From Shouchella oshimensis (GTDB taxonomy: Bacteria; Bacillota; Bacilli; Bacillales; Bacillaceae_D): 64,000 bases of DNA. Under the pieces are notes generated by a model that saw only the letters and a list, made by a program, of their open reading frames with translations, was not told the DNA's origin and ran no database searches. The position numbers were made by a program, and so were the translations under genes. Shown in pieces: positions 1 to 64,000 of this stretch. The stretch is taken from positions 3,893,836 to 3,957,835 of the forward strand of contig NZ_KV917380.1 in the NCBI RefSeq assembly GCF_002019765.1, in the 5' to 3' direction. Each line of letters starts with the position of its first letter. Positions within the stretch are counted from its first letter, which is position 1.

Positions 1-81
1 TTTTTCAAAACGAGATTTGACGAATAAGGTAAAATAAAGAGTAAGCATACGTAATGGATTACATTCAGGGGGATAGAAAAG

Positions 82-918
82 ATGAATAACCTATTTAAGG
101 ACGTAGATTTAGTCATTTTTGATTTGGATGGTACACTCTATGAAGATACGGATCATTTTGATTACTACGCTGACACACTTGCAAAAGAACTTTCAGAAGA
201 GACACAGGAGCGTTTCTTTACTGACTATAAAGAAATGAAAAAAGGCAATCACATTGTCTCAATTGGGAAGGCTTACGATGTTAAGAACGACTATGTCATT
301 GAAGTAGATCCATTTAAAGGACATGTGGAAAAAGTACATCAATGGGATGGAGAAGAAGTTCCAGCTACCGAATGGGAAAACATTTATCCATCACCTGTCA
401 GCTACGATTTTGATCAGCTTATTGCAATTGGTGACGGTTGGTGGCTCCCTAATGTCGCTGCTCGTCATTATGGTATTTCCGATCCACAGCCTGCCTATGA
501 TGCAACAAAAGAATACATGGCAACTGAACACTTTTCTCTCACGGTTATAGAAGGTTTACGCGAAGGGCTTCTTTCCTTAAAAAAGAAAAAATCGGTTGTT
601 CTTTTGACAAATAGTACCGAGGACGATGTTGAACGACTCCTCCACCTGTTACAGTTAGAAGGCGTGTTCCACGAAGTCATTACTTCAGCTCGAAAACCAC
701 AATATACGAAGCAGCGATTCGAAGAGATTATCGCCCGTTACAACACATCACCTGAGAGTACCCTCTCTATTGGTGACAACTATTTAAATGAAATCATTCC
801 TGCTCAAACACTCGGAATGAAATCAATCTATATCGATTTAGAAGAAGGAGCAATGACTTTCGGCGATGTAAAGGTTCGAAGCATTTCCAACCTCATTGAA
901 CAAATGAAAGAAGCGTAA
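82..918 (+). CDS. HAD-superfamily hydrolase
   Basis: Haloacid-dehalogenase-type phosphohydrolase, 278 residues, cytosolic. Motif I is DLDGTLYED near residue 15 with both aspartates. Motif II is LLTNST near residue 175. Motifs III and IV lie in the last third (a lysine near KPQY, then SIGDNYLNE). About 100 residues between motifs I and II would form a cap. The family dephosphorylates small phosphometabolites; the substrate cannot be read from the sequence. The start follows a GGGGGAT ribosome binding site. It is monocistronic, ending in its own hairpin. The product class is safe, the substrate unknown. Confidence 0.85.
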   Translation: MNNLFKDVDLVIFDLDGTLYEDTDHFDYYADTLAKELSEETQERFFTDYKEMKKGNHIVSIGKAYDVKNDYVIEVDPFKGHVEKVHQWDGEEVPATEWENIYPSPVSYDFDQLIAIGDGWWLPNVAARHYGISDPQPAYDATKEYMATEHFSLTVIEGLREGLLSLKKKKSVVLLTNSTEDDVERLLHLLQLEGVFHEVITSARKPQYTKQRFEEIIARYNTSPESTLSIGDNYLNEIIPAQTLGMKSIYIDLEEGAMTFGDVKVRSISNLIEQMKEA

Positions 919-929
919 AAAGCTGTTGT

Positions 930-969
930 CGCCTATCTCTACATAATAGTGGATAGGCGGTTGTTTTAT
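930..969 (+). terminator. Rho-independent terminator of the HAD gene
   Basis: The arms CGCCTATC and GATAGGCG are separated by 14 bases and followed by a T-rich stretch (TTGTTTTATTT), directly after the HAD stop codon. Confidence 0.75.
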
Positions 970-1044
970 TTATCTTTAACAATGCTGGTTGAACTCCCTT
1001 ATATTCCTTATAAAGTTATAAATGCGACTAATTACCTGTTTTAT

Positions 1045-1073
1045 TTGTCAGATTATTTTACAAATACTATACC
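1045..1073 (+). promoter_or_regulatory. Candidate sigma-A promoter for the AgcS gene
   Basis: TTGTCA, a 17-base spacer and TATACC lie about 85 bases upstream of the preferred AgcS start. The spacing is ideal but the -10 matches only 4 of 6 positions. It supports starting the gene after this point rather than at the upstream in-frame ATG at 1022. Confidence 0.4.
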
Positions 1074-1159
1074 AAATTCCTCTTTTTTCTTTTATCATTG
1101 AACTATATGATAAAGATTATCTAAATCTTTATTTCTATATATACTTAGGAGGATTATTT

Positions 1160-2620
1160 ATGGAGGCATTTATAAGTGCTGTGAATAACGTCTTGTGGAG
1201 TTCACCAGTCGTCTACACATTACTTGGTATCGGTTTAATATTTTCAATTTTGACTCGCTTCTTACAAGTAAGGCACATTAAAGACATGTTCGTCCTCATG
1301 TTTAAAGGAAAATCTTCTGATGCTGGTGTTTCGTCTTTTCAAGCTTTGTCTGTTGCTTTAGCTGGAAGAGTTGGTACAGGTAATATAGCAGGCGTCGCCT
1401 CAGCGATTTTTTACGGTGGTCCAGGAGCTGTATTTTGGATGTGGGCAATTGCATTTTTAGGTGCATCTAGTGCTTTCATAGAATCAACACTGGCTCAAGT
1501 CTATAAAACAAAAATTAACGGTCAATACAGAGGTGGGCCAGCTTATTATATTGAAAAAGGTTTAGGTCAAAAATGGTTTGGTATCGTCTTTGCAATTGCA
1601 GCATTAATGGCAATGGCTTTACTTATGCCTGGTGTCCAATCGAATGCCATTGCAGCAGCAATGACAAATGCTTTTGAAATACCCAATTGGGTGACAGGTG
1701 TATTTCTAGTAGCGGTTCTTGGTTTAATTATACTTGGAGGAATTAAATGGATTGCTAATACAGCAGCTTTTATTGTTCCATTTATGGCAATTGCCTATAT
1801 GATTATGGCTGCGGTTATTATCGGAATGAATATTACAGAAATACCAAATACAATTCAACTTATCGTCAGTAGCGCTTTTGGGATGGACTCATTATTCGGT
1901 GGTCTAATTGGAAGTGCCATTGCATGGGGAGTCATGCGTGGAGTTTATTCTAATGAAGCTGGTCAAGGGACAGGGCCACACCCTGCTGCGGCAGCAGAGG
2001 TATCCCACCCTACTAAACAAGGTCTTGTGCAGGCTGGTTCCGTGTATATTGACACATTACTCATTTGTTCAGCAACTGCTTTTATGATTCTTTTTACAGG
2101 AATGTATAATACCCAAGGTGTGGGTGAAGGAGATGCAAATTTAGTTAATGCACTCCCAAATGCAGAAGTTGGTCCTGAATATACGCAAGCTGCCATTAAC
2201 AGCATATTCCCTGCTTTTGGTACTGGATTTGTCGCAATTGCACTTCTATTCTTTGCGTTTACAACCATTATGGCGTATTACTATATAGCTGAAACAAACG
2301 TTGCCTACCTGATGCGAGGTAGAAAAGCAGCGATTCCTATGCTCCTAATAAAATTTGTTCTACTTGGTGCCACTTATTTTGGAACTGTTCGAACCGCTGA
2401 AAATGCTTGGTTATTGGGAGATATCGGTTTAGGATTAATGGTCTGGATTAACGTCATTGCTATTCTTTTACTCGCTAAACCAGCACTTCAATGTTTAAAA
2501 GATTATGAACAGCAAAAGGCTCAAGGAAAAGATCCTGTTTTTAACCCTCACAATCTAGGAATTAAAAACGCAACTTTTTGGGAAACGTACGAACATCCAG
2601 AAAAACGTAAATCAATTTAA
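1160..2620 (+). CDS. Sodium:alanine/glycine symporter (AgcS family)
   Basis: Sodium-coupled amino-acid importer of the AgcS/DagA/AlsT family in the cytoplasmic membrane, 486 residues with about ten hydrophobic segments. Family hallmarks are GRVGTGNIAGVA near residue 75 and the stretch GVMRGVYSNEAGQGTGPHPA near residue 260, which form the conserved transport core. The start was moved from the upstream ATG at 1022 to the ATG with AGGAGG seven bases before it; this gives the usual family length. Alanine, glycine and glutamine are known substrates of relatives; which one applies is not visible. Its terminator was split by the insertion sequence downstream. Confidence 0.9.
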   Translation: MEAFISAVNNVLWSSPVVYTLLGIGLIFSILTRFLQVRHIKDMFVLMFKGKSSDAGVSSFQALSVALAGRVGTGNIAGVASAIFYGGPGAVFWMWAIAFLGASSAFIESTLAQVYKTKINGQYRGGPAYYIEKGLGQKWFGIVFAIAALMAMALLMPGVQSNAIAAAMTNAFEIPNWVTGVFLVAVLGLIILGGIKWIANTAAFIVPFMAIAYMIMAAVIIGMNITEIPNTIQLIVSSAFGMDSLFGGLIGSAIAWGVMRGVYSNEAGQGTGPHPAAAAEVSHPTKQGLVQAGSVYIDTLLICSATAFMILFTGMYNTQGVGEGDANLVNALPNAEVGPEYTQAAINSIFPAFGTGFVAIALLFFAFTTIMAYYYIAETNVAYLMRGRKAAIPMLLIKFVLLGATYFGTVRTAENAWLLGDIGLGLMVWINVIAILLLAKPALQCLKDYEQQKAQGKDPVFNPHNLGIKNATFWETYEHPEKRKSI

Positions 2621-2623
2621 CCT

Positions 2624-2635
2624 AAAAAAGACCTC
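2624..2635. terminator. Left half of the split agcS/maa bidirectional terminator
   Basis: AAAAAAGACCTC here pairs perfectly with GAGGTCTTTTTT at 4114-4125. With the IS removed, the two arms flank the loop AAAGC and form a perfect 12-bp stem with A and T tracts on either side. That is a classic bidirectional terminator between convergent genes. It is now interrupted. Confidence 0.8.
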
Positions 2636-2691
2636 AAAGGTGCTGCACCCCAAATGTTAGAGAGAAATCTAACGACTGGGGTGTTTTTTCT

Positions 2692-3252
2692 ATGGCAAAA
2701 TATAGTGACGAATTTAAACGAAGAATCGTTGAAGAATACCATCAAGGATCTTTAGGGTATAAACTGCTGGCAAAGAAGCATGGGATCCCCTCGAAATCTG
2801 TTATCCTTCGTTGGGTCAGCGCTTATCGTACTTTGGGTCCAAACGGACTTACTCGAAAACAAACACAAACCGTTTATCCTGTTCATTTCAAAAAAGATGT
2901 ATTAAACTTTATGAAGCATACAGGAGCTTCTCTCCAAGAAGCAGCGAATCAGTTTGGGATCAATAATCCATCCCTGATTGTCAGTTGGAGACTCTCTTTT
3001 GAGAGACTTGGGTTGGAAGGACTGGAACACAAACCGAAAGGACGACCATCCATGTCTAAAAACTCCCATAAGAAACAATTAAATAAAGAGAACAGCCAAA
3101 CGAGAGAACAAAAATTAGAGCGTGAAAATGAGCTTCTCCGTTTGGAGATTGCCTATTTAAAAAAGTTGAAAGCTTTTCGAGAGGATCCGGAAGGATCTCT
3201 CGAAAAGCACAAACAGCGCTGGCATTCGAGCTCAATGAAGAATTCCGATTAA
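2692..3252 (+). CDS. IS150-type transposase OrfA
   Basis: Helix-turn-helix DNA-binding subunit of the IS3-family transposase, 186 residues. There are two tandem HTH units: residues about 1-60 (KYSDEFKRRIVEEY, then the AKKHGIPSKS turn) and about 65-115 (EAANQFGINNPS). A leucine-rich segment near residues 142-160 (ENELLRLEIAYLKKLKAF) would form the oligomerising coiled coil. It recognises the inverted ends. The frame contains A-AAA-AAG at 3159-3165, where ribosomes can slip by -1 into the OrfB frame. Confidence 0.9.
   Translation: MAKYSDEFKRRIVEEYHQGSLGYKLLAKKHGIPSKSVILRWVSAYRTLGPNGLTRKQTQTVYPVHFKKDVLNFMKHTGASLQEAANQFGINNPSLIVSWRLSFERLGLEGLEHKPKGRPSMSKNSHKKQLNKENSQTREQKLERENELLRLEIAYLKKLKAFREDPEGSLEKHKQRWHSSSMKNSD
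3159..3208 (+). promoter_or_regulatory. Programmed -1 frameshift signal (slippery A6G plus stem-loop)
   Basis: The heptamer A-AAA-AAG is in phase with OrfA codons. Seven bases later GCTTTTCGAGAG pairs with CTCTCGAAAAGC around an inner GATCC/GGATC stem. After a -1 shift the frame is open all the way into OrfB, giving an OrfAB fusion. This is the standard IS3-family mechanism; the slip itself is inferred. Confidence 0.75.
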
Positions 3253-3260
3253 AGGATGTA

Positions 3261-4079
3261 TTGATTCGAGTCGATCTTCCAGAAGCAACGTATTACTATC
3301 ACTTGAAACGACTTGAGAATGAAGATCCAGACAAGGCTCTAAAGAAAGACATTCAACTGATATTTGAGCAACACGATGGAAACTATGGGTATCGTCGGAT
3401 TCATCTACAATTACGGTCAAATGGGTACATCATCAATCACAAAAAGGTTCAACGACTAATGAACGAACTTGGTTTAAAGTCAGAAAAATTCATGCGAAAA
3501 TCACGCTACAAATCGTACAAAGGAACAACGGGTAAAGTGGCAGAGAATCGGTTAAATCGACGATTTAACACGCCTGTACATCTACAAAAACTAACAACGG
3601 ATGTCACCGAATTTAAGTGCACAGATGGAGAGAAACTCTATTTTAGTCCGATCATGGATTTAAGTAATGGCGAGGTTATCTCAAGTAGCATGTCCAAACG
3701 ACCAACACTCGAATTTGTGCTTGCATCCCTTGAAAAAGCGATCCCTATCATTAAGAAAGATGCTCCCTATCGGACTACACTCCATTCTGATCAAGGGTGG
3801 CACTATCAGCACAATCGATGGGTAAAAACATTAAAGAAACACAGAATGTTTCAGAGTATGTCTAGGAAAGCGACTTGCGCAGATAACGCTTCAATGGAGA
3901 ACTTCTTCGGGATTATGAAGCAAGAGATGTATTATGGAGAAGATCTTTTACCTTACGGAGAGTTGAAGCAAAGAATTGAGGCATACATAGCTTACTACAA
4001 TAACGATCGAATAAAACTAAAACTGGCTGGTTTAAGCCCGGTACAATACCGCACTCAAGCCAGCCAGTCAGCTTCATAA
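3261..4079 (+). CDS. IS150-type transposase OrfB (integrase catalytic domain)
   Basis: Catalytic half of the transposase, 272 residues as counted from a TTG; the frame is open upstream to the slippery site at 3165, so the natural product is probably the OrfAB fusion. An HTH_21-like region (GNYGYRRIHLQL) precedes the rve core. The DDE residues are visible: Asp in TTDVTEF, Asp in LHSDQGWHYQH, Glu in ENFFGIMKQE. The C-terminal YNNDRIKLKLAGLSPVQYR is typical of IS3 integrases. No truncation or internal stop is present. Confidence 0.9.
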   Translation: MIRVDLPEATYYYHLKRLENEDPDKALKKDIQLIFEQHDGNYGYRRIHLQLRSNGYIINHKKVQRLMNELGLKSEKFMRKSRYKSYKGTTGKVAENRLNRRFNTPVHLQKLTTDVTEFKCTDGEKLYFSPIMDLSNGEVISSSMSKRPTLEFVLASLEKAIPIIKKDAPYRTTLHSDQGWHYQHNRWVKTLKKHRMFQSMSRKATCADNASMENFFGIMKQEMYYGEDLLPYGELKQRIEAYIAYYNNDRIKLKLAGLSPVQYRTQASQSAS

Positions 4080-4113
4080 TAAAACTTTAACTTTTTGGGG
4101 TCACTACCAAAGC

Positions 4114-4125
4114 GAGGTCTTTTTT
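4114..4125. terminator. Right half of the split agcS/maa terminator
   Basis: GAGGTCTTTTTT is the exact complement of the left arm at 2624-2635. Its distance from that arm is now about 1.48 kb because of the IS. Confidence 0.8.
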
Positions 4126-4128
4126 TCT

Positions 4129-4680
4129 TTACTTAATCGTCTTAATTACTTTCGCTGGATTCCCGCCGACTACAACGTTATCTGGAACATCCTTAGTTAC
4201 AACAGCACCAGAAGCAATGACGACATTGTTCCCAACGGTAACACCTGGATTGATGACAGCTCGCCCTCCTATCCAAACATGGTTACCAAATTGGACCGGC
4301 TTTCCATATTCAAGACCACTCGCTCGTTCATACGGATCAATTGGATGCGTTGCAGTATAAACATGCACCCCCGGCCCTAGCATGCAATGATCGCCAAACG
4401 TAATGGCACATACATCTAAAAATACAGCGTCATAGTTTGCAAAGAAATTTTTACCTACTTGAATATTGTAACCATAATCACATTTAAACGTGCCCTCAAA
4501 TACAGGTTGACCATCGGCCTTACCAATAAGTTCAATGATTGTTTCTTCTCTTTTTCTTTGATCATTCGTCTGATTATACACATGCATTCGTGCTCGGGCC
4601 TTCTTACGCTCTTCACTGAGTTCTTCGTCTGCGGGATTATATAACACTCCCTGTAGCATCTTTTGTTTTTCTGTTATCAA
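4129..4680 (-). CDS. maa: Maltose O-acetyltransferase (left-handed beta-helix)
   Basis: Transfers acetyl from acetyl-CoA to a hydroxyl of maltose, glucose or a related sugar, in the cytosol. The 183-residue length is typical. The N-terminal Mac domain (MITEKQKML to about residue 60) precedes hexapeptide repeats ([13 protein letters not shown] and similar) and the closing [11 protein letters not shown]. The catalytic histidine is in [13 protein letters not shown]. It starts with TTG behind AGGAG, which overlaps the stop of the upstream DeoR gene, so the two are translationally linked. The DeoR protein is an obvious candidate regulator. The physiological role of this family in Bacillus is unclear. 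Confidence 0.88.
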
Positions 4681-4692
4681 TGGCTGACACTC

Positions 4693-5469
4693 CTAGGATT
4701 CTGTTAATTCCACTTGAATATGGTTGCTTAAAAAACACTCTCGTAAATTTTCTGGGGGAAATTCGTTCGTAATCACGACATCAATATCTGCTAATCCAGC
4801 TGATTTATAGTAGCTTGTTTTATTAAACTTTTCATAATCAGTCAGCACATACACCCGCTTTGCTCGCTTAATTGCTTCTTTCTTAATCCGCGCATCCTCT
4901 TTATCAACAAAATAGACACCATCTTCCGTTAAACCCGCGGCCCCAATAAACGCATAATCAAAATACACATCCTCAAGCTGGCTTTTAATCGTAAACAAGT
5001 CATAAAAAAAGCGGTTTTCTTGGTTAAAGCGACCGCCTAACAAATGAAAATCTACAAACTCTTTTTTTGCTAATATTTCAGCATTATCAAGGGAATGGGT
5101 GTAGACAGCTATTTTTTTTGTAACCAATGTACTTAAACTGGCAATTGTTGTCGACACATCAAAAAAACATAAATCCTTATCTTTCAAAAGAGATGCGGCT
5201 TTTTTCGCTATCATTCTTTTTTCTCTCGATGCACGTTCTTTTCGTTCATTAAAGCCAGATTCTTTGTACTTCTCTAGCTCGCTCATTAAGAATGTCGAAG
5301 CAATCCCACCATGGGTTCGGACAGCATTCCCTTCCTCCACAAGTCGTATAATATCCCGTCGTGCTGTATCACGGGATACATCCAACAGCTGACAAACGTC
5401 TTGATTAGACAGCTTGCCTCTTTTCTTAAGCTCTGACACAATTTTAACGAGGCGCTCCTCTTGATACAT
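4693..5469 (-). CDS. DeoR-family transcriptional regulator
   Basis: Sugar-catabolism type repressor, 258 residues from the chosen ATG. The N-terminal winged HTH covers residues about 5-55 (KLSNQDVCQLLDVSRDTARRD, then VRTHGGI). The C-terminal DeoR sensor domain has DVSTTI, GAAGLTEDGVYFVDKEDA and VLTDYEKFNKTSYYK, which bind a sugar phosphate in relatives. The start was moved ten codons inward from 5499 because GGAGTGA sits seven bases before this ATG. It heads a two-gene unit with maa, twelve bases apart. Effector and operator are not visible. Confidence 0.85.
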   Translation of the reverse strand: MYQEERLVKIVSELKKRGKLSNQDVCQLLDVSRDTARRDIIRLVEEGNAVRTHGGIASTFLMSELEKYKESGFNERKERASREKRMIAKKAASLLKDKDLCFFDVSTTIASLSTLVTKKIAVYTHSLDNAEILAKKEFVDFHLLGGRFNQENRFFYDLFTIKSQLEDVYFDYAFIGAAGLTEDGVYFVDKEDARIKKEAIKRAKRVYVLTDYEKFNKTSYYKSAGLADIDVVITNEFPPENLRECFLSNHIQVELTES

Positions 5470-5539
5470 GCTATCACTCCAATAAGTATATATAAGCAAT
5501 TTTAAGCATTACCAAGTAATAAGTCAATAAATTCTTGTT

Positions 5540-6556
5540 TTACGGCATAAAGCGTTGGACAACCTTACCGTTTCCCTCTTTCAGCACAATGGTTCCATAT
5601 GCACCATTCACAAGTGTCACTTGGGGAGGTAAATGCCCACAATCAAGGTCGTACAATAGAGGTACTTGTAGTGCATCGCTTAATTCTTGATAGACATCCG
5701 TATACTTGTAGCCATTCCCACTGTCCTCAGCCGAACTTCTTCCAAAAACAATTCCGCTACAATGGTCAAACCAGCCAGCATACTTCATTTGCATTAGCGT
5801 CCGTTTCATGTCTGTTGGTGAGAGCGAAACATTTTCAAAATACCATAGAAGCGGATCACCTCCAACCGTATCTTTCTGAAAAGTAGAGACATCCCCATAA
5901 GGCGTCCCTATTAAATGACGAATCGTATCTATACACCCACCGACAAGACGCCCATTTATTTCCTGATCGTTCTTATTTATTGATTTCCACTCTGTTTTTT
6001 CAGTTAAATGAAACACCCATTCGGTTGGGTTAACATGCTCCCAATGTTGCTGGAATGAAGTAGATGAATGTTGCACGATTGTTTCATGCACGTTCGTTTG
6101 CAGTACAGTCTCCCACATCGCCGTAGTTGGATCTGTTTGACTGCCTCTTAAATCAATAAAGTTAGTACCATGAGCGGTCGCTACCCCTGTTCTAAGTGTA
6201 ATGGCAAGAAGGAGTGAGCTTACATCAGAATAGCCAAGAACCCACTTTTCTTGAACCTTTTCAAAATCAACGTACTCCAGCATTTCAATTAACAGTTCTC
6301 CACCCCATGGCGGAAAAATTAATGTCACGTCTGGATCACTCATTAAGTCATTAAATTCTTGTCCACGTGTGCCATCACTAGCTGACCTAACAAGGCTTTG
6401 TCTCCACGCAGAGGGGCACGTTTTCACGTTATACCCTCTTTGCTGCATACGCCCAATCGCAGCGTGCAAGAGGTGATGTAACGATTCTGGCACTCCAGAA
6501 GAGGGCGCTGTAATACCAATTTTAGCCCCTTTTTCAAAAATAGGATAACGTATCAT
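5540..6556 (-). CDS. S66-family peptidase (LD-carboxypeptidase / MccF-like)
   Basis: Serine carboxypeptidase of family S66, 338 residues, no signal peptide. The catalytic set is visible: Ser110 in GYSDVS, Glu near residue 245 in WYFENV, His near residue 310 in DCGHLPPQ. The N-terminal ITAPSSG motif is usual for the family. Members either trim L,D-linked muropeptides during wall recycling or, like MccF, cleave peptide-nucleotide antibiotics. The long insertion around residues 150-200 is more like MccF relatives, but this is not decisive. The start follows GGGAG. It has its own upstream gap and no close partner. Confidence 0.8.
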   Translation of the reverse strand: MIRYPIFEKGAKIGITAPSSGVPESLHHLLHAAIGRMQQRGYNVKTCPSAWRQSLVRSASDGTRGQEFNDLMSDPDVTLIFPPWGGELLIEMLEYVDFEKVQEKWVLGYSDVSSLLLAITLRTGVATAHGTNFIDLRGSQTDPTTAMWETVLQTNVHETIVQHSSTSFQQHWEHVNPTEWVFHLTEKTEWKSINKNDQEINGRLVGGCIDTIRHLIGTPYGDVSTFQKDTVGGDPLLWYFENVSLSPTDMKRTLMQMKYAGWFDHCSGIVFGRSSAEDSGNGYKYTDVYQELSDALQVPLLYDLDCGHLPPQVTLVNGAYGTIVLKEGNGKVVQRFMP

Positions 6557-6595
6557 GTCTCTAGTCTCCCTTACTATTCCTTAAAAAAAGATATT

Positions 6596-6730
6596 ACGCC
6601 ATCATATACGCATTCAACGTGCCATTGCAAGTATTTTCTGTCCATTTAAAGAAGAAATAAACCATCCATTTCGGGACGGGCGCTTCTCTCTTACACATAA
6701 ACGTACGATCCACAAAGGATTGTTCATCGT
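6596..6730 (-). other. Unassigned open stretch directly behind the MFS stop codon
   Basis: The 178-base gap between the S66 peptidase and the MFS gene holds an in-frame continuation of the MFS frame: about 45 sense codons follow its TAA before the next stop, with aromatic-rich content (WMVYFFFKWTEN). There is no ribosome binding site and I recognise no homologue. It could be a remnant of a longer C-terminus or chance. Confidence 0.2.
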
Positions 6731-6734
6731 CAAT

Positions 6735-7946
6735 TTAAGCAGAATCATCAATAAATTTAAAATAAGGAAGCAACATACCAATACTAGCTGTTCCACTTAT
6801 CACAAAACCAATGAATAAATATAATGGGCGAACACCCATTAGATCACCTAATGTACCACCTAATAAGATACCAAATGGCATGCTTGCCCTTATTAACAAC
6901 AGCCGTATAGAAAAAACATTCCCCATAAGGTGTGTAGGCGTGATTTTCTGACAAATCGTTAAGTGGTGGATACTAAAAACCGCCATTGCCATGCCGCCAA
7001 TAACTTCCGTTAGGATGGCAAGTGCAATACTTTGGTTTAACGCCAAGACAGTAAACGTCATCCCACCTACGACAAGGGCACCAAACAGCACGCGCCTAAC
7101 ACGGATTCGATTTACTTTTGCAACAATGATAGACCCTAGCATATAACCAATTGGAAACCCTGCCATAAAATACCCATAGTGTGCATAGGTACCTGAAAGA
7201 TTGTCGATGACGTATGGAAGCGTCGTAACCATTGTGACACCTACTCCGAATTGGACAACAGTAAGAAAAACACCTAGCCATAGCATCGTTTTTTGTTTGA
7301 AGAAAAAATGATAGCCTTCTTTAAGTTCAGCTAGCCACGGCTGTCTTCTCTCTCTTTGTATGGAAGGTTTTTCTTCAATAAAGAGCAATGCGACTCCACT
7401 TAAAATCAGAAGACTACAAACAACCAGTAACGTTACCGGTACACCAACTACTTCAATTACAAGCCCAGCAACTAATGGAGAGAGAAACATCATCATTCTC
7501 GCCGTACCATCTAAATAAGCATTTGCTTGTTTTAATAATTCATGGTTTACGAGTGTTGGTAAAAGTGCTTGATTTGCCGGAACATAAAGCGGGGTCACTA
7601 AACCTACGATTAATTGGACTACATAGATGTGCCAAATGGCCACCTCTCCTGATGCCATCGCTAGAAGCGGCACACAAAAGACACTAGCTCTTACCCACTG
7701 ACAGCTAACCATGACCCATTTTTTACTCCACCGATCGATAAATGGCCCTATAAACAGTTGCAATATTAATGAAGGGATAAAATAGAGTAGCCACATACTT
7801 CCTAGTGCAAGTGTGGAACCTGTTAGTTGAAAAATAATAATGGCGTTACAAAAGGTTCCAAATGCACCTCCAAGTTCTGAAACAGCATTCCCACTCCAAG
7901 ACGCAACAAATGATTTATGTGTAAAAACAGACTGCTGTTTGCTCAT
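6735..7946 (-). CDS. MFS transporter (drug/solute exporter type)
   Basis: Twelve-helix major facilitator of about 403 residues in the cytoplasmic membrane. It has an early GNAVSELGGAFG motif in helix 1 and a motif-A-like GPFIDRWSKKWVM between helices 2 and 3, which is typical of the MFS_3/enterobactin-exporter-like group of putative drug pumps. The first possible start is a GTG at 7955 that overlaps the ribosome binding site; ATG at 7946 sits five bases behind AGGTGA and is preferred. The ArsR-type gene ends right at this point, so the two are co-transcribed and coupled. The substrate is unknown. Confidence 0.82.
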   Translation of the reverse strand: MSKQQSVFTHKSFVASWSGNAVSELGGAFGTFCNAIIIFQLTGSTLALGSMWLLYFIPSLILQLFIGPFIDRWSKKWVMVSCQWVRASVFCVPLLAMASGEVAIWHIYVVQLIVGLVTPLYVPANQALLPTLVNHELLKQANAYLDGTARMMMFLSPLVAGLVIEVVGVPVTLLVVCSLLILSGVALLFIEEKPSIQRERRQPWLAELKEGYHFFFKQKTMLWLGVFLTVVQFGVGVTMVTTLPYVIDNLSGTYAHYGYFMAGFPIGYMLGSIIVAKVNRIRVRRVLFGALVVGGMTFTVLALNQSIALAILTEVIGGMAMAVFSIHHLTICQKITPTHLMGNVFSIRLLLIRASMPFGILLGGTLGDLMGVRPLYLFIGFVISGTASIGMLLPYFKFIDDSA

Positions 7947-7955
7947 TTGTTTCAC

Positions 7956-9005
7956 CTATACAGGTCGTTGTAAAAAAGCTTCTAAGTCTTTTTCCATTAA
8001 TGGAAATGCTTCTTTTTCTAACGTATACTTTGATTCCTTTACCGTCACTAATTTTGCAGAACGTAGCATTTTTAAATGATGATGGACAGTTGATTTTCCC
8101 AACTCAAGTAATTCCGTTATCTCCTGCAAGCTGCGATCTTTATCATAAAGTATTTTGACCATTTTCATACGTGCATCGTCGCCTAACGCTTTATATTTCT
8201 GTACGAGAAAATCAGGAAGCATATATGGATCTGCCGGCAACATACTTGCATTGGCAACCGGGTAGTAAAACACCTTAATGCCTTCTAGATCTGCTTCAAT
8301 ATTCCAAGGACGGTAACAGGTTTGGGGGATTAACAAGACTGTAAAAACATGAGGCTCCGGCTTATATTGAATTCCTCCTGTTGCCCATTGAACAAATGTC
8401 TCTGAAGATAGTTGCTCTTTCATTTTCACCTTTGCCTCATAATCGGTTTTTAGTATTTGTTCAACTTCCTCTTCATCCTCTTTCATCACCTGTTCATACC
8501 ATTGCGAAAGCACGACAATGAGATGTTGCTTCAGTTGCAAAGCATCACCATTGACTATAAATGTAATATAGTCGGGAAAAAATGGATTTCCAGCCGACGC
8601 CTCTCGTAGTTGACTACATGCCTTTTTGTCACCATAGGATGCCAGCTTTCGAACCGCTTGGTACTCTTCCCCAATAAACGGCAGACATGTATATTTCAGT
8701 TCTACTTCTGATAATGTCTGGAGATCGCCCACAAATTCCTTCATATCGGTATAGTTCTTCCGATGAAGAAGTTGTAGCAATGCTTTCCAAGAGTTATTTT
8801 TTTGAACAAAATCGAGGTTGTCCCGTAACTCCTGTGATAAGCTAGACCTTAATTTCGTCCAATACGATGTTGGCTTGTCCAACGTGTGGAGCAACCGATC
8901 GTTTGTCACTGCAGCAATCCCTAACGCACATTCCCACAAAATGGACCGGTGTATCACCACTTCATAGGTCTTTCTTTTGCGAACCGTTGAATGTATAACG
9001 TCCAT
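7956..9005 (-). CDS. ArsR/SmtB-type regulator with long N-terminal sensor region
   Basis: 349 residues. The C-terminal 80 residues form a winged HTH of the ArsR type (ALGDDARMKMVKILYDKD, then LELGKSTVHHHLKMLRSAKLV). The first 260 residues are an uncharacterised, mostly helical domain found in a Bacillales subgroup (similar to what databases call DUF5937, recalled and not checked). No metal-binding cysteine cluster is seen, so the ligand is probably organic. It is cotranscribed with the MFS exporter directly downstream, which is the expected arrangement of a repressor and its pump. A palindrome lies upstream. Confidence 0.75.
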   Translation of the reverse strand: MDVIHSTVRKRKTYEVVIHRSILWECALGIAAVTNDRLLHTLDKPTSYWTKLRSSLSQELRDNLDFVQKNNSWKALLQLLHRKNYTDMKEFVGDLQTLSEVELKYTCLPFIGEEYQAVRKLASYGDKKACSQLREASAGNPFFPDYITFIVNGDALQLKQHLIVVLSQWYEQVMKEDEEEVEQILKTDYEAKVKMKEQLSSETFVQWATGGIQYKPEPHVFTVLLIPQTCYRPWNIEADLEGIKVFYYPVANASMLPADPYMLPDFLVQKYKALGDDARMKMVKILYDKDRSLQEITELLELGKSTVHHHLKMLRSAKLVTVKESKYTLEKEAFPLMEKDLEAFLQRPV

Positions 9006-9070
9006 AAGCGCCTCCTAAATGACTCTATTTCTTTTATCATAATAGAGAGGTCCACTAAATTCAATAATTT

Positions 9071-9087
9071 TAGAATATAATATTCTA
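9071..9087. promoter_or_regulatory. Candidate operator of the ArsR-MFS operon
   Basis: TAGAATATAATATTCTA is a perfect inverted repeat with 7-base arms and a TAA spacer, 65 bases upstream of the ArsR start. A further TTAGAATAT half-site lies just beyond. Position and symmetry fit autoregulation by the adjacent ArsR-type protein. This is inference only. Confidence 0.4.
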
Positions 9088-9132
9088 TGTAATTAGAATA
9101 TCGCATTTCACTATCCTATAAAAACTAAACGT

Positions 9133-9184
9133 AAAGAAAGGTAGGACAGTAGAGAGTACACCCTTATCTGTCATACCTTTCTTT
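9133..9184 (-). terminator. Hairpin after the GNAT gene
   Basis: AAAGAAAGGTA and TACCTTTCTTT pair, with an extra GACAG/CTGTC stem inside. It lies between the GNAT stop and the ArsR promoter region. There is little T-tract, so termination strength is uncertain. Confidence 0.45.
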
Positions 9185-9214
9185 GTCGTCCATAGGTTTG
9201 ATCTAATCATTTTT

Positions 9215-9757
9215 TCACACGGTACACGTTGGATTAACCATTCCATAATAAACAAGATCTTCAAACGCGCCTTCCTTATACACATGATCTTTTAAGATAC
9301 CTTCTTTTGTCATTCCAGCCTTTTCCATAACCCTCCCTGATGCCGGATTTGATTTAAAATAACGAGCATACACTCGGTGTAATGCCTTCTCAGTGAAAGC
9401 AAAATCGATCATCGCTCGCAATGCTTCTGTTCCGTATCCTTTTCCCCAATACGGTTCACCAATCCAATATGCCATCTCCCCATGCTTGTGCTGATAGTTC
9501 GGATTTAACATAATCGCACCATAAAGCATGCCACTTTTTCGACACGTAACCGCCAGCTCATACCGTTTTTCCTGCTCAATATTTTCCTGATGATTCTTCA
9601 TCCAAAGCCGCGCATCATCTACTGTATACGGATATGGCATCGTCAACGTCGATCGATAGATGGCATAGTTGTTACAAAGTGCCGCAATATGTTCAGCCTC
9701 CTCCTCTTGAAATAACCGTAGTTTGAGCCGGTTCGTAGTCAATTCAATTACGCTCAT
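9215..9757 (-). CDS. GNAT N-acetyltransferase (RimJ/RimL type)
   Basis: 180 residues, acetyl-CoA-dependent acetyltransferase. The N-terminal TNRLKLRLF start, the GEMAYWIGEPYWGKGYGTEALRAM acetyl-CoA loop region, and NPASGRVMEKAGM near residue 140 are the standard landmarks of the ribosomal-protein-alanine acetyltransferase subgroup. Many members acetylate other small molecules, so the substrate is open. The start follows GGGAGCAA. It is monocistronic. Confidence 0.85.
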   Translation of the reverse strand: MSVIELTTNRLKLRLFQEEEAEHIAALCNNYAIYRSTLTMPYPYTVDDARLWMKNHQENIEQEKRYELAVTCRKSGMLYGAIMLNPNYQHKHGEMAYWIGEPYWGKGYGTEALRAMIDFAFTEKALHRVYARYFKSNPASGRVMEKAGMTKEGILKDHVYKEGAFEDLVYYGMVNPTCTV

Positions 9758-9988
9758 CTAGATTGCTCCCTTCTAATTAAAAGATGGATGATGTTGCATG
9801 TGACTTAATAATAGAACTTAGATCAAATTCATATCTTAATACTAAATAAACTAAAAAATCAGTTTAATTAATCTGAGCAATAACTATCACAATTACCATA
9901 TTTAATTCAAAATTATGTAATCCTTAAATGAAAAATAGCTAAACTAAGACGAGAAACTAACTATCTTTAGAAAAATCAATAGATGAGT

Positions 9989-10342
9989 TTATAAAATAAA
10001 ATTCTTACTATAATAGACTATAAAAACAAAAACAAAGAGTGTGTCAAAGACAGATCTCAATGTAGTAATCTTGTCTTTTTTTATATTCTCTAATTTATAA
10101 ATAAACAACGCACTGTAACTATCCAAAATAATAAAAATAGATAAGAGTATTATAATAAACGCACTTCCTGTAAGTTCATAAGCAATAAAGTACATTAACC
10201 AACTTTTTATAAAATTAAAGACTAACCTAAGAAGTACTAGTTGGAAGCTTCCAGTGTTGATTTCAACTTCATCGTCAGAAATATCATTAAGATTTTTTTG
10301 AATATATCTGTAATCCTTTAAATAAGTGACATTTAAATACAA
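9989..10342 (-). CDS. Hypothetical small membrane protein
   Basis: 117 residues counted from a TTG, with two or three membrane segments (about residues 35-58, 60-80 and 95-115). I do not recognise the family. The frame is open 13 more codons upstream and encodes another hydrophobic stretch (LVVLYCLTILYL), so the natural N-terminus probably lies higher. A strong GGGAGGGGG site is followed in the same frame by TTG TTG ATT TTT and then TAA, so the gene may carry an early nonsense codon. Function unknown. Confidence 0.45.
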   Translation of the reverse strand: MYLNVTYLKDYRYIQKNLNDISDDEVEINTGSFQLVLLRLVFNFIKSWLMYFIAYELTGSAFIIILLSIFIILDSYSALFIYKLENIKKDKITTLRSVFDTLFVFVFIVYYSKNFIL

Positions 10343-10420
10343 AATAGTAAGACAATAAAGAACGACTAGGAAATTTTGATTTAAAAAATCAACAATACTG
10401 TCCCCCTCCCTATCCCTTAT

Positions 10421-11056
10421 TTATACATGTACTGAAAATCTTTCCTTTAGTTCAACCACCGTTAATTTAAAACCTGCTTTTGCTCCACTAGCAAAACCAC
10501 TTTTATACGTTTTAGATTCTTCATCTAAATCAATTTCTTTATTAACAAAATTATTGCTGGAAATGAGTGAAATCAGCTGATTTACACTTTTGTCGTTAAT
10601 ATTCTCTACATTCGAAATGATAATGGAGATATAGTTCGCTACATCCTCATAAGCAAAACTCATTCCTTCAAACATCCCCTTTTGATAATCAGGAGAGAGC
10701 TCCTTTAGCTCTTCTAATGCATCTTCTGGAACATCAACATCATAATACGATTGTTCCACTGTTTGAAATAAGTCCTGTTTGCTTTGCTCTAGATTAGTCT
10801 CAGCTAACCTTCTATACATTTTCTCCAATTCTGACAACTTTTGCTTCAATTTTAATTCCTCCTTATTATATTCAAAATCACGGACCATGCGATTAACAAC
10901 AAATTGATAAGCCGTATGCATTCCTTTTGAAAATAAGACAAATTCAGTTTCATCGTTCCTTATCTGTTCTAATGCGCAGCTTTCCATATCGATAAAATCG
11001 CGTATACAATCTTCGATCTTTGCACCTCTAAACATTCGCTTTCTATAATCCGTCAT
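10421..11056 (-). CDS. Hypothetical cytosolic helical protein
   Basis: 211 residues from the ATG that follows AGGAGG by eight bases; an upstream in-frame start at 11089 has no such site. Charged and helix-rich, with a probable coiled coil near residues 65-95 (NKEELKLKQKLSELEKMYRRL). No signal peptide, membrane segment or catalytic motif is visible. I do not recognise it. It lies 78 bases upstream of the small membrane protein in the same direction, so the two could share a transcript. Confidence 0.6.
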   Translation of the reverse strand: MTDYRKRMFRGAKIEDCIRDFIDMESCALEQIRNDETEFVLFSKGMHTAYQFVVNRMVRDFEYNKEELKLKQKLSELEKMYRRLAETNLEQSKQDLFQTVEQSYYDVDVPEDALEELKELSPDYQKGMFEGMSFAYEDVANYISIIISNVENINDKSVNQLISLISSNNFVNKEIDLDEESKTYKSGFASGAKAGFKLTVVELKERFSVHV

Positions 11057-11089
11057 ATTAAAATCCTCCTCATAACTTAAGATTAGCAC

Positions 11090-11398
11090 TTATGTATACA
11101 ATTGTAAACAAACAAATTTTTAAATAATCTAATTTAATTAAATATTTAAATCAAGTAGACTTAAGCTATGGAATGCTTTAGAACGTCATTATCAGTAACT
11201 TAAACCGTAAAGTCCGCAACGCCCTTAAAAGTCGACTTTTATTTGGTTAATAACAATTACAAAAAGACCTACTAAGCTTTAAGTAGGTCTCATTCTTTTT
11301 GAGTTAATTTCTTTTTTATCGTTCTTTTATAGCTTCTAAAATGTCTTCGTTTTGAACGATACCATTCTTTAATTGTATATCAGACAAATCTTTCTTCA
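11090..11398. other. AT-rich gap with a terminator and a 27-codon frame
   Basis: It holds a clear minus-strand terminator at 11260-11290 and, on the minus strand at 11316-11399, a 27-residue open frame beginning with GTG (VKKDLSDIQLKNGIVQNEDI and a few more residues). The frame overlaps the stop of the frameshifted gene upstream and could be the end of a longer ancestral protein. The rest shows nothing beyond AT-rich sequence. Confidence 0.35.
11260..11290 (-). terminator. Rho-independent terminator
   Basis: AGACCTACT and AGTAGGTCT flank an 8-base loop. On the minus strand the stem is followed by TTTTT. It closes the unit containing the two small proteins upstream. Confidence 0.75.
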
Positions 11399-11664
11399 CT
11401 ATTCAATTGAAAAAAAGACAAGAGACAGTCCACCAATAATTAACAACAACTGTAAAACAATCCCTATAACACTGCAGACAAGTCCAGCACTAGCGATCCC
11501 TTTCCCTGCTTCACTTGACTGTTCGATTTGCGTAAGGGCCGATTTTGCTAAAAAATACCAATAACGCCAACTAGTAAACCGACAAATGGTAAGATTAGTG
11601 ACACAATGCCAAGGCATAAGCTTATAACAGCATTCGTGTTTGTTTTCGTTGTAGCCGTTGACAT
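11399..11664 (-). pseudogene. DUF4190-like small membrane protein, frameshifted
   Basis: A perfect AAAGGAGG precedes an ATG at 11664 that opens MSTATTKTNTNAVISLCLG and a first membrane helix. The frame then meets TAG right after a run of six A's (six T's on the coding strand) at 11550-11555. With seven, reading continues as FLAKSALTQIEQSSEAGKG and a second helix to the TAG at 11399, giving about 88 residues with two helices. That is typical of the small two-helix family databases call DUF4190 (recalled). Either a real homopolymer frameshift or a sequencing error. Confidence 0.65.
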
Positions 11665-11691
11665 AAGACAGCCTCCTTTACGTAAAGACCA

Positions 11692-11892
11692 TTAAATGAA
11701 TAGAAGTCCAAGAAGGATAACAATCACAATGCTAAAAACAACCCCTGTCGTTTTCCACCCTAGCATTCCTATTAAATCTGTTAGCCCGCCACCGTTATGT
11801 GCATCATTCATATTTCCAAGAGGGTTTCTCTTACGCTCTTCCTGCCGTAACCACTCTCGTCTCTCTTCAGGGCCTGGATTTCGATCCGACAT
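11692..11892 (-). CDS. Small membrane protein (DUF6366-like)
   Basis: 66 residues. A charged N-terminal half (PEERREWLRQEERKRNPLGN) is followed by a glycine-rich turn and one C-terminal membrane helix (TTGVVFSIVIVILLGLLFI). The ERRE..RQEE..NP.GN pattern matches a small Bacillus family I recall as DUF6366. The start follows GGGGAG. It lies 27 bases upstream of the DUF4190-like gene, so they probably form a unit. Function unknown. Confidence 0.7.
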   Translation of the reverse strand: MSDRNPGPEERREWLRQEERKRNPLGNMNDAHNGGGLTDLIGMLGWKTTGVVFSIVIVILLGLLFI

Positions 11893-12063
11893 ACTGCTTT
11901 CACTCCCCTACAAGATTTGTTTAACCATTCGCTTTCGCTTACTCAATCCCCTTCTTTTATCGGCAAAACGGCTAGAGAATCTCTACTCAAGGGAAGCATA
12001 ATGTTGGTTTTGCTTATTCATATGAGGTGCCAGCACCTGACATTCCTTTTGAAAGGGTTTTAG

Positions 12064-13020
12064 CTAATAAACAAACTCAACTTTGTACCCTTCATCTTCC
12101 AGAATGGATACGATACTCGGCTCGGCTACTAAATGCAAAGAACCTACAATGACAAAATACGTTTGGCCACTGTTTTCTTGGAGAATATCAGAAATCGTGT
12201 TGGCCATATCGTAATTGCGGACTTCATTTAACTCATAAGCATACTCGTCATCTATGTTAGAATCCTCTAGATCTTCCCAAGTCTCTATTAATCCTTCAAT
12301 GTCTCCTTCAACCCAATTATCAGCCATAGTTTCAAGCTCTTCACCTGCTTCATCCATGTTCTGAAGTCTATGTTCTAATAATTGCACTTGGGTCTCCATC
12401 GAAAACCCTGACAGGACATTAAATTGCGATTCGATGCTCTCAAGTTCTCTAATTTCTTTTCCATCATCAACAGCTCGTCTTAGAAAATAGTCGTCTACAC
12501 CAGCCCCTTCATCCACATCACTATCAGCAATCGAAAAGGTCAGCAACATATTCTCAACGAACCATGGCTCAAACCCCTGAACGAGCTCAACTGGCATACC
12601 ATATTCAGCAAAAATGGCCTCAAGCTTCTCAAATGCTTCATCTGAGATCAGTTCATCCAAGGTTTGACCTTCTTCCAATAAGGATAGACCCGTCATCATT
12701 GTCTCAACTTCATTCTGGTCCACATCAACTAAGTCCACTTCTGGTAAGACCACATCCGCTTCTTCATAAGCCGCTTCTGTTTGCTCATTAAGGGGATAAA
12801 AATTTTCACGACCTACATGTATCGTTCCTTGTAAATAAACATCTGTATCTTCATGTTCGATTTTCCATAAAAAGCCGCCGTTTCCGTCTGTTACGCCTGC
12901 TGTTTCAACCGTCTCGTCATTTTCATCTGTTTGGGTTGCCTCATTCTCATCATCGACTCCATTACAAGCCGCCAGAAAACTTAAAGCAGCTACTGTTACC
13001 ATCGTCCACTTTTTCTTCAT
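12064..13020 (-). CDS. TraB/GumN-family lipoprotein
   Basis: 318 residues from the ATG preceded by GGAGG. A signal peptide with lipobox FLAAC near residues 16-20 predicts anchoring to the outer face of the membrane. An acidic linker follows. The TraB/GumN domain begins about residue 50, with the family landmarks LQGTIHVG, PEVD and, near the C-terminus, VIVGSLHLV. The fold is related to erythromycin-esterase and ChaN-like proteins and may be a metal-dependent protease, but the function of bacterial members is unsettled. The mature protein is very acidic. Confidence 0.82.
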   Translation of the reverse strand: MKKKWTMVTVAALSFLAACNGVDDENEATQTDENDETVETAGVTDGNGGFLWKIEHEDTDVYLQGTIHVGRENFYPLNEQTEAAYEEADVVLPEVDLVDVDQNEVETMMTGLSLLEEGQTLDELISDEAFEKLEAIFAEYGMPVELVQGFEPWFVENMLLTFSIADSDVDEGAGVDDYFLRRAVDDGKEIRELESIESQFNVLSGFSMETQVQLLEHRLQNMDEAGEELETMADNWVEGDIEGLIETWEDLEDSNIDDEYAYELNEVRNYDMANTISDILQENSGQTYFVIVGSLHLVAEPSIVSILEDEGYKVEFVY

Positions 13021-13085
13021 TATGTATGCCTCCAACACGTTGTGACTGTCATTACGCTATTTACGTGCAATCGTCTACTTTTGTT

Positions 13086-13598
13086 TCAATTTTCACGAGA
13101 TTCTACCCATCTCAATGCTTGTTTTGTCCATTCTTCTACAAGAGGTGCTTTCTTTCTTTGATATTCCTCAACACTTAACCCCAATGCCACTGACTCTTTC
13201 TTTACCGCCGCATAGCGAACCGCCTCTTCCTTATGAGCAATAAGATAATCTCTAAATGATAAGTGTCCTTGGACTTCATCTGAAGCGTTTTCAAAGATAT
13301 GTACATGATGAGTCCTTTTACCTTCTTCGCTTTTAAGAAAGAATCTCCTTCCCTTTATACCGTTTTCCCCCAGTGATTTATAGCCGAGAATACACAACTC
13401 TTCACCGATCGATTGAATAGACTTTACCTCTACTAGTAAATCAATCGTCGGTTTAGCGAACATCTCAGGTATAGACGTACTGCCAATATGATGGATGGCC
13501 AAGATACGATCGCCTAATACATTCTCGATTTTTTTCTTTTCACTTTCATATTGTTGTTTCCAATCCTTACAATATGGTTTGAACTCTAACTTCCTCAT
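13086..13598 (-). CDS. GrpB-family protein (UPF0157)
   Basis: 170 residues from the ATG that follows GGAGGG; an upstream in-frame start would run into the terminator of the LCP gene. The nucleotidyltransferase-like fold of the GrpB family is indicated by LEFKPYCKDWKQQYE, IHHIGSTSIP, AKPTIDLLVEV and HHVHIF. Related folds sit next to dephospho-CoA kinase in fusion proteins, but no activity is established for stand-alone members. It may share a transcript with nothing; the LCP terminator separates it from upstream. Confidence 0.85.
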   Translation of the reverse strand: MRKLEFKPYCKDWKQQYESEKKKIENVLGDRILAIHHIGSTSIPEMFAKPTIDLLVEVKSIQSIGEELCILGYKSLGENGIKGRRFFLKSEEGKRTHHVHIFENASDEVQGHLSFRDYLIAHKEEAVRYAAVKKESVALGLSVEEYQRKKAPLVEEWTKQALRWVESREN

Positions 13599-13624
13599 CC
13601 TAGCCCTCCATTTTCGATAATCAT

Positions 13625-13655
13625 GAAAAAAGAAGCAGATTACACCTGCTTCTTT
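13625..13655 (-). terminator. Rho-independent terminator of the LCP gene
   Basis: GAAGCAG and CTGCTTC flank an 8-base loop. On the minus strand TTTTTTC follows. The stem overlaps the LCP stop codon. Confidence 0.8.
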
Positions 13656-14670
13656 ATTGCGTCGTTGAATCAGCTTGAAGCGTGTCGTCAATTTCAAGAT
13701 GATCCTTTAATGTTGTTTGAATTTCTTGTAAACTCGTCGGATCAATTCGTTCATACCAAATGCTTTGTCCTTGCGCATTGGCTTGACGAAATCCTTCCGT
13801 TTGCAGCTGCATGCTTTCAATATCATTAATTGATCCTGCATAACCGCTTAACGAGACAATGTTTCCCATCGTTAAATCCATTCTAAGGTTATGACCTACT
13901 GCTTCAAGCACATCATCGAAATTCGTTATATTGGATAGAGATGTTGATTCATTAATAACAGATTCAATGATTTGTTGTTGACGAATTCCTCTTCCTTTGT
14001 CACCGCCACCTTCAACGGATTTACGCTCTCTCGCATAAGCTAATGCCTTTGAACCATCCATTTGTGTTGGCCCTTTTGTAAAGGAATAATCTGCGTTTGT
14101 CGACGCTTCTTTAAAATCAAACTCATAGGTAACGTCTACTTCCACACCACCAAGGGCATCTATCACGTCAACAAACCCATCAAAACGAATTAACGCATAA
14201 TGATCGATTGGAATATCTAATAAGTTCTCAACTGTATCAACCGCCATGCTCATTCCACCAAAGGCGTGGGCATGGTTAATCTTATCGTAAATCCCACCAC
14301 CATGATAACCAATAATTTCTGTATACGTATCACGCGGGATACTCGTTAGAATAATCGAACGATCTGATTTATTAAACGTTGCCACCATTAATGTGTCTGT
14401 CCGCTCAAAGTCGTCCCCTTCGCGATAGTCACTACCGAGCAACAACATTGAAAAATTGTCTTTTCCTACATCAACAGGCTCGACTCTTAAATTCGACTTA
14501 TCGCCTCGTTCTAATTGTTCATAAGAGTTAGAAGCCGTGTTGCTTACTTGACTATAGATAAACCAAAAACCAGCACCTAATGCTAGTAGCAATACTGTAG
14601 ATATGAGTAATGTTATTTTTAGTACTCTTCTTTTACGATTTACTTTTCTTTTCTTTTGACGAGAATCCAT
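13654..14670 (-). CDS. LCP-family glycopolymer ligase (LytR-CpsA-Psr)
   Basis: Attaches teichoic acids or other glycopolymers from lipid carriers to peptidoglycan on the outer membrane face. 338 residues: basic N-terminus, one membrane helix at about 17-38, then the LCP domain from about residue 75. Conserved sites are MLLLGSDYREG, the RTDTLM segment, SIPRDTYTEI, and the arginines in YARERKSVEGGGDKGRGIRQQ, which bind the pyrophosphate lipid. The start follows GGGGAC. Bacillus usually has several paralogues (TagT, TagU, TagV); which one this is cannot be told. Confidence 0.9.
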   Translation of the reverse strand: MDSRQKKRKVNRKRRVLKITLLISTVLLLALGAGFWFIYSQVSNTASNSYEQLERGDKSNLRVEPVDVGKDNFSMLLLGSDYREGDDFERTDTLMVATFNKSDRSIILTSIPRDTYTEIIGYHGGGIYDKINHAHAFGGMSMAVDTVENLLDIPIDHYALIRFDGFVDVIDALGGVEVDVTYEFDFKEASTNADYSFTKGPTQMDGSKALAYARERKSVEGGGDKGRGIRQQQIIESVINESTSLSNITNFDDVLEAVGHNLRMDLTMGNIVSLSGYAGSINDIESMQLQTEGFRQANAQGQSIWYERIDPTSLQEIQTTLKDHLEIDDTLQADSTTQ

Positions 14671-15035
14671 TAATTTTCAAGTCCCCTAACGCTAGACAGT
14701 AATTTTCAATCTAGATTCATAATCTTATCACACGACATTTGGGACACTAAATACGTTTCGCAGTTCTTACAACATTTTATGCAAGATTGAACGATCACTT
14801 TCTTTTTTCTCATAATTAACAAAAAGGGAACTGTTTCCAAAATCGAAAGGAGTAGTCGTCAACTTCTTTATCTTCCTTAACAAACCCTCTAATGAGTATT
14901 ACGGCATTTTATTATTTAGTGTTAAGAGCATAGGTTACATTCAGTAACTATTCTATAAATGGTATTAAGAATTCATTCACTCTCTAGTAAAAGTAGAAAA
15001 GCAAGCCTTTCCTAAAAACTTGCTTTTCTTCAATC
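14671..15035. other. Intergenic region between LCP and GAF-STAS genes
   Basis: About 365 bases. The side next to LCP should hold its promoter; a TATGAA-like element at about 14718-14725 on the minus strand is the best -10 I see, without a convincing -35. The other end holds the terminator described separately. Nothing else is recognisable. Confidence 0.4.
14996..15028 (-). terminator. Terminator of the GAF-STAS gene
   Basis: GAAAAGCAAG and CTTGCTTTTC pair around a 13-base loop immediately after the stop codon. The minus-strand tract after it is CTACTTTTAC, so the U-tract is weak. Confidence 0.6.
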
Positions 15036-15887
15036 TTACTGTTCTGATAGCGCATAACCTAGCAACCCTAGTGCATCTTCAATGCTCTTCACATATTGAA
15101 GATCTAGCGTAGACAATGCGTTGGAAATCGCTTCGTTCGCTGCTAAATGAATGGGTACACCTGATAGCATGACAGATACCCCCATCAGATTTAAAGCTGC
15201 TACAAGACGATTTAAGTGCTCAATAAATTCATCGCCTTTCACAACAATTTCCGAAATATCGATAATAATAGTTTTTATTTGCTCAGCGACTGCATAGCCC
15301 ATCGTATCTTCCATAATTTTCACAGCTCTAGAGGGACTAACTTTCCCTTGCAACGCAAGGATGGCAATGTCTGCTGAGATGGGAATAATTGGAACGCTTA
15401 ATAAATCAATATCTTCGTGCGTTTCATCAAGTTCAATAATAAATGACAGGACATCAGCAATGGTGCGTATATACGTAATGTCTTCGCTCGAAAAATGACG
15501 TTCTTCTTCATCCATTACGCATAGCGTACCAAACGGTTTACCTGACGATCCGTATATCGAAACACCTAAAAACGCTTTTACCTGTAATTTTTCTGTTATC
15601 GGTCTTTCCGCTGTTTTTACATTCGACATTAGATTAGTAAAGTATTGAATTCCCGCTTCATTTTCTAACACATACTTACAATTCGACTCTTTGTATTCAA
15701 CCGACATATCATTTGTAACGATTTCCCTATCTTTATTATAGGCGTTCACAACATCCATGTAGCCCGGCTCTTTCTTGGCAATATACGCCGTATTGACATT
15801 TAGCTGCTCTGTCAAACATTTAAACAACTTATTCGATACATCAATGAGCGAATCGTGGGATTGGTAATGAGTATTCACTTCCTGCAA
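15036..15887 (-). CDS. GAF-STAS sensor protein (RsbR-like)
   Basis: 283 residues, soluble. The first 155 residues form a GAF domain (the region with VKAFLGVSIYGSSGKPFGTLCVMD is characteristic). The last 120 are a STAS domain of the RsbR/RsbS type (ISADIAILALQGKV, TIIIDISEIVVKGDEF, LMGVSVMLSGV). RsbR paralogues have a variable sensor in front of STAS and form the stressosome that triggers the general stress response. A GAF at this position would sense a small ligand or redox state. The start is a TTG behind GGGGGAC. No stressosome partner genes lie nearby. Confidence 0.8.
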   Translation of the reverse strand: MQEVNTHYQSHDSLIDVSNKLFKCLTEQLNVNTAYIAKKEPGYMDVVNAYNKDREIVTNDMSVEYKESNCKYVLENEAGIQYFTNLMSNVKTAERPITEKLQVKAFLGVSIYGSSGKPFGTLCVMDEEERHFSSEDITYIRTIADVLSFIIELDETHEDIDLLSVPIIPISADIAILALQGKVSPSRAVKIMEDTMGYAVAEQIKTIIIDISEIVVKGDEFIEHLNRLVAALNLMGVSVMLSGVPIHLAANEAISNALSTLDLQYVKSIEDALGLLGYALSEQ

Positions 15888-16054
15888 CGCAACGTCCCCC
15901 TTCCTCTATTCTAGCTTACATAAAGTTTACTATAGTCTTAATCGAATTACGAAAATTTAACCTCATCCCACGTTTAACCTTATAATGAAAGAGTCCACAC
16001 TTTAATGAGGCAGCTACTGTGTAAGGATTTAATAGTGGATCATCATCTTCCGCC

Positions 16055-17983
16055 TCAGAAACCATCCATTTCTTCATCTAAAAGATAGTGCGAAAACCAG
16101 GCAAGGTTCTGATTCATAATTGCAACGCTCATACTTGGCTTCTCAGACTGATAGGCCATGCCATGATACACAATAAAATCCGTAGCAACCCCTTGATTTT
16201 TCAAACCTTTGTAGAGCTCATAGCTATTTGCTAACGGCACTCTAAGATCTTTTTCACCGTGCTGGATAAGTATAGGAGTGGAAGCTGTCGAAATGTATGT
16301 AGTTGGCGAAGTCTTACGATAGATTTCTGGTTCTTTCCACGGATCAGCACCAAAGTAAGACCGAATAATAGACGGGATATCAGTATGCACATAATGGGTA
16401 TACCAATTTGTAATCCCGCCACCAACTGAAGCTGCTTTAAATCGATGGCTGAATGTAGCACAAAAAGCCGATACGTAGCCACCGTTACTCCATCCCATTA
16501 TCCCAACTCGATCCTCATCGACCATTCCTTTTTCCACAAGAAAATCAATACCTGAAACAACATCCTCGTAATAAGCAAAACCTAACTTCCTGTAATTCGC
16601 CTTTAAGAACTCATTTCCGTATCCTGAACTCCCTCTGTAATTAGGCTCTAAAACAATAAATCCTTTCTCAACAAACCATTCAATTGGGTATTTTTCGTTA
16701 AAACAACCAGAAAAAATCGGGAAAGACGCCCAAGCAGGCCCACCATGAGCAACCATTAGTAAAGGGTACTGTTTATTCTTGTCAAAATTTACTGGAGTCG
16801 ATAATACCCCTTCTAATTCGTCACCATCATGATTCTGCCAAAAGATGATTTCTCTACTACTCTTATCTCTATTATGAAAAACGTCATTCTCATTTGTTAC
16901 TTTCAAACCATTTAAATAAACATCAAACGTTTCGTGATGGTTTGCACTTATATAAGAGATGTGCTCTCCACTTTTCGTTATAGCTGCCTCCATCACCACT
17001 CTATCACTATCTTTACTTATTATCTCTACCGAACCATCATCCTTAGATATCATCCCTATTAGATAATGGGTTTTACGCTGCCATTGAATAAAAAGACCTT
17101 TTTCGGTCCATCGTATTGGCGTTATCGTACTATCCACATTGATTAAAGGTTGTATTCTTTTACCACTATCTAGCTCATAGATTTCAATAGTTTGATCTTG
17201 TATTTGATTGTGGTAAGAATCTTTGTTCTTTACACTAGCTGTATAACAAATCTTTTTATCACCAGGAGAAAAACACACCATTCCTCCTAGCAGTTTATTC
17301 GTTTCCAGCCTTCTCGTCTCTCTTGTTTTAACGTCAACGATAAAGAGCTCTCCATTTATGGATTCCTCATTATCTGAAGTAGGTGTAGCCATATAAGCAA
17401 TTTTATTTCCATCATGTGAAACATCAAATTGAAGAACATGAGACTTGTCTGGATTGGTTAGAAGAGTCGAACAGTCTCCCCCTAGTTTCACGTAGTAAAG
17501 ACCATCATTTTGATAATCCTTTCCCACATACTGCATATCTGTCTCTGACTTGTAGCGCTCTTTCCTCCATTCATGGCTGTTTACAGATGCGCGATAGAAA
17601 ATACCGTTCCCATCCGGCGCCCATTTAAAAGAATGGATTGCTTCCTTTACATTTATTACAAATACGGAACAGTTGGAATCAAGTGTTTGAACAATGATCT
17701 GTTGTTTTTTTTGATTTTCTTTTTCAACAAAACTAAGATACGCAATCTGCTCTCCATTTGGAGACCACAGTGGTTGTGTGCAATCAGCCCTACCTGTCAT
17801 GAATGGACCTGTTCGATTTTTCTCCTTTTCATAAATCCAAATGGTATGATCATATCGATCGGCTTTCCAGTTAGCTGTTCTTTTTACAAAAGCTACCTTT
17901 TTCCCATCTTCACTAATGCTTCCTGAGAATAGCGTGGGCATTGAAACCAATTCTTCAACGCTTAAATAACCGCTTTCATTCAT
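16055..17983 (-). CDS. S9-family prolyl oligopeptidase-like peptidase
   Basis: 642 residues, cytosolic. Residues 1 to about 370 form a beta-propeller of WD/PD40-like blades (SPNGEQIAYLSF, APDGNGIFYRAS). The remainder is an alpha/beta-hydrolase with Ser in GWSNGG near 498, Asp in GEKDLRVP near 579 and His in VYHGMAY near 607. The family releases dipeptides or acyl-amino acids from short peptides (S9C acylaminoacyl-peptidase type). Length and all catalytic residues are normal. The start has a GTGGGG site. Monocistronic. The peptide substrate is unknown. Confidence 0.88.
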   Translation of the reverse strand: MNESGYLSVEELVSMPTLFSGSISEDGKKVAFVKRTANWKADRYDHTIWIYEKEKNRTGPFMTGRADCTQPLWSPNGEQIAYLSFVEKENQKKQQIIVQTLDSNCSVFVINVKEAIHSFKWAPDGNGIFYRASVNSHEWRKERYKSETDMQYVGKDYQNDGLYYVKLGGDCSTLLTNPDKSHVLQFDVSHDGNKIAYMATPTSDNEESINGELFIVDVKTRETRRLETNKLLGGMVCFSPGDKKICYTASVKNKDSYHNQIQDQTIEIYELDSGKRIQPLINVDSTITPIRWTEKGLFIQWQRKTHYLIGMISKDDGSVEIISKDSDRVVMEAAITKSGEHISYISANHHETFDVYLNGLKVTNENDVFHNRDKSSREIIFWQNHDGDELEGVLSTPVNFDKNKQYPLLMVAHGGPAWASFPIFSGCFNEKYPIEWFVEKGFIVLEPNYRGSSGYGNEFLKANYRKLGFAYYEDVVSGIDFLVEKGMVDEDRVGIMGWSNGGYVSAFCATFSHRFKAASVGGGITNWYTHYVHTDIPSIIRSYFGADPWKEPEIYRKTSPTTYISTASTPILIQHGEKDLRVPLANSYELYKGLKNQGVATDFIVYHGMAYQSEKPSMSVAIMNQNLAWFSHYLLDEEMDGF

Positions 17984-18035
17984 TATTGTTTAAACCCCAC
18001 TTTACGTATATTTGAATGTTCACTTAATCCATGAT

Positions 18036-18074
18036 AAAGAAAAACCCCTTTAGACCATCGTATCTAAAGGGGTT
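18036..18074 (-). terminator. Rho-independent terminator of glmS
   Basis: AACCCCTTTAGA and TCTAAAGGGGTT form a perfect 12-bp stem with an 8-base loop. On the minus strand TTTTTC follows. Confidence 0.9.
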
Positions 18075-18087
18075 CGCACATGCAATC

Positions 18088-19890
18088 CTATTCTACTGTT
18101 ACACTTTTTGCTAAGTTTCTTGGCTTATCAACGTCACACCCTCTGTGTAACGCTGCATAATACGCAATTAATTGTGTTGGTATAACGGATACAAGAGGTG
18201 CAATACTTTCGTGCACACGTGGTAACACGACTGCATCACCTTCTTGGTCAAGTCCTTCCATTGAAATGATCACAGCAGCAGCGCCTCGACTGACAACTTC
18301 CTGTACATTTCCACGGATGCTTAAATTCACATGCTCATTTGTGGCAAGTGCAATAACCGGTGTTCCTTCTTCAATTAACGCAATCGTACCATGCTTTAGC
18401 TCTCCACCAGCAAAGCCTTCTGCTTGGATATAGGAGATTTCCTTAAGTTTTAAAGCACCTTCTAGTGCTACGTAATAATCAGACGCACGTCCGATAAAGA
18501 AAGCATTACGCGTCACAGATAAATAATCACGGGCAATTTTTTCGAACTCGTCTTTTTGGTTACAAAGAGCTTCCATCGCATTTGCCGCTATTCCAAGTTC
18601 TTGAATAGGATCAAAATCAAGCGTACGACCTGCTGCATACGCAGTGTCTACAGCAAGAAGTGTCAGAACAGCCATTTGCGCTGTATAAGCTTTTGTTGAT
18701 GCGACAGCAATTTCTGGTCCTGCAAATGTGTGAAGCGTGAAGTCGGCTTCTCGCGATAGCGTTGAGCCTGGCACGTTCGTAATCGTTAACGTACGGTGCC
18801 CTTTTTTCTTCACATCTACAAGCACACCGCGAGAGTCTGCTGTTTCACCACTTTGAGAAATAAACACAAAGAGTGGATTTTGAGATAATAACGGCATATT
18901 GTACAAAAATTCACTTGCAATATGCACTTCTGTAGGCTTATTCGCCACTTGCTCAAGCAATTGCTTTCCGACTAGACCAGCGTGGTAGCTTGTTCCTGCC
19001 GCAATGACGTAGATACGATCTGCCTGTTGCATCGCCGCCCGGATATCTGCATCTAAACGTGTAGAACCATCTTCATGTTGATATTTTTGGATAATGTTAC
19101 GAATCACAATAGGCTGCTCGTCAATTTCTTTTAACATAAAATGATCGTACGTGCCTTTTTCGATGTCGCTTGCATCTAGCTCTGCTGTATAAGGTTTACG
19201 GCTTTGAACTTCTCCAGAAAGAGTCTTAATTTCAATGCTATCACGCTTAACAAGCACAAGCTCTTCATCCATAATTTCAACAAACTGATCGGTCACATTT
19301 AGCATCGCCATAGCATCAGATGCAATAACGTTTACACCGTCTCCAACACCAATAAGCAGAGGGCTTTTATTTTTGCCTACAAAAATAGTCTCTGGCTCTT
19401 CTTTATCAAGAAGCGCAATCGCATAAGAACCCTTCATCATAGAGAGTGCTTTACTTACTGCAGCTTCTGTTGTTAAGCCATCTTTAGAAAGCTGTTCAAT
19501 GAACTGAACAATTACTTCCGTGTCCGTGTCACTTTGTAACTGTACATCTTGAAGATACTCACGCTTCATTTGTTGATAGTTCTCAATGACACCATTGTGA
19601 ACCAGGGTAAAGCGTTCAGTAGAGCTTTGATGAGGATGGGCATTTAACTGACTTGGTACACCATGGGTCGCCCAACGTGTGTGACCAATCCCAACAGTCG
19701 TCTCAACATCCATATCAACAGCGTCACGCAATGTCGCAATCCGTCCTTTTTCTTTAAAGACATGCATGCCGTCTTCTGTACGAACTGCAATACCAGCCGA
19801 GTCATAACCACGATACTCCAGCTTTTCGAGTCCGTTCAACAAGATCTCTTTTGCATCTTCATTTCCGATGTAACCAACAATTCCACACAT
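18088..19890 (-). CDS. glmS: Glutamine--fructose-6-phosphate aminotransferase
   Basis: Makes glucosamine-6-phosphate from fructose-6-phosphate and glutamine, the entry step to peptidoglycan and teichoic-acid amino sugars. 600 residues from an ATG with GGGAGGAT, leaving the family's Cys2 (MCGIVGYIG) as the N-terminal nucleophile; the frame extends further up but would block it. An N-terminal class II glutaminase domain is followed by two SIS domains ([18 protein letters not shown]) and the C-terminal LAKSVTVE. It is controlled by the ribozyme just upstream, and transcribed apart from glmM. Confidence 0.97.
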
Positions 19891-19980
19891 AGTAAATATC
19901 CTCCCGACGTGGGAGTAAATCACCGCAGGGGCAGACTTACCCCCACTCTTTGTTTTTGTATGTGTGTGCGGCTTTTGTTT

Positions 19981-20105
19981 TTGTACACTAAGTCACCTTA
20001 CTGTTTTTTACAAAAGCTTACGGCTGTCACACGCAGCCGGAGGGAACCCGCCGATTATCGATTAGCCCTCTCCTCGTCAACTGACCTCATGTCAGTCCTG
20101 GCGCT
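19981..20105 (-). ncRNA. glmS ribozyme (glucosamine-6-phosphate riboswitch)
   Basis: The minus strand carries the conserved glmS ribozyme segments in order: AGCGCC with the cleavage site between A (20105) and G (20104), GTTGACGAGGAGAGGG, TTATCG-like ATCGATAATCGGCGG, CCTCCGGCTGCGTGTGACAG, CCGTAAG, and a P4 hairpin with loop GTGA. Glucosamine-6-phosphate binding makes the RNA cut itself, after which the glmS mRNA is degraded. The element lies about 90 bases before the glmS ribosome binding site, the normal position. I matched it from memory of the Bacillus subtilis sequence. Confidence 0.95.
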
Positions 20106-20139
20106 TTTTGTATGAGTCTTATCCAACCATACAAGATTC

Positions 20140-20168
20140 ATCATAAAGGATGAAAGAACCGTCGTCAA
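20140..20168 (-). promoter_or_regulatory. Sigma-A promoter of glmS
   Basis: On the minus strand TTGACG, a 17-base spacer and TATGAT lie 35 bases upstream of the ribozyme cleavage site, 5 of 6 matches in each hexamer. An inverted repeat AAGAACC/GGTTCTT (20153-20186) spans the -35 and could be a protein-binding site. Confidence 0.8.
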
Positions 20169-20211
20169 TTATGTTCAATGGTTCTTCACAATTTTACTTT
20201 ATGCGTGTGTC

Positions 20212-20403
20212 TTCAAAAGGTGCTTTAGGATTGCTATAATCATAACGGTAAAAGCGCTGATGACATGAATTGATGCCCTTTCACGCTTTCTGCTTCACGA
20301 TGGGACGATGCCTAACGACTGTGTCGCATAAGAACACCTATTACCGGAGCTAATGGCAGGTACAGAAACCACTGTGACTAGCCTGATATACGATTAAGCC
20401 GTT
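20212..20403 (+). ncRNA. Candidate structured RNA between glmS and glmM
   Basis: About 200 bases with no plausible ORF and a base composition richer than the flanks. A plus-strand promoter-like TTCAAA, 17 bases, perfect TATAAT (20235-20240) would start an RNA near 20247, ending at CCGTTTTTATTT. Possible pairings: AACGG with CCGTT joining the ends, AAAGCG (20251-20256) with CGCTTT (20284-20289), ATG-CGAC with GTCG-CAT, and a GGC...ACAG/CTGT...GCC hairpin near 20355-20382. No known RNA family is recognised. There is no GC-rich hairpin right at the T-run, so it is tentative. Confidence 0.3.
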
Positions 20404-20410
20404 TTTATTT

Positions 20411-20448
20411 AAAAAAGAGCATCCTCTGTATTTCAGAGAATGCTCTTT
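20411..20448 (-). terminator. Rho-independent terminator of glmM
   Basis: AAAGAGCAT-CTCTG pairs with CAGAG-ATGCTCTTT, with single-base bulges. On the minus strand TTTTTT follows. It separates the cdaA-cdaR-glmM unit from glmS. Confidence 0.85.
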
Positions 20449-20457
20449 ATCTTTTCT

Positions 20458-21798
20458 TTACTCACCAAGTTCTTCTTTTACTACATCGACAATGCGATTC
20501 ACATAGTTCTCGCACAATTCATCGGTTTTCGCTTCCACCATAACCCGTACAAGAGGCTCTGTACCAGACGGACGAACGAGTACACGCCCTTCTCCGTCCA
20601 TTTCAGCTTCTACTTCAGCTATGATTTCTTTTACCCGCTCATTTTCTTTTACCGCATCACGATCTGTTACGCGCACGTTAATGAGACATTGAGGAAACGT
20701 TTCCATCTCTCCAGCAAGCTCGGATAACGGTTTGCCTGTTTGCTTCATAATTTGAATGAGCTGGACACCTGATAACAAGCCATCTCCTGTTGTGTTGTGC
20801 TCAAGAAAGATAATGTGGCCGGACTGTTCGCCGCCTAAGTTATAGTTCCCTTTACGCATCTCTTCCATAACGTAACGATCGCCTACAGCGGTTTGCTTGG
20901 TTTGAATGCCTCTCGCTTCTAACCCTTTATGAAAACCGAGATTACTCATAACAGTTGCAACAACCGTATTGTTGTTTAATTTTCCTTGCTCACTAAAGTG
21001 CTTCGCAACGATGAACATAATTTGATCGCCATCAACGATCGTTCCCTTTTCATCAACTGCAATTAATCGATCCGCGTCACCATCAAAAGCGAGCCCAATA
21101 TCCGCTTGCTTTTCCACAACGAGCTTTGCCAATTCTTCTGGATGGGTTGAGCCACAGCAGTTGTTAATATTTGTTCCATCAGGAGATGCCCCCATTGAAG
21201 AAATATCAGCTTCTAAATCAGCTAGGACGTGCGTCGCCAAAGATGAAGCCGATCCATTTGCACAGTCAATCGCTACATGAATGCCTTCAAAATCCCCCTG
21301 GACGGTTTGTTTTAAAAATTGCATATATTTCTGGGCACCTTCAAAGTAATCATTAATCTGTCCCAATGCCGCTCCAATTGGTCTTGGCATTGTATCTTCA
21401 CTATCGATAAGTGCCTCAATTTCTTCTTCCTGTGCATCTAAAAGCTTGAATCCATCTGATCCAAAGAATTTAATTCCATTGTCTTCAACTGGATTGTGAG
21501 AAGCAGAAATCATCACACCCGCTGTTGCACTCAGTTGCTTTGTTAGAAACGCTACTCCTGGTGTTGATATCACACCAATACGCATCACTTCCACACCGAT
21601 GGAAACTAAACCCGATACTAAGGCAGCTTCCAGCATTTCTCCAGAAATCCGTGTATCTCTACCAATTAATACTTTTGGTTGCGTTGCTTTTTTTGTTAAG
21701 ACATATCCTCCAGCGCGGCCAAGCTTAAATGCTAGCTCAGGTGTTAATTCTGTATTCGCTACACCTCGTACGCCGTCTGTTCCAAAATATTTACCCAT
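20458..21798 (-). CDS. glmM: Phosphoglucosamine mutase
   Basis: Converts glucosamine-6-phosphate to glucosamine-1-phosphate for UDP-GlcNAc synthesis. 446 residues from the ATG behind AAGGAG. The phosphoserine is Ser100 in [13 protein letters not shown]. The magnesium loop is FDGDADR near 240, the sugar loop is GGEQSGH near 323, and the phosphate loop is [12 protein letters not shown] near the end. It is last in the cdaA-cdaR-glmM unit. In relatives GlmM binds CdaA and inhibits c-di-AMP synthesis, which this gene order fits. Confidence 0.97.
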
Positions 21799-21831
21799 TG
21801 TATCGCTCCTTCTTCTACACACTGTTACACA

Positions 21832-23058
21832 CTATTCATTAAAGCGCAACACGGTTTCATCGTTATCTAGCTCAAAGCGGATATAGGATGGACCTGTAAC
21901 ACTTAAAGGAAGGGTTTGTTCCCCTTCATAAGAACCTGACGCATCCACACTTACTCGGATATCATTCTCCATTAACTCCTCAAGTCTAGATTGAGAACCA
22001 AAGGCTGTCACATTAACAGTCGTCTCTGCTTCTGTGTCGAAGGTAACATTCGAATCATTTCCTGTGATAACGATTGGAAGAGACTCAAATGCCATCTCTT
22101 CTTCTTCCGCTAACGTAAACGCTACCGTCACTTCTTCAGGGTCAATTCTCTCTACATCGTCAGGTACCTCTAAACCAATCGTTAATTCGCCGCTTTCATT
22201 CAGTTCATTTAAATCAATTGGCTCACTCTCAACAAAATCAACTGCCTCAATGTCATCAGATGAGCCATAGACTGTTACTTCATTTGGATATACGGTCACA
22301 TCCTCAAAACTCAACCCATCAGGCAGCTCTCCTTCTCGAATAATTTTGATGGGGACGAGCTTATTAGGGCTCGTTAAAGGAACGGTTACCGTAACGAACT
22401 GCGGTTCTGATTGGACATCTAGCTGGTGACCATTTTCATTATAAAAATGAACAGGGTATTCGTCTTCTATCGATTCAGTTGCATCGGTTAAATCCACATA
22501 TACGAGCACATCTTCTATTGCCTGAATGGTTTCTCGATTGGCGGTGACATTCACATTCAGAGGACTAACAATTGGCGTTCCTAGAGAGCGGTCTTCACCA
22601 ATATCATCTTCATTTTCTAACTGGACTTCGACTGGAAACGAAGCCGTTTGCCGCTCCCTTAATGAAATGGAAACGACTTGCGGTTCAACCGTAACAGACA
22701 AATCACTTGGGAAATTTCGATGACTTACGGCAAGTTGATGCCGTCCCTCTTCTTCTATTTCAGATGCATCCACAAAAACTTCAGTTGATCGATTACTTGT
22801 AATTTGGAAAAGCGATAATGAAACTTGAGAACCCCGAAGTTCTACATCCACAGTTCCAGGTTCCTCAACGAGCTCAAAACGCTCTTCATCGTATATGACT
22901 ACTAGCGGTTCATCTTCTAATACATAAGGGGCATTTGGGGCATCCGGTAATAAGGATGGCGACCCAATTGTATTTTGATTCACCATAAAAAACAGCATCA
23001 AGGCAATAAAAAACGCTAATATTCTCACAAACCAAATACTATTTAGCATTTTATCCAT
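21832..23058 (-). CDS. cdaR: CdaA regulatory protein (YbbR repeats)
   Basis: 408 residues. One N-terminal membrane helix (FVRILAFFIALMLFFMV, about residues 9-25) holds an extracytoplasmic chain of four YbbR domains of about 80 residues, each with a pattern like VDVELRGSQ..., VTVEPQVVSISL. It controls the diadenylate cyclase CdaA from outside the membrane. Its start overlaps the end of cdaA by eight bases, so translation is coupled. The length is within the family range (B. subtilis is somewhat longer). Confidence 0.93.
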   Translation of the reverse strand: MDKMLNSIWFVRILAFFIALMLFFMVNQNTIGSPSLLPDAPNAPYVLEDEPLVVIYDEERFELVEEPGTVDVELRGSQVSLSLFQITSNRSTEVFVDASEIEEEGRHQLAVSHRNFPSDLSVTVEPQVVSISLRERQTASFPVEVQLENEDDIGEDRSLGTPIVSPLNVNVTANRETIQAIEDVLVYVDLTDATESIEDEYPVHFYNENGHQLDVQSEPQFVTVTVPLTSPNKLVPIKIIREGELPDGLSFEDVTVYPNEVTVYGSSDDIEAVDFVESEPIDLNELNESGELTIGLEVPDDVERIDPEEVTVAFTLAEEEEMAFESLPIVITGNDSNVTFDTEAETTVNVTAFGSQSRLEELMENDIRVSVDASGSYEGEQTLPLSVTGPSYIRFELDNDETVLRFNE

Positions 23059-23878
23059 CTTTTTTACCTCCCCACTGCCAACGATTGTCGGTAGCTGTTG
23101 AAGGCTTTAATAAATTTTGCTCTAACAAATCTTGCAATTGTTCCTTTGTTAAATCTCGATAAAGCGTACCTCGCTTCGATATTGAAATGGCACCTGTCTC
23201 CTCTGATACGATAATCGTTAAAGCATCGGTTACTTCGCTCACACCAAGCGCTGCTCTGTGCCTCGTACCTAATTCTTTCGAAATCGAGCTATCCTCAGAT
23301 AACGGCAAATAACAACCTGCAGCAAGAATCTTGTCATTTTTTAATACAATGGCTCCATCATGCAGAGGCGTATTGGGAATAAACAAGTTAATTAATAGCT
23401 CCGATGATACATGGGCGTTTAGCGGTATACCGGTTTCAGCATAATCATTTAACCCAGTCTCACGCTCAATGGAAATGAGTGCACCAATTCTACGCTTCCC
23501 CATATAGACCGTTGCTTTCACAAGCGCTTCAATAGTGGGTTTAAGCGCATCATCCTTTTGGGCCGACCGACTATTAAACAGTCGACTCCGACCAAGTTGC
23601 TCAAGACCTCTACGAAGTTCTGGTTGAAAAATAATAATAATCGCTAACAAACCAAACGTTGCTGTCTGCCTCGTAATAAACTCTAATGTACTCAAACCTA
23701 AAAAATTACTAATGAACCACACAATAAAAATGGCAACAATCCCTTTAACCAATTGAACGGCGCGGGTGCCACGTATAATCATAATTAATTTATAGACAAC
23801 GTATGTAACAAGTAAAATATCGACAATTTGTCCGATATATACGAGCCAGGGAAAATTTTCAAGATTAGCAGAAAACAT
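23051..23878 (-). CDS. cdaA: Membrane diadenylate cyclase
   Basis: Joins two ATP into c-di-AMP, the messenger for potassium, osmolyte and wall balance. 275 residues: three membrane helices in the first 85 residues, then the DAC domain with DGA in TPLHDGAIVL near 170 and RHR in GTRHRAALG near 203, both needed for catalysis. The start has GGAGGGG. It is followed by its regulator cdaR and by glmM, the standard Firmicutes trio. A TTGACA lies upstream on the minus strand (about 23951-23956), but the matching -10 is poor. Confidence 0.95.
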   Translation of the reverse strand: MFSANLENFPWLVYIGQIVDILLVTYVVYKLIMIIRGTRAVQLVKGIVAIFIVWFISNFLGLSTLEFITRQTATFGLLAIIIIFQPELRRGLEQLGRSRLFNSRSAQKDDALKPTIEALVKATVYMGKRRIGALISIERETGLNDYAETGIPLNAHVSSELLINLFIPNTPLHDGAIVLKNDKILAAGCYLPLSEDSSISKELGTRHRAALGVSEVTDALTIIVSEETGAISISKRGTLYRDLTKEQLQDLLEQNLLKPSTATDNRWQWGGKKDG

Positions 23879-23968
23879 ATCCGCCCCTCCACATAAACAA
23901 ACTCTTCTTTACACCTTTGACAAATCTTTACGAAACTAAACGGCATAGTGTCAAACGTTATCATTATA

Positions 23969-24021
23969 CCATTAGTTTTATAAAAAACTAATGGAGTTCC
24001 CGTTTTACACAGAAACTCCAT
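23969..24021 (-). terminator. Double hairpin after rsiW
   Basis: On the minus strand ATGGAGTT pairs with AACTCCAT, then CCATTAGTTTT pairs with AAAACTAATGG, sharing the ATGG. A T-run lies inside the second stem. It separates sigW-rsiW from cdaA. Confidence 0.6.
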
Positions 24022-24037
24022 GTTCTTTTATTTTTCC

Positions 24038-24691
24038 CTACAATGACTCTTTTGAACCATTATCGTTGAAGAAAGAAAAAACATCGGTAAAGAAATCCTT
24101 TGTATTGAACCAAATCCAGTGTAGGAACTGATCAACTTCTTCAATATCCCCTGTCACTTGGTTAGGCGATGCATAAAGCGAATCTTTATCAAAAGAACTG
24201 TTTAATAACAGTATGTCTCCACGCACTTCACCATCTAACTGTAGCGTACCGTTTCTGACCATCAGATCCCCATCAATTACAGCACCTTCTGGAACAGTGA
24301 CGACACCATTTACTTTATCAATAACAAACGGCCCATTTCCAGAAACAACAATACTGTCGTTTTGAGTCCAAGTCGAGAACACAGCCGTTGACATCATTAA
24401 GAAAAACACGGCAGCAGCAACAAGAATCGGGTGCTTTTTAAATAACCGTTTCACTTTAGGAACGCGCTTTTTCTTTTTAGGTAATTGATTCATGACACTT
24501 GTCGTGAAATCAGCAGGCGCTTCTATGTGAGACGAGCTTTGAATAAAGGCAATGGCTTTTTTCAGCTCGTTTACATGTGCTTTACATTCTGGACACACAT
24601 CCATATGGGCATACAACTCCGCTTTTTGTTCAGGTGTTGCATCGCCGTCTAGATAAATGTGTATCAGTTCATTGTAAGAATGACAATCCAT
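24038..24691 (-). CDS. rsiW: Anti-sigma-W factor
   Basis: 217 residues. The N-terminal zinc anti-sigma domain has the HxxxCxxC motif (HMDVCPECK, with an earlier His/Cys in MDCHSYNE). One membrane helix lies near residues 84-105 (ILVAAAVFFLMMSTAVFS), followed by an extracytoplasmic tail with small beta repeats. It holds SigW inactive until cut by site-1 (PrsW) and site-2 (RasP) proteases during envelope stress. The ATG at 24691 is preferred over a GTG at 24703 that lies against the ribosome binding site. Co-transcribed with sigW. Confidence 0.93.
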   Translation of the reverse strand: MDCHSYNELIHIYLDGDATPEQKAELYAHMDVCPECKAHVNELKKAIAFIQSSSHIEAPADFTTSVMNQLPKKKKRVPKVKRLFKKHPILVAAAVFFLMMSTAVFSTWTQNDSIVVSGNGPFVIDKVNGVVTVPEGAVIDGDLMVRNGTLQLDGEVRGDILLLNSSFDKDSLYASPNQVTGDIEEVDQFLHWIWFNTKDFFTDVFSFFNDNGSKESL

Positions 24692-24713
24692 AATATGTGC
24701 CACTCCTCCTTAT

Positions 24714-25277
24714 TTAAACATGGCGCATGCGTTTACGTAACGCTTCACGCCCTCGATGAATTCTTGTTTTTACAGTTGCGACTGGTAAATCCATAATGTC
24801 GCTAATTTCCTTTAAAGATAAATCTTCTAAGTACTTTAATATAATAGCTGTACGATATTTAGGTGGTAAATGATTAATTTCTGCTTGAATCCAATCTTGT
24901 AATTCGAATTGGACAACTTGATCCTCTGGTAAATCATCGGTTGCTGCCAGCTGAGATTCATACGTAATGTCTTCTGTTCCTTTAACCTTGTCCTGTAAAT
25001 AAAAGTCTGGTTTTCGCTTTCTTAATCGATCGATCGCTACATTCGTAGCAATCCTGAAAAGCCAAGTAGAAAACTTTCGATTCACATCATACTTCTCTAA
25101 ATTTGTATATACTCTTAAAAATGCTTCTTGTGCAACGTCCTGCGCTTCTTGAGGATGACCGACCATTCGATAGGCCACTTGATAGACTTTGTCCTTGTAA
25201 AGGTCAACTAATTCTGCGAATGCTTGGTCATCACCCTGTTTTATTTCCGAAATTAAGCGCTTTGTTAACGAATCCAT
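24714..25277 (-). CDS. sigW: ECF sigma factor SigW
   Basis: 187 residues. Region 2 (QEAFLRVYTNLEKYDVNRKFSTWLFRIATNVAIDRLRKRK) and region 4 (LPPKYRTAIILKYLEDLSLKEISDIMDLPVATVKTRIHRGREALR) are complete. It directs transcription of cell-envelope stress and bacteriocin-resistance genes. It is the first gene of the sigW-rsiW unit and has a SigW-type promoter of its own, so it is autoregulated. Confidence 0.95.
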   Translation of the reverse strand: MDSLTKRLISEIKQGDDQAFAELVDLYKDKVYQVAYRMVGHPQEAQDVAQEAFLRVYTNLEKYDVNRKFSTWLFRIATNVAIDRLRKRKPDFYLQDKVKGTEDITYESQLAATDDLPEDQVVQFELQDWIQAEINHLPPKYRTAIILKYLEDLSLKEISDIMDLPVATVKTRIHRGREALRKRMRHV

Positions 25278-25301
25278 GACATCCCCTACCTACATTTAAC
25301 T

Positions 25302-25328
25302 TACGGAACACTCTAGAATAAAGTTTCG
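25302..25328 (-). promoter_or_regulatory. SigW-dependent promoter of sigW
   Basis: On the minus strand CGAAAC, a spacer of 17 bases and CGTA match the SigW consensus TGAAAC-N16/17-CGTA, 24 bases upstream of the sigW start. Autoregulation of sigW is known in B. subtilis; the site is read directly here. Confidence 0.85.
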
Positions 25329-25430
25329 TTTTTTATAATAACAGAAAAATTAACTTTTTTCTTAAATTTGGAAGGATTTTTCTATTTTAGTACCGAATTG
25401 TTTCTTAATATAAGAAAGGGAGGTATGGCT

Positions 25431-25607
25431 ATGTCAAATGTGCACCTTGTTGATCCATTATCGCGTTCAATAGAAGACGTACGAATGGAACTAAATGATT
25501 CCGCATCAACGTACTCACTAAATTCACCACATATGCTACAATTGAGTCGGAAACTTGATAGCCTACTCAATCAATACGAAAACCTTTCCAATACGCCTTG
25601 TGATTAA
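25431..25607 (+). CDS. Spo0E-family aspartyl-phosphate phosphatase
   Basis: 58 residues. The Spo0E-like two-helix fold has its signature in the second helix (LQLSRKLDSLLNQY, matching the family SQELD core loosely). These proteins remove phosphate from Spo0A and delay sporulation. The start is the ATG seven bases behind GGGAGG; a closer ATG at 25425 has no spacing. Monocistronic, diverging from sigW, with a strong terminator. Confidence 0.82.
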   Translation: MSNVHLVDPLSRSIEDVRMELNDSASTYSLNSPHMLQLSRKLDSLLNQYENLSNTPCD

Positions 25608-25630
25608 ATGATTGAACCTATTATAAACAA

Positions 25631-25658
25631 AAAAGCGACCAGTATGCTGGTCGCTTTT
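25631..25658 (+). terminator. Terminator between the Spo0E-like gene and the tRNA cluster
   Basis: AAAAGCGACCAG and CTGGTCGCTTTT make a perfect 12-bp stem with a 4-base loop. It can serve both the plus-strand gene and the minus-strand tRNAs. Confidence 0.9.
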
Positions 25659-25669
25659 CTTTATGAAAA

Positions 25670-25742
25670 TGGAGCCTAGCGGGATCGAACCGCTGACCTC
25701 CTGCGTGCAAAGCAGGCGCTCTCCCAGCTGAGCTAAGGCCCC
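25670..25742 (-). tRNA. tRNA-Ala (UGC)
   Basis: 73 bases, full cloverleaf, anticodon TGC in CTTTGCACG, GGTTCGATCCC T-arm. The 3' CCA is not encoded. Confidence 0.95.
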
Positions 25743-25745
25743 TTA

Positions 25746-25773
25746 ACAAAAAACGACTTATACAAGTCGTTTT
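25746..25773 (-). terminator. Terminator inside the tRNA cluster
   Basis: AAAACGACTT and AAGTCGTTTT flank ATAC, followed on the minus strand by TTTTTTG. It lies between tRNA-Lys and tRNA-Ala in the direction of transcription. Confidence 0.7.
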
Positions 25774-25777
25774 AGGA

Positions 25778-25850
25778 TGAGCCATGAAGGATTCGAACCT
25801 TCGACCCTCTGATTAAAAGTCAGATGCTCTACCAACTGAGCTAATGGCTC
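25778..25850 (-). tRNA. tRNA-Lys (UUU)
   Basis: 73 bases, anticodon TTT in ACTTTTAAT, acceptor GAGCCAT. The 3' CCA is not encoded. Confidence 0.95.
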
Positions 25851-25852
25851 GA

Positions 25853-25927
25853 TGGCTGGGCTACCTGGGATCGAACCAGGGAATGACGGAATCAAAATCC
25901 GTTGCCTTACCGCTTGGCTATAGCCCA
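25853..25927 (-). tRNA. tRNA-Gln (UUG)
   Basis: 75 bases including an encoded CCA. Anticodon TTG in TTTTGATT, acceptor TGGGCTA. Only two bases separate it from tRNA-Lys. Confidence 0.95.
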
Positions 25928-25938
25928 ATCATAGAAAA

Positions 25939-26023
25939 TGGTGGAGGGGGACGGATTCGAACCGCCGAACCCGGAGGGAGCGGATTTACAGTCCGCCGCG
26001 TTTAGCCACTTCGCTACCCCTCC
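25939..26023 (-). tRNA. tRNA-Tyr (GUA)
   Basis: 85 bases with a long variable arm and an encoded CCA. Anticodon GTA in ACTGTAAAT. Confidence 0.95.
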
Positions 26024-26037
26024 ACATATGGAAAGTA

Positions 26038-26113
26038 TGGTGGAGGATGACGGGATCGAACCGCCGACCCCCTGCTTGTAAGGCAGGTGCTCTCCCAGCT
26101 GAGCTAATCCTCC
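26038..26113 (-). tRNA. tRNA-Val (UAC)
   Basis: 76 bases with an encoded CCA. Anticodon TAC in CCTTACAAG. Confidence 0.95.
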
Positions 26114-26174
26114 GAATTTGACTGCAAGTAAGCAACCTATCTGCTTCTATTCGCCAATTTATAAAACTATGTAA

Positions 26175-26290
26175 GCCTGGCAACGTCCTACTCTCACAGG
26201 GGGAAGCCCCCAACTACCATCGGCGCAAAAGAGCTTAACGACCGTGTTCGGCATGGGAACGGGTGTGACCTCTTTGCTATTGCCACCAGA
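26175..26290 (-). rRNA. rrf: 5S ribosomal RNA (orphan copy)
   Basis: 116 bases on the minus strand with the conserved GAGGTCACACCCGTTCCC, GCCGAACACGG and GTGAGAGTAGGACG segments and pairing ends. No 23S or 16S lies next to it: the next gene upstream is tRNA-Glu, then a promoter. It is thus an isolated 5S inside a tRNA operon. Confidence 0.95.
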
Positions 26291-26340
26291 CCTATAGATT
26301 ATACCCTCAGTAAGTCGTTTGTAAACTAAAAAATTCACAA

Positions 26341-26412
26341 TGACCCGTACGGGATTCGAACCCGTGTTACCGCCGTGAAAGGGCGGTGTCTTAACCGCTT
26401 GACCAACGGGCC
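26341..26412 (-). tRNA. tRNA-Glu (UUC)
   Basis: 72 bases, anticodon TTC in CTTTCACG, acceptor GGCCCGT. The 3' CCA is not encoded. It is the first gene of the cluster. Confidence 0.95.
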
Positions 26413-26429
26413 GCTTACTGACAAGTTAT

Positions 26430-26458
26430 ATAATAACAAATGGATTCTCTCTGTGCAA
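26430..26458 (-). promoter_or_regulatory. Sigma-A promoter of the tRNA/5S operon
   Basis: On the minus strand TTGCAC, 17 bases and TATTAT lie 18 bases upstream of tRNA-Glu. Both hexamers match at 5 of 6 positions with ideal spacing. Confidence 0.85.
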
Positions 26459-26570
26459 CTGTTTTTTTATATTTTTTTTAATCAATTCCTTTGCTAGTAT
26501 AGGCTACTTTCTTTATCCTTATACAATCGTAAAATCGCCGCCCAGTTTTGTCGCCAAAAAACAATTTTCG

Positions 26571-26579
26571 CATAGGGTA
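26571..26579 (+). promoter_or_regulatory. Possible sporulation-sigma -10 element of the YjcZ gene
   Basis: CATAGGGTA matches the CATANNNTA -10 shared by SigK and SigE promoters, about 30 bases before the YjcZ-like start. No clear -35 is seen, so it is only suggestive. Confidence 0.3.
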
Positions 26580-26610
26580 TAGTATCCTAACACAAAGGTG
26601 GTGTACACAC

Positions 26611-26769
26611 ATGGGTTACTACGGCGGAGGTTACGGCGGCTACGAAGGTTACGGCTACGGACCAGTAGGCGGTGCTTGTGGCGGTGGCGGCAGTTACGGT
26701 GGCGGATTCGCGCTAATCGTTGTTTTATTCATTCTTTTAATTATCATTGGAGCGGCTTACGTAAAATAA
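26611..26769 (+). CDS. YjcZ-family sporulation peptide
   Basis: 52 residues. A glycine/tyrosine-rich N-terminal half ([17 protein letters not shown]) is followed by a cysteine and one C-terminal membrane helix ([20 protein letters not shown]), the signature of the YjcZ family of small spore-associated proteins. The start is the ATG ten bases behind AAAGGTGGTG; the longer frame upstream lacks a site. Its exact role is unknown. Confidence 0.88.
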
Positions 26770-26805
26770 CTCGTGCACCCCACGCAAGCGTTGATACGTT
26801 TGCCA

Positions 26806-26839
26806 AAACAACCGGTTCTTCAAAGAGCCGGTTGTTTTT
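26806..26839 (+). terminator. Terminator of the YjcZ-like gene
   Basis: AAACAACCGG(TTCTT) pairs with (AAGAG)CCGGTTGTTT around a short loop, followed by TTTTT. Confidence 0.9.
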
Positions 26840-26883
26840 GATTCCCCTATCTTTGTTATCTTTCATCTTCTTACCAATAAACT

Positions 26884-26916
26884 AACCACGTTGCGCTCGT
26901 ACAACGTGGTTTTTCT
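26884..26916. terminator. Hairpin between convergent genes, abutting the deacetylase stop
   Basis: AACCACGTTG and CAACGTGGTT flank an 8-base loop with TTTTT after the plus-strand stem. It probably ends minus-strand transcripts of the deacetylase too. Confidence 0.75.
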
Positions 26917-27656
26917 TACTGCCCTATTAATTCAGAAACGGTTACAAATGTATATCCTTGCTCTTGCAATGCTGGGATGATGGCATCAAGAGCATCAGCT
27001 GAGTAAATTTCCGGATTCGCTGTATCAACATCTCCACCATCATGCATTAAAATAATACTACCAGCTTGCGTATCCTGTAGCACCGTATCCGTCACTTCGC
27101 TTGCAGGAATCCCGGACCAATCAAGTGTATCTACATCCCACCCAATAATAGAATAGCCTAAAGTGACCAAACGCTCCGCTTGTTCCCTTGTAATAAATCC
27201 ATAGGGAGGGCGAAATAATTTCGGTGTACTCCCTGTTATACTCTCAATCGCATCGTTTGTTTGATTGAGTTCCTGCTCAAGCTCATCCACACTTTTATCT
27301 GTTAAATTTGGGTGCGAGTAAGTATGGTTGGCAATTTCATGCCCTCCAGCTTGAATTCGACTAAGTAAATCAGGGTCTTCATTCGCTCGCATGCCCAACA
27401 CAAAGAATGTTGCAGGAACATCATACTGCTCAAGCTTGTCTAATACCTGTCCAGAAAAACGAGGGTCAGGACCATCATCGAACGTTAACGCAATTCTCTT
27501 ACTTTCGCGATCTCCATGCGCGAATACAGAGCCAGGAAACTCATCTTGCAAGGTGGGAATTGGAACAATTTGAGCATAAGCCTGTTCACTATTCGTTAAA
27601 CCAATGCCGAACAATGTTAATAGGAACACGACGGCAGCCATTCGCTTCTTCATCAT
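26916..27656 (-). CDS. Secreted polysaccharide deacetylase (NodB domain)
   Basis: 246 residues with a signal peptide (KKRMAAVVFLLTLFGIGLT, cleavage near AYA-Q). The NodB deacetylase domain has motif 1 TFDDGPD (two Asp), motif 2 HTYSH (zinc histidines), motif 3 RPPYG, motif 4 near GWDVDTLDW, and motif 5 ILMHDGG. It removes acetyl groups from peptidoglycan or chitin-like glycans outside the cell. Start codons ATG-ATG follow AAGGAG. The family includes PdaA and PdaB (sporulation), but the neighbours do not identify which, so no symbol is given. Confidence 0.88.
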   Translation of the reverse strand: MMKKRMAAVVFLLTLFGIGLTNSEQAYAQIVPIPTLQDEFPGSVFAHGDRESKRIALTFDDGPDPRFSGQVLDKLEQYDVPATFFVLGMRANEDPDLLSRIQAGGHEIANHTYSHPNLTDKSVDELEQELNQTNDAIESITGSTPKLFRPPYGFITREQAERLVTLGYSIIGWDVDTLDWSGIPASEVTDTVLQDTQAGSIILMHDGGDVDTANPEIYSADALDAIIPALQEQGYTFVTVSELIGQ

Positions 27657-27726
27657 AAGAAAGACTCCTTTTTAGAAAGATGCTTTAGTTTTTGCCACTT
27701 CATTCTTTTTTATGTTCTGTCCATAA

Positions 27727-27756
27727 AAAAAGAGCTGCCGCTAATACGACGCTCTA
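27727..27756 (-). terminator. Terminator of the small zinc-ribbon gene
   Basis: AGAGC and GCTCT close a longer imperfect hairpin; the minus strand continues TTTTTTTATGG. It overlaps the stop codon of the 38-residue gene. Confidence 0.55.
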
Positions 27757-27870
27757 CGTTTTTCTATGTAAAAACTGACCACGATCTCGCCCACAACTTT
27801 TGCAACGCCCATTTTTTCGTAGCGGTGCATCGCAAAAACCACAGTATTTGATGATTACCAATTCACCCAT
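27754..27870 (-). CDS. 38-residue zinc-ribbon protein
   Basis: A short gene with its own GAGGTGA ribosome binding site seven bases before ATG. The product has two knuckles, CGFC near residue 10 and CKSC near residue 23, followed by basic residues (GRDRGQFLHRKT). It would bind one zinc and perhaps nucleic acid. I recognise the pattern but no named family. Codon use, ribosome binding site and terminator make it likely real. Confidence 0.65.
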   Translation of the reverse strand: MGELVIIKYCGFCDAPLRKNGRCKSCGRDRGQFLHRKT

Positions 27871-27977
27871 CTCGTCACCTCGATTTTCCTTTCCCGTTTA
27901 AAACGCTAATGAAACACAGGACTGTCAATCGGAAAAAGAGTAAAATAAGATGTAAATAAAGTGATAAAGGATGCTGA

Positions 27978-28325
27978 GTGATGACCTATACTGTCTACTA
28001 TGATTATTATGATGGCAAAGAAGTACCAATTTGGTTTGTCATTCCTGTAAAAAGCCTGAACTTACTTGACTACGAACAAGATACTGTCACCATTTCAATT
28101 CATGCTCCCTTTAACAAACAAGAACGAGAAGCATTTGATCCCAATGCTATGAACGTCACCATTACCATGAACGATTTACTTCTCACCTCAATACCACACT
28201 CATTTGGGATTTCGCTAAGCAATGTTAAAAAACGATTAGACGAATATGGCGTGCTTTTAGAAGACATCGACTCCTTCATTCTTCTGGTAGCAGACGTAGA
28301 AGAGGTACTGCAGTTACAGCTGTAG
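27978..28325 (+). CDS. Hypothetical protein
   Basis: 115 residues, soluble and acidic, with no signal peptide, membrane helix or catalytic motif I can see. The C-terminal half (SFGISLSNVKKRLDEYGVLLEDIDSF) may be helical. The start is GTG or the ATG next to it, behind AAAGGA. It stands alone 95 bases before the PadR gene. Function unknown. Confidence 0.6.
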   Translation: MMTYTVYYDYYDGKEVPIWFVIPVKSLNLLDYEQDTVTISIHAPFNKQEREAFDPNAMNVTITMNDLLLTSIPHSFGISLSNVKKRLDEYGVLLEDIDSFILLVADVEEVLQLQL

Positions 28326-28345
28326 CACCTCTTCTTATATTTTAA

Positions 28346-28374
28346 TTGACGCATATATCACATTGCGATATATT
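28346..28374 (+). promoter_or_regulatory. Promoter of the padR operon overlapping operator 1
   Basis: TTGACG, 17 bases, TATATT: strong sigma-A form. The spacer is almost entirely occupied by the first PadR operator. Confidence 0.75.
28354..28372. promoter_or_regulatory. PadR operator 1
   Basis: TATATC-ACATTGC-GATATA: a perfect 6-base inverted repeat with a 7-base spacer, inside the promoter. Confidence 0.65.
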
Positions 28375-28383
28375 GTATATAGA

Positions 28384-28402
28384 TATATCACATTACGATA
28401 TA
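28384..28402. promoter_or_regulatory. PadR operator 2
   Basis: TATATC-ACATTAC-GATATA differs from operator 1 at one spacer base and lies exactly 30 bases downstream, about three helical turns, before the padR start. Confidence 0.65.
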
Positions 28403-28420
28403 AAATAAGTAGGTGAATAA

Positions 28421-28738
28421 ATGAAAACAAACGAGCAACTAACCGATTCGATGTTCTACATTATGGCCTCATTAACGAGACCACGTCATGGGTATGCCAT
28501 TATGAATTTAATAGAAGAAACCACTAAGGGGATGATTACAATAGGTCCTGCTTCAATGTACACCATCATTAAAAAGCTATTAAAACTAGAGTGGATTTAT
28601 TTACATGATGGTACAGATTCGAGGCGCAAAACCTACTTGCTTACTGAGAATGGAAAAGAAGTTTTAAAGGAAGAAATCAAGCTCAGAAAATTGATGGTTC
28701 AATTAGCCGAAACGGGATTAAAGGAGGTCAAAGAATGA
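28421..28738 (+). CDS. PadR-family transcriptional regulator
   Basis: 105 residues of the short PadR-s2 type. Winged HTH with MFYIMASLTRPRHGYAIMNLIEE, the wing region GPASMYTIIKKLLKLEWI, and a C-terminal dimerising helix. It usually represses its own operon with a small membrane protein. The two palindromes upstream are the obvious binding sites. Its stop overlaps the start of the next gene by four bases, so the two are coupled. Confidence 0.9.
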   Translation: MKTNEQLTDSMFYIMASLTRPRHGYAIMNLIEETTKGMITIGPASMYTIIKKLLKLEWIYLHDGTDSRRKTYLLTENGKEVLKEEIKLRKLMVQLAETGLKEVKE

Positions 28739-29457
28739 GTCATACTAAGTACATTACATCAGGTGGTTTAGCATTTGCTGAGGAGCGGGACATGGAAAAA
28801 TTACGACGCTATTCATTAAAAGGGTGGCATGTTAAGTCGTTTGCATTCATGGGCTACTTGATAGAAAAAGGTCAAAGCAATGACTATATTTATAGCGTGG
28901 ACTACCGCACCCTTAAAGAAGAAGAGCGTGAGGAATATGTTGATTTACTTGCATCTTCAGGTTGGACGCTTGTTTCTTCTAATAGCGATATTCACCTGTT
29001 TAGAGCACTTCCTGGGACTAAACCGATCTATAGCGATCGTGAAACCGTTGTTGAAAAACATCAACACTTAGGAAACCCACTTAAATGGATAGCTCTATCA
29101 CTACTTGTTTTAACAGCGATTACTTGGACTGGATTCTCTTTAAGCTCAGGAGTACCAATGATTTCATTTGCCATTGCGGCAATTTCTTTAAGTGCGATAA
29201 CCATTCCAATACTTTGGACGGTCTTAACCATATTCAAGAATAAATGGGTGGTTGAAGAGAAATACCGACTTGTCACTATGACAAGTGCTATCGTCCCTTT
29301 GTTTTTAGTAGGATGCCTCCTCTTTATCTTTTATTCTACTAACTTAAACAATCCAATGGGCATTTTGTTCTCTATGGTCGCTGGTGCTATTATCGTACCT
29401 ACCACTATTTGGATTATTCAATCCCTCTTACAAAATCGAAAAGGAAAAAAAGCGTAA
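28735..29457 (+). CDS. DUF2812 membrane protein
   Basis: 240 residues. The soluble N-terminal DUF2812 domain (about residues 10-95: DMEKLRRYSLKGWHVKSF, then YVDLLASSGWTLV) is followed by four hydrophobic segments near 115-135, 140-165, 180-200 and 208-228. DUF2812 proteins are nearly always encoded behind PadR regulators, as here, and are thought to take part in envelope or antibiotic response, but the mechanism is unknown. GGAGGT lies before the start within padR. Confidence 0.85.
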   Translation: MSHTKYITSGGLAFAEERDMEKLRRYSLKGWHVKSFAFMGYLIEKGQSNDYIYSVDYRTLKEEEREEYVDLLASSGWTLVSSNSDIHLFRALPGTKPIYSDRETVVEKHQHLGNPLKWIALSLLVLTAITWTGFSLSSGVPMISFAIAAISLSAITIPILWTVLTIFKNKWVVEEKYRLVTMTSAIVPLFLVGCLLFIFYSTNLNNPMGILFSMVAGAIIVPTTIWIIQSLLQNRKGKKA

Positions 29458-29462
29458 GCCAT

Positions 29463-29491
29463 AAAAGGAACAGCCAGAGGCTGCTCCTTTT
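29463..29491. terminator. Bidirectional terminator between DUF2812 and RidA genes
   Basis: AAAAGGA-CAGCC pairs with GGCTG-TCCTTTT around AGA/G; T and A tracts lie on both sides of the convergent genes. Confidence 0.85.
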
Positions 29492-29500
29492 CTTTACATA

Positions 29501-29896
29501 CTATTCAATCTCTGCACACCATAACTCGATTTCGATCTTTAATTCAGGCAACCCTAATGCGGAGATATAGGCAATGGTCATAGAAGGATATTCACCTTGA
29601 AACCATTCATCCCATTTCGTGTAAAAGTAGTCCCAATCAATCTCTTCTGTCGCCCAAATATTGACTTTTATAACGCTATCGTGTGACAACCCCTCAGATT
29701 CGAGAAGCTTTTTCATATTGGCAAATGTATTTGCTACTTGGTCGTTTAACTGTTCAGGTACTTCTCCATTCATATCCGTGCCCACTTGCCCCGATGTTAC
29801 AATCAATCCAGCACCTTTTGGTACCCTCGTAATATGACTATAATTCCCTACCGGTTTAGGCATAGATTCAGGATTATTTCGACTAATTTTCTTCAT
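29501..29896 (-). CDS. RidA-family protein
   Basis: 131 residues of the YjgF/YER057c/UK114 fold. Landmarks: YSHITRVPKGAGLIVTSGQVG, NTFANMKKLLESEG, VIKVNIWATEEID, and PSMTIAYISALGLPELKIEIE near the C-terminus. Canonical RidA hydrolyses enamine/imine intermediates and uses an Arg in the last block; here that position reads S/M-T rather than R-T-T, so this copy may belong to a non-deaminase subgroup (Rid4-7). Monocistronic. Confidence 0.82.
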   Translation of the reverse strand: MKKISRNNPESMPKPVGNYSHITRVPKGAGLIVTSGQVGTDMNGEVPEQLNDQVANTFANMKKLLESEGLSHDSVIKVNIWATEEIDWDYFYTKWDEWFQGEYPSMTIAYISALGLPELKIEIELWCAEIE

Positions 29897-29972
29897 AACA
29901 TGACCTCATTCACTATAAATTTTCTGCGTATTTTTTATGTCCATTAGACAGACTTCACCAAAATCCATCAAC

Positions 29973-30038
29973 TTAATAAAAAACAGCAGTCGAGTAACCA
30001 TAACCCATCGATAAAAAGCATAGTATTTTCTTTTTCAT
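29973..30038 (-). CDS. Possible 21-residue peptide
   Basis: ATG follows AAAAGGAGTGATC with ten-base spacing and opens a 21-codon frame (MKKKILCFLSMGYGYSTAVF plus Y). The basic start and hydrophobic middle resemble an export signal; it could be a secreted peptide, a leader peptide, or chance. No regulated gene follows closely on the same strand. Confidence 0.3.
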   Translation of the reverse strand: MKKKILCFLSMGYGYSTAVFY

Positions 30039-30218
30039 GGTATGATCACTCCTTTTCTTTATAGTGTCGGTACTAGATAATGATAACTGTACCAAGCACG
30101 TTCTGTAATAGCAACCATTACGAACCATTTTAAACATGAATGCTTGGAGAGTAGCTTTATTTCCTCTTACCAAGCTTTGATAGGAGTCACCTTAAACAAT
30201 GAGGATGCCACACATTGC

Positions 30219-30719
30219 TTATTGGCCAAACCATTTTAGTAATTCGGTTCTTTTCTTTTCCTTCATATCTATAAAATAGGGCAGCTGCCATTTTTGTGTT
30301 TTCAACCCTTGGCTACTTTCAGGTCTGTCCCATTCAGGATATACTCGAAATCCCATCTTTCCTTCTGTTGAATCTGTTTTTAAAAGATTGTTCTTCACAA
30401 GAATGTCTTTTGGAAAAATAAACTGACCATATTCATTACGATTTTTAAACACTGTAACAATCAATAAATCGAGTGCTTCATCGTACGTATACGGTCTATT
30501 TTTATTTTCATCATCTTTTTTCCAAACAGCAACGAACTGACCAATTTTGTTTGGCGTGTTATTCGCAACTCTAAATCGGATCGTTTTATGCGATAATTGA
30601 AATGTACCCGCTCCATATTTAGCATTCTGCTCTTCCGCCTGTATATTTCCAATTAATAAGCCAATGGGCTTATAGATTGTTTCATTCATAAAAGAAAGAG
30701 TTTCATAAAAATGTTTCAT
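30219..30719 (-). CDS. MepB-family protein
   Basis: 166 residues. The pattern MKHFYETLSFMNETIYKP, EEQNAKYGAGTFQL and KTQKWQLPYFIDM matches the MepB family, first seen next to the MepRA efflux system of Staphylococcus. No biochemical role is known; it is cytosolic. The ATG at 30719 follows GAGGTG by six bases and is preferred over the GTG three codons earlier. It stands alone here, without a MepA-type pump. Confidence 0.85.
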   Translation of the reverse strand: MKHFYETLSFMNETIYKPIGLLIGNIQAEEQNAKYGAGTFQLSHKTIRFRVANNTPNKIGQFVAVWKKDDENKNRPYTYDEALDLLIVTVFKNRNEYGQFIFPKDILVKNNLLKTDSTEGKMGFRVYPEWDRPESSQGLKTQKWQLPYFIDMKEKKRTELLKWFGQ

Positions 30720-30883
30720 CCTTCGCACCTCTTTATTAAGTGGTTTTTACCATTACACATCACACTTACAATCATCACACATGGAAAATAAAAGAAATAC
30801 ATATTAAAGGAGAAATGGATACTAAAAATGGACACGGACTTAGTCTCACATTTAATGACAAACTAAGGAGAAGGTGACAACGA

Positions 30884-31411
30884 ATGACTAACATCTATAT
30901 TATTTCTGGGCCAGCAGGCGTAGGCAAATCAACCATTTCCATCCAACTCGCAAAACAGTTTAAACAAAGTGCTTATATTGAAGGAGATCTCCTTCATCAT
31001 ATGGTTGTTGGCGGCTATCTCCCACCGTGGGAAAGCGAGGCATCATTAACACTAACATGGGAAAATATCGCTGATTTAAGTATTAATTTCGTTCAAGCAC
31101 GTAAACATGTCATTATTGATTACGTCGCCTTTCCAGAAGAAGTAGAAACGTTTTCCCAAAAAATGTATTCCCAAGTTAAACATGTTGAGATAAAATATGT
31201 AGTCTTACGGGTCAAGCCTGAGGAGCTAATTAGAAGAGACGCTTCAAGAGAAAAAGATCATCAAATGGGTGCAAGGTGTTTAGAATTAGCTAAAATGTTT
31301 ACAAGGAAAAAAATCGACCAACGCTTTGTGTACGATACAACTACCATTCACCCATCTGACTTAAATGAAGTCCTTTTAACGATACGAAACCATTCAAGAT
31401 TCATCTATTAA
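30884..31411 (+). CDS. P-loop kinase-like NTPase
   Basis: 175 residues. Walker A GPAGVGKST at residues 9-17 and DYVAF in the position of the DxD/Walker B strand. The lid-like segment RRDASREKDHQMG carries two or three arginines as in shikimate-kinase or chloramphenicol-phosphotransferase-like enzymes. It probably phosphorylates a small molecule, but the substrate is unknown. The start follows AAGGAGAAGGTGA. Confidence 0.75.
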   Translation: MTNIYIISGPAGVGKSTISIQLAKQFKQSAYIEGDLLHHMVVGGYLPPWESEASLTLTWENIADLSINFVQARKHVIIDYVAFPEEVETFSQKMYSQVKHVEIKYVVLRVKPEELIRRDASREKDHQMGARCLELAKMFTRKKIDQRFVYDTTTIHPSDLNEVLLTIRNHSRFIY

Positions 31412-31463
31412 AAAACGTTTGGCGATATTGTAGTTGATTGAAAATAAATGGGGGAATCTATCT

Positions 31464-31730
31464 ATGAAATCACGAGAGCATAAAATCATTCTGATCAATG
31501 CTATTCCTAGTTTCATTATTGCTTTTGCTGTCTCTATGTTTCTGGCATCGGGTACCATTGCTGAAAATGATACAGACCATGCGTTTGTCTTCCCTCAAAC
31601 TTTTATTATTCTTGTTACATGGTTCCTTGGGCTACTTATCGGTCTCGTGACCAAACGTATTGTCGTTTCTGTTCCAATCATGTATTTGTCTTTTGTGACC
31701 ATTTACATTTATCTTTTATTCGTTTCATGA
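31464..31730 (+). CDS. Small integral membrane protein
   Basis: 88 residues from the ATG nine bases behind GGGGGAA. Three hydrophobic segments (about 10-30, 42-62, 66-85). A DTDHAF stretch lies in the outside loop. The family is not recognised. It follows the P-loop gene by 52 bases and may be cotranscribed. Confidence 0.6.
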   Translation: MKSREHKIILINAIPSFIIAFAVSMFLASGTIAENDTDHAFVFPQTFIILVTWFLGLLIGLVTKRIVVSVPIMYLSFVTIYIYLLFVS

Positions 31731-31767
31731 GAAGCCCATCATACTCTTAGCTTCAAAATACCCACTA

Positions 31768-32037
31768 TTAAAACCAGTCTTCTTTCATTTTTTTTAGAAA
31801 TGATACTGTCATAGGAAATCCAGAACTCTCACCTATAAGAGAATCCACACCACAATAAGGGCAAATCGCTGTTTGATTGTCATCCGTCCACTCACGAATC
31901 TCTTTTGGATTAAATACCTTGATGCAAAAGAAGCACCCACACACTTTATCTCTTTCCAACGCTTCTCTATGATGATGACTAAAGCGATGTGCATCTTTTT
32001 CATTGAATTTAATCTGTTTCTTTGCTTGATCACTCAT
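31768..32037 (-). CDS. Cytosolic zinc-binding protein
   Basis: 89 residues, histidine-rich N-terminal part (HRFSHHHREALE), then CGCFFC near residue 34 and CPYCG near 60, four cysteines that should hold one zinc. A small Bacillales family usually annotated only as cytoplasmic protein. GGTGGGAA precedes the ATG. Function unknown. Confidence 0.7.
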   Translation of the reverse strand: MSDQAKKQIKFNEKDAHRFSHHHREALERDKVCGCFFCIKVFNPKEIREWTDDNQTAICPYCGVDSLIGESSGFPMTVSFLKKMKEDWF

Positions 32038-32108
32038 TTAGATTCCCACCCTAATCTGTTCGACATTCTCTTGTTCTTGGAACTGTACAGTTCTATTTTA
32101 TCAAATTA

Positions 32109-32141
32109 AAAAAGAAGCGTAATGTATAATACACGCTTCTT
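32109..32141 (-). terminator. Terminator of the YxeA-like gene
   Basis: AAGAAGCGT and ACGCTTCTT pair around a loop rich in A and T; TTTTTT follows on the minus strand. Confidence 0.75.
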
Positions 32142-32170
32142 CTAGCATCACAAATCCACCGACCGTGCTC

Positions 32171-32488
32171 CTAAGGCATTTCACTTTCATTGATCATCTC
32201 ATATTGCTTTGAATACGTCCCTTTAGCGAGCACTCTGACAAATGTGCCTGGTTCGAGCCTCATACTAGCGCTGAACACAACTCGTTTCGTCTCTTTACTT
32301 TCATTTATTCCTTCCAAATCATATTTGTACCGTCCGTTATCATCACTAGGCTCCCCTTGAACCTCTACAAAAACATACTCATCCGTTAGAAGTGGATTAA
32401 AGCGATCAAAGGTCTCACGGGAAAAGAAGTATAGACTTCCAATGGCAATAAGTAATACGAGAAACACACTAATTATTTTTTTCATCAT
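32171..32488 (-). CDS. YxeA-family secreted protein (DUF1093)
   Basis: 105 residues. Signal peptide or membrane anchor at residues 3-22 (KKIISVFLVLLIAIGSLYFF), then a small beta domain with FNPLLTDEYVFVEVQGE and KYDLEGINESKETKRVVFSA, the core of the YxeA family. Many homologues lie next to peptide-resistance ABC transporters; none is nearby here. Function unknown. Confidence 0.75.
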   Translation of the reverse strand: MMKKIISVFLVLLIAIGSLYFFSRETFDRFNPLLTDEYVFVEVQGEPSDDNGRYKYDLEGINESKETKRVVFSASMRLEPGTFVRVLAKGTYSKQYEMINESEMP

Positions 32489-32941
32489 TTTTCATCCTCT
32501 CTATTAAAGCACCTCCACGAGTGCTTTTGTACTACTGATAAACCCCGGTAACATGACCTCGATAACGATGTAACGCATGGCGCCAAGTTCTACGATGGTC
32601 TTCTTTCTGTGACTGTTGAACCCCCTTCTCTAGCTATAGTTCATTTGATTTCAGAAGTATAATTTCGTACATTCTAAGCATGTTGGTATTTATACTGTAA
32701 GCCTTTTTTGATTCTAGGTCGTGCGATTCAGATGACAAACTAAAGATTCATGTGACATTTTCGTCATTTCTGAAAAAAAGCAGTTGGTCTGATTACTGGA
32801 AATGGTTAGATGGCACATCATCAAGCATATACGCATATAATGATTCCTTGCGCCAAATAAAAAAAGGCCTTTATGGCCTCTTTTTATTGGATCAAGTTCT
32901 GCTTTTTTTATTAATGCTGTTAACTTAACAGTTTTCTCCTG
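32489..32941. other. Gap between the YxeA-like gene and the sortase
   Basis: It holds the sortase terminator (32857-32886) and a hairpin AAGCAC/GTGCTT at 32504-32523 just upstream of the YxeA ribosome binding site. On the minus strand at about 32545-32640 lies an open frame of some 30 codons without a start codon (DHRRTWRHALHRYRGHVTG). It is unusually rich in Arg and His and may be a gene remnant. The remainder shows nothing recognisable. Confidence 0.3.
32857..32886 (-). terminator. Terminator of the surface protein-sortase operon
   Basis: AAAAAGGCC and GGCCTCTTTTT pair around a 5-base loop; the minus strand ends TTTTTTTATTT. Confidence 0.85.
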
Positions 32942-33505
32942 TCAAGTTAACAGGAGCCCTTTAAGAGCAATACGTTGTTTCCCATCAACGGTGCATGTAA
33001 TTAACGTAATTTCATTTTTTCCTTCTTCATCTAGCAAAATATCTGTTTGCGTAGGCTCAATAATCTCTGATGAGGTAATTTCATAGGTATATGTTTTGTT
33101 TTCTACGATTAGATTCACTGTAGCCCCAATCGGTACGTCTGGTAGATTGCGAAAAAAACGATCTCCCCTGTAACCTCTATGACCTGCAACGGTAAAATTT
33201 CCTTCTCCGGGGACTTGATTAGGTTTAATCTGGGTCAACCCTAGATTCAAGGTATCTTCCGTGGTTTCTGGCAAGATCATTTGGTTAAGGTCGATATCAG
33301 GAATTTCTAACCAGATTACATCCTTCGCATACTCAAATTCCTCATCTACCTCCGCAGCACTTGCTTCATTCGAGATAAGATTTACAGCCTGCGTTAATTG
33401 GTCAATCTCTTTTCCTGTCTGCCACTCATGATAAAACGGAATAGAGACAAGAATGAGTCCAATGAGTATGGAGACCATTCCTGCTATTATTTTTGCCTTT
33501 CTCAT
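32942..33505 (-). CDS. Class D-type sortase
   Basis: Cysteine transpeptidase that cuts LPXTG-type signals and joins the protein to peptidoglycan or to another protein. 187 residues: N-terminal membrane helix (about 7-24), then the sortase barrel with His in TVAGHRGYRGD near 110, catalytic Cys in ITLITCTVDG near 173 and Arg in KQRIAL near 180. The start is the ATG eight bases behind GGAGG. It begins 19 bases after the giant LPQTG protein, so that protein is almost certainly its dedicated substrate. Confidence 0.92.
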   Translation of the reverse strand: MRKAKIIAGMVSILIGLILVSIPFYHEWQTGKEIDQLTQAVNLISNEASAAEVDEEFEYAKDVIWLEIPDIDLNQMILPETTEDTLNLGLTQIKPNQVPGEGNFTVAGHRGYRGDRFFRNLPDVPIGATVNLIVENKTYTYEITSSEIIEPTQTDILLDEEGKNEITLITCTVDGKQRIALKGLLLT

Positions 33506-33524
33506 TGAACTCACCTCCTCTTGT

Positions 33525-36500
33525 TTAAGCCATGGTCACTTTTCTTCGATTAAATACGATGAGTAAGCTTCCAACGATGATCAAAAATGAGCCTGCAATC
33601 AGTAGATATCTAAACCATTCTTCCCCTGTCTGAGGCAATGTTTTAGGAACATCCTCTGATGATCCACTCGTTGGAGGTGCATCGGATAGTTCTGGTGGCG
33701 CTGGTGTTGTCGGTGGATCTGGTGTTTCAGTTGGTGGTGGAGGAGTCGATTCTTCAGGTGGCAGCTTCGTGTTTTGAACGATTAGCTCTAGAATTTCTTC
33801 CATTCCTACCTGTACCGTAAACTCAATTGCTTCAACTAACTGTTGATACCCTTCAGGCGCTTTCGTTTCAATTAATTGATAGTCACCTGGCGCCAAATCC
33901 TGTACATTTACTAAGCCAAGATCATTTGTCGTCACCGTCTCAACTACTTGATCATTTCCATCTCGAATCTCAAATTCCGCACCCTGTAAGGTAACATCGG
34001 TTTCCGAATCCACTTTAATGATGGTGACATGACCTAGAATCAATTTATTGACTACCTCAATCTTGACAACTTCCTGCTGATTAAACTCTATTTTAAATAA
34101 TCGTGGAGTCTCATCAATCTGGTATCCAAACGGTGCTTCCGTTTCGACAAAGTAGTAGCTACCTGGGGATAAATCATTGACCACCAGTTTGCCTTCTTCG
34201 TTTGTCGTTAGACCGGTTTGGAGTTCGTTATCTTCAGAGTCGTATAGAGTGAAGACCGCTCCTTCAAGCGTCTCTCCCTCTTCATCCACTTTTGTCAGTT
34301 CAACGGCGCCCGGGCTTGCAGAGTTTTCCTTCATAACCTCCAGCTGAGCTTCCTGATTAAAGACAATCTCGAATTCGAGCGGCGTGTTATCAAGTTCATA
34401 CCCTTCCGGTGCTTCTGTTTCGACAAAGTAATAGCTACCTAATGCTAATTCTTCAACTACTAATCGACCCTCTCCATCTGTCGTTAGACTCGTTTGAAGT
34501 TCATTGTCTTCTGCATCATATAACGTGAAGACCGCTCCTTCAAGGGTATCTCCTTCTTCGTCCACTTTTGTTAGTGCGACAGACCCGAACGTAAACTCAT
34601 TGATAAAGCTTACTTCAGTAATCGATGTCTGACCTAAACCAATTTCAAATGAAATCGGTGTTGGATCTAGCTGATAGCCAGGGAGCGTCGCTGTTTCCAC
34701 TAGTTGATAGCTGCCTGGTTCTAAATCATCAATCAACAGCTTTCCTTCTTCGTTTGTAAGCAATCCTTCACGCAGTGTGTTTCCTTCGCTGTCTTGAAGT
34801 TCAAATTCTACCCCTTCAAGAACGGTCCCATCTTCGTCCTCTTTCGTCAGTTCAATCGCTCCTGGAATCAAGGTATTTTCCTTCGTTAGTTCCAGTTGCG
34901 CTTCTTGATTAAAGACAATCTCAAACTCGAGTGGTGTAGAGTCTAGCTCGTACCCAAACGGTGCTTCTGTTTCGACAAAGTAGTAAATTCCTGGTGCTAA
35001 ATCTTCTACTATTAATCGACCTTCTTCATCTGTTGTCAGACCCGTTTGCAGTTCATTGTCTTCTGCATCGAATAAACTGAAGACCGCTCCTTCAAGCGTT
35101 TCTCCCTCTTCATCGACCTTAGTCAGTCCGACAGAGCCTAGTGTAAATTCATTGGCAAAGTTCAATTCAATGATATCCGTTGGACCTAATTCAACCTCAA
35201 AGGAGATCGGTGTTGGATCTAACACATATCCCGGAATCGTTGCTGTCTCAACGAATTGATAGCCGCCTGGTGCTAAATCATCTAACAACAGCATACCATT
35301 CTCGTCTGTGAGCAGCCCTTCACGCAGTGTATTTCCTTCAGTGTCCTGAAGTTCAAATTCTACCCCTTCAAGACCTGTTCCATTTTCGTTCACTTTTGTT
35401 AACGCTACGGAACCTAAGATCAATACATTTTCTTTTGTTACTTCTAGCTGTGCTTCTTGATTGAATACAATCTCAAACTGTAACGGCGTAGAGTCCAGCT
35501 CGTATCCAAACGGTGCTTCCGTTTCTACAAAGTAGTAGCTTCCTAGTGCTAAGCCCTCTACGACTAAGCGACCTTCTTCATCTACTGTTAGTCCTGTTTC
35601 CAGTTCATTGTCTTCTGCATCGAATAAGCTGAAGACCGCTCCTTGAAGCGTTTCTCCTTCTTGATCGACCTTAGTCAGTCCTACAGAACCTGGCGTGAAT
35701 TCATTAACAAAACGAAGTTCTCCTACCGTTGTTTCTCCTAAGCCAATTTCAAACACTATCGGTGTTGGATCTAGCTCATATCCAGGAAGCGTTGCTGTTT
35801 CAATGAGTTGATAATTTCCTGGTGCTAAATCATCAATCAACAGCTTTCCTTCTTCGTTTGTAAGCAATCCTTCACGCAATGTGTTTCCTTCGCTGTCTTG
35901 AAGTTCAAATTCTACCCCTTCAAGAACGGTGCCATCTTCGTCCTCTTTCGTCAGTTCAATAGCTCCTGGAATCAGGGTGTTTTCCTTCGTTAGTTCCAAT
36001 TGCGCTTCTTGATTAAAGACGATTTCGAACTCTAACGGCGTGTCATCCAACTCATAGCCAAACGGTGCTTCCGTCTCTACAAAGTAGTAACTACCTGGCT
36101 CAAGGTTTTCAACCACAATTCTTCCATCTTCATCCGTAGTGAGTCCCGTTTGAAGTTCGTTGTCTTCTGCATCAAATAGGCTGAAAACAGCTCCTTCAAG
36201 TGTTTCTCCACTCTCCCCAACCTTGGTTAGTCCAACAGATCCTGGGCTAAACTCATTTACAAAGCTTAGTTCTACGGTTTCTGTTTGACCAAGTGTAATC
36301 TCAAATGGGATTGGTGTTGGATCCAATACATATCCCGGTATTGTTGCTGTTTCGACTAGCTGATAGTTGCCTGGTACTAGACCATCAATAAACAACGTAC
36401 CTTCTTCATCCGTTAGCAAGCCTTCTTGTAATACATTTCCTTCACTATCCTGGAGGGCAAACTCTACACCTTCTAGGACGGTTCCATCCTCATCTTCTTT

Positions 36501-39500
36501 CGTCAATTCAACAGCGCCTGGAATCACCGTGTTTTCTTTGGTTAGTTCCAGCTGCGATTCTTGATTAAAGATGATCTCAAACTCTAACGGAGTGTCATCT
36601 AACTCATATCCGAATGGCGCTTCTGTTTCTACAAAATAGTAGGTACCCGGCACCAAATCTTCTACAACTAATTGTCCGTCTTCGTTTGTTGTTAAACCTG
36701 TTTGTAATTCATTGTCTTCTGCATCAAACAAGCTGAAGACCGCTCCTTCAAGCAATACCTCGTCTTGCCCAACTTTTGTTAAGCTAACAGACCCTGGCGT
36801 AAACTCATTAATGAAGCTAAGTTCTCCTACTGTCGTCTCTCCTAAACCAATTTCGAAAGGAATCGGTGTTGGATTCAGTTCATATCCTGGGAGCGTTGCT
36901 GTTTCGACCAGCTGATAGCTGCCTGGTGTTAGATCATCAATAAAGAGTATACCTTCTTCATCTGTAAGTAAGCCTTCGCGTAGCACAGTTCCATCACTAT
37001 CTTGAAGCTCAAACTCTACACCTTCAAGAAGGACTCCTTCTTCATCGACCTTCGTTAATTCAACTGCTCCAGGAATCAAGAGATTTTCTCTTGTTAATTC
37101 CAGTTGCGCCTCTTGATTAAAGTCAATTTCAAATGCTAATGGCGTATCGTCTAGCACATAACCAAATGGTGCTTCCGTCTCTACAAAGTAGTAGCTACCT
37201 GGTGCTAGCTCTTCTACAACCAATCGACCTTCTTCATTAGTCGTTAGACCTGTTTGCAATTCGTTATCTTCGGAGTCGAAAAGGCTGAAAACAGCTCCTT
37301 CAAGTGTATCTCCACTTTCTCCGACTTTCGTTAAACCGACAGACCCTGGTGTAAACTCATTCACAAAGCTTACTTCCGTTACGGTTGTTTGACCTAAGCC
37401 AATCTCAAATTGAATTGGTGTTGGATCCAACTCATAGCCTGGAAGTGTTGCTGTTTCCACCAATTGATAGCTTCCCGGTGTTAAATCGTCAATGAAAAGT
37501 TTACCTTCTTCATCCGTAAGCAAACCTTCTCGTATTGTATTGCCATCACGATCCTGAAGTTCAAACTCTACGCCTTCAAGAATCGTTCCATCCTCATCTT
37601 CCTTCGTCAGTTCAACCGCACCTGGTATTAACGTGTTTTCTTTCGTTACTTCTACCTGTGCTTCTTGATTAAAGACGATATCAAATGGTAATGGTGTATC
37701 GTCTAACACATAACCAAATGGTGCTTCCGTCTCTACAAAATAGTAGCTGCCTGGCACTAAGTCTTCCACGACTAGTAAACCTTCTTCATTTGTGGTTAGA
37801 CCTGTCTGGAGTTCATTGTCATCGGAATTGAATAGGCTGAAAACCGCTCCTTCAAGCGTTTCGCCATCCTCTCCGACTTTACTAAGTTCTACAGAACCTG
37901 GCACTGGACGATTCTCCTTTGTCAGTTCAATTAATTCTTGAACCGCCAAATCAATGGTAAAAGGAATCGGTGTAGCATCTAACACATAACCCACTGGCGC
38001 CTGTGTTTCAACTAATTCGTAGTTTCCAGGCAAAAGATCCTCAATGAAAAGAATACCATTTTCATCGGTTGTTAAGCCGGTAGCTACCTCTTCACCAGCC
38101 TCATTAAATAGCGTAAACACGGCTCCCTCAAGGAGCTCTCCATCCTCACTCTGTTTAGTTAGTTGAACAGAGTTATCTAGATCCATGTACACGCCAACCC
38201 TTGCTGGTTCAACAGGTTGTCCTTGATCTGTCGCGATGGCAAAAGAGTTCCATGCGGCTCTTTGCGTAGGGTTAACCGTTTTATCCAATACACTCGAGTC
38301 AACGTCTGCTGCTTCTGGAGCCATCATCGAGAAAGCAATAGCGATATCTTCTCCATCAATCCATTCTACTCCCTCACTAAGCTCAATCTTAAAGGAATGA
38401 ATGGAAGACCAATCATCGACCTCAGATCCTAAGACCCAATTCGGTGCCTGTGCCCCTTCAGGATTAGATAGTTGCTCTGTTGTGTCAGGGTAGTTGGTAT
38501 GTCTAATTAAGTCATCTCGTTCTGGAGTAAGTGCTGTACTATAATACACATCCACTCGATCTGTCCATTGTGACGGAAGCTGAATCGCTTCTGTCAGCTG
38601 CGGTGTGAATTGACTACCACGGTCAATATTATCCGTTATTCCTAAATCACCAATGGATGGTAATACATCCATCAATGTCATCGTAGAAATTGTACTTCCC
38701 GTTGTGTTCGTTAGGGTTAATTGATAATCAATGACCCCACCAGGAACCGTTCTTCCAAACGTCGTAAATTCGTCATCTAATTCTCCTCTGACAAGCTTCT
38801 CTGTCTGGATATTATACTGACCACTTATATAATATTCGTTGCCTGATTTCAATCGGGGTTGGTCTGTGTTTCCATTCTCATTTAAATCCTCTGAATCCGT
38901 CTGTAAAACGGTATCTGTATGTCCTGGATTATCAACAGATGGGACCGTTAATGTCTCATCTCCTGAGAAACCATAAACATCAAAGGTAAGGACATTCGCT
39001 GCCCCTTCATTGATCTGAACATTAATCTCAGAGGTTACATTATTACCTGGTCTAAGTAGACGATCTGTCCAATTAAACTTAACAAGTTGTCGCCCTGTAT
39101 CATTGTAATTATCAGTTACAATGTCATGAGATCCACCTGAAGCTCTTCCATCCGCATCAATAAATTCAGCGTCTGGATCATCAGATATGGTGATACCAGG
39201 TGGTAACAGCACCATTGCCTCTAATGGCTCACTCATCGCTAATGTCGAACTATTTTCCGTATTTAAATTTACACGCATACGGTTATCACCAAAATCTACA
39301 TAGGATCCTTGATGATTTGTTAATTCTACATCCACTGTAGCAATTGGCGGTTGATCTGTTGGTCGTGGAGCGATTTGAGCAGAACGTGGAGTGGCAATTG
39401 TATTTGAACCGTAATGCCTACCACCAGTACCTTTGCCAAAACGAGTGCCTTCTCCCCCGATACCAAATACATCAAATTCGTTTGTTACACTTCCAACATA

Positions 39501-41579
39501 GCCTGGTTCAACCTCAAAATAGTATGTTGGATGAGCCCCACCCATGCCACTAGGAGCATGCGTGAAATTCAAATATATTGCACTGACTCTTGCATCTGTA
39601 TCAATTCCTAAGTCACTTCTACTGTAAATTCTCCCAATATCAGCATTTTCAATTAAAACTAGTCGTTCTCCATTCACGTCCGCCTCAATATTAAAGCGAG
39701 GAGGATCTACAAACGGAACACCATCTGGGAATTGGTTTGTAGGTCTATATATAAATCTAGCCGCCGTTCCCCCAGTTCTCATTTCTTTGAAAACTAAATG
39801 TTCATCAATGTTCATGACCGTTGTATATGCTCTAAAATCCCCTTCATTACTTTCATGTAAAGGAGATATATTATGATAAAAAGCTAAGAGCGCATCGTCA
39901 TAAACAAGAGGATTCGGATCTCTATTCGTATTTGAACCAATATTTCCTCTATCATCGATAGGGCCGATATGTCCAGGAATAAACACACTTCCTCTTATCT
40001 CACCCGTCGCCTTATCAGAATCAGCAATTGTGACACTGTGGTTGGCATTTACCGAGTTTTCATTATCTTCTCCAATAAATGTAGCGCTTACATCAACATT
40101 ATTCGTTAATGTTTGATCAACTGTATTCCCACCTACCGTTAAGACAACCTCTAACTCCGTGTTAAATAGTGTACCTTCTGCCGCTTCTTGCTCTTCAACA
40201 CTTGGCGCTTCAAATGTCCATACTAAAGTATTACCATTTTGTTCAGGCTCAGGACCTGTAATGGTAGATTGATAGGATAGACCATTTGGTAGCGTATCGA
40301 CTACGGTAATCTGGGAGCCCGGCTCCAAATAATTTTGGCCAATATTATTCTTAGGGATGTCTACGTTCATTTCCCAGACTGTTTGCGAATTAGGAATTGG
40401 TATATTCCGATCATTTCCCCTAGCTTCCGTATATCGCTTAGACGCAGAGATTGTCGTTGATGCATCAATAACGACAATTGCTAAATCTTGTACTGGTTCA
40501 AATTGATCTGCTACAAAAGATGCTTGCACATCTAACTCTGTACCACTTGCTATCAATCCATTCGTTGTTTGCAATTTAATAACATTTTCATAGGTTTGCC
40601 CGGCTTGTAACGTATCAAATTGATAGATTAATTGGCTTGATTCTGAATTAAAAGTTGGCTCTACACCAGCTATTCTTAATTCTGACAATGATTGATTAAA
40701 ATTCACTTCACTTGAAAGTGGTAGATCAACTGTTATGATGGCGTTTGTGTATTCTGTGACAGAACCTGTTGTTTTAAAAACCAGCTTATATGCTGCATCG
40801 TTTCCTGCAAGAACATTAGCATTTAACGGCGAGATATCAATATCTACGTTTAAATCTCCCACCATTGGTTTAAAAATAGGCTCGTCCTGATCATCATTCC
40901 CATCTTCACCTTGATTTGTTTCTTCTTGTTGCTTAGAATCTTCTTCCTCTTCTTCTGAAGAGGAGTCCTCTGAAGTCACATCGCTTGATTCTTCGGACTT
41001 GTCACTTTCAGGGTTAGCTTCTTCTACACCTTCATCGTCACCAGAACGATTTGCGTCTGATTGACCAGAATGGTTTTCCTCATTCTCTTCTGTACCAGAT
41101 TCATTTAAGCCTTCATCTGCATCGGAACGATCTGATTCCACTGTGACAAAGTAGTCAAGGCTCTTCGTACTGCCGTCATTAAGATGGCCTCTAACTTCTA
41201 GACTATTCTCACCTACATGAAAGCCAGTTAGAATGATAGTCGCAGATAGAGGAGACAGTTCTTCTTTAAGAATATTTAAACTATTCCCCTCGTTATTATA
41301 GATCATCGTACTATCAGACTTTAACGCTTTTGTACTCTCTTCATCGTATTTGATACCATCTGGAAGAATAAACTCCAAATTAACCAAATTAGAATAGGTT
41401 GTTTCGACGTTAAGAATAACCTGTTCTTCTGTTGGTACCCCCTTAACAGAGATATCAACTTCTTCATTAAATTCTCTTTCTGAAGCCTGTGTTAAACCAA
41501 TTTGTCCATAAGGCGAAAAAAGAATGAGAAAAATAAGAATAACAATAAAACTTTTTTTGGCCCCTTTCTGTCTTCTCAT
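33525..41579 (-). CDS. Giant LPQTG surface protein with 16 SpaA/Cna-B-type repeats
   Basis: Cell-wall-anchored adhesin of 2684 residues. Order: signal peptide (1-32); beta domain (about 35-148); acidic, disordered Ser/Glu/Asp linker (149-235); large adhesive head (about 236-1135) with DUF11-like beta modules; sixteen prealbumin-like units of exactly 92 residues (1136-2607); Pro/Thr-rich wall spacer; LPQTG (2648-2652), membrane helix and RRK tail. Each unit has Lys7, Glu56 and Asn88, the set that forms an intramolecular isopeptide bond in Cna-B domains. The stalk should be stiff and protease-resistant. GGGGAGGG precedes the ATG. Ligand unknown. Confidence 0.93.
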   Translation of the reverse strand: MRRQKGAKKSFIVILIFLILFSPYGQIGLTQASEREFNEEVDISVKGVPTEEQVILNVETTYSNLVNLEFILPDGIKYDEESTKALKSDSTMIYNNEGNSLNILKEELSPLSATIILTGFHVGENSLEVRGHLNDGSTKSLDYFVTVESDRSDADEGLNESGTEENEENHSGQSDANRSGDDEGVEEANPESDKSEESSDVTSEDSSSEEEEEDSKQQEETNQGEDGNDDQDEPIFKPMVGDLNVDIDISPLNANVLAGNDAAYKLVFKTTGSVTEYTNAIITVDLPLSSEVNFNQSLSELRIAGVEPTFNSESSQLIYQFDTLQAGQTYENVIKLQTTNGLIASGTELDVQASFVADQFEPVQDLAIVVIDASTTISASKRYTEARGNDRNIPIPNSQTVWEMNVDIPKNNIGQNYLEPGSQITVVDTLPNGLSYQSTITGPEPEQNGNTLVWTFEAPSVEEQEAAEGTLFNTELEVVLTVGGNTVDQTLTNNVDVSATFIGEDNENSVNANHSVTIADSDKATGEIRGSVFIPGHIGPIDDRGNIGSNTNRDPNPLVYDDALLAFYHNISPLHESNEGDFRAYTTVMNIDEHLVFKEMRTGGTAARFIYRPTNQFPDGVPFVDPPRFNIEADVNGERLVLIENADIGRIYSRSDLGIDTDARVSAIYLNFTHAPSGMGGAHPTYYFEVEPGYVGSVTNEFDVFGIGGEGTRFGKGTGGRHYGSNTIATPRSAQIAPRPTDQPPIATVDVELTNHQGSYVDFGDNRMRVNLNTENSSTLAMSEPLEAMVLLPPGITISDDPDAEFIDADGRASGGSHDIVTDNYNDTGRQLVKFNWTDRLLRPGNNVTSEINVQINEGAANVLTFDVYGFSGDETLTVPSVDNPGHTDTVLQTDSEDLNENGNTDQPRLKSGNEYYISGQYNIQTEKLVRGELDDEFTTFGRTVPGGVIDYQLTLTNTTGSTISTMTLMDVLPSIGDLGITDNIDRGSQFTPQLTEAIQLPSQWTDRVDVYYSTALTPERDDLIRHTNYPDTTEQLSNPEGAQAPNWVLGSEVDDWSSIHSFKIELSEGVEWIDGEDIAIAFSMMAPEAADVDSSVLDKTVNPTQRAAWNSFAIATDQGQPVEPARVGVYMDLDNSVQLTKQSEDGELLEGAVFTLFNEAGEEVATGLTTDENGILFIEDLLPGNYELVETQAPVGYVLDATPIPFTIDLAVQELIELTKENRPVPGSVELSKVGEDGETLEGAVFSLFNSDDNELQTGLTTNEEGLLVVEDLVPGSYYFVETEAPFGYVLDDTPLPFDIVFNQEAQVEVTKENTLIPGAVELTKEDEDGTILEGVEFELQDRDGNTIREGLLTDEEGKLFIDDLTPGSYQLVETATLPGYELDPTPIQFEIGLGQTTVTEVSFVNEFTPGSVGLTKVGESGDTLEGAVFSLFDSEDNELQTGLTTNEEGRLVVEELAPGSYYFVETEAPFGYVLDDTPLAFEIDFNQEAQLELTRENLLIPGAVELTKVDEEGVLLEGVEFELQDSDGTVLREGLLTDEEGILFIDDLTPGSYQLVETATLPGYELNPTPIPFEIGLGETTVGELSFINEFTPGSVSLTKVGQDEVLLEGAVFSLFDAEDNELQTGLTTNEDGQLVVEDLVPGTYYFVETEAPFGYELDDTPLEFEIIFNQESQLELTKENTVIPGAVELTKEDEDGTVLEGVEFALQDSEGNVLQEGLLTDEEGTLFIDGLVPGNYQLVETATIPGYVLDPTPIPFEITLGQTETVELSFVNEFSPGSVGLTKVGESGETLEGAVFSLFDAEDNELQTGLTTDEDGRIVVENLEPGSYYFVETEAPFGYELDDTPLEFEIVFNQEAQLELTKENTLIPGAIELTKEDEDGTVLEGVEFELQDSEGNTLREGLLTNEEGKLLIDDLAPGNYQLIETATLPGYELDPTPIVFEIGLGETTVGELRFVNEFTPGSVGLTKVDQEGETLQGAVFSLFDAEDNELETGLTVDEEGRLVVEGLALGSYYFVETEAPFGYELDSTPLQFEIVFNQEAQLEVTKENVLILGSVALTKVNENGTGLEGVEFELQDTEGNTLREGLLTDENGMLLLDDLAPGGYQFVETATIPGYVLDPTPISFEVELGPTDIIELNFANEFTLGSVGLTKVDEEGETLEGAVFSLFDAEDNELQTGLTTDEEGRLIVEDLAPGIYYFVETEAPFGYELDSTPLEFEIVFNQEAQLELTKENTLIPGAIELTKEDEDGTVLEGVEFELQDSEGNTLREGLLTNEEGKLLIDDLEPGSYQLVETATLPGYQLDPTPISFEIGLGQTSITEVSFINEFTFGSVALTKVDEEGDTLEGAVFTLYDAEDNELQTSLTTDGEGRLVVEELALGSYYFVETEAPEGYELDNTPLEFEIVFNQEAQLEVMKENSASPGAVELTKVDEEGETLEGAVFTLYDSEDNELQTGLTTNEEGKLVVNDLSPGSYYFVETEAPFGYQIDETPRLFKIEFNQQEVVKIEVVNKLILGHVTIIKVDSETDVTLQGAEFEIRDGNDQVVETVTTNDLGLVNVQDLAPGDYQLIETKAPEGYQQLVEAIEFTVQVGMEEILELIVQNTKLPPEESTPPPPTETPDPPTTPAPPELSDAPPTSGSSEDVPKTLPQTGEEWFRYLLIAGSFLIIVGSLLIVFNRRKVTMA
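33759..38174 (-). repeat. Tandem array: 16 units of 276 bp, alternating A and B types
   Basis: Unit boundaries fall every 276 bases without a single indel. Units 2, 4, 6, 8, 10, 12, 14 and 15 are type A (FVETEAPFGY, FNQEAQ, TKEN). Units 3, 5, 7, 9, 11 and 13 are type B (ETATLPGY or ETATIPGY, VNEF). Units 1 and 16 are divergent caps. The effective period is therefore 552 bp for units 2-13. Confidence 0.95.
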
Positions 41580-42158
41580 ATAACCCTCCCCAAAATTAAA
41601 TTAGTAATATATAGGACAATAAATACGATTAAACGTCAAAAGGTGCATTTTTAGTCCATATATTTACACAAATCATAGCATCGTTAAACATTCTGTCAAA
41701 TTATAGAATGATAAATCAATGTATTATACTAAAACGATTGTAATAACAAGGATTTTAAATAGATCTAAAGTTTCATTTCTAGAAGAATAAGAATAATTTA
41801 CTAGTACGCAAGACTTTACAACAGATCAATCATTTTGTTATTGATTACACATTCAACTCAGTCATTATATGATTTCGATAAAAAGACTTATTTATTGGAA
41901 ATTGTTTATTATTTGCAAACTGAAATAATATAAGTAAATTAATAGAACCTTTAGACCTATTAACTTTATATCCTTTTATCCAATTAAGAACGCGACCTCT
42001 GTTGATGGCAATCCATTGGAAAGGGATAAATTATTAACACTAACATGTGAGCGCCTTTTTGAAGTAACCCTTCAGAATAGAATGTTTCATCGAAAAAAGA
42101 CCACAAACCTAAAGTTCTTAACTCTTCTCCCTATTTTTCATATAACGGAAAATCACGC
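41580..42158. other. AT-rich region upstream of the giant surface gene
   Basis: About 580 bases without a convincing ORF. It should hold the promoter of the surface protein: on the minus strand TTGACG (41634-41639) is followed only at about 20 bases by TATATA, so no standard promoter stands out. Several short AT-rich palindromes are seen but none is distinctive. Confidence 0.35.
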
Positions 42159-42186
42159 AAAAAAAGCCCTTACATTCAAGGGCTTA
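42159..42186 (-). terminator. Terminator of the DUF4352 lipoprotein gene
   Basis: AAGCCCTT and AAGGGCTT flank a 6-base loop; the minus strand continues TTTTTTTGCG. Confidence 0.85.
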
Positions 42187-42197
42187 ATCGGAATATT

Positions 42198-42821
42198 TTA
42201 CTTGATTAACTCACCTTCACTAAAAGTAAAGACAGCGTTATTAATTAATCCAGTCCCAGCCGTGCCAGCTTTTACACGAATGTAATTCTCATCTTCTATG
42301 TAGCTCGTATACAAAGCAGTGCCTGTAACCACTTCTCCAGGAGCTAATTCCCCTTCAATGGCATCACCCTGATATTCTTCAGTATATTCAGCTTGATCAC
42401 CGAATCCGGACCCGTCAAGGTTTGCCGTATATTCAAATAAACCAGCATTTTCTTTTGCATCAATAGGTTCGTCACCTATATTTTTGATCGTAATGGAGGC
42501 CGCAACAAACGCGTCTAAATCAGACATTTCACCGTCTACCTCATCAACCATTTCAACACTGTTCAACGTAAATTCAAATGATGAGATGTTACTGTGCATA
42601 ATTGCAGTATCTCCAACCTTTAAATCCATTTGGTCTTCTCCAGCGTTTTCACCAATCGTTTCTTCCTCTTGATCATTGGTTTGAGCATTTTCATTTGTGC
42701 TCTCTTGACTAGTAGTACCTTCTTCAGTAGGTTCTTCGTTCATATCTGAATCACTGCAAGCCGTAAATAAAAGTGAGCCCATAAAAATAGAGGTAGCCAT
42801 TAACGTTGTTGTTTTCTTCAT
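42198..42821 (-). CDS. DUF4352 lipoprotein
   Basis: 207 residues. Signal peptide with lipobox LFTAC near residues 15-19, an acidic Glu/Asn/Thr linker to about residue 65, then an immunoglobulin-like DUF4352 domain (KVGDTAIMHSNISSFEFTLNSVEMVDEVDG, LDAFVAASITIKNIGDEPI, LAPGEVVTGTALY). This fold is common in Firmicutes surface lipoproteins and has no defined ligand. The start was set at the ATG behind GAAAGG rather than eleven codons earlier. Confidence 0.8.
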   Translation of the reverse strand: MKKTTTLMATSIFMGSLLFTACSDSDMNEEPTEEGTTSQESTNENAQTNDQEEETIGENAGEDQMDLKVGDTAIMHSNISSFEFTLNSVEMVDEVDGEMSDLDAFVAASITIKNIGDEPIDAKENAGLFEYTANLDGSGFGDQAEYTEEYQGDAIEGELAPGEVVTGTALYTSYIEDENYIRVKAGTAGTGLINNAVFTFSEGELIK

Positions 42822-43086
42822 AAATACCAAACCTTTCAAAAAGTAATTATCCATTAGAACATAGCCTTTTTTTTAATTATTGAAACTTCATTATCGTGCA
42901 GTCTTCAAAGTACACCCTATCACAAAATAATTAATCTTTTCCACCAGCTAACGAGAGAAAAATGTCATGTTAGCTGAAACACCATCGCCACTTTTCGGAT
43001 ATTACGGTTTACATATGGCTTATAATAAAGTAAAACGTTGTAATAGTAAGTAGAGAATGTACTGCTAATTGCAAAGGGGTAAGCGT

Positions 43087-43863
43087 ATGAAATGGCCAAC
43101 TAGAATAGGTACTGACCAAAACGGGTATATCCTGAACCCGACTCATATAAATAAATTACAACACCATATCAAGCCTCTACTACACACCGTACTGCAATTA
43201 CTACAAAGTTGTTTAGGGGAAAACGTACATAGCATTTATGTGTATGGAAGTGTTGCACGAGGGGAAGCCATCCTTTTTAAATCAGATTTAGACTTAACCG
43301 TTATCTTGTATTCTCCTATTAGTTCAAACACCAAAAATAGACTTTATGCAGAAACACACCAACTAGTAAAAAAATATAAGCAACTAACAAAAGTTGATTA
43401 CGATATGGGATTGGTAAAAGAAGCCCTGCACTCCGATCACTACCATGAGTGGGGATTTTGGCTAAAACACGTCTGTTGTTGTATACATGGAGAAGACCTC
43501 TCCCTTCAATTCCCTATGATGAAACCTACTAAGCAAATCAGCAACTCGTTAAATAAAGATCTTATACCGCAAGTCAATCAGTTTATGGATACATTAAAAA
43601 GCGGGACTGTAACTTCAGCATTAGTTAAGCAAAGCATGATTAAGAAAATGATACGCGGTGCCTATTTAACAATAAATGTGGAGGATCAAAGTTGGGCAAC
43701 CACCATACAAAATCAACTAAGAATTTTGGAAGCCTATTTTCCCAATGATTTCGTCATTCAAGAACTTCACTATGTATATAAAATGAAAACAGTCGATTCC
43801 TCTACACTCCTTTCATTACTTCAAGCCTATAAGCTATGGTACGAAAAACGCCACACTTCTTAA
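43087..43863 (+). CDS. Nucleotidyltransferase-domain protein (aminoglycoside adenylyltransferase-like)
   Basis: 258 residues. The pol-beta nucleotidyltransferase core is visible: YVYGSVARGEA near residue 58 and KSDLDLTV near 72, with a third acidic residue in VDYDMG. A helical C-terminal half follows. The layout resembles AadA/Ant-like enzymes that transfer AMP to antibiotics, but many such proteins have other or no substrate, so resistance is only a possibility. The ATG at 43087 follows AAAGGGGT by about six bases. Confidence 0.7.
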   Translation: MKWPTRIGTDQNGYILNPTHINKLQHHIKPLLHTVLQLLQSCLGENVHSIYVYGSVARGEAILFKSDLDLTVILYSPISSNTKNRLYAETHQLVKKYKQLTKVDYDMGLVKEALHSDHYHEWGFWLKHVCCCIHGEDLSLQFPMMKPTKQISNSLNKDLIPQVNQFMDTLKSGTVTSALVKQSMIKKMIRGAYLTINVEDQSWATTIQNQLRILEAYFPNDFVIQELHYVYKMKTVDSSTLLSLLQAYKLWYEKRHTS

Positions 43864-43869
43864 GATTAA

Positions 43870-43907
43870 AGAGCTTACCTTACTAAACAAGGGAAGCTCT
43901 CTTATTT
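43870..43907 (+). terminator. Terminator of the nucleotidyltransferase gene
   Basis: AGAGCTT and AAGCTCT close a stem with an inner CC/GG pair, followed by CTTATTT. Confidence 0.6.
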
Positions 43908-43995
43908 AAGTGCCTTTTTAGGAAATGATGCTATAAAGCTTTATGAGAAAATGGGATTTACCATACGAACGGTTTCAATGAGTCTACCTTTATGA
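43903..43995 (+). pseudogene. C-terminal fragment of a GNAT acetyltransferase
   Basis: About 30 codons read YLSAFLGNDAIKLYEKMGF and then TIRTVSMSLPL to a TGA. N-D-A-I-K-L-Y-E-K-M-G-F is the conserved C-terminal helix and strand of GNAT enzymes. No start, ribosome binding site or N-terminal half is present, and a terminator hairpin runs into it. It is a relic. Confidence 0.6.
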
Positions 43996-44144
43996 ATACA
44001 TAAAAAAGGGTGATCATCCTGATTTCACTAAAAATACAGATGGTTCAACAGGGAATAAAATAAAAGCAGTTAACCTATAAACGACTAACAGAGAAGTAAG
44101 AAAGGAGGGGTTCTTTTCTTCCCCTCCTGTGCTGATTCTTTCAC

Positions 44145-45623
44145 TTACATGGAGATAACTTTTGTCGCAATGGACTGCTGAAAAGACTTATCATGTTCAA
44201 CAAACAACATGGTAGGACAAAATTCCTCTAGTAACGCTTCGATTTGCATTCGTGAATAGATGTCAATAAAGTTCAATGGTTCATCCCAAATGTATAGATG
44301 TGCTTTTTCACATAAACTTTTAGCGATTAACAGTTTCTTTTTTTGTCCACCTGAATAGTTACTGATCTCCTTCTCAAACTGACCCCGTTCAAAATCCATT
44401 TTCCGTAAAATCGATTTGAATAAGGTTTCATCAAGACGATGCTTTTCAATAAAGTCAGAAAGCATTCCCTTTAAACCAGAAGTGTCTTGCTGAACGTAAG
44501 AAATCCGTAAGTTAGACCCTTTTGTTACAGTTCCTTTATACTGTATGGCTTCACCTAAAATCAGCTTTAACACACTACTTTTTCCACTTCCATTCTTGCC
44601 ATCCAGTAAAATACGATCCCCTTGTTGAATCGTAAAACTAATCGGTTCATTTACAACTTGGTGGTCATATAGAACCGACACATCTGTTACTTGAATGATG
44701 TCTTTATTCTTGTATGCTAATGGCTCTAACTTTAAAGAATCCACTGTTTCAATGTTTTTTAAGAGCTTCGACTTTTCGTTAATGGCTTTTTGCTGTCTCG
44801 CCTCTATATTCTTTGCTCGTTTCATCATCTTAGCTGCCTTGTGTCCAACAAACCCTTTATCTAATTTAGAGCCAGCGTTCGTCGTTCCATTTTTTGAAGC
44901 CTCTACTTGGTTAGACCATCCAGCAGAACGTTTGGAGGAATGCTTTAATCTTCCTATATCTTTTTGCAATCTGTCGTTAGTGGCCAGTTCATGTTCCTGT
45001 TGTCGATCGAAGTTTAATTTCCAAGAAGAATAGTTCCCACTTTGCACCTCAATATCAGATCGATTTATAGATAAGATATGGTCCACGCAACCATCTAAAA
45101 AATGCCGATCATGAGAGATCAATATAAACCCTTTTTTCTTCTTCAAGTAAGTCGAAACAAGTTTACGGGCTTCCGTATCTAAATGATTTGTCGGTTCGTC
45201 AATTAGTAAAAATTGACCCTCATTCAAGAAAAGTGCCGCAAGTAATACCTTTGTTTGTTCCCCATTCGATAACGTTTCAAATGGTCGATACATCACCTCT
45301 GCATCAACACCTAAATACGCTATTTCGCGAAGGAATTCCCAATCCTCTGCTTTGGGACAGATTTCCTCTAAAACGACGTGTGTCCATTTTCTTTTATCTT
45401 GTACTTCATAAGGAAAATAGTTAAATTCAACGGACGCATCAATTCTCCCACTGTATTCAAACTTACCCTGCAGTAAGTGGAAGAATGTTGTTTTCCCCCT
45501 ACCGTTTCTCCCGATAAATCCAAGCTTCCAATCTGTATTAATTTGAAAGCTTACATCGTCAAAGATCGGATCAAAATGACTTGGATAAGAAAACGTTACA
45601 TTTTGTACGTGTATAACTGACAT
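44145..45623 (-). CDS. ABC-F ATPase, Lsa/Vga-type ribosome protection protein
   Basis: 492 residues, two ABC domains without membrane segments. First Walker A GRNGRGKTT near residue 38, signature LSNGEQTKV, Walker B FLLIDEPTNHLD. The linker (about 190-270) is rich in Lys/Ser. Second Walker A DGKNGSGKSS, signature YSGGQKKKL, Walker B LYIWDEPLNFID. ABC-F proteins of the Lsa class push lincosamides, streptogramin A and pleuromutilins off the ribosome. The WKLGFIGRNGRGKTT opening and the divergent second Walker B are typical of Lsa. Upstream lie a leader peptide and an attenuator. The resistance spectrum is inferred. Confidence 0.85.
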   Translation of the reverse strand: MSVIHVQNVTFSYPSHFDPIFDDVSFQINTDWKLGFIGRNGRGKTTFFHLLQGKFEYSGRIDASVEFNYFPYEVQDKRKWTHVVLEEICPKAEDWEFLREIAYLGVDAEVMYRPFETLSNGEQTKVLLAALFLNEGQFLLIDEPTNHLDTEARKLVSTYLKKKKGFILISHDRHFLDGCVDHILSINRSDIEVQSGNYSSWKLNFDRQQEHELATNDRLQKDIGRLKHSSKRSAGWSNQVEASKNGTTNAGSKLDKGFVGHKAAKMMKRAKNIEARQQKAINEKSKLLKNIETVDSLKLEPLAYKNKDIIQVTDVSVLYDHQVVNEPISFTIQQGDRILLDGKNGSGKSSVLKLILGEAIQYKGTVTKGSNLRISYVQQDTSGLKGMLSDFIEKHRLDETLFKSILRKMDFERGQFEKEISNYSGGQKKKLLIAKSLCEKAHLYIWDEPLNFIDIYSRMQIEALLEEFCPTMLFVEHDKSFQQSIATKVISM

Positions 45624-45720
45624 ATTTATCATCCCTTTTACTTACATTTTTTACTTCCGACACTCAAAGTGCGCATGCGTTAAAAAGGAGATAGCCAAAC
45701 CTTATCATTTATTTCCCACA

Positions 45721-45752
45721 TAAAAAGACACCGATCCAATCATCGGTGTCTT
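45721..45752 (-). terminator. Attenuator terminator in the ABC-F leader
   Basis: AAGACACCGAT and ATCGGTGTCTT flank a 6-base loop, followed on the minus strand by TTTTTATG. It lies about 100 bases before the ABC-F start and after the leader peptide, so it would stop transcription before the gene unless an alternative fold forms. Confidence 0.8.
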
Positions 45753-45758
45753 ACCTTA

Positions 45759-45829
45759 CAACTACATTTACCTTTGATTGACCCAACCTGCGTGAGCAAA
45801 AATTGAGTCGTGAAAGGAAAATGTAGTTG
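45759..45829 (-). promoter_or_regulatory. Long inverted repeat between leader peptide and attenuator
   Basis: CAACTACATTT and AAATGTAGTTG pair perfectly over 11 bases with a 49-base loop, beginning three bases after the leader stop codon. Position suggests a part of the antitermination switch: ribosome stalling on the leader would change which arms pair. Confidence 0.55.
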
Positions 45830-45831
45830 GT

Positions 45832-45963
45832 TTAGAAATGAAGCGCCGATAACTGTTTTTGTAAGAAATATGATGTAAAAAAAGGCAGACTTCTCCCGTT
45901 TCCTGCTACACCTTTTCCAATTTTTACATTAATTCCATATAAAATCCTAAAAACAGTTAACAT
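45832..45963 (-). CDS. 43-residue leader peptide of the ABC-F gene
   Basis: ATG lies eight bases behind GGAGGTG, a stronger site than that of the ABC-F gene itself. The product begins MLTVFRILYGINVKIGKG and ends QLSALHF. A leader ORF, a stem and a terminator before an ABC-F gene is the known arrangement for antibiotic-induced attenuation (vmlR, vga, lsa). The peptide sequence itself is not one I recognise. Confidence 0.65.
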   Translation of the reverse strand: MLTVFRILYGINVKIGKGVAGNGRSLPFFTSYFLQKQLSALHF

Positions 45964-46001
45964 TGCTTTCACCTCCATTTCACGACTATTCAGTAGTACG
46001 A

Positions 46002-46030
46002 AACATAACATGTTACATCGGTCATGTAAA
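46002..46030 (-). promoter_or_regulatory. Promoter of the leader-ABC-F unit
   Basis: On the minus strand TTTACA, 17 bases, TATGTT lie about 40 bases upstream of the leader peptide start; 5 of 6 and 4 of 6 consensus matches. Confidence 0.6.
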
Positions 46031-46083
46031 GGTACTTTTTTATAATTCACTTTACTCAACAAAACGTATCCTATACATATCCG

Positions 46084-46533
46084 TTATTCAGAGAGTCTTT
46101 TAACCATAAAAACAGAGTCGCTTGAAACAGAAAATCTGTTTTTTTGATAAAAACGATAAGCTGGGACATTTTTTTCTGTGTTTAACGTGATATATTTCAT
46201 TCCGTTAGCCTTTAATTTCGAATCCATTAACTCTAGAAATGCACTACCGACGCCCTGATTTTGTTCCTTTCTTGACACAAAGAATTCTTTAATAAAGTAC
46301 TCTCGCCCTTCCCACCAATTAAACACATAACCTAAGGAGCAACCAATGAGAACGTCATTTTCGTCGTAAAGTGCCAGAGATAGGGAATTCGTATTCTCTG
46401 TTAAATCTCTCATATATGCATTTAACTGTTCTTCGCTACTCCATTTGTCAAACCATGGTTCATTCGTAAATACATCTAGGAAAAGCATTCTCATTTCCAC
46501 AAAATCATGCTTATTTAGAACAGCTACTCGCAA
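46084..46533 (-). CDS. GNAT acetyltransferase
   Basis: 149 residues from a TTG behind AAAGAGG. Acetyl-CoA site EFFVSRKEQNQGVGSAFLELM near residue 90 and the C-terminal TEKNVPAYRFYQKNRF are clear. An acidic DVFTNEPWFDKWSSEEQL segment near the start recalls AAC(6')-like enzymes, which acetylate aminoglycosides, but the likeness is general. Monocistronic. Confidence 0.8.
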   Translation of the reverse strand: MRVAVLNKHDFVEMRMLFLDVFTNEPWFDKWSSEEQLNAYMRDLTENTNSLSLALYDENDVLIGCSLGYVFNWWEGREYFIKEFFVSRKEQNQGVGSAFLELMDSKLKANGMKYITLNTEKNVPAYRFYQKNRFSVSSDSVFMVKRLSE

Positions 46534-46879
46534 TTTTAAAAACCTCTTTCTTCACTATCGATTTTAACTTCTAGTGTTTACTAAATTTAATGATTGAGCC
46601 AAGTCAATCGATGTCTCATTACTCCTTAAGCACAAATCGTTTCTCTCTATTATAAACTGTCGTCACTTAATCCTAACGTTCTTTATCTCCCTATTTGTTA
46701 TCTAAATACTACTTCTGTAAAAGCGCCTTTTCAGTAAATGCACTGATTATTTTTCAAAAAATAATTTAGAATTAAAAGGTATCTTTATATGCGAATAGAA
46801 AACAATAGTTAGTCGTATGCATCAATGCCTTATGATAGACCACTGTATGCAAAAAAAGTAAGAACGAAGGAGTGCTAAA
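46534..46879. other. Intergenic region
   Basis: About 345 AT-rich bases between divergent genes. The promoters of both must lie here, but I find no convincing pair of hexamers and no ORF or repeat. Confidence 0.4.
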
Positions 46880-47311
46880 ATGAAGACAGATGGCCTAGAA
46901 TACGCTATGAAAATGACGAATGAATTAGCTTATTCAATTGATAAAAAACATTGGGATGTATCCTTACTAGAAGAATTAGGTAGCTTGCGAAAATTATTTA
47001 TCCATATGATTAGAGTACGCAACGTCTATTGTGAAGGATTAAAGTATGGCAACATTTCATTTCCGGGTAGTCTTCCATCCACAAAACTTAATGTACAATT
47101 AGAATTAAAAAACAGTTGCGCAGCCCTACTAGAGAATTTCAAAACGTGCTACTACAAACACATAACATTTAATGGAAGTGAAATAACTCTGGATGAGGTC
47201 TATAGTACAGCTGTACAACATGAGGGAATACATCAAGGACAATTTTCAATCGCACTTAAGGCAAACGGAATTAAGTTACCAGAAACATGGGTAACCGACT
47301 GGCATCTTTAA
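46880..47311 (+). CDS. DinB-family protein
   Basis: 143 residues, four-helix bundle of the DinB/YfiT type. Metal ligands are likely His in LFIHMIRVRNVY near residue 42 and the pair in VQHEGIHQGQF near 117-121. Such proteins include thiol-dependent transferases (bacillithiol users in Firmicutes) and many of unknown role. Start behind AAGGAG. Monocistronic. Confidence 0.75.
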   Translation: MKTDGLEYAMKMTNELAYSIDKKHWDVSLLEELGSLRKLFIHMIRVRNVYCEGLKYGNISFPGSLPSTKLNVQLELKNSCAALLENFKTCYYKHITFNGSEITLDEVYSTAVQHEGIHQGQFSIALKANGIKLPETWVTDWHL

Positions 47312-47411
47312 GTTTTTCTGGTTGCTCATTCCCCAATACCAAATGATCTATTGATTCAAACCCCCTTCACTTTTGGGCTATCGATGAGAACTAGATGAAC
47401 TAACCCAAATG

Positions 47412-47442
47412 AAAAAACATACCCGATAAAAAAAGGTATGCT
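47412..47442 (-). terminator. Terminator of the MerR (TipAS-like) gene
   Basis: CATACC and GGTATG flank an A/T-rich loop; the minus strand continues TTTTTTC. Confidence 0.65.
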
Positions 47443-47452
47443 TCTCATTCAA

Positions 47453-48244
47453 CTAAAGAAATCCGTTCTTATCACCTTTCTGATTACCGGGCACGTTACT
47501 GAGGATCAGTTCATGAATAACCTTTTCTATAAATAGTTCCTCCTCCTTGTTAAACGCACTTGGAAATAAATAAGGATTAGACTTAAATAAAGAACCTTCT
47601 CCCTTCTTAAGTTCCTCACTTGTTTCTTTGTCTAAAAGGGGCTCAACTTCTGGCTTTAAAGTTGATAACAAGGCTTTAGTATGTGCTAAAACGTCAGGAT
47701 CACTAGGCTCTTTACCTGCGTGAATAAATTGTTTCATTTTGCTAGCCCAGATCGTCATTTCTTTACCCAACTCAAGTTCCGCTGTATGAGAGTGGAGCCT
47801 ATTATACACTGAATCAGACTCATGTTCACTTAACCAGCGTTGTCGTACCTCTTCATTTTTCAAGGCATGAATAAGGACAAGCAATAATTCTTGATCGACA
47901 GAATCTGCCCCAGAAACGGTTTCTTGCACACGAGTCATGGTTTGTATAACCGTATCAATCTGCTTTTGTTTTTCCAACAGCATTTCTTTCTGTTCGACCA
48001 TTGTCTGTGCTAAATCTTGTTCTGGGCTTTCCACATACGCTAAAATATCTCCTAGTGATAAATCCAAAAACTTTAACACCAGTATTTTCTGCAGCTGGAT
48101 AATGGAACGGTTGTTATAAACGCGATGCCCATATTCCGTCAATTCAGCAGGTTTCAATATCCCTGTTTGATCATAGTGTCGCAGCGTTCGCTCAGTCATT
48201 CCCGTCAGTTTTGCAAATTCCCCAATCGAGTATTTTCTTTCCAT
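47453..48244 (-). CDS. MerR-family regulator with large C-terminal domain
   Basis: 263 residues. N-terminal MerR HTH (YSIGEFAKLTGMTERTLRHYDQTGIL, then EYGHRVYNNRSI), a dimerising coiled coil near 80-110 (KEMLLEKQKQIDTVIQTM), and about 150 helical residues that may bind a ligand, as in TipAL or multidrug-sensing MerR proteins. An alternative GTG lies at 48259, against a GGGAG site. No target gene is adjacent on the same strand. Confidence 0.82.
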   Translation of the reverse strand: MERKYSIGEFAKLTGMTERTLRHYDQTGILKPAELTEYGHRVYNNRSIIQLQKILVLKFLDLSLGDILAYVESPEQDLAQTMVEQKEMLLEKQKQIDTVIQTMTRVQETVSGADSVDQELLLVLIHALKNEEVRQRWLSEHESDSVYNRLHSHTAELELGKEMTIWASKMKQFIHAGKEPSDPDVLAHTKALLSTLKPEVEPLLDKETSEELKKGEGSLFKSNPYLFPSAFNKEEELFIEKVIHELILSNVPGNQKGDKNGFL

Positions 48245-48400
48245 TGTCACTACCTTCACTCCCTTTCTATTTAGACTCTAACACCTGACGTTACGTCAAT
48301 AGCAAGTATTTATTTGAGATCATTTTAGCTGGAAAAAACCGTTTATTGTCATTCAATTAATGCTATTCTAAACATACGATCCTGAGGGAGGTTCTATTGT

Positions 48401-48688
48401 ATGAAATCAAAAACTATTTTTACTCTAGAAAACCTAACGTATAGCGCATTCATCATTGGTATAGCTTGTATGTGTTTCACTTTTGTAGCGCCTACAGAAT
48501 CGTCATGATTGGCACGTACGGTGACTACATTGTCTTTGCCCTTACTGCCATTGGTGTTACGCTTTCACCCATTTCCCTTATTAAGTCTGATAAAAAACTC
48601 ATCCCAATCGTTTCCCTCATTCTTTCCCATTTTCATTGCACTTTGGATCATTTTATTGTTCACTGGAACGATTGATTTTGCACCTTAA
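48401..48688 (+). pseudogene. Small membrane protein with two compensating frameshifts
   Basis: GAGGGAGG precedes an ATG that opens MKSKTIFTLENLTYSAFIIG and ends at TGA after TFVAPTESS. The sensible continuation (GTYGDYIVFALTAIGVTLSP, ISLIKSDKK) is in the -1 frame from about 48500. The final helix (FIALWIILLFTGTIDFAP) is back in the first frame after about 48625. One deleted and one inserted base would explain it. The intact product would be about 95 residues with three helices. Not recognised. Confidence 0.5.
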
Positions 48689-48764
48689 AACTTGAATAAA
48701 TAAAACAACGATTGACTATTCCCTTAACGTCATTGTTTATAATCACAGTATGGAGGATGGCAAC

Positions 48765-49556
48765 ATGATAAAAATTGGACAATTAGCTAAAAGAATGGGT
48801 GTCAGTAAGAAAGCACTCTATCATTACGAAGATGTAGGTATCTTAAAGCCTTCTTTAATAAAAGATAATGGGTATAGGTATTATGATGAAAAAGCCATTT
48901 CGCAATTACAAAGAATTTTGTTATTAAAATCAATTGGGTATACGTTAGAGCAAATAAAGAGACTTCTCGACTCTGACAGTCGGGCTACAGAAAATCAAAC
49001 ATGGATTCATTCTTTATCGGAGCAAGTTACATTCATTGAAGCCGAAAAAGAGAGATTAAGCCGATTACAATACTATTTAAATGCAACGATACACGTTATT
49101 AAATTAAAAGGACATCTGGAACCACAAGAAATGCTTGACATTATAGAAGATTTAAATAGAAGAACTTTGGTTAATGGGGTTATACCAGCTCAATTTGATG
49201 AAGCATTAGCTATTACAGAAGAACAAAAGGGGATCCTTGATAGACTACCTGTTATCGGTAGTGACGATCCTAGACTAGAGGACCTACTATCTAGTTTCAA
49301 CGATGTTCGAGCCATTTTGCACAAAGACCCGAGATCGAATGAGGTCCAACAAATAGCTCACTCTCTTTATACACAATCACTAGAATTGTTTGAAGGCGAT
49401 GAGGAACTTATGAATTTTTATTGGGAACTATTAGACCCTTCTAGCGATAATGAACTGGTACTTGGGATGAATACAGAAGTAACCGCTTATATGGATAAAA
49501 TGTTTCACTACTATGAAAAGACAAGACTCAAAAATAAAGAACGAAAGGAGACATAA
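48765..49556 (+). CDS. MerR-family regulator
   Basis: 263 residues from the ATG behind GGAGG (an earlier in-frame ATG contains that site). MerR HTH (KIGQLAKRMGVSKKALYHYEDVGIL, NGYRYYDEKAI), a coiled coil near residues 75-105, and a helical ligand domain. It is followed at three bases by a lipoprotein gene, so the two form an operon and the lipoprotein is a likely target. The effector is unknown. Confidence 0.82.
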   Translation: MIKIGQLAKRMGVSKKALYHYEDVGILKPSLIKDNGYRYYDEKAISQLQRILLLKSIGYTLEQIKRLLDSDSRATENQTWIHSLSEQVTFIEAEKERLSRLQYYLNATIHVIKLKGHLEPQEMLDIIEDLNRRTLVNGVIPAQFDEALAITEEQKGILDRLPVIGSDDPRLEDLLSSFNDVRAILHKDPRSNEVQQIAHSLYTQSLELFEGDEELMNFYWELLDPSSDNELVLGMNTEVTAYMDKMFHYYEKTRLKNKERKET

Positions 49557-49559
49557 TGA

Positions 49560-49991
49560 ATGAAGTCTAAGCTTCTTTCCTTTTTACTAATAAGTGTAAG
49601 TATTACTCTTACTTCATGTAAAGTAGCTGAGCAGGAGGAGGATAGTAGCCAACCGATTGAAAATGAGGGATTAATCATAGAAGTGATCATTGAAAGTGAC
49701 GCTTCGTATGCCTCTGAATTGGAGGTAGACATTACTAGTCGAAATGACCCTCAAACCGTTACCGAAGCATCTATCGAGATTCCTTATTCAAAAACGTTTG
49801 TCATCTCCACTGACACAGCATTTCCAATCAGTTCAACCACCGTTAAAGCTACCGCTGGAGAAGATGGCGATTGGATATCCTGTAAAATTTTATACGATGG
49901 AAAAGAAGTGGCTACTCACCATAGCGAAGGATCATCAGCAACAGCTGCTTGTGAGAACAAGTTCATTGATAATATATTGTCCTATCATTAA
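49560..49991 (+). CDS. MmpS-like lipoprotein
   Basis: 143 residues. Signal peptide with lipobox LTSC near residue 20. The mature part is a small beta domain whose IPYSKTF and WISCKILYDGKEV...ACEN blocks (two cysteines, probably a disulfide) resemble the C-terminal domain of the MmpS family of transport accessory proteins. No MmpL transporter is nearby. AAAGGAG lies at the end of the MerR gene, nine bases before the ATG. The family likeness is from memory. Confidence 0.6.
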   Translation: MKSKLLSFLLISVSITLTSCKVAEQEEDSSQPIENEGLIIEVIIESDASYASELEVDITSRNDPQTVTEASIEIPYSKTFVISTDTAFPISSTTVKATAGEDGDWISCKILYDGKEVATHHSEGSSATAACENKFIDNILSYH

Positions 49992-50147
49992 AATTCTTTG
50001 AAGACTCCTATCAATTTATCGTGAAACATTGAACAGGGATCAACTTATTATTTATCAGGGGTTTAAAGCACGTTCCACTCATTAGTATATGTGCTTTTAG
50101 TAATGAGTAAAAAATACATCGTTCCTAAGTTTTGGAGGGAGATTGAA

Positions 50148-50936
50148 TTGAACGAAAACGAAGAGTTATTAACAGGCGGAAATGTCTCAAATGTATATCG
50201 TTTAGGAGATACGGTTCGAAGAGGATTAAAGCCCGATAGTGTTAAAATCCATACGTTACTTCAGCATTTGGAAAATCAAGGGTTTGAGTATGCACCGAAA
50301 TTTCTAGGTATTGATGAAAAAGATAGAGAGATTTTATCATTTATTGAAGGAACAACCGGGAATTATCCTCCCAAAAAGTACATGTGGTCTAATAATGCTT
50401 TAAAAGCGATAGCGAAAATGCTTAGTCGCTATCATCATGCCGTGACTAATTTTCCAATCGAAGAAAGTTGGCAACCAATTGATAACACCCCTCAGCCATT
50501 TGAAGTCATATGTCACAATGATTTTGCTATCTATAACATTATTTTCAACCACGGAAAGCCCATAGGTATTATTGATTTTGATATGGCTGCTCCTGGTCCA
50601 AGACTTTGGGATATAGCCTATACTCTGTACACTTGCGTTCCTTTAAGTAGACTTTACCCTACTGAAACAGGTGAGGTAGTTTACTATGATCCCTTAAAAG
50701 ATGCCGACCGTATAAAACAACGGGTTGCACTATTTTTTCAATCCTATGGTATTGAGGGTATAGGAAAAGAAATCATAAAAATGGTGTTGCTCCGATTAGA
50801 AGGATTATGCAAAACCTTAAAAAGAAAAGCCGCTGAAGGTGATACAGCATTTCAGCAAATGATCGATGAAGGACACCTTGAACATTATGAAAAGGACATT
50901 ACATTTATTCGTGAACATGGAAAAGAGTGGATGTAA
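50148..50936 (+). CDS. APH-type phosphotransferase
   Basis: 262 residues from a TTG eight bases behind GGAGGG; an in-frame ATG at 50103 has no site. The aminoglycoside-phosphotransferase/choline-kinase fold is marked by LTGGNVSNVYRLGDTVRR, the catalytic loop VICHNDFAIYNIIF (Asp and Asn) and metal-binding GIIDFDMAAPGPRLWDIAY. ATP-dependent transfer to an antibiotic, sugar or choline is possible; the substrate is unknown. It stands alone with its own terminator. Confidence 0.82.
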   Translation: MNENEELLTGGNVSNVYRLGDTVRRGLKPDSVKIHTLLQHLENQGFEYAPKFLGIDEKDREILSFIEGTTGNYPPKKYMWSNNALKAIAKMLSRYHHAVTNFPIEESWQPIDNTPQPFEVICHNDFAIYNIIFNHGKPIGIIDFDMAAPGPRLWDIAYTLYTCVPLSRLYPTETGEVVYYDPLKDADRIKQRVALFFQSYGIEGIGKEIIKMVLLRLEGLCKTLKRKAAEGDTAFQQMIDEGHLEHYEKDITFIREHGKEWM

Positions 50937-50959
50937 AAAAATTTCTTGCTCAAATAACT

Positions 50960-50992
50960 AGAGCTTTACCGAAATAAGGTGAGCTCTTTTTT
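50960..50992 (+). terminator. Terminator of the APH-type gene
   Basis: AGAGCT-TACC pairs with GGT-AGCTCT and is followed by TTTTTT. Confidence 0.8.
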
Positions 50993-51125
50993 ATGCAGCA
51001 ACCACTTAAAATCAAAGTAATAAGATGTTACAGTTTGAAAATCAATGAATGTAGTACCAAATTTTTCTCGCTCAATTCACCCATTCATCACTTCACTAAT
51101 TATGGTTTAGTTCCAAATTATTCTA

Positions 51126-51131
51126 TATAAT
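51126..51131 (+). promoter_or_regulatory. -10 element of anchor paralogue 1
   Basis: A perfect TATAAT in TTCCAAATTATTCTATATAA context. The same context (TTCCAAATTTTCCTATATAA) precedes paralogue 2 at 54789-54794, so the promoter was duplicated with the gene. The -35 is poor in both, suggesting an activator. Confidence 0.5.
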
Positions 51132-51201
51132 TAAAACTAACTCTGAGCCTCCATTTAGGGATAAAGTGAAAATTGAGCAATACCGCAAGGGTGATAAAGT
51201 A

Positions 51202-51864
51202 ATGAAGAAAACATATCTTATTAGTTCAGCTTTAGCACTTCTCGTCTTGCTAGGAGGGGTATTTTTGGTTAGAGGTATAGGTCAACCAAATGATATCGCT
51301 TTAAGTGACCGGTTTACAAGTAGCTTCTTACAAGAAGATATCAAAACAGATGAAGGATTTCATTTCTTTGAATCACAAAACGGGCACTATTCTATGTGGT
51401 ATCCAGAGGGTTTTTATCTTCAAGATGAATCTTCTTCTTATTTAAGTAAAGAGCATAACGAAAAACTTAATTTTTTTGAAAACGAATCAGATACAAATGG
51501 GATTGAGAGGCACTTTCAAATCAGATATATAGGAGAAAGAACCTCAGGCGCAGCACAAACCCATTTACATCTCCTTCTTGATGATTCTTCTTATGAAGGA
51601 GAGCATACTGAACTAACTAACGATACCAACCAAATCTTCTATGGTTCGTCATATAAAAAAGTGGAGGGAACAGACGTTGTCACTTTATCTCCATCTGAAC
51701 ACGAAGCTAATCGTTACTTTGCATTGGTTGTTAATCATGATGAGACTAGATTAATATCTATTACTTATCGCTTAAACTGTCTTGAACAAGCGACTTGTAA
51801 AATTGATACAAAAAAAGAAGAAAGTTTTTTTGAAACATTTATTAATCACATTGAATTCCGTTAG
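51202..51864 (+). CDS. Membrane-anchored extracytoplasmic protein, paralogue 1
   Basis: 220 residues from the ATG behind AAGGGTGA. One N-terminal helix (ISSALALLVLLGGVFLV, about 6-22) without a lipobox, then about 195 acidic, soluble residues outside the membrane ending in FFETFINHIEFR. Two cysteines (NCLEQATCK) probably form a disulfide. I recognise no family. Paralogues lie at 54968 and 55683; identity is highest at residues 28-66. It is followed by a vestigial start of a lipase-like gene, as paralogue 3 is by the intact one. Confidence 0.7.
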   Translation: MKKTYLISSALALLVLLGGVFLVRGIGQPNDIALSDRFTSSFLQEDIKTDEGFHFFESQNGHYSMWYPEGFYLQDESSSYLSKEHNEKLNFFENESDTNGIERHFQIRYIGERTSGAAQTHLHLLLDDSSYEGEHTELTNDTNQIFYGSSYKKVEGTDVVTLSPSEHEANRYFALVVNHDETRLISITYRLNCLEQATCKIDTKKEESFFETFINHIEFR

Positions 51865-51875
51865 AAGGTGAAAAA

Positions 51876-51971
51876 GATGGAGTTTACACCAGAAAATAAT
51901 GAATCCATAGAAAAAAGAAAAGCAGCCGAACGGCGACTTTTCTTCTTCCCCATTAATCAAATGACCGATTA
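51876..51971 (+). pseudogene. Vestigial 5' end of a lipase-like gene
   Basis: The sequence GTTAGAAGGTGAA-AAGATGGAG followed by TTTACAC is the same as at the start of the intact lipase-like gene (56340-56370), apart from one or two bases. After six codons (MEFTPE) the likeness stops; the frame continues to a TAA after 31 residues through a terminator hairpin. This is what remains of a second copy. Confidence 0.6.
51911..51945. terminator. Bidirectional terminator between convergent genes
   Basis: GAAAAG-CA-GCCG pairs with CGGC-GA-CTTTTC with a short loop; A- and T-rich flanks on both sides. Confidence 0.7.
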
Positions 51972-53320
51972 ATTTCTCCTGTTGGTTCGTAAATACGAAA
52001 GCTACCTTTGTTTCCACCTTCACTTAAAAAAATATGAAGCTTCCCATTATCTATATAAGCATTTTCTTCTGGATGTTGTGCCATAGAACGTTCAAATCTT
52101 CCTATCTCAGTTCTTAGAACGATGTCTCCACTTTCTTCTTCTATAACAACTAGATGAGAAAGTTCACCGTACTCTCCATCGGGTTTAACAATCACATATA
52201 AAAAACCATTGTCATAAAGCAATTGTTGTTTTATATACCCTTCACTCCCAATGCGCCAACGTTCTTGATCTAAACTTTTTTCTAATGCAACAATGTCTCC
52301 ATTCGTATAATCCGTATTGCTACTGTAGAATATGGTTTCTTCTGCTACAACCGGTTCTTCACGCGCAAAAAAACGTCCATCTAACTCAACTGAATCTTTC
52401 TTGTTTTGAGTCGTTAAATCATAGAGCTCTAGCTTAAATGTATCGGCAAAGTTTTCGCTAAAGATGTAAAGTGTATCGTCCATTACAAACGGTTGTTCTC
52501 CGCCCCCTGAAGAATAAGAATTTGGCTCGTTAATTCGCCATTCTTCCTCACCAGTGTCTTTATTTAATGCGACAACATCTGAATCAAACGTTTCAAACAT
52601 CAACAAGTTATCAACTTCTAAGAAATTGGAATGGGTACTAAATTCAATCTCCCATAACTGCTCGGTAGTCTCAAGATCGTAAACCTTTAACATCTGTTCA
52701 AAGTTAATAGCCAACAATGAATCAAAGATAAAAATGTTAGTAGGGATGGCTGCCCCATCTTCTTCCGTTCGGTATGCATATGTACGTTGTGTTTCTCCAG
52801 TCCATATATCTACTGCTGCAATCTCTCCTTCCATATTATTCGTATAAAGCAAATTATTACGATATTTGAGGTAACCATTAGTGTGAAAATAGGTATCCTG
52901 CCAAACGGTATCACCTTCATTTATGTCATAAAGGTAAGCACCTTTACCGAATTCACTTGTTAGCAATTCATTATCTCCATAGTAAACGACATTATCAATG
53001 CCTCCTTCTTGAGAAATGGTCTTTGCATAATTATCATCAATATCGTCAAAATCAATTAGCTCAACATCATCAAAATGCACGAGAACTTCTGAAGATGTAG
53101 GCTGGTTTAAAGACTCTTCATCTTCGTCAATATCTTCCCCATCTTCTTCAACATCCGAATCAAAATCTCTTCTTTCTGGTAAGCCTTCGGTACTTCCTAC
53201 TTGTTCCTCTGTCAGTTCTTCTGAATCAGTTGAATCAGAAGAAGCGTTTTCATCATTGCTACAAGCTATTAAAAGCGTTAAAGTCATTGATGCAACTATT
53301 ACTACTTTCAGTGCTTTTTG
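51953..53320 (-). CDS. PQQ-like beta-propeller lipoprotein
   Basis: 455 residues from a TTG eight bases behind AAGGAGG. Lipobox LLIAC near residues 16-20, a very acidic linker (SDVEEDGEDIDEDEE region), then about seven propeller blades (for example AAVDIWTGETQRTY, VYDLETTEQLWEIEF, VALNKDTGEEEWRIN). The fold resembles BamB and PQQ-dependent dehydrogenases but has no cofactor ligands, so it is probably a binding scaffold on the cell surface. It lies inside the paralogue island on the opposite strand. Confidence 0.78.
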   Translation of the reverse strand, partial: QKALKVVIVASMTLTLLIACSNDENASSDSTDSEELTEEQVGSTEGLPERRDFDSDVEEDGEDIDEDEESLNQPTSSEVLVHFDDVELIDFDDIDDNYAKTISQEGGIDNVVYYGDNELLTSEFGKGAYLYDINEGDTVWQDTYFHTNGYLKYRNNLLYTNNMEGEIAAVDIWTGETQRTYAYRTEEDGAAIPTNIFIFDSLLAINFEQMLKVYDLETTEQLWEIEFSTHSNFLEVDNLLMFETFDSDVVALNKDTGEEEWRINEPNSYSSGGGEQPFVMDDTLYIFSENFADTFKLELYDLTTQNKKDSVELDGRFFAREEPVVAEETIFYSSNTDYTNGDIVALEKSLDQERWRIGSEGYIKQQLLYDNGFLYVIVKPDGEYGELSHLVVIEEESGDIVLRTEIGRFERSMAQHPEENAYIDNGKLHIFLSEGGNKGSFRIYEPTGEINRSFD

Positions 53321-53478
53321 CAAAATAAATTCCTCCTTCATGCGATAAAATTTTAAAATTATGTTTTAGGACCAATGGTTCTTTACCCTATTTGAGAAAT
53401 TTTTATGTTCACTTTTTGGTCACACTGGGAAATCATCATTTATTTTATTAAATAAGATTGTACTACCTTAGGAATTAA

Positions 53479-53838
53479 CTAATGTTTCGATAGAAAATGG
53501 ATATGATAAATTTCTTTAAGTACCATTTCAGCCTCAAGCTGCTGCATGCCTATTGATTTGTCTTTAGCAATAGATTTTAAAATGTGTGCGAATTCTTTTT
53601 TACGATAGTTCATATCAAAAGCCAGAATACTCGTCCATGTAAGCACATTGGGATCAGTATGAGTCATTAAACTATCAATCATCTGTTTAGCCATTAATGG
53701 ATCACTTTGTATTTTTTTCATCATGTTTCTTAAACGATCAGCTGCTTTATTGCTTTTTGTAAAATCACCTCTTTCCTGTGAATCGCTATACGTTCTAGCC
53801 AGCGATATATAATCTAGTAATGCTTTTTCATTCTTCAT
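53479..53838 (-). CDS. DUF2019-like helical protein
   Basis: 119 residues, all helix, soluble. LDYISLARTYSDSQERGDFTKSNKAADRL and DPNVLTWTSILAFDMNYRKKEF recall the HEAT-like DUF2019 family (from memory), which is often encoded near toxins as a putative immunity protein. It stands alone on the minus strand within the island. The ATG six bases inside the first one fits AAAGGGGG better. Confidence 0.55.
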   Translation of the reverse strand: MKNEKALLDYISLARTYSDSQERGDFTKSNKAADRLRNMMKKIQSDPLMAKQMIDSLMTHTDPNVLTWTSILAFDMNYRKKEFAHILKSIAKDKSIGMQQLEAEMVLKEIYHIHFLSKH

Positions 53839-54045
53839 TGTCATACCCCCCTTTCTTTCATATAATATGAGTTTTACATTAATCTTCTACTTAATATGAA
53901 TATGAACAGCCCATTTTCAAGCATAGTTCGCTTAGTAATTTATCAATTTCGCTCCTAGCGACAGAATTCCACTAGATTTTCATTCAATTAAGAAAAAATA
54001 TGTTACTATGAAACCATTCAACATTCCGAATTGAGGTGATTTAAA

Positions 54046-54186
54046 ATCGATACTATAAGCATTATAGCTTTCGCCATAGCTGCAGGTGCTGTTGCAATGT
54101 CTGCTTTTACTATGTCTAGCATTGCAAAGCGAGATCAAAACATTGAAAATCTACAAAAAAGAGTAGCTGAACTCGAGAAAAAATAA
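54046..54186 (+). CDS. 46-residue membrane/coiled-coil protein, AUC start
   Basis: The frame reads DTISIIAFAIAAGAVAMSAF and continues with a charged coiled coil (NIENLQKRVAELEKK). The only start that fits the GAGGTG site seven bases upstream is ATC, which is very rare; a mutation of ATG to ATC would cripple the gene. One membrane helix. A weak hairpin follows. Confidence 0.5.
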   Translation: MDTISIIAFAIAAGAVAMSAFTMSSIAKRDQNIENLQKRVAELEKK

Positions 54187-54210
54187 AGCTTTTTTTTAAG
54201 GCTTTTTTCT
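54186..54210 (+). terminator. Weak terminator after the 46-residue gene
   Basis: AAAGC and GCTTT flank a T-rich loop and are followed by TTTTTTC. Confidence 0.45.
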
Positions 54211-54296
54211 TTTGGTCTCATTGACCTTCTAACTCTTACCAGGTGGATAAGCAGTCGTAGATTTGATCATACCTTTGTGCAGGAGGTGATTTAAAA

Positions 54297-54401
54297 ATGT
54301 CAACAAAACGAAAAGCACTCATCATTTTTGCAGTAGGCTTATCCATTGGCATCTTAGGTTATCAGTTATTTATGAACGTGCTTTTACCGAAGATGATGTA
54401 G
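54297..54401 (+). CDS. 34-residue single-helix membrane peptide
   Basis: ATG follows AGGAGGTGATTT, a near-perfect ribosome binding site. The product starts MSTKRKALIIFAVGLSIGIL and has one helix and a short tail (NVLLPKMM). Not recognised. The strong site makes it likely real. Confidence 0.6.
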   Translation: MSTKRKALIIFAVGLSIGILGYQLFMNVLLPKMM

Positions 54402-54493
54402 CTATGCAGGCGCTGTAAGTAGTCATTCGCTTATTTGATTGGGAACCTTTGCTCGTTTTTAACGTAAATACTGTTAAAAGTGAGGTGGTATGA

Positions 54494-54664
54494 ATGTCTG
54501 ATTTCAAATGTACCGAATGCGGTAGTACGAAAGAAAAAACAGGAAAACTCTCTGGTTACGCCAGAATCACTCGGTTTCTAGCTAGTTCCAACCTTATTGC
54601 CACATTCTGTGGTAATTGCGGACATGTAGATTCATTTAAAGTAGAGAAACCAAGAAGGTTTTAG
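54494..54664 (+). CDS. 56-residue zinc-ribbon protein
   Basis: ATG eight bases behind GAGGTGG. Two knuckles, CTECG at residue 6 and CGNCG near 42, should bind one zinc. The middle (GKLSGYARITRF) is basic. Similar small zinc ribbons are common in Bacillus and are called nucleic-acid-binding without proof. Confidence 0.68.
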   Translation: MSDFKCTECGSTKEKTGKLSGYARITRFLASSNLIATFCGNCGHVDSFKVEKPRRF

Positions 54665-54967
54665 ATCCTTTTTGCCATTAAAACATGCGGTGCTATCAAA
54701 TTCTCTTATATTGACTCAATAATTATAAAAATCCCAATTCTACTCCATTTTCCACTCATTAATTATAGTCTAATTCCAAATTTTCCTATATAATTGAAGA
54801 CTAACACTAACTCTCTTTCTAAGTTGGAGAGAGATAAAAGCTTTGAACGAATTAATACCGATAACAACTTTTGTTTATTTGTATCACGAAAGTGAGTTTT
54901 GTATATTGAATACTAACACTTTACCTAATTTCGTAACAAAGAATTAATCACAAGGGTTGATAAAGCA
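54665..54967 (+). other. Leader region of anchor paralogue 2
   Basis: About 300 bases. Contains the duplicated TATAAT context (54789-54794) and then some 170 bases of untranslated leader with no ORF. An AACACTAACTCTC-type stretch resembles the leader of paralogue 1 (AAACTAACTCTG), so the duplication included the promoter region. Confidence 0.45.
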
Positions 54968-55633
54968 ATGAAGAAGGCATTTATTATATCCGCTTTAGCA
55001 CTCCTCATCATTTTAGGAGGGATATTTTTGGTTAGAGGTATGGGGCAACAAGGCGATATAGCATTAAAAGACAATTTCACAAGCAGCTTCATCCAAGAGG
55101 ACATCGATACAAGTGAAGGCTTTCATTTTTTTAGGTCTGGAAACGGACAGTATACATTATGGTTTCCAAAAAACTTTTATCTAGAAAAAGAACCCCCCCT
55201 TTACATTAGTAAGGACAACCATGAGTTGATGAATTTTTTTGAATCCAGCTATACTGATAGTGGATTGGAAAGATCCTTCCAAATAAGGTATCAAGGCATG
55301 AGTGATCAAGAATCATCTGATATCACACTAAAAAGATTATTAGATGATTTTGCTTTTGAAAGAAACTATGAAGAATTGATCACAGAAAATACAAATATAT
55401 TTTTCGGTCCTTCCAATATTACAATGGATGGAAAAGAAGCTGTTATCTCTAATCCAGATTAAAGTCATGCTAATCGATACTTTGCCCTTGTACAAAATAA
55501 AGAGAGCACACAGTTCTTGTCCGTTATATTTCGCATTAACTGTATAGATGAATCTAGAGGAAGTTGCGAAATAAATGATTCAGAAGAAAGAAGTTTTTTT
55601 GAAACATTTATTAAACACATCTCATTTAATTAG
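54968..55633 (+). pseudogene. Membrane-anchored paralogue 2, nonsense-interrupted
   Basis: The 164-residue product (MKKAFIISALALLIILGG start, same anchor as paralogue 1) stops at TAA (55460-55462). Reading the same frame further gives SHANRYFALV, NCIDESRGSCE and FFETFIKHISF to a TAG, which align with the ends of paralogues 1 and 3. The TAA stands where they have glutamate (SPSEHEANR against NPD-stop-SHANR), so a single G to T change is likely. The truncated protein would lose its C-terminal strand set and disulfide. Confidence 0.75.
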
Positions 55634-55682
55634 ACTGTACGTTATTCTAGAATTATTACAGATTATAAAGGTGGGAGTCATT

Positions 55683-56342
55683 TTGAAAAAAGTCATCGTT
55701 ATTTCCGCCGTAGCGCTTTTACTTGTAGTAGGAGGAATACTTATGACACGAGCAATGAATCAACCAAATGATATCGCTTTAAGTGACCGCTTTACAAGCA
55801 GCTTCTTACAAGAAGATATCAAAACAGATGAAGGATTTCATTTCTTTGAATCACAAAACGGGCACTATTCTATGTGGTTTCCAGCAAACTTTTATCTTGA
55901 AAGTGAACCCACCTCGTATATAACAAAAGACCACTATGAGCTATTGAACTTTTATGAAGACGGCGCAGATTCGAACGGCATTGAACGCCACATACAAATG
56001 AGATATTCTGGGGAACTAAATCCTCAATTAATAGATACTGATTTAAATTTGCTTCTTGATGAATTTGCTTTCAACGACGAATATACTGAAATAAATTACG
56101 ACTCAAATAAAATCTATTACGGTTCATCTCATAAAGAATTGGATGGTACAAAAGTTATTACATCTTCCCCATCTGAACATGAAGCAAACCAACATTTTGC
56201 GTTAGTCGTAAATAAAGAAGAAACAAAATCTGTGACCGTCTCTTACCGATTAAATTGCATCGGTCAAACGACATGTGAAATAGTAACTGAAAAAGAGAAA
56301 ACTTTCTTCGAGACACTTATTAATCAGATTAAATTCCGTTAG
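55683..56342 (+). CDS. Membrane-anchored extracytoplasmic protein, paralogue 3
   Basis: 219 residues from a TTG behind AAGGTGGGAG. One helix (VIVISAVALLLVVGGILM), then the same acidic outside domain as paralogue 1, with NCIGQTTCE cysteines and FFETLINQIKFR end. It starts 50 bases after the decayed paralogue 2 and ends 12 bases before the preferred start of the lipase-like gene, so anchor and lipase-like protein should be made together. Possible roles are immunity partner, chaperone or surface receptor; none is shown. Confidence 0.72.
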   Translation: MKKVIVISAVALLLVVGGILMTRAMNQPNDIALSDRFTSSFLQEDIKTDEGFHFFESQNGHYSMWFPANFYLESEPTSYITKDHYELLNFYEDGADSNGIERHIQMRYSGELNPQLIDTDLNLLLDEFAFNDEYTEINYDSNKIYYGSSHKELDGTKVITSSPSEHEANQHFALVVNKEETKSVTVSYRLNCIGQTTCEIVTEKEKTFFETLINQIKFR

Positions 56343-56354
56343 AAGGTGAAGAAG

Positions 56355-57971
56355 ATGGAGTTTACACTAGAACTACGAAATGACTTGACAAGGTTACAAT
56401 ATGAAAATGGAGAAATATTCTCTAAAGATACCGTACAAGAATTGCTTTTTAAACATGAGATTACCGACATCAATCCAGAGGACATAAGCATTTATAATAG
56501 TAATAGCAAAGATTTCTTTGGTGAACAAGGCAGTCCTTCTGGTTTTGACGGCGCCGCTATTCATGTTTATAACAAAGATGATAAAATCAATGAAATCTAC
56601 TACATAGCTCGTGGAACTGAGCTTAGTCAGACAGAAGACATTATTTATAATGCAATTGGCGTAACTGCCGGTGCCTCTAATGACCAAATTTTAGATGCAA
56701 CGAGATTCTATGAACATGTCGAAAAAAAATTATCGGAAAAGCTTCCAAATGAAGAAAGATCTACGTTAGAACGGTTTGGAGATGGACACTCTCTGGGGGG
56801 ACATATCATTGTAAGCCTGGCTCTAATCAACAAAGAATTCAGTAATGTTAGAGGATTAAATGATGCACCAGTTAACCTGAAACAAATGGCAAATATTGAT
56901 GCGGATTTTAACAGATTTCTAATTTCACAAGCTGAAACATCTAATATCGAAAAATTACCCGATGATCAACTAGAACTTCACGCCCGTGAGTTTTACGCCG
57001 ACGAGGCTCAGAACATCACACATGTTCGCGTCAAAGGAGAACCGCTCTACCCTCAACTAATTCCTAATACATTTTACGCAGGAAACAAGATTCAATATGT
57101 GGGAGATATGAATACACCAGAATTCCCAAACCTTTTTGAGGCTGATAGTGGAAATCGAGGGATTTTCCACAACCTGTTCATGCCTGGCAAACCCATCTTT
57201 GACAAGTTTGTCTATAATCAATCTTTAAACGCCGCAATGAATTTTCTTGGATACGTTGGCAAAAATAATTCGGTAGGCGACGTTCATAACAAGCTTGTCG
57301 AATCAAAAAGTCAAGCAGTTGGTATTTATAATGGCTTACCTCCAAATCAACGAATCCAGTTAGGTATCGGTACAGGTGCGGCCATGGTCGTCGGTGGCTT
57401 CGGAGTACTTTCCAATAGTGCATTCGTTAACAAGGCTTGGGACATTTATTCGGCTAGAGAGCAATTCGATTTGCACAGCATTTCTACTCTTATTGAACAG
57501 TACAAGACGGGTGAAATAACTACTTATCATCTTGAACCAGGAACAAGTACACATATTCTTGTTAACCAAGATATCTTGTATAGTGCCCTTCTTTCGTTAG
57601 AAACGGCTTTAGAGGAAAAGCGCGAAGCTGTGCAGGAGCTTCTTTCTTATCGTGAATGGGAAGTACCAGAACTTGCTTTTGAATACCGTGAAAAATTGAA
57701 CGGCTTCATGAGCAACAAAGAAGCCAATTGGGCAGCTTTCCTCAGTGAAGCTGGGCATAGTTATAGCAAAAATGCACTTTATAAACCAACTGGCGTGACG
57801 TTTAGGCGTGAATTTGACCCTTTAAGTCATCAAGTAGATGAAAACTTAGATCATATGATTGAACTATATCAACAAGATAGTAGAGAACTTGAAAGCATAA
57901 TAGAATCCTATAAAGCAACAATAGATGTGTTATTTGATACTGATGTTGCATTAGCTGCAAGAATTCGATAA
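56355..57971 (+). CDS. Lipase-like protein with GHSLGG elbow (possible secreted effector)
   Basis: 538 residues, no signal peptide. Residues about 60-210 look like an alpha/beta-hydrolase: YYIARGTELSQTEDIIYNAIGV, then DGHSLGGHIIVSLAL with the nucleophile Ser in GHSLGG. A glycine-rich hydrophobic stretch (IGTGAAMVVGGFGVL, about 335-350) and a long helical C-terminus follow. It resembles a Bacillus domain recalled as DUF6792. Leaderless large proteins of this kind are sometimes type VII (LXG-related) effectors, but no LXG domain or ESX gene is present. AGAAGGTG precedes the ATG. The activity is untested. Confidence 0.6.
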   Translation: MEFTLELRNDLTRLQYENGEIFSKDTVQELLFKHEITDINPEDISIYNSNSKDFFGEQGSPSGFDGAAIHVYNKDDKINEIYYIARGTELSQTEDIIYNAIGVTAGASNDQILDATRFYEHVEKKLSEKLPNEERSTLERFGDGHSLGGHIIVSLALINKEFSNVRGLNDAPVNLKQMANIDADFNRFLISQAETSNIEKLPDDQLELHAREFYADEAQNITHVRVKGEPLYPQLIPNTFYAGNKIQYVGDMNTPEFPNLFEADSGNRGIFHNLFMPGKPIFDKFVYNQSLNAAMNFLGYVGKNNSVGDVHNKLVESKSQAVGIYNGLPPNQRIQLGIGTGAAMVVGGFGVLSNSAFVNKAWDIYSAREQFDLHSISTLIEQYKTGEITTYHLEPGTSTHILVNQDILYSALLSLETALEEKREAVQELLSYREWEVPELAFEYREKLNGFMSNKEANWAAFLSEAGHSYSKNALYKPTGVTFRREFDPLSHQVDENLDHMIELYQQDSRELESIIESYKATIDVLFDTDVALAARIR

Positions 57972-57981
57972 GGAGGTATAC

Positions 57982-58341
57982 ATGATGCTCGACTGGCTAA
58001 ATCCAAATGTAGGTACACATACATTCTCTTTTGATGAATCCAGTTTTGAAGAAAACGTCCATACTAAACTTAGCCGTATTCGAGATAAGATGGATACCAC
58101 TTCAGCTCGATTAAAACATACGGAAACCATACTTGCAGACCAAGATGGTGAATTTGTTAAAAGTTTGCTTGAGCGTCTAAATGATTTAGTAACAGCAAGT
58201 GAAGTAAAAAATGTAAGTATAAACACAGCAAGCCTGTTGCATTCAGCAACTTTTACAGACAACATTGCCGATTACCATAAGCAAAAATATGATATTCACA
58301 CAGAGTTGGATCAAGAGGCATTAAAGCTTACCTTGAAATAA
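57982..58341 (+). CDS. 119-residue helical partner of the lipase-like gene
   Basis: Starts ten bases after the lipase-like stop behind AAGGAGG. No membrane helix or signal. Mostly helical, with heptads in TKLSRIRDKMDTTSARLKH and HKQKYDIHTELDQEALKL. Size and helix content recall the small WXG-like or chaperone proteins that accompany type VII effectors, but there is no WXG motif. Not recognised. It is the last gene of the three-gene unit and has a good terminator. Confidence 0.6.
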   Translation: MMLDWLNPNVGTHTFSFDESSFEENVHTKLSRIRDKMDTTSARLKHTETILADQDGEFVKSLLERLNDLVTASEVKNVSINTASLLHSATFTDNIADYHKQKYDIHTELDQEALKLTLK

Positions 58342-58353
58342 CAACCGATTCGT

Positions 58354-58384
58354 ATACAAGCATCTTGAGCTTGTATCTTTTTTA
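58354..58384 (+). terminator. Terminator of the lipase-like operon
   Basis: ATACAAGC and GCTTGTAT flank a 7-base loop, then CTTTTTT. Confidence 0.9.
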
Positions 58385-58721
58385 GAGGTTGGGTATACAT
58401 TTTGTTCATACTGCAAAATAAATCTTCTTACTCTTTATCACTGTAATATACTAAAAAAAAACCATTATAGGTGGGATTAATTTTTTTCTCTGCCGTAATA
58501 TAAATGGTATTCGCAACCCTTAAAATACAGCCCAAGTGATTTAACACATATGATGAAGCTATTGCGTCTGCAAAAAAAGCTAAATGCTATGCTTTTACGA
58601 GAAGTTGATGTTTTTTATCATTGGACTGTAAAAGAAGAACAAAACCTACCTTTTTAGGGTTTTTCTTATCTAATGAAACTTCTTCTAATTAACTGCGTAT
58701 AGCTTAATGAGGTGATTAAAA
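58385..58721 (+). other. Gap with gene remnants
   Basis: No intact gene. At 58549-58657 a frame starting MMKLLRLQKKLNAMLLREV runs to TAG without a ribosome binding site. In another frame TYDEAIASAKKAKCYAF ends at a TGA, and looks like the tail of a lost protein. A hairpin AAAACCTA/TTAGGGTTTT (58641-58665) with T's acts as a terminator. Confidence 0.3.
58641..58665 (+). terminator. Terminator-like hairpin
   Basis: AAAACCTA and TTAGGGTTTT (one G bulge) around a short loop, with TTTTTC after it. Confidence 0.55.
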
Positions 58722-58895
58722 ATGAGAACCAACTTATACTACCTGGCAGGTACATTATTTTTGTTACTCGGAGGAATAATGTTTTTATCCAGCTCCAGTT
58801 CATTTCTCCAATTCATCTATCTTATTTCTGGCATATGCTTTATGAGCACTGCAATAGTTCAACAGAAGAAGAGTAAAGAAAAAAGAAGGAAATAA
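58722..58895 (+). CDS. 57-residue two-helix membrane protein
   Basis: ATG eight bases behind GAGGTG. Two helices (about 5-22 and 27-45) and a lysine-rich tail (QQKKSKEKRRK). Not recognised. Small size and context match the 59-residue protein just downstream. Confidence 0.6.
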   Translation: MRTNLYYLAGTLFLLLGGIMFLSSSSSFLQFIYLISGICFMSTAIVQQKKSKEKRRK

Positions 58896-58954
58896 ACTTT
58901 TTAATTAGCACTTAACTCTCACAATTGTTAATAATTGAAGAAGGTGGCATAAAT

Positions 58955-59134
58955 ATGAAAAAGAACCTTCTTTTAGGTCTAGGTGTTTTTACAGTCATTC
59001 TTAGTGTTATAACTCTATTTTCAGCTTCAACTTTTTCCTTATTAAACAACAATGTTCTTCTAATTACAATAATCGGTTTAGGAATTTCAGGTACGATCCT
59101 TTCTCTTTCCAGTCTCAAAACCCATGAATCCTAA
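58955..59134 (+). CDS. 59-residue two-helix membrane protein
   Basis: ATG behind GAAGGTGG. Starts MKKNLLLGLGVFTVILSVIT and has a second helix (VLLITIIGLGISGTILSL). It shares only its layout with the 57-residue protein upstream, 59 bases away. Not recognised. Confidence 0.6.
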   Translation: MKKNLLLGLGVFTVILSVITLFSASTFSLLNNNVLLITIIGLGISGTILSLSSLKTHES

Positions 59135-59240
59135 TTACAAAGGGTAAAGCTTTAAGCTTGTGAAATCTCCGTCATCTCTAATTCAAAGGGTTAAATTTAT
59201 TTATAACGGGAATATCACAGGTCATTGATTGGGTGATTAT

Positions 59241-59378
59241 ATGCTAACTCTCACTGAAATTTTTCTGATCAAAAGAGACTTAGATTTCTTAAAAGAAATG
59301 AAAAGTTGAATTGATTACTCCACACGTTCAGTTAATTTAAGGTTAGATGAACAAATTGCTGAACTTGATTTACTTTGA
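59241..59378 (+). pseudogene. Small coiled-coil gene with in-frame TGA
   Basis: GGGTGATT precedes ATG; MLTLTEIFLIKRDLDFLKEM leads to a TGA after 22 codons. The same frame goes on for 22 codons (IDYSTRSVNLRLDEQIAELD) to a second TGA. One continuous 45-residue helical protein broken by one nonsense change is the simplest reading. Confidence 0.4.
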
Positions 59379-59400
59379 AATAACAACCTCGAACAGCATC

Positions 59401-59429
59401 AGGTACCGGTCTAAGGCGGTGCCTTTTTT
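59401..59429 (+). terminator. Rho-independent terminator
   Basis: AGGTACCG and CGGTGCCT pair with one G-T pair around an 8-base loop, followed by TTTTTT. Confidence 0.85.
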
Positions 59430-59914
59430 ATGTTGATTAATTTTTACCGGGTTTTCTTCCCTACAGTTTATGGATACTCGGGTTTCACCTTACTAATTTT
59501 CTTATTTCAGCTTACGATTGCTTTAGCTATTAAAAAACCAGAATTTTCAATAATATTAAGGTGCAATGACCTCTCAATAAAGGTTTGCAGTTCATTTTTG
59601 AATAAAAATCAAAGACTTACCATTACTGAAAAAGTCTAATGTGACAGCACTTACGAGCCTTTTTTAAAAAAGTTAATGTGCACCACCAATCTATTACCTT
59701 ACCATTTCTGTATCAGGGGTTTTATGCGGATTTCACTTTTCCGTAAAGCCCATGAGTATAGGATTGTTGGTGTCACTCGCCCCTGTTCGAACTCATTCAA
59801 TCCGTCTATTTGTAATTAGTTTGTTAGCAATTTGGTTTGCAAGTAAGGTAGCACATTACCACTGTAGAGAGATCCGTCCTCTTACGTTCGAGCGTACCAA
59901 GATACCTAGCTAAA
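59430..59914. other. Decayed or non-coding stretch before the BASS transporter
   Basis: Nearly 490 bases. Plus-strand frames at 59430-59639 and 59749-59913 (MSIGLLVSLAPVRTHSIRLF onward) have no ribosome binding sites and unnatural composition. No terminator for the minus-strand transporter is evident. I see no recognisable gene. Confidence 0.35.
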
Positions 59915-60862
59915 TTAGACTTTTTTTAACTTTAATAAGATTTGAGACAAAACAGCTAAAACAGGTAATTCTATTAGTGGTCCGATAATTAATGCCAAAG
60001 CTATTAGTGGTTGTTCCGGGAAAGCAGTTAATACGATGGCTAACGCAACCGGTGAATTTCTGGCGATAATTGTCATGTTCAAACTAACAGTATCTTCGTA
60101 ACTATAATTAAACCATCTACCAATCAATTGAGCAAAAATAAAATTTATCACATAAAATGTTAATAGTGGCAACAACATCAACATAATAACTTCAAGGTTA
60201 TTTATGAGATAAGAACCTTGTGAAGCAAACATAGCCACAATAGCAAAAGACAAAAAAATAATTTGTGACGAAGAAAAAAAAGGAACAATCTTCTTTTCCA
60301 GTTCGTCACGTTTTTTATTAAATAAATATCGAGTCAGGTTTGCTAAGAAAAATGGGGTCAATAAGACTAACACAACACTCTCAAGTATGCTAGATACGCC
60401 AACAGTTTCCATAGCCCCTGCAAATAAGAGTAAATACAATGGTAGGAACATAACTTGTAAAATTAAATTTATAGGTAGTACAGATGTTGAGAGTGAAAGA
60501 TTTCCCTTTGCAATGGATGTGAAAATTAGATACCAATCTGTACACGGTGTTACTAGCAACAAAATAAACCCTAACCACAATGCAGGGTGTTCAGTTAAAA
60601 AGATAGCCCCTAAACCCCATGCTAATATCGGTGTCCAGATAAAATTCAGAATAACATTTGTGCTTAGAAAGTTTATATTTTTGAATGCATTCTTTAAACC
60701 ATCTAAAGGTATTGTTAAAAACAAACCATACAACATGACAAATAAGAACGGCAAAATAAATAGGTGCGCATATTGCTCAATAATTGTAATCTGCCCCACT
60801 AGCAAACCTAAACCTACAGCGGTTAGAATAATAAAAGACTGCATTTTTTCAATGACCTTCAT
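59915..60862 (-). CDS. Bile acid:sodium symporter (BASS/Acr3-like) family transporter
   Basis: 315 residues with nine or ten membrane helices. Family landmarks are the discontinuous helices: LLLVTPCTDWYLIFTSIAKGNLSLS near residue 105 and SLNMTIIARNSPVALAIVL near 255. Members carry bile acids, pantoate, or arsenite (Acr3). The cysteine in TPCTDW is the position that is essential in Acr3, so an arsenite exporter-like role is possible, but no ArsR or ArsC is near. AAGGAGAG precedes the ATG. Divergent from adaA. Confidence 0.8.
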   Translation of the reverse strand: MKVIEKMQSFIILTAVGLGLLVGQITIIEQYAHLFILPFLFVMLYGLFLTIPLDGLKNAFKNINFLSTNVILNFIWTPILAWGLGAIFLTEHPALWLGFILLLVTPCTDWYLIFTSIAKGNLSLSTSVLPINLILQVMFLPLYLLLFAGAMETVGVSSILESVVLVLLTPFFLANLTRYLFNKKRDELEKKIVPFFSSSQIIFLSFAIVAMFASQGSYLINNLEVIMLMLLPLLTFYVINFIFAQLIGRWFNYSYEDTVSLNMTIIARNSPVALAIVLTAFPEQPLIALALIIGPLIELPVLAVLSQILLKLKKV

Positions 60863-60986
60863 TTAGAACTCTCCTTAATTAATTTAGGAGTAGTTATGCA
60901 TAACGTACTGTTTCCTTTAATGTACATGATTGTTTCAATATGTGCATTATGGATATTGACTTTGAATTTAGAAAGAAGGAACTAAA

Positions 60987-61529
60987 ATGATTCAAGAGGA
61001 ATGGCAAGCCATTAAAAATAATAACAAATGTTATGACGGTTATTTTTATTATGCACTTACTACCACAAAAACCATCTGTCGCCCTTCATGTACATCAAGA
61101 ACACCAAATCCAAAGCATGTACGGATTTTTAAAGAGGTAAGTGATGCACTCAAAGTAGGGTTTAGACCATGCAACAGATGTAAACCTAATTTAATGCAAT
61201 GGAGAGGGTACAAGGAAGAAATTTCAAATCAAACGAAATTATATATCGAAACACACTTTAAAGAAAAGTATAGTTTAAAAAATATGTCAGATACGTTAAA
61301 AAAAAATCCTCACTACATTCAGAGGTGCTTTAAAGAAATTAACGGCATAACTCCTTTAAATTACCTACATAAGCTTCGAGTAAATGAAGCAAAGCAGTTA
61401 TTGTCACAAAATTACTTATCAATAATCGAAATTGCATTAGAAGTTGGATATAATGACAGCACACAATTCTCAGTTCGATTTAAAGAACATACGGGCGTAA
61501 CTCCTACTATGTTTAGAGATACTCAATAA
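60987..61529 (+). CDS. adaA: AdaA-type methylphosphotriester-DNA methyltransferase/activator
   Basis: 180 residues. Residues about 10-70 are the Ada zinc domain with the four cysteines in TICRPSCTSR and FRPCNRCKP; one of them accepts a methyl group from DNA phosphotriesters. Residues 85-178 are an AraC-type double HTH (YSLKNMSDTLKKNPHYIQRCFKE, LSIIEIALEVGYNDSTQFSVRFKEHTGVTP). Methylation turns it into an activator of the alkylation response. No AdaB follows. Start behind AAAGGA. Confidence 0.9.
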   Translation: MIQEEWQAIKNNNKCYDGYFYYALTTTKTICRPSCTSRTPNPKHVRIFKEVSDALKVGFRPCNRCKPNLMQWRGYKEEISNQTKLYIETHFKEKYSLKNMSDTLKKNPHYIQRCFKEINGITPLNYLHKLRVNEAKQLLSQNYLSIIEIALEVGYNDSTQFSVRFKEHTGVTPTMFRDTQ

Positions 61530-61571
61530 AAAAAGGCTTATATGAATTCATACAAGTCATGCTGAAACTTC

Positions 61572-61865
61572 CTATAGAAACCAAGCATACCATAGTGGTC
61601 CTTTAGTTGTTTTCAATTCCAATGCTGTGCAATTTGACTCTGGTAAAAATCTTACGTGGTCTTCTACGTCTCCATAAGTAGCCTCGTCAATATTATTTGT
61701 GAAACCAGCCGTATCAAAGCAATCTGGAGTACTATATAAATTTAAAGTGTAATCCACAACTACACGTTCGTCTGAAGACGCACCATGGTTAATTGGAATA
61801 ACGAAACCAAGGAGAATAATAAATATACTGGCAAAAACACCTAGAGTCCATCTATATCTTTTCAT
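61572..61865 (-). CDS. Small secreted or membrane-anchored protein, last gene of the redox operon
   Basis: 97 residues. One N-terminal helix or signal (LGVFASIFIILLGFVIPI), then about 70 outside residues with two cysteines (TPDCFDTAG and SNCTAL), a plausible substrate for BdbC/BdbD. Its AGGAG lies inside the end of bdbC and the genes are one base apart. Not recognised. Confidence 0.65.
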   Translation of the reverse strand: MKRYRWTLGVFASIFIILLGFVIPINHGASSDERVVVDYTLNLYSTPDCFDTAGFTNNIDEATYGDVEDHVRFLPESNCTALELKTTKGPLWYAWFL

Positions 61866-61866
61866 T

Positions 61867-62283
61867 TTACTTTCTCCTCTGCATAAGTAATAGCATTGTA
61901 ATTAAGACAAAAGCTGTTAAAGCTAAGAACGGGATGGTTACAAAGCCAAACCAATTTATATATTGCGCATTACACGGAGCGCCTTCTGTACAAGGAGTAA
62001 TAGGTGCAAAGTTAGGTACCTTTTGTATGACGTAGTGATAAGCTGACACAAAAATACCTGTTATAGACAACGGAAGGACATACTTTTTTATCTTTGTATC
62101 TTGGTTGTAAGCTGCAATTCCTAAAAAGATAGCTATAGGATACATTAGGATGCGTTGATACCAGCACATTTTACACGGTACAAACCCTCTAATCTCGCTA
62201 AAATAAAGACTTCCTAGAGTAGCTATTAACGCAACCACCCAAGCAAAATAAAGCAATATAACACTCTTCTGTTTCTTCCTCAT
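61867..62283 (-). CDS. bdbC: Disulfide oxidoreductase, DsbB type
   Basis: 138 residues, four membrane helices. The quinone-side CxxC is CKMCW near residue 37; the second pair is in TPCTEGAPCNAQ near 97-104. It reoxidises the thiol oxidase BdbD and passes electrons to menaquinone. Its start overlaps the bdbD stop (TAATG), so the two are coupled. Length and cysteines are normal. Confidence 0.93.
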   Translation of the reverse strand: MRKKQKSVILLYFAWVVALIATLGSLYFSEIRGFVPCKMCWYQRILMYPIAIFLGIAAYNQDTKIKKYVLPLSITGIFVSAYHYVIQKVPNFAPITPCTEGAPCNAQYINWFGFVTIPFLALTAFVLITMLLLMQRRK

Positions 62284-62948
62284 TAGTTATTCTCCATTTC
62301 AATTAATTCGACAAGCGCATTGTAATCAAACGGGTTATTCATTTTATAGTTATTAATCATAATGGTCGGTGTTTGAGAAACTTCAAATGCCTCAATCAAA
62401 TTAATATCCGTTTCTATCTCATCCATGAATGCCCTAGCTTGCAAGTGGCTTTCTAACTGCTCCAGATTAATGGTAGATTCTATGGAATTTGCTATTTCTA
62501 AAAGCCTTTCCTCTGTTACCCATAGGTCATCATGTTGTTGAGTCTCAGGTTGACTTTGATAAATCTCCTTATGAAAATCCCAAAACGAATCAGGGTTATT
62601 TTGCCAAACTGACTCGCTGGCTTGAGCCGCTAATAACGACTCTTCACCATGAAAAGGTGTATTAATATGCACAAATTTAACTACGCCATTATCTATATAC
62701 TCTTCTTTTAATTGCGGAAAGACTGTTTCATCCCACGACTTACAAGAAGGACATTTATAATCACCAAATTCAATAACAACTACTGGGGCTCCTGCTTTCT
62801 CTAAGTATGGCTGACCGTCAATTGCTGGTGTTTCATCAAACTCTCTAGCTACTTCTTCGTCAACATTAGAAGAATTGTTTATAACAACCCAAATAACGAC
62901 AATGATTGCTACTACTAACGTAAGGACAACAAGTAATTTATTTCGCAC
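62283..62948 (-). CDS. bdbD: Membrane-anchored thiol-disulfide oxidoreductase, DsbA type
   Basis: 221 residues. N-terminal anchor helix (LVVLTLVVAIIVVIWVV), then a thioredoxin/DsbA fold with active site CPSC in FGDYKCPSCKSW near residue 70 and cis-Pro loop SQTPTIMIN near 195. It oxidises exported thiols. The start is a GTG; the AGGAG site is 12 bases away, longer than ideal. Next to bdbC. Confidence 0.9.
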   Translation of the reverse strand: MRNKLLVVLTLVVAIIVVIWVVINNSSNVDEEVAREFDETPAIDGQPYLEKAGAPVVVIEFGDYKCPSCKSWDETVFPQLKEEYIDNGVVKFVHINTPFHGEESLLAAQASESVWQNNPDSFWDFHKEIYQSQPETQQHDDLWVTEERLLEIANSIESTINLEQLESHLQARAFMDEIETDINLIEAFEVSQTPTIMINNYKMNNPFDYNALVELIEMENN

Positions 62949-62967
62949 GATTCATAAACTCTCCTCA

Positions 62968-63566
62968 TCATTGGACTGTTTTTATCATATCTTCTTTAAT
63001 TTCTGTTAAATTAGTAGACATTCCATCGTAAAAACGTATAACATTCCCTTTCTCATCTATTAAAAAGAACCTTGTACTATGAACAAAATCATTTTCCACT
63101 TGTTGAACTGGAGACCTAAATGATTCTAAAGCAAACTCTGTTATCTCCTCTAAATCATACCCTGTAAGAAAACTCCAATAGTCATCGTTTGAGCCGATGT
63201 TTGTTGTATATTGTTTTAATCGTTCTACTGTATCATTTTCAGGATCAACCGTGAACGATACAAATTTCATGTTTAATCCTTCTTCAATTGCCGTGTCTTG
63301 TAACTCCTTCATATTTGGTGTCATAACGGGACATACAGTTGGGCAGTTTGTAAAGACCATATCCGCAAGCCCATATTCCCCTTTTAAATCAACCAGTGAC
63401 ACAGTTTCATTATTCTGATTTACATATTCAAATTCAGTTATAGACATATTTGCTTCCGTTGCATCGAATTCACTAGTAGCTTTAGTACCTATCTCGTAAA
63501 TCCATGAGCATGATGCAGCAACAATGCTGATAAAATAAAGACAGATCCTTTTTTTATGTATTTCAT
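62968..63566 (-). pseudogene. SCO1/SenC-family protein, frameshifted in the signal peptide
   Basis: AAGGAG precedes an ATG at 63566 that opens MKYIKKGSVFILSALLL. The frame then slips at about 63517-63518, where one base is missing, and reaches TAG. In the next frame ASCSWIYEIGTKATSEF runs on into the SCO1 domain: FTNCPTVCPVMTPNM (copper CxxxC), the conserved DPENDT, and His in DFVHSTRFFL. The restored lipobox would be LLxASC. SCO1 proteins deliver copper to cytochrome oxidase. An internal ATG at 63447 could still give a leaderless product. Confidence 0.75.
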
Positions 63567-63586
63567 GTGTAGTCTCCTTAAATCAT

Positions 63587-64000
63587 TCAATTGTTTTTTA
63601 TGAGAACTTCCGTAATCTTTTCTGCATCTTCTGTGACGCCATATAATAGAGCTGATCCTCTTTTTGATTGCCAACTTAATCCCACGTAATAAAGACCTTT
63701 TACAGTTGAAATACCTAATTGATGGACTGGTTGACCCTGTTCATCTATTGCTTCCTTAATATTAATCCATGAATAATCATTACGGTAACCTGTTGCCCAA
63801 ATTAGAGCTTTAAACTGTTTTCTAAATGTGTTTTGGAAGTATGCGTTTTTATTTGATACTCTCGTTAGCCTCGGTAACAGTGTTCCTTTTCTTTTAATTA
63901 CGCTAATGTCATTTCCTATTAAAGGATCATTATCTTTTAACCTTTTACCTATAAAAGAATTTGGAGAGGCGTTCAATATTTTGAATTGATCTAACCACCA
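63587..64000 (-). CDS. CzcO-like flavin monooxygenase, partial (window edge)
   Basis: C-terminal 137 residues of an NAD(P)/FAD-dependent oxidoreductase; the frame is open to the right edge, so the gene starts outside. The ALIWATGYRNDYSWI motif and the opening WWLDQFKILNASPNSFIGKRL match the CzcO/YhiN-type flavin-containing monooxygenases often found near metal-resistance genes. The NADPH and FAD loops lie beyond the edge. Twenty bases separate it from the SCO1 gene, so it heads or continues the redox operon. Confidence 0.82.
   Translation of the reverse strand, partial: WWLDQFKILNASPNSFIGKRLKDNDPLIGNDISVIKRKGTLLPRLTRVSNKNAYFQNTFRKQFKALIWATGYRNDYSWINIKEAIDEQGQPVHQLGISTVKGLYYVGLSWQSKRGSALLYGVTEDAEKITEVLIKNN

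Follow-up and report, generated by a model that had tools for sequence, protein, structure and literature searches.

Among the stalk domains of the fibrillar adhesins, long single-chain proteins with tandem stalk domains and a wall anchor, SpaA ranks second in frequency, and 1–73 stalk domains are found per protein (PMC8286594). Long surface proteins have already been surveyed for isopeptide domains in tandem (PMC12617251). The SpaA-stalked members possess a signal peptide, a putative adhesive domain, a tandem SpaA/isopeptide stalk and an LPXTG anchor (PMC8286594, PMC12617251). Tandem CnaB isopeptide domains are also present in BaTIE (BasC/BA5258; 6FWV), a wall-anchored protein of Bacillus anthracis with three such domains and a thioester tip. 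Crystallography revealed bonds between Lys297 and Asn373, Lys384 and Asp464, and Lys475 and Asn555, with the loss of mass in agreement (PMC6194298). CnaB-like domains also occur in BcpA (3KPT), the polymerised major pilin of Bacillus cereus. The Periscope Proteins have tandem rod-forming stalks composed of highly identical copies, and their copy number varies among homologues (PMC8201768, PMC9704523).

The window considered here, a stretch of 64,000 nucleotides from Shouchella oshimensis (contig NZ_KV917380.1), encodes a giant LPXTG-anchored protein followed by a sortase (Table 1). The locus had been ascribed to an environmental Bacillus, a placement which its relatives correct to the genus Shouchella. 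The open reading frame and its Pfam matches describe one long chain that bears stalk domains in tandem and is anchored to the wall, and we interpret the protein, with a probability of roughly 0.88, as a sortase-anchored, single-chain fibrillar adhesin whose stalk is locked by Lys–Asn bonds and which is anchored by the adjacent sortase. It shares with the SpaA-stalked fibrillar adhesins the four elements listed above. It differs from them in a regular alternation of two stalk unit types, in the adjacent, co-mobile sortase and in a head with no recognised adhesive domain beyond pAdhesive_11, itself a putative adhesive family. Its best match in both sequence and fold is BaTIE, with the bond-forming lysine and the glutamate aligned, but the adhesin has sixteen units in place of three and not a single cysteine in its 2684 residues. 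A Cys–Gln thioester is therefore impossible, and a thioester tip of the BaTIE kind was rejected. BcpA is homologous to the stalk in sequence and fold, although the adhesin lacks pilin features. A literature search listed no paper that deals with SpaA stalks or sortases in Shouchella. SpaA-stalked fibrillar adhesins are already well known, and the mobile cassette and uncharacterised head are modest additions.

Table 1. Features of the adhesin–sortase locus (positions in the window)
Feature	Position	Strand	Evidence and remarks
Promoter-like TTGACA-16-TATGAT	41672..41699	minus	11/12, extended -10; consensus match only; best of the region
Giant LPXTG-anchored adhesin ORF	33525..41579	minus	2684 aa; Pfam SpaA x16, pAdhesive_11, Gram_pos_anchor
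Putative adhesive domain pAdhesive_11 (aa 37-140), following the signal peptide	41160..41471	minus	Pfam, E = 6.6e-21
Head region, aa 241-1135 (895 aa), beta-rich, conserved	38175..40859	minus	Weak DUF11-like matches; without solved relative
Stalk of sixteen SpaA/CnaB-like units of 92 aa, all with Lys7, Glu56 and Asn88	33759..38174	minus	Pfam, alignment, AlphaFold, PDB matches
Wall sorting signal (LPQTGEEWFRY) with membrane span and positive tail	33528..33638	minus	Pfam Gram_pos_anchor
Sortase gene	32942..33505	minus	ATG start, alternative GTG at 33514; Pfam Sortase, E = 7.4e-24

The stalk had been described as sixteen 92-codon units in phase, and this holds. The units exactly fill residues 1136–2607, and every one of the 15 Lys-to-Lys intervals is 92 residues. 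Pfam SpaA (PF17802) matches 16 stretches with 1009 bits against a cut-off of 23.1. Autocorrelation of the protein sequence gives an identity of 0.446 at a lag of 92 but 0.682 at a lag of 184, and the higher value at the doubled lag indicates two alternating unit types. These are the A and B types recognised previously, ending TKEN and VNEF respectively, with both asparagines in one alignment column. The alternation is not pure, since the order is A', six A–B pairs, A, A' and a divergent final unit. The first-pass annotation also held that the array lacks any indel. The 276-base period is indeed exact, but in unit 16 shifts of +1 and -1 codon cancel out between Lys7 and Gly40; one unit of the Virgibacillus homologue has 91 codons. 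The array escaped Tandem Repeats Finder (TRF), presumably because adjacent copies have diverged too far and the A–B period, at 552 bases, is beyond the program's 500-base limit. The stalk has a net charge of -281, amounting to -14 to -20 per unit. This extreme acidity, together with the near absence of lysine outside position 7, is perhaps an alkaliphile trait.

Lys7, Glu56 and Asn88 are retained in all sixteen units, as had been claimed, and in every one of 78 units compared across five genomes; the trio is likewise intact in all six units of the Virgibacillus homologue. Eleven columns are invariant among the sixteen units (K7, G40, L47, G50, Y52, E56, T57, G62, Y63, F72 and N88), and ten, the trio among them, across the 78. 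The probability that three named columns would fall among ten invariant ones by chance is about 0.001. At the trio sites of the 78 units both synonymous codons are used (AAA/AAG, GAA/GAG and AAT/AAC), and thus selection acts on the residues. Since Gly, Tyr, Leu and Phe residues of structural type also occur among the invariant columns, the trio might be conserved for folding alone, leaving some or most units without a bond. This is very unlikely, however, as the bond chemistry of this fold calls for precisely these three residues, the stalk has hardly any other lysine (Lys7 accounts for 16 of the 32 in its 1472 residues and is the sole lysine of units 4, 5, 7 and 11), and bonds do form in the homologous domains of BaTIE (PMC6194298).

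The predicted fold is in keeping with bond formation. An AlphaFold model of one A–B pair (units 8–9, with 35 aligned pairs as input; pLDDT 94.5, pTM 0.75) puts Lys7 in strand 3–8, Glu56 in strand 50–58 and Asn88 just past strand 82–87. This is the placement expected of such domains, with lysine on the first strand, glutamate in the core and Asn/Asp on the last, and the three residues are present in all 16 units of the stalk and in all 78 of the five genomes. A Foldseek search with the model returned BaTIE 6FWV first and BcpA 3KPT next, and a CnaB2 domain from Lactiplantibacillus plantarum (8BDW) superposes on one unit at 0.9 Å over 92 columns with 42% identity. In the HMMER alignment to BaTIE, numbered as chain position plus 31 by our own calculation from the construct, Lys7 is paired with Lys297 and Glu56 with Glu343, whilst Lys7 of the following unit is paired with Lys384. 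Asn88 shares a column with Asn375 of the first domain, two residues from Asn373. Even so, the lysine of the next domain comes 11 residues after the bond Asn/Asp in BaTIE and in the stalk alike, so Asn88 is taken as the equivalent of Asn373 and the offset as a matter of gap placement. For the second BaTIE domain PMC6194298 prints Glu443; in the aligned sequence position 443 is Asn and the Glu stands at 433, and we read Glu443 as a misprint. Homology, conservation and predicted fold together give the proposed isopeptide set good support, and it is very likely, as a prediction from sequence, model and homology, that one Lys–Asn bond is present in each stalk unit. Against it counts that in some such domains, as in SpaD of Corynebacterium diphtheriae, bond formation is only slow (PMC4014117).

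The domains, the conserved trio, the predicted fold, the homology to BaTIE and the linkage to the sortase come from direct analysis, and the following mechanism is proposed. The secreted chain would carry its N-terminal putative adhesive domain and long beta-rich head away from the wall on the stalk, a rigid rod of sixteen CnaB/SpaA domains. Within each domain Lys7 on the first strand and Asn88 on the last would form an isopeptide bond spontaneously, assisted by the buried Glu56. With such a bond in each domain, the stalk would be expected to resist both pulling and proteolysis. The terminal LPQTG is probably cut by the sortase encoded next door, joining the chain to the wall. Bond formation, the acting sortase and adhesion are the steps which we infer. 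With sixteen probable isopeptide domains in a Shouchella that is probably harmless, this very regular natural array could be useful for counting covalent locks per chain and for studying mechanical summation.

The sortase does lie 19 bases downstream of the adhesin, counting from the ATG at 33505, which is preceded by a good match to a ribosome site, AGGAGGTG. By inspection the enzyme has an N-terminal membrane segment and His, Cys and Arg catalytic motifs, and ends right after the catalytic domain. It passes the cut-off of the general model TIGR01076 and scores below those for classes C, D and E. It had been called dedicated, a status supported by linkage at the sequence level: the adhesin is followed by the sortase in all six complete loci checked, and LPQTGEEW is conserved in the same six, that of Virgibacillus included. 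Among the sorting signals found in the S. oshimensis genome, LPQTGEEW is unique to the giant adhesin, the others being LPQTGDQ, LPQTS, LPDTA and LPKTA. Against exclusivity, the genome contains eight sortases, that is, seven besides the adjacent one. Several of the eight lie beside or near proteins with other signals (PKTSS, LPKTA, LPQTGDQ), suggesting that this genome may have multiple sortase–substrate pairs. It also has a second very long surface protein, a 2599-aa frame with two SpaA matches and a sortase directly downstream (L036:4659-13102; G000:C1, about 160.7-169.1 kb).

The same enzyme might instead polymerise the protein, acting on it as a pilin and joining copies head-to-tail into a covalent pilus longer than one chain. 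The NCBIfam model of the SpaH/EbpB major pilin matches at 272.7 bits against a cut-off of 95, and class C is both the top subfamily model of the sortase and the class of its top PDB match. The pilin match stems, however, from shared SpaA domains, and the sortase reaches only 83.2 bits on the curated class C model, for which the cut-off is 160. Inspection revealed neither a C-terminal membrane segment nor a DPF/W lid motif in the enzyme. The YPK pilin motif is absent from all five full-length close homologues, this protein among them; a single YPK near the N-terminus of the Virgibacillus protein is not conserved. Furthermore, the cassette has no second pilin and no second sortase. We consider polymerisation highly improbable and reject the pilus on the absence of the pilin motif and the wrong sortase architecture. 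The analysis revealed nothing characteristic of a polymerised fibre, and the earlier description of a giant-fibre system gives way to that of a single-chain fibrillar adhesin.

Adhesin and sortase appear to travel together. The genes flanking them are the same in S. oshimensis and in its sister species G031, and different at the other loci. Compared with the genomes of other genera and of Shouchella rhizosphaerae, recN of S. oshimensis shows about 59–66% protein identity and differs at 62–75% of four-fold sites, and gyrB too is close to saturation. The head, sortase and array of the cassette, by contrast, retain 86–95% protein identity, with 18–49% of four-fold sites different. The array DNA of S. 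oshimensis is 92.9% identical to that of Alkalicoccobacillus versus 86.2% to that of G031. The cassette is also a mosaic: its head is nearest to G031, its array and sortase to Alkalicoccobacillus (window 32942-40859 against L032 and L039). Judged from these sequences, there is strong evidence that the pair has been transferred horizontally, and it is to be regarded as a two-gene cassette, which four genera carry at differing places in the chromosome. A search of a plasmid collection gave no close copy of it, only relatives at 30–39%.

Stalk length varies among the homologues, with 16, 16, 16 and 14 units in four near ones and 6 in Virgibacillus, a comparison made at the level of species. The 14-unit array lacks units 12–13, exactly one in-register A–B pair, and the even copy numbers fit gain and loss by such pairs, albeit as an inference from few events. 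These are also the features expected if the protein were of the Periscope type, its length switched by rapid loss and gain of repeats. The copies within the array are, however, only 39–85% identical as DNA, and most units of S. oshimensis are closest to the same-numbered unit in other genera (exceptions being unit 13 against G031 and unit 12 against G007). Being diverged and positionally orthologous, the copies indicate an array which is old and fairly stable. Rapid length switching is thus improbable, and membership of the Periscope Proteins, for which highly identical tandem repeats are diagnostic, was rejected at this level of unit identity. In a distant relative belonging to a different family, SpaA matches eleven times, mostly with a 92-aa period (L063:1901-8428); it ends in LPATATN, a class D-type signal, and no sortase was found adjoining it.

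The head is the least explained portion of the adhesin. Pfam and NCBIfam yielded no domain above threshold within it, only sub-threshold matches of DUF11 type, and a profile search against solved structures returned nothing up to E = 0.1. An AlphaFold model of the head built from five sequences was unusable (pLDDT 45). Of 41 genomes from the family, 5 have a head homologue, as do 9 of 399 sampled across the order, with S. oshimensis counted in both. The 895-aa region is 93% identical in G031, 91% in Alkalihalobacillus trypoxylicola, 88% in both Alkalicoccobacillus porphyridii and S. rhizosphaerae, and 67% in Virgibacillus sp. It also aligns over its full length, at 30–39%, to proteins on Enterococcus and Listeria records, the Listeria relative being perhaps lmo2179. 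Transfer of adhesin and sortase across genera, along with a head shared with Listeria and Enterococcus, points to a surface-attachment module. It is possible, and we propose it only tentatively, that the pair is a mobile display cassette in which an undescribed head, distributed from Bacillaceae to Listeria and Enterococcus, is presented on varied covalently reinforced or mucin-type stalks, with length set by in-register A–B pairs. Elsewhere in the Bacillales, the stalks of head relatives number one, two or eleven SpaA units, and the two Enterococcus/Listeria relatives with recognisable stalks have seven AgI_II_C2 domains or MucBP instead of SpaA.
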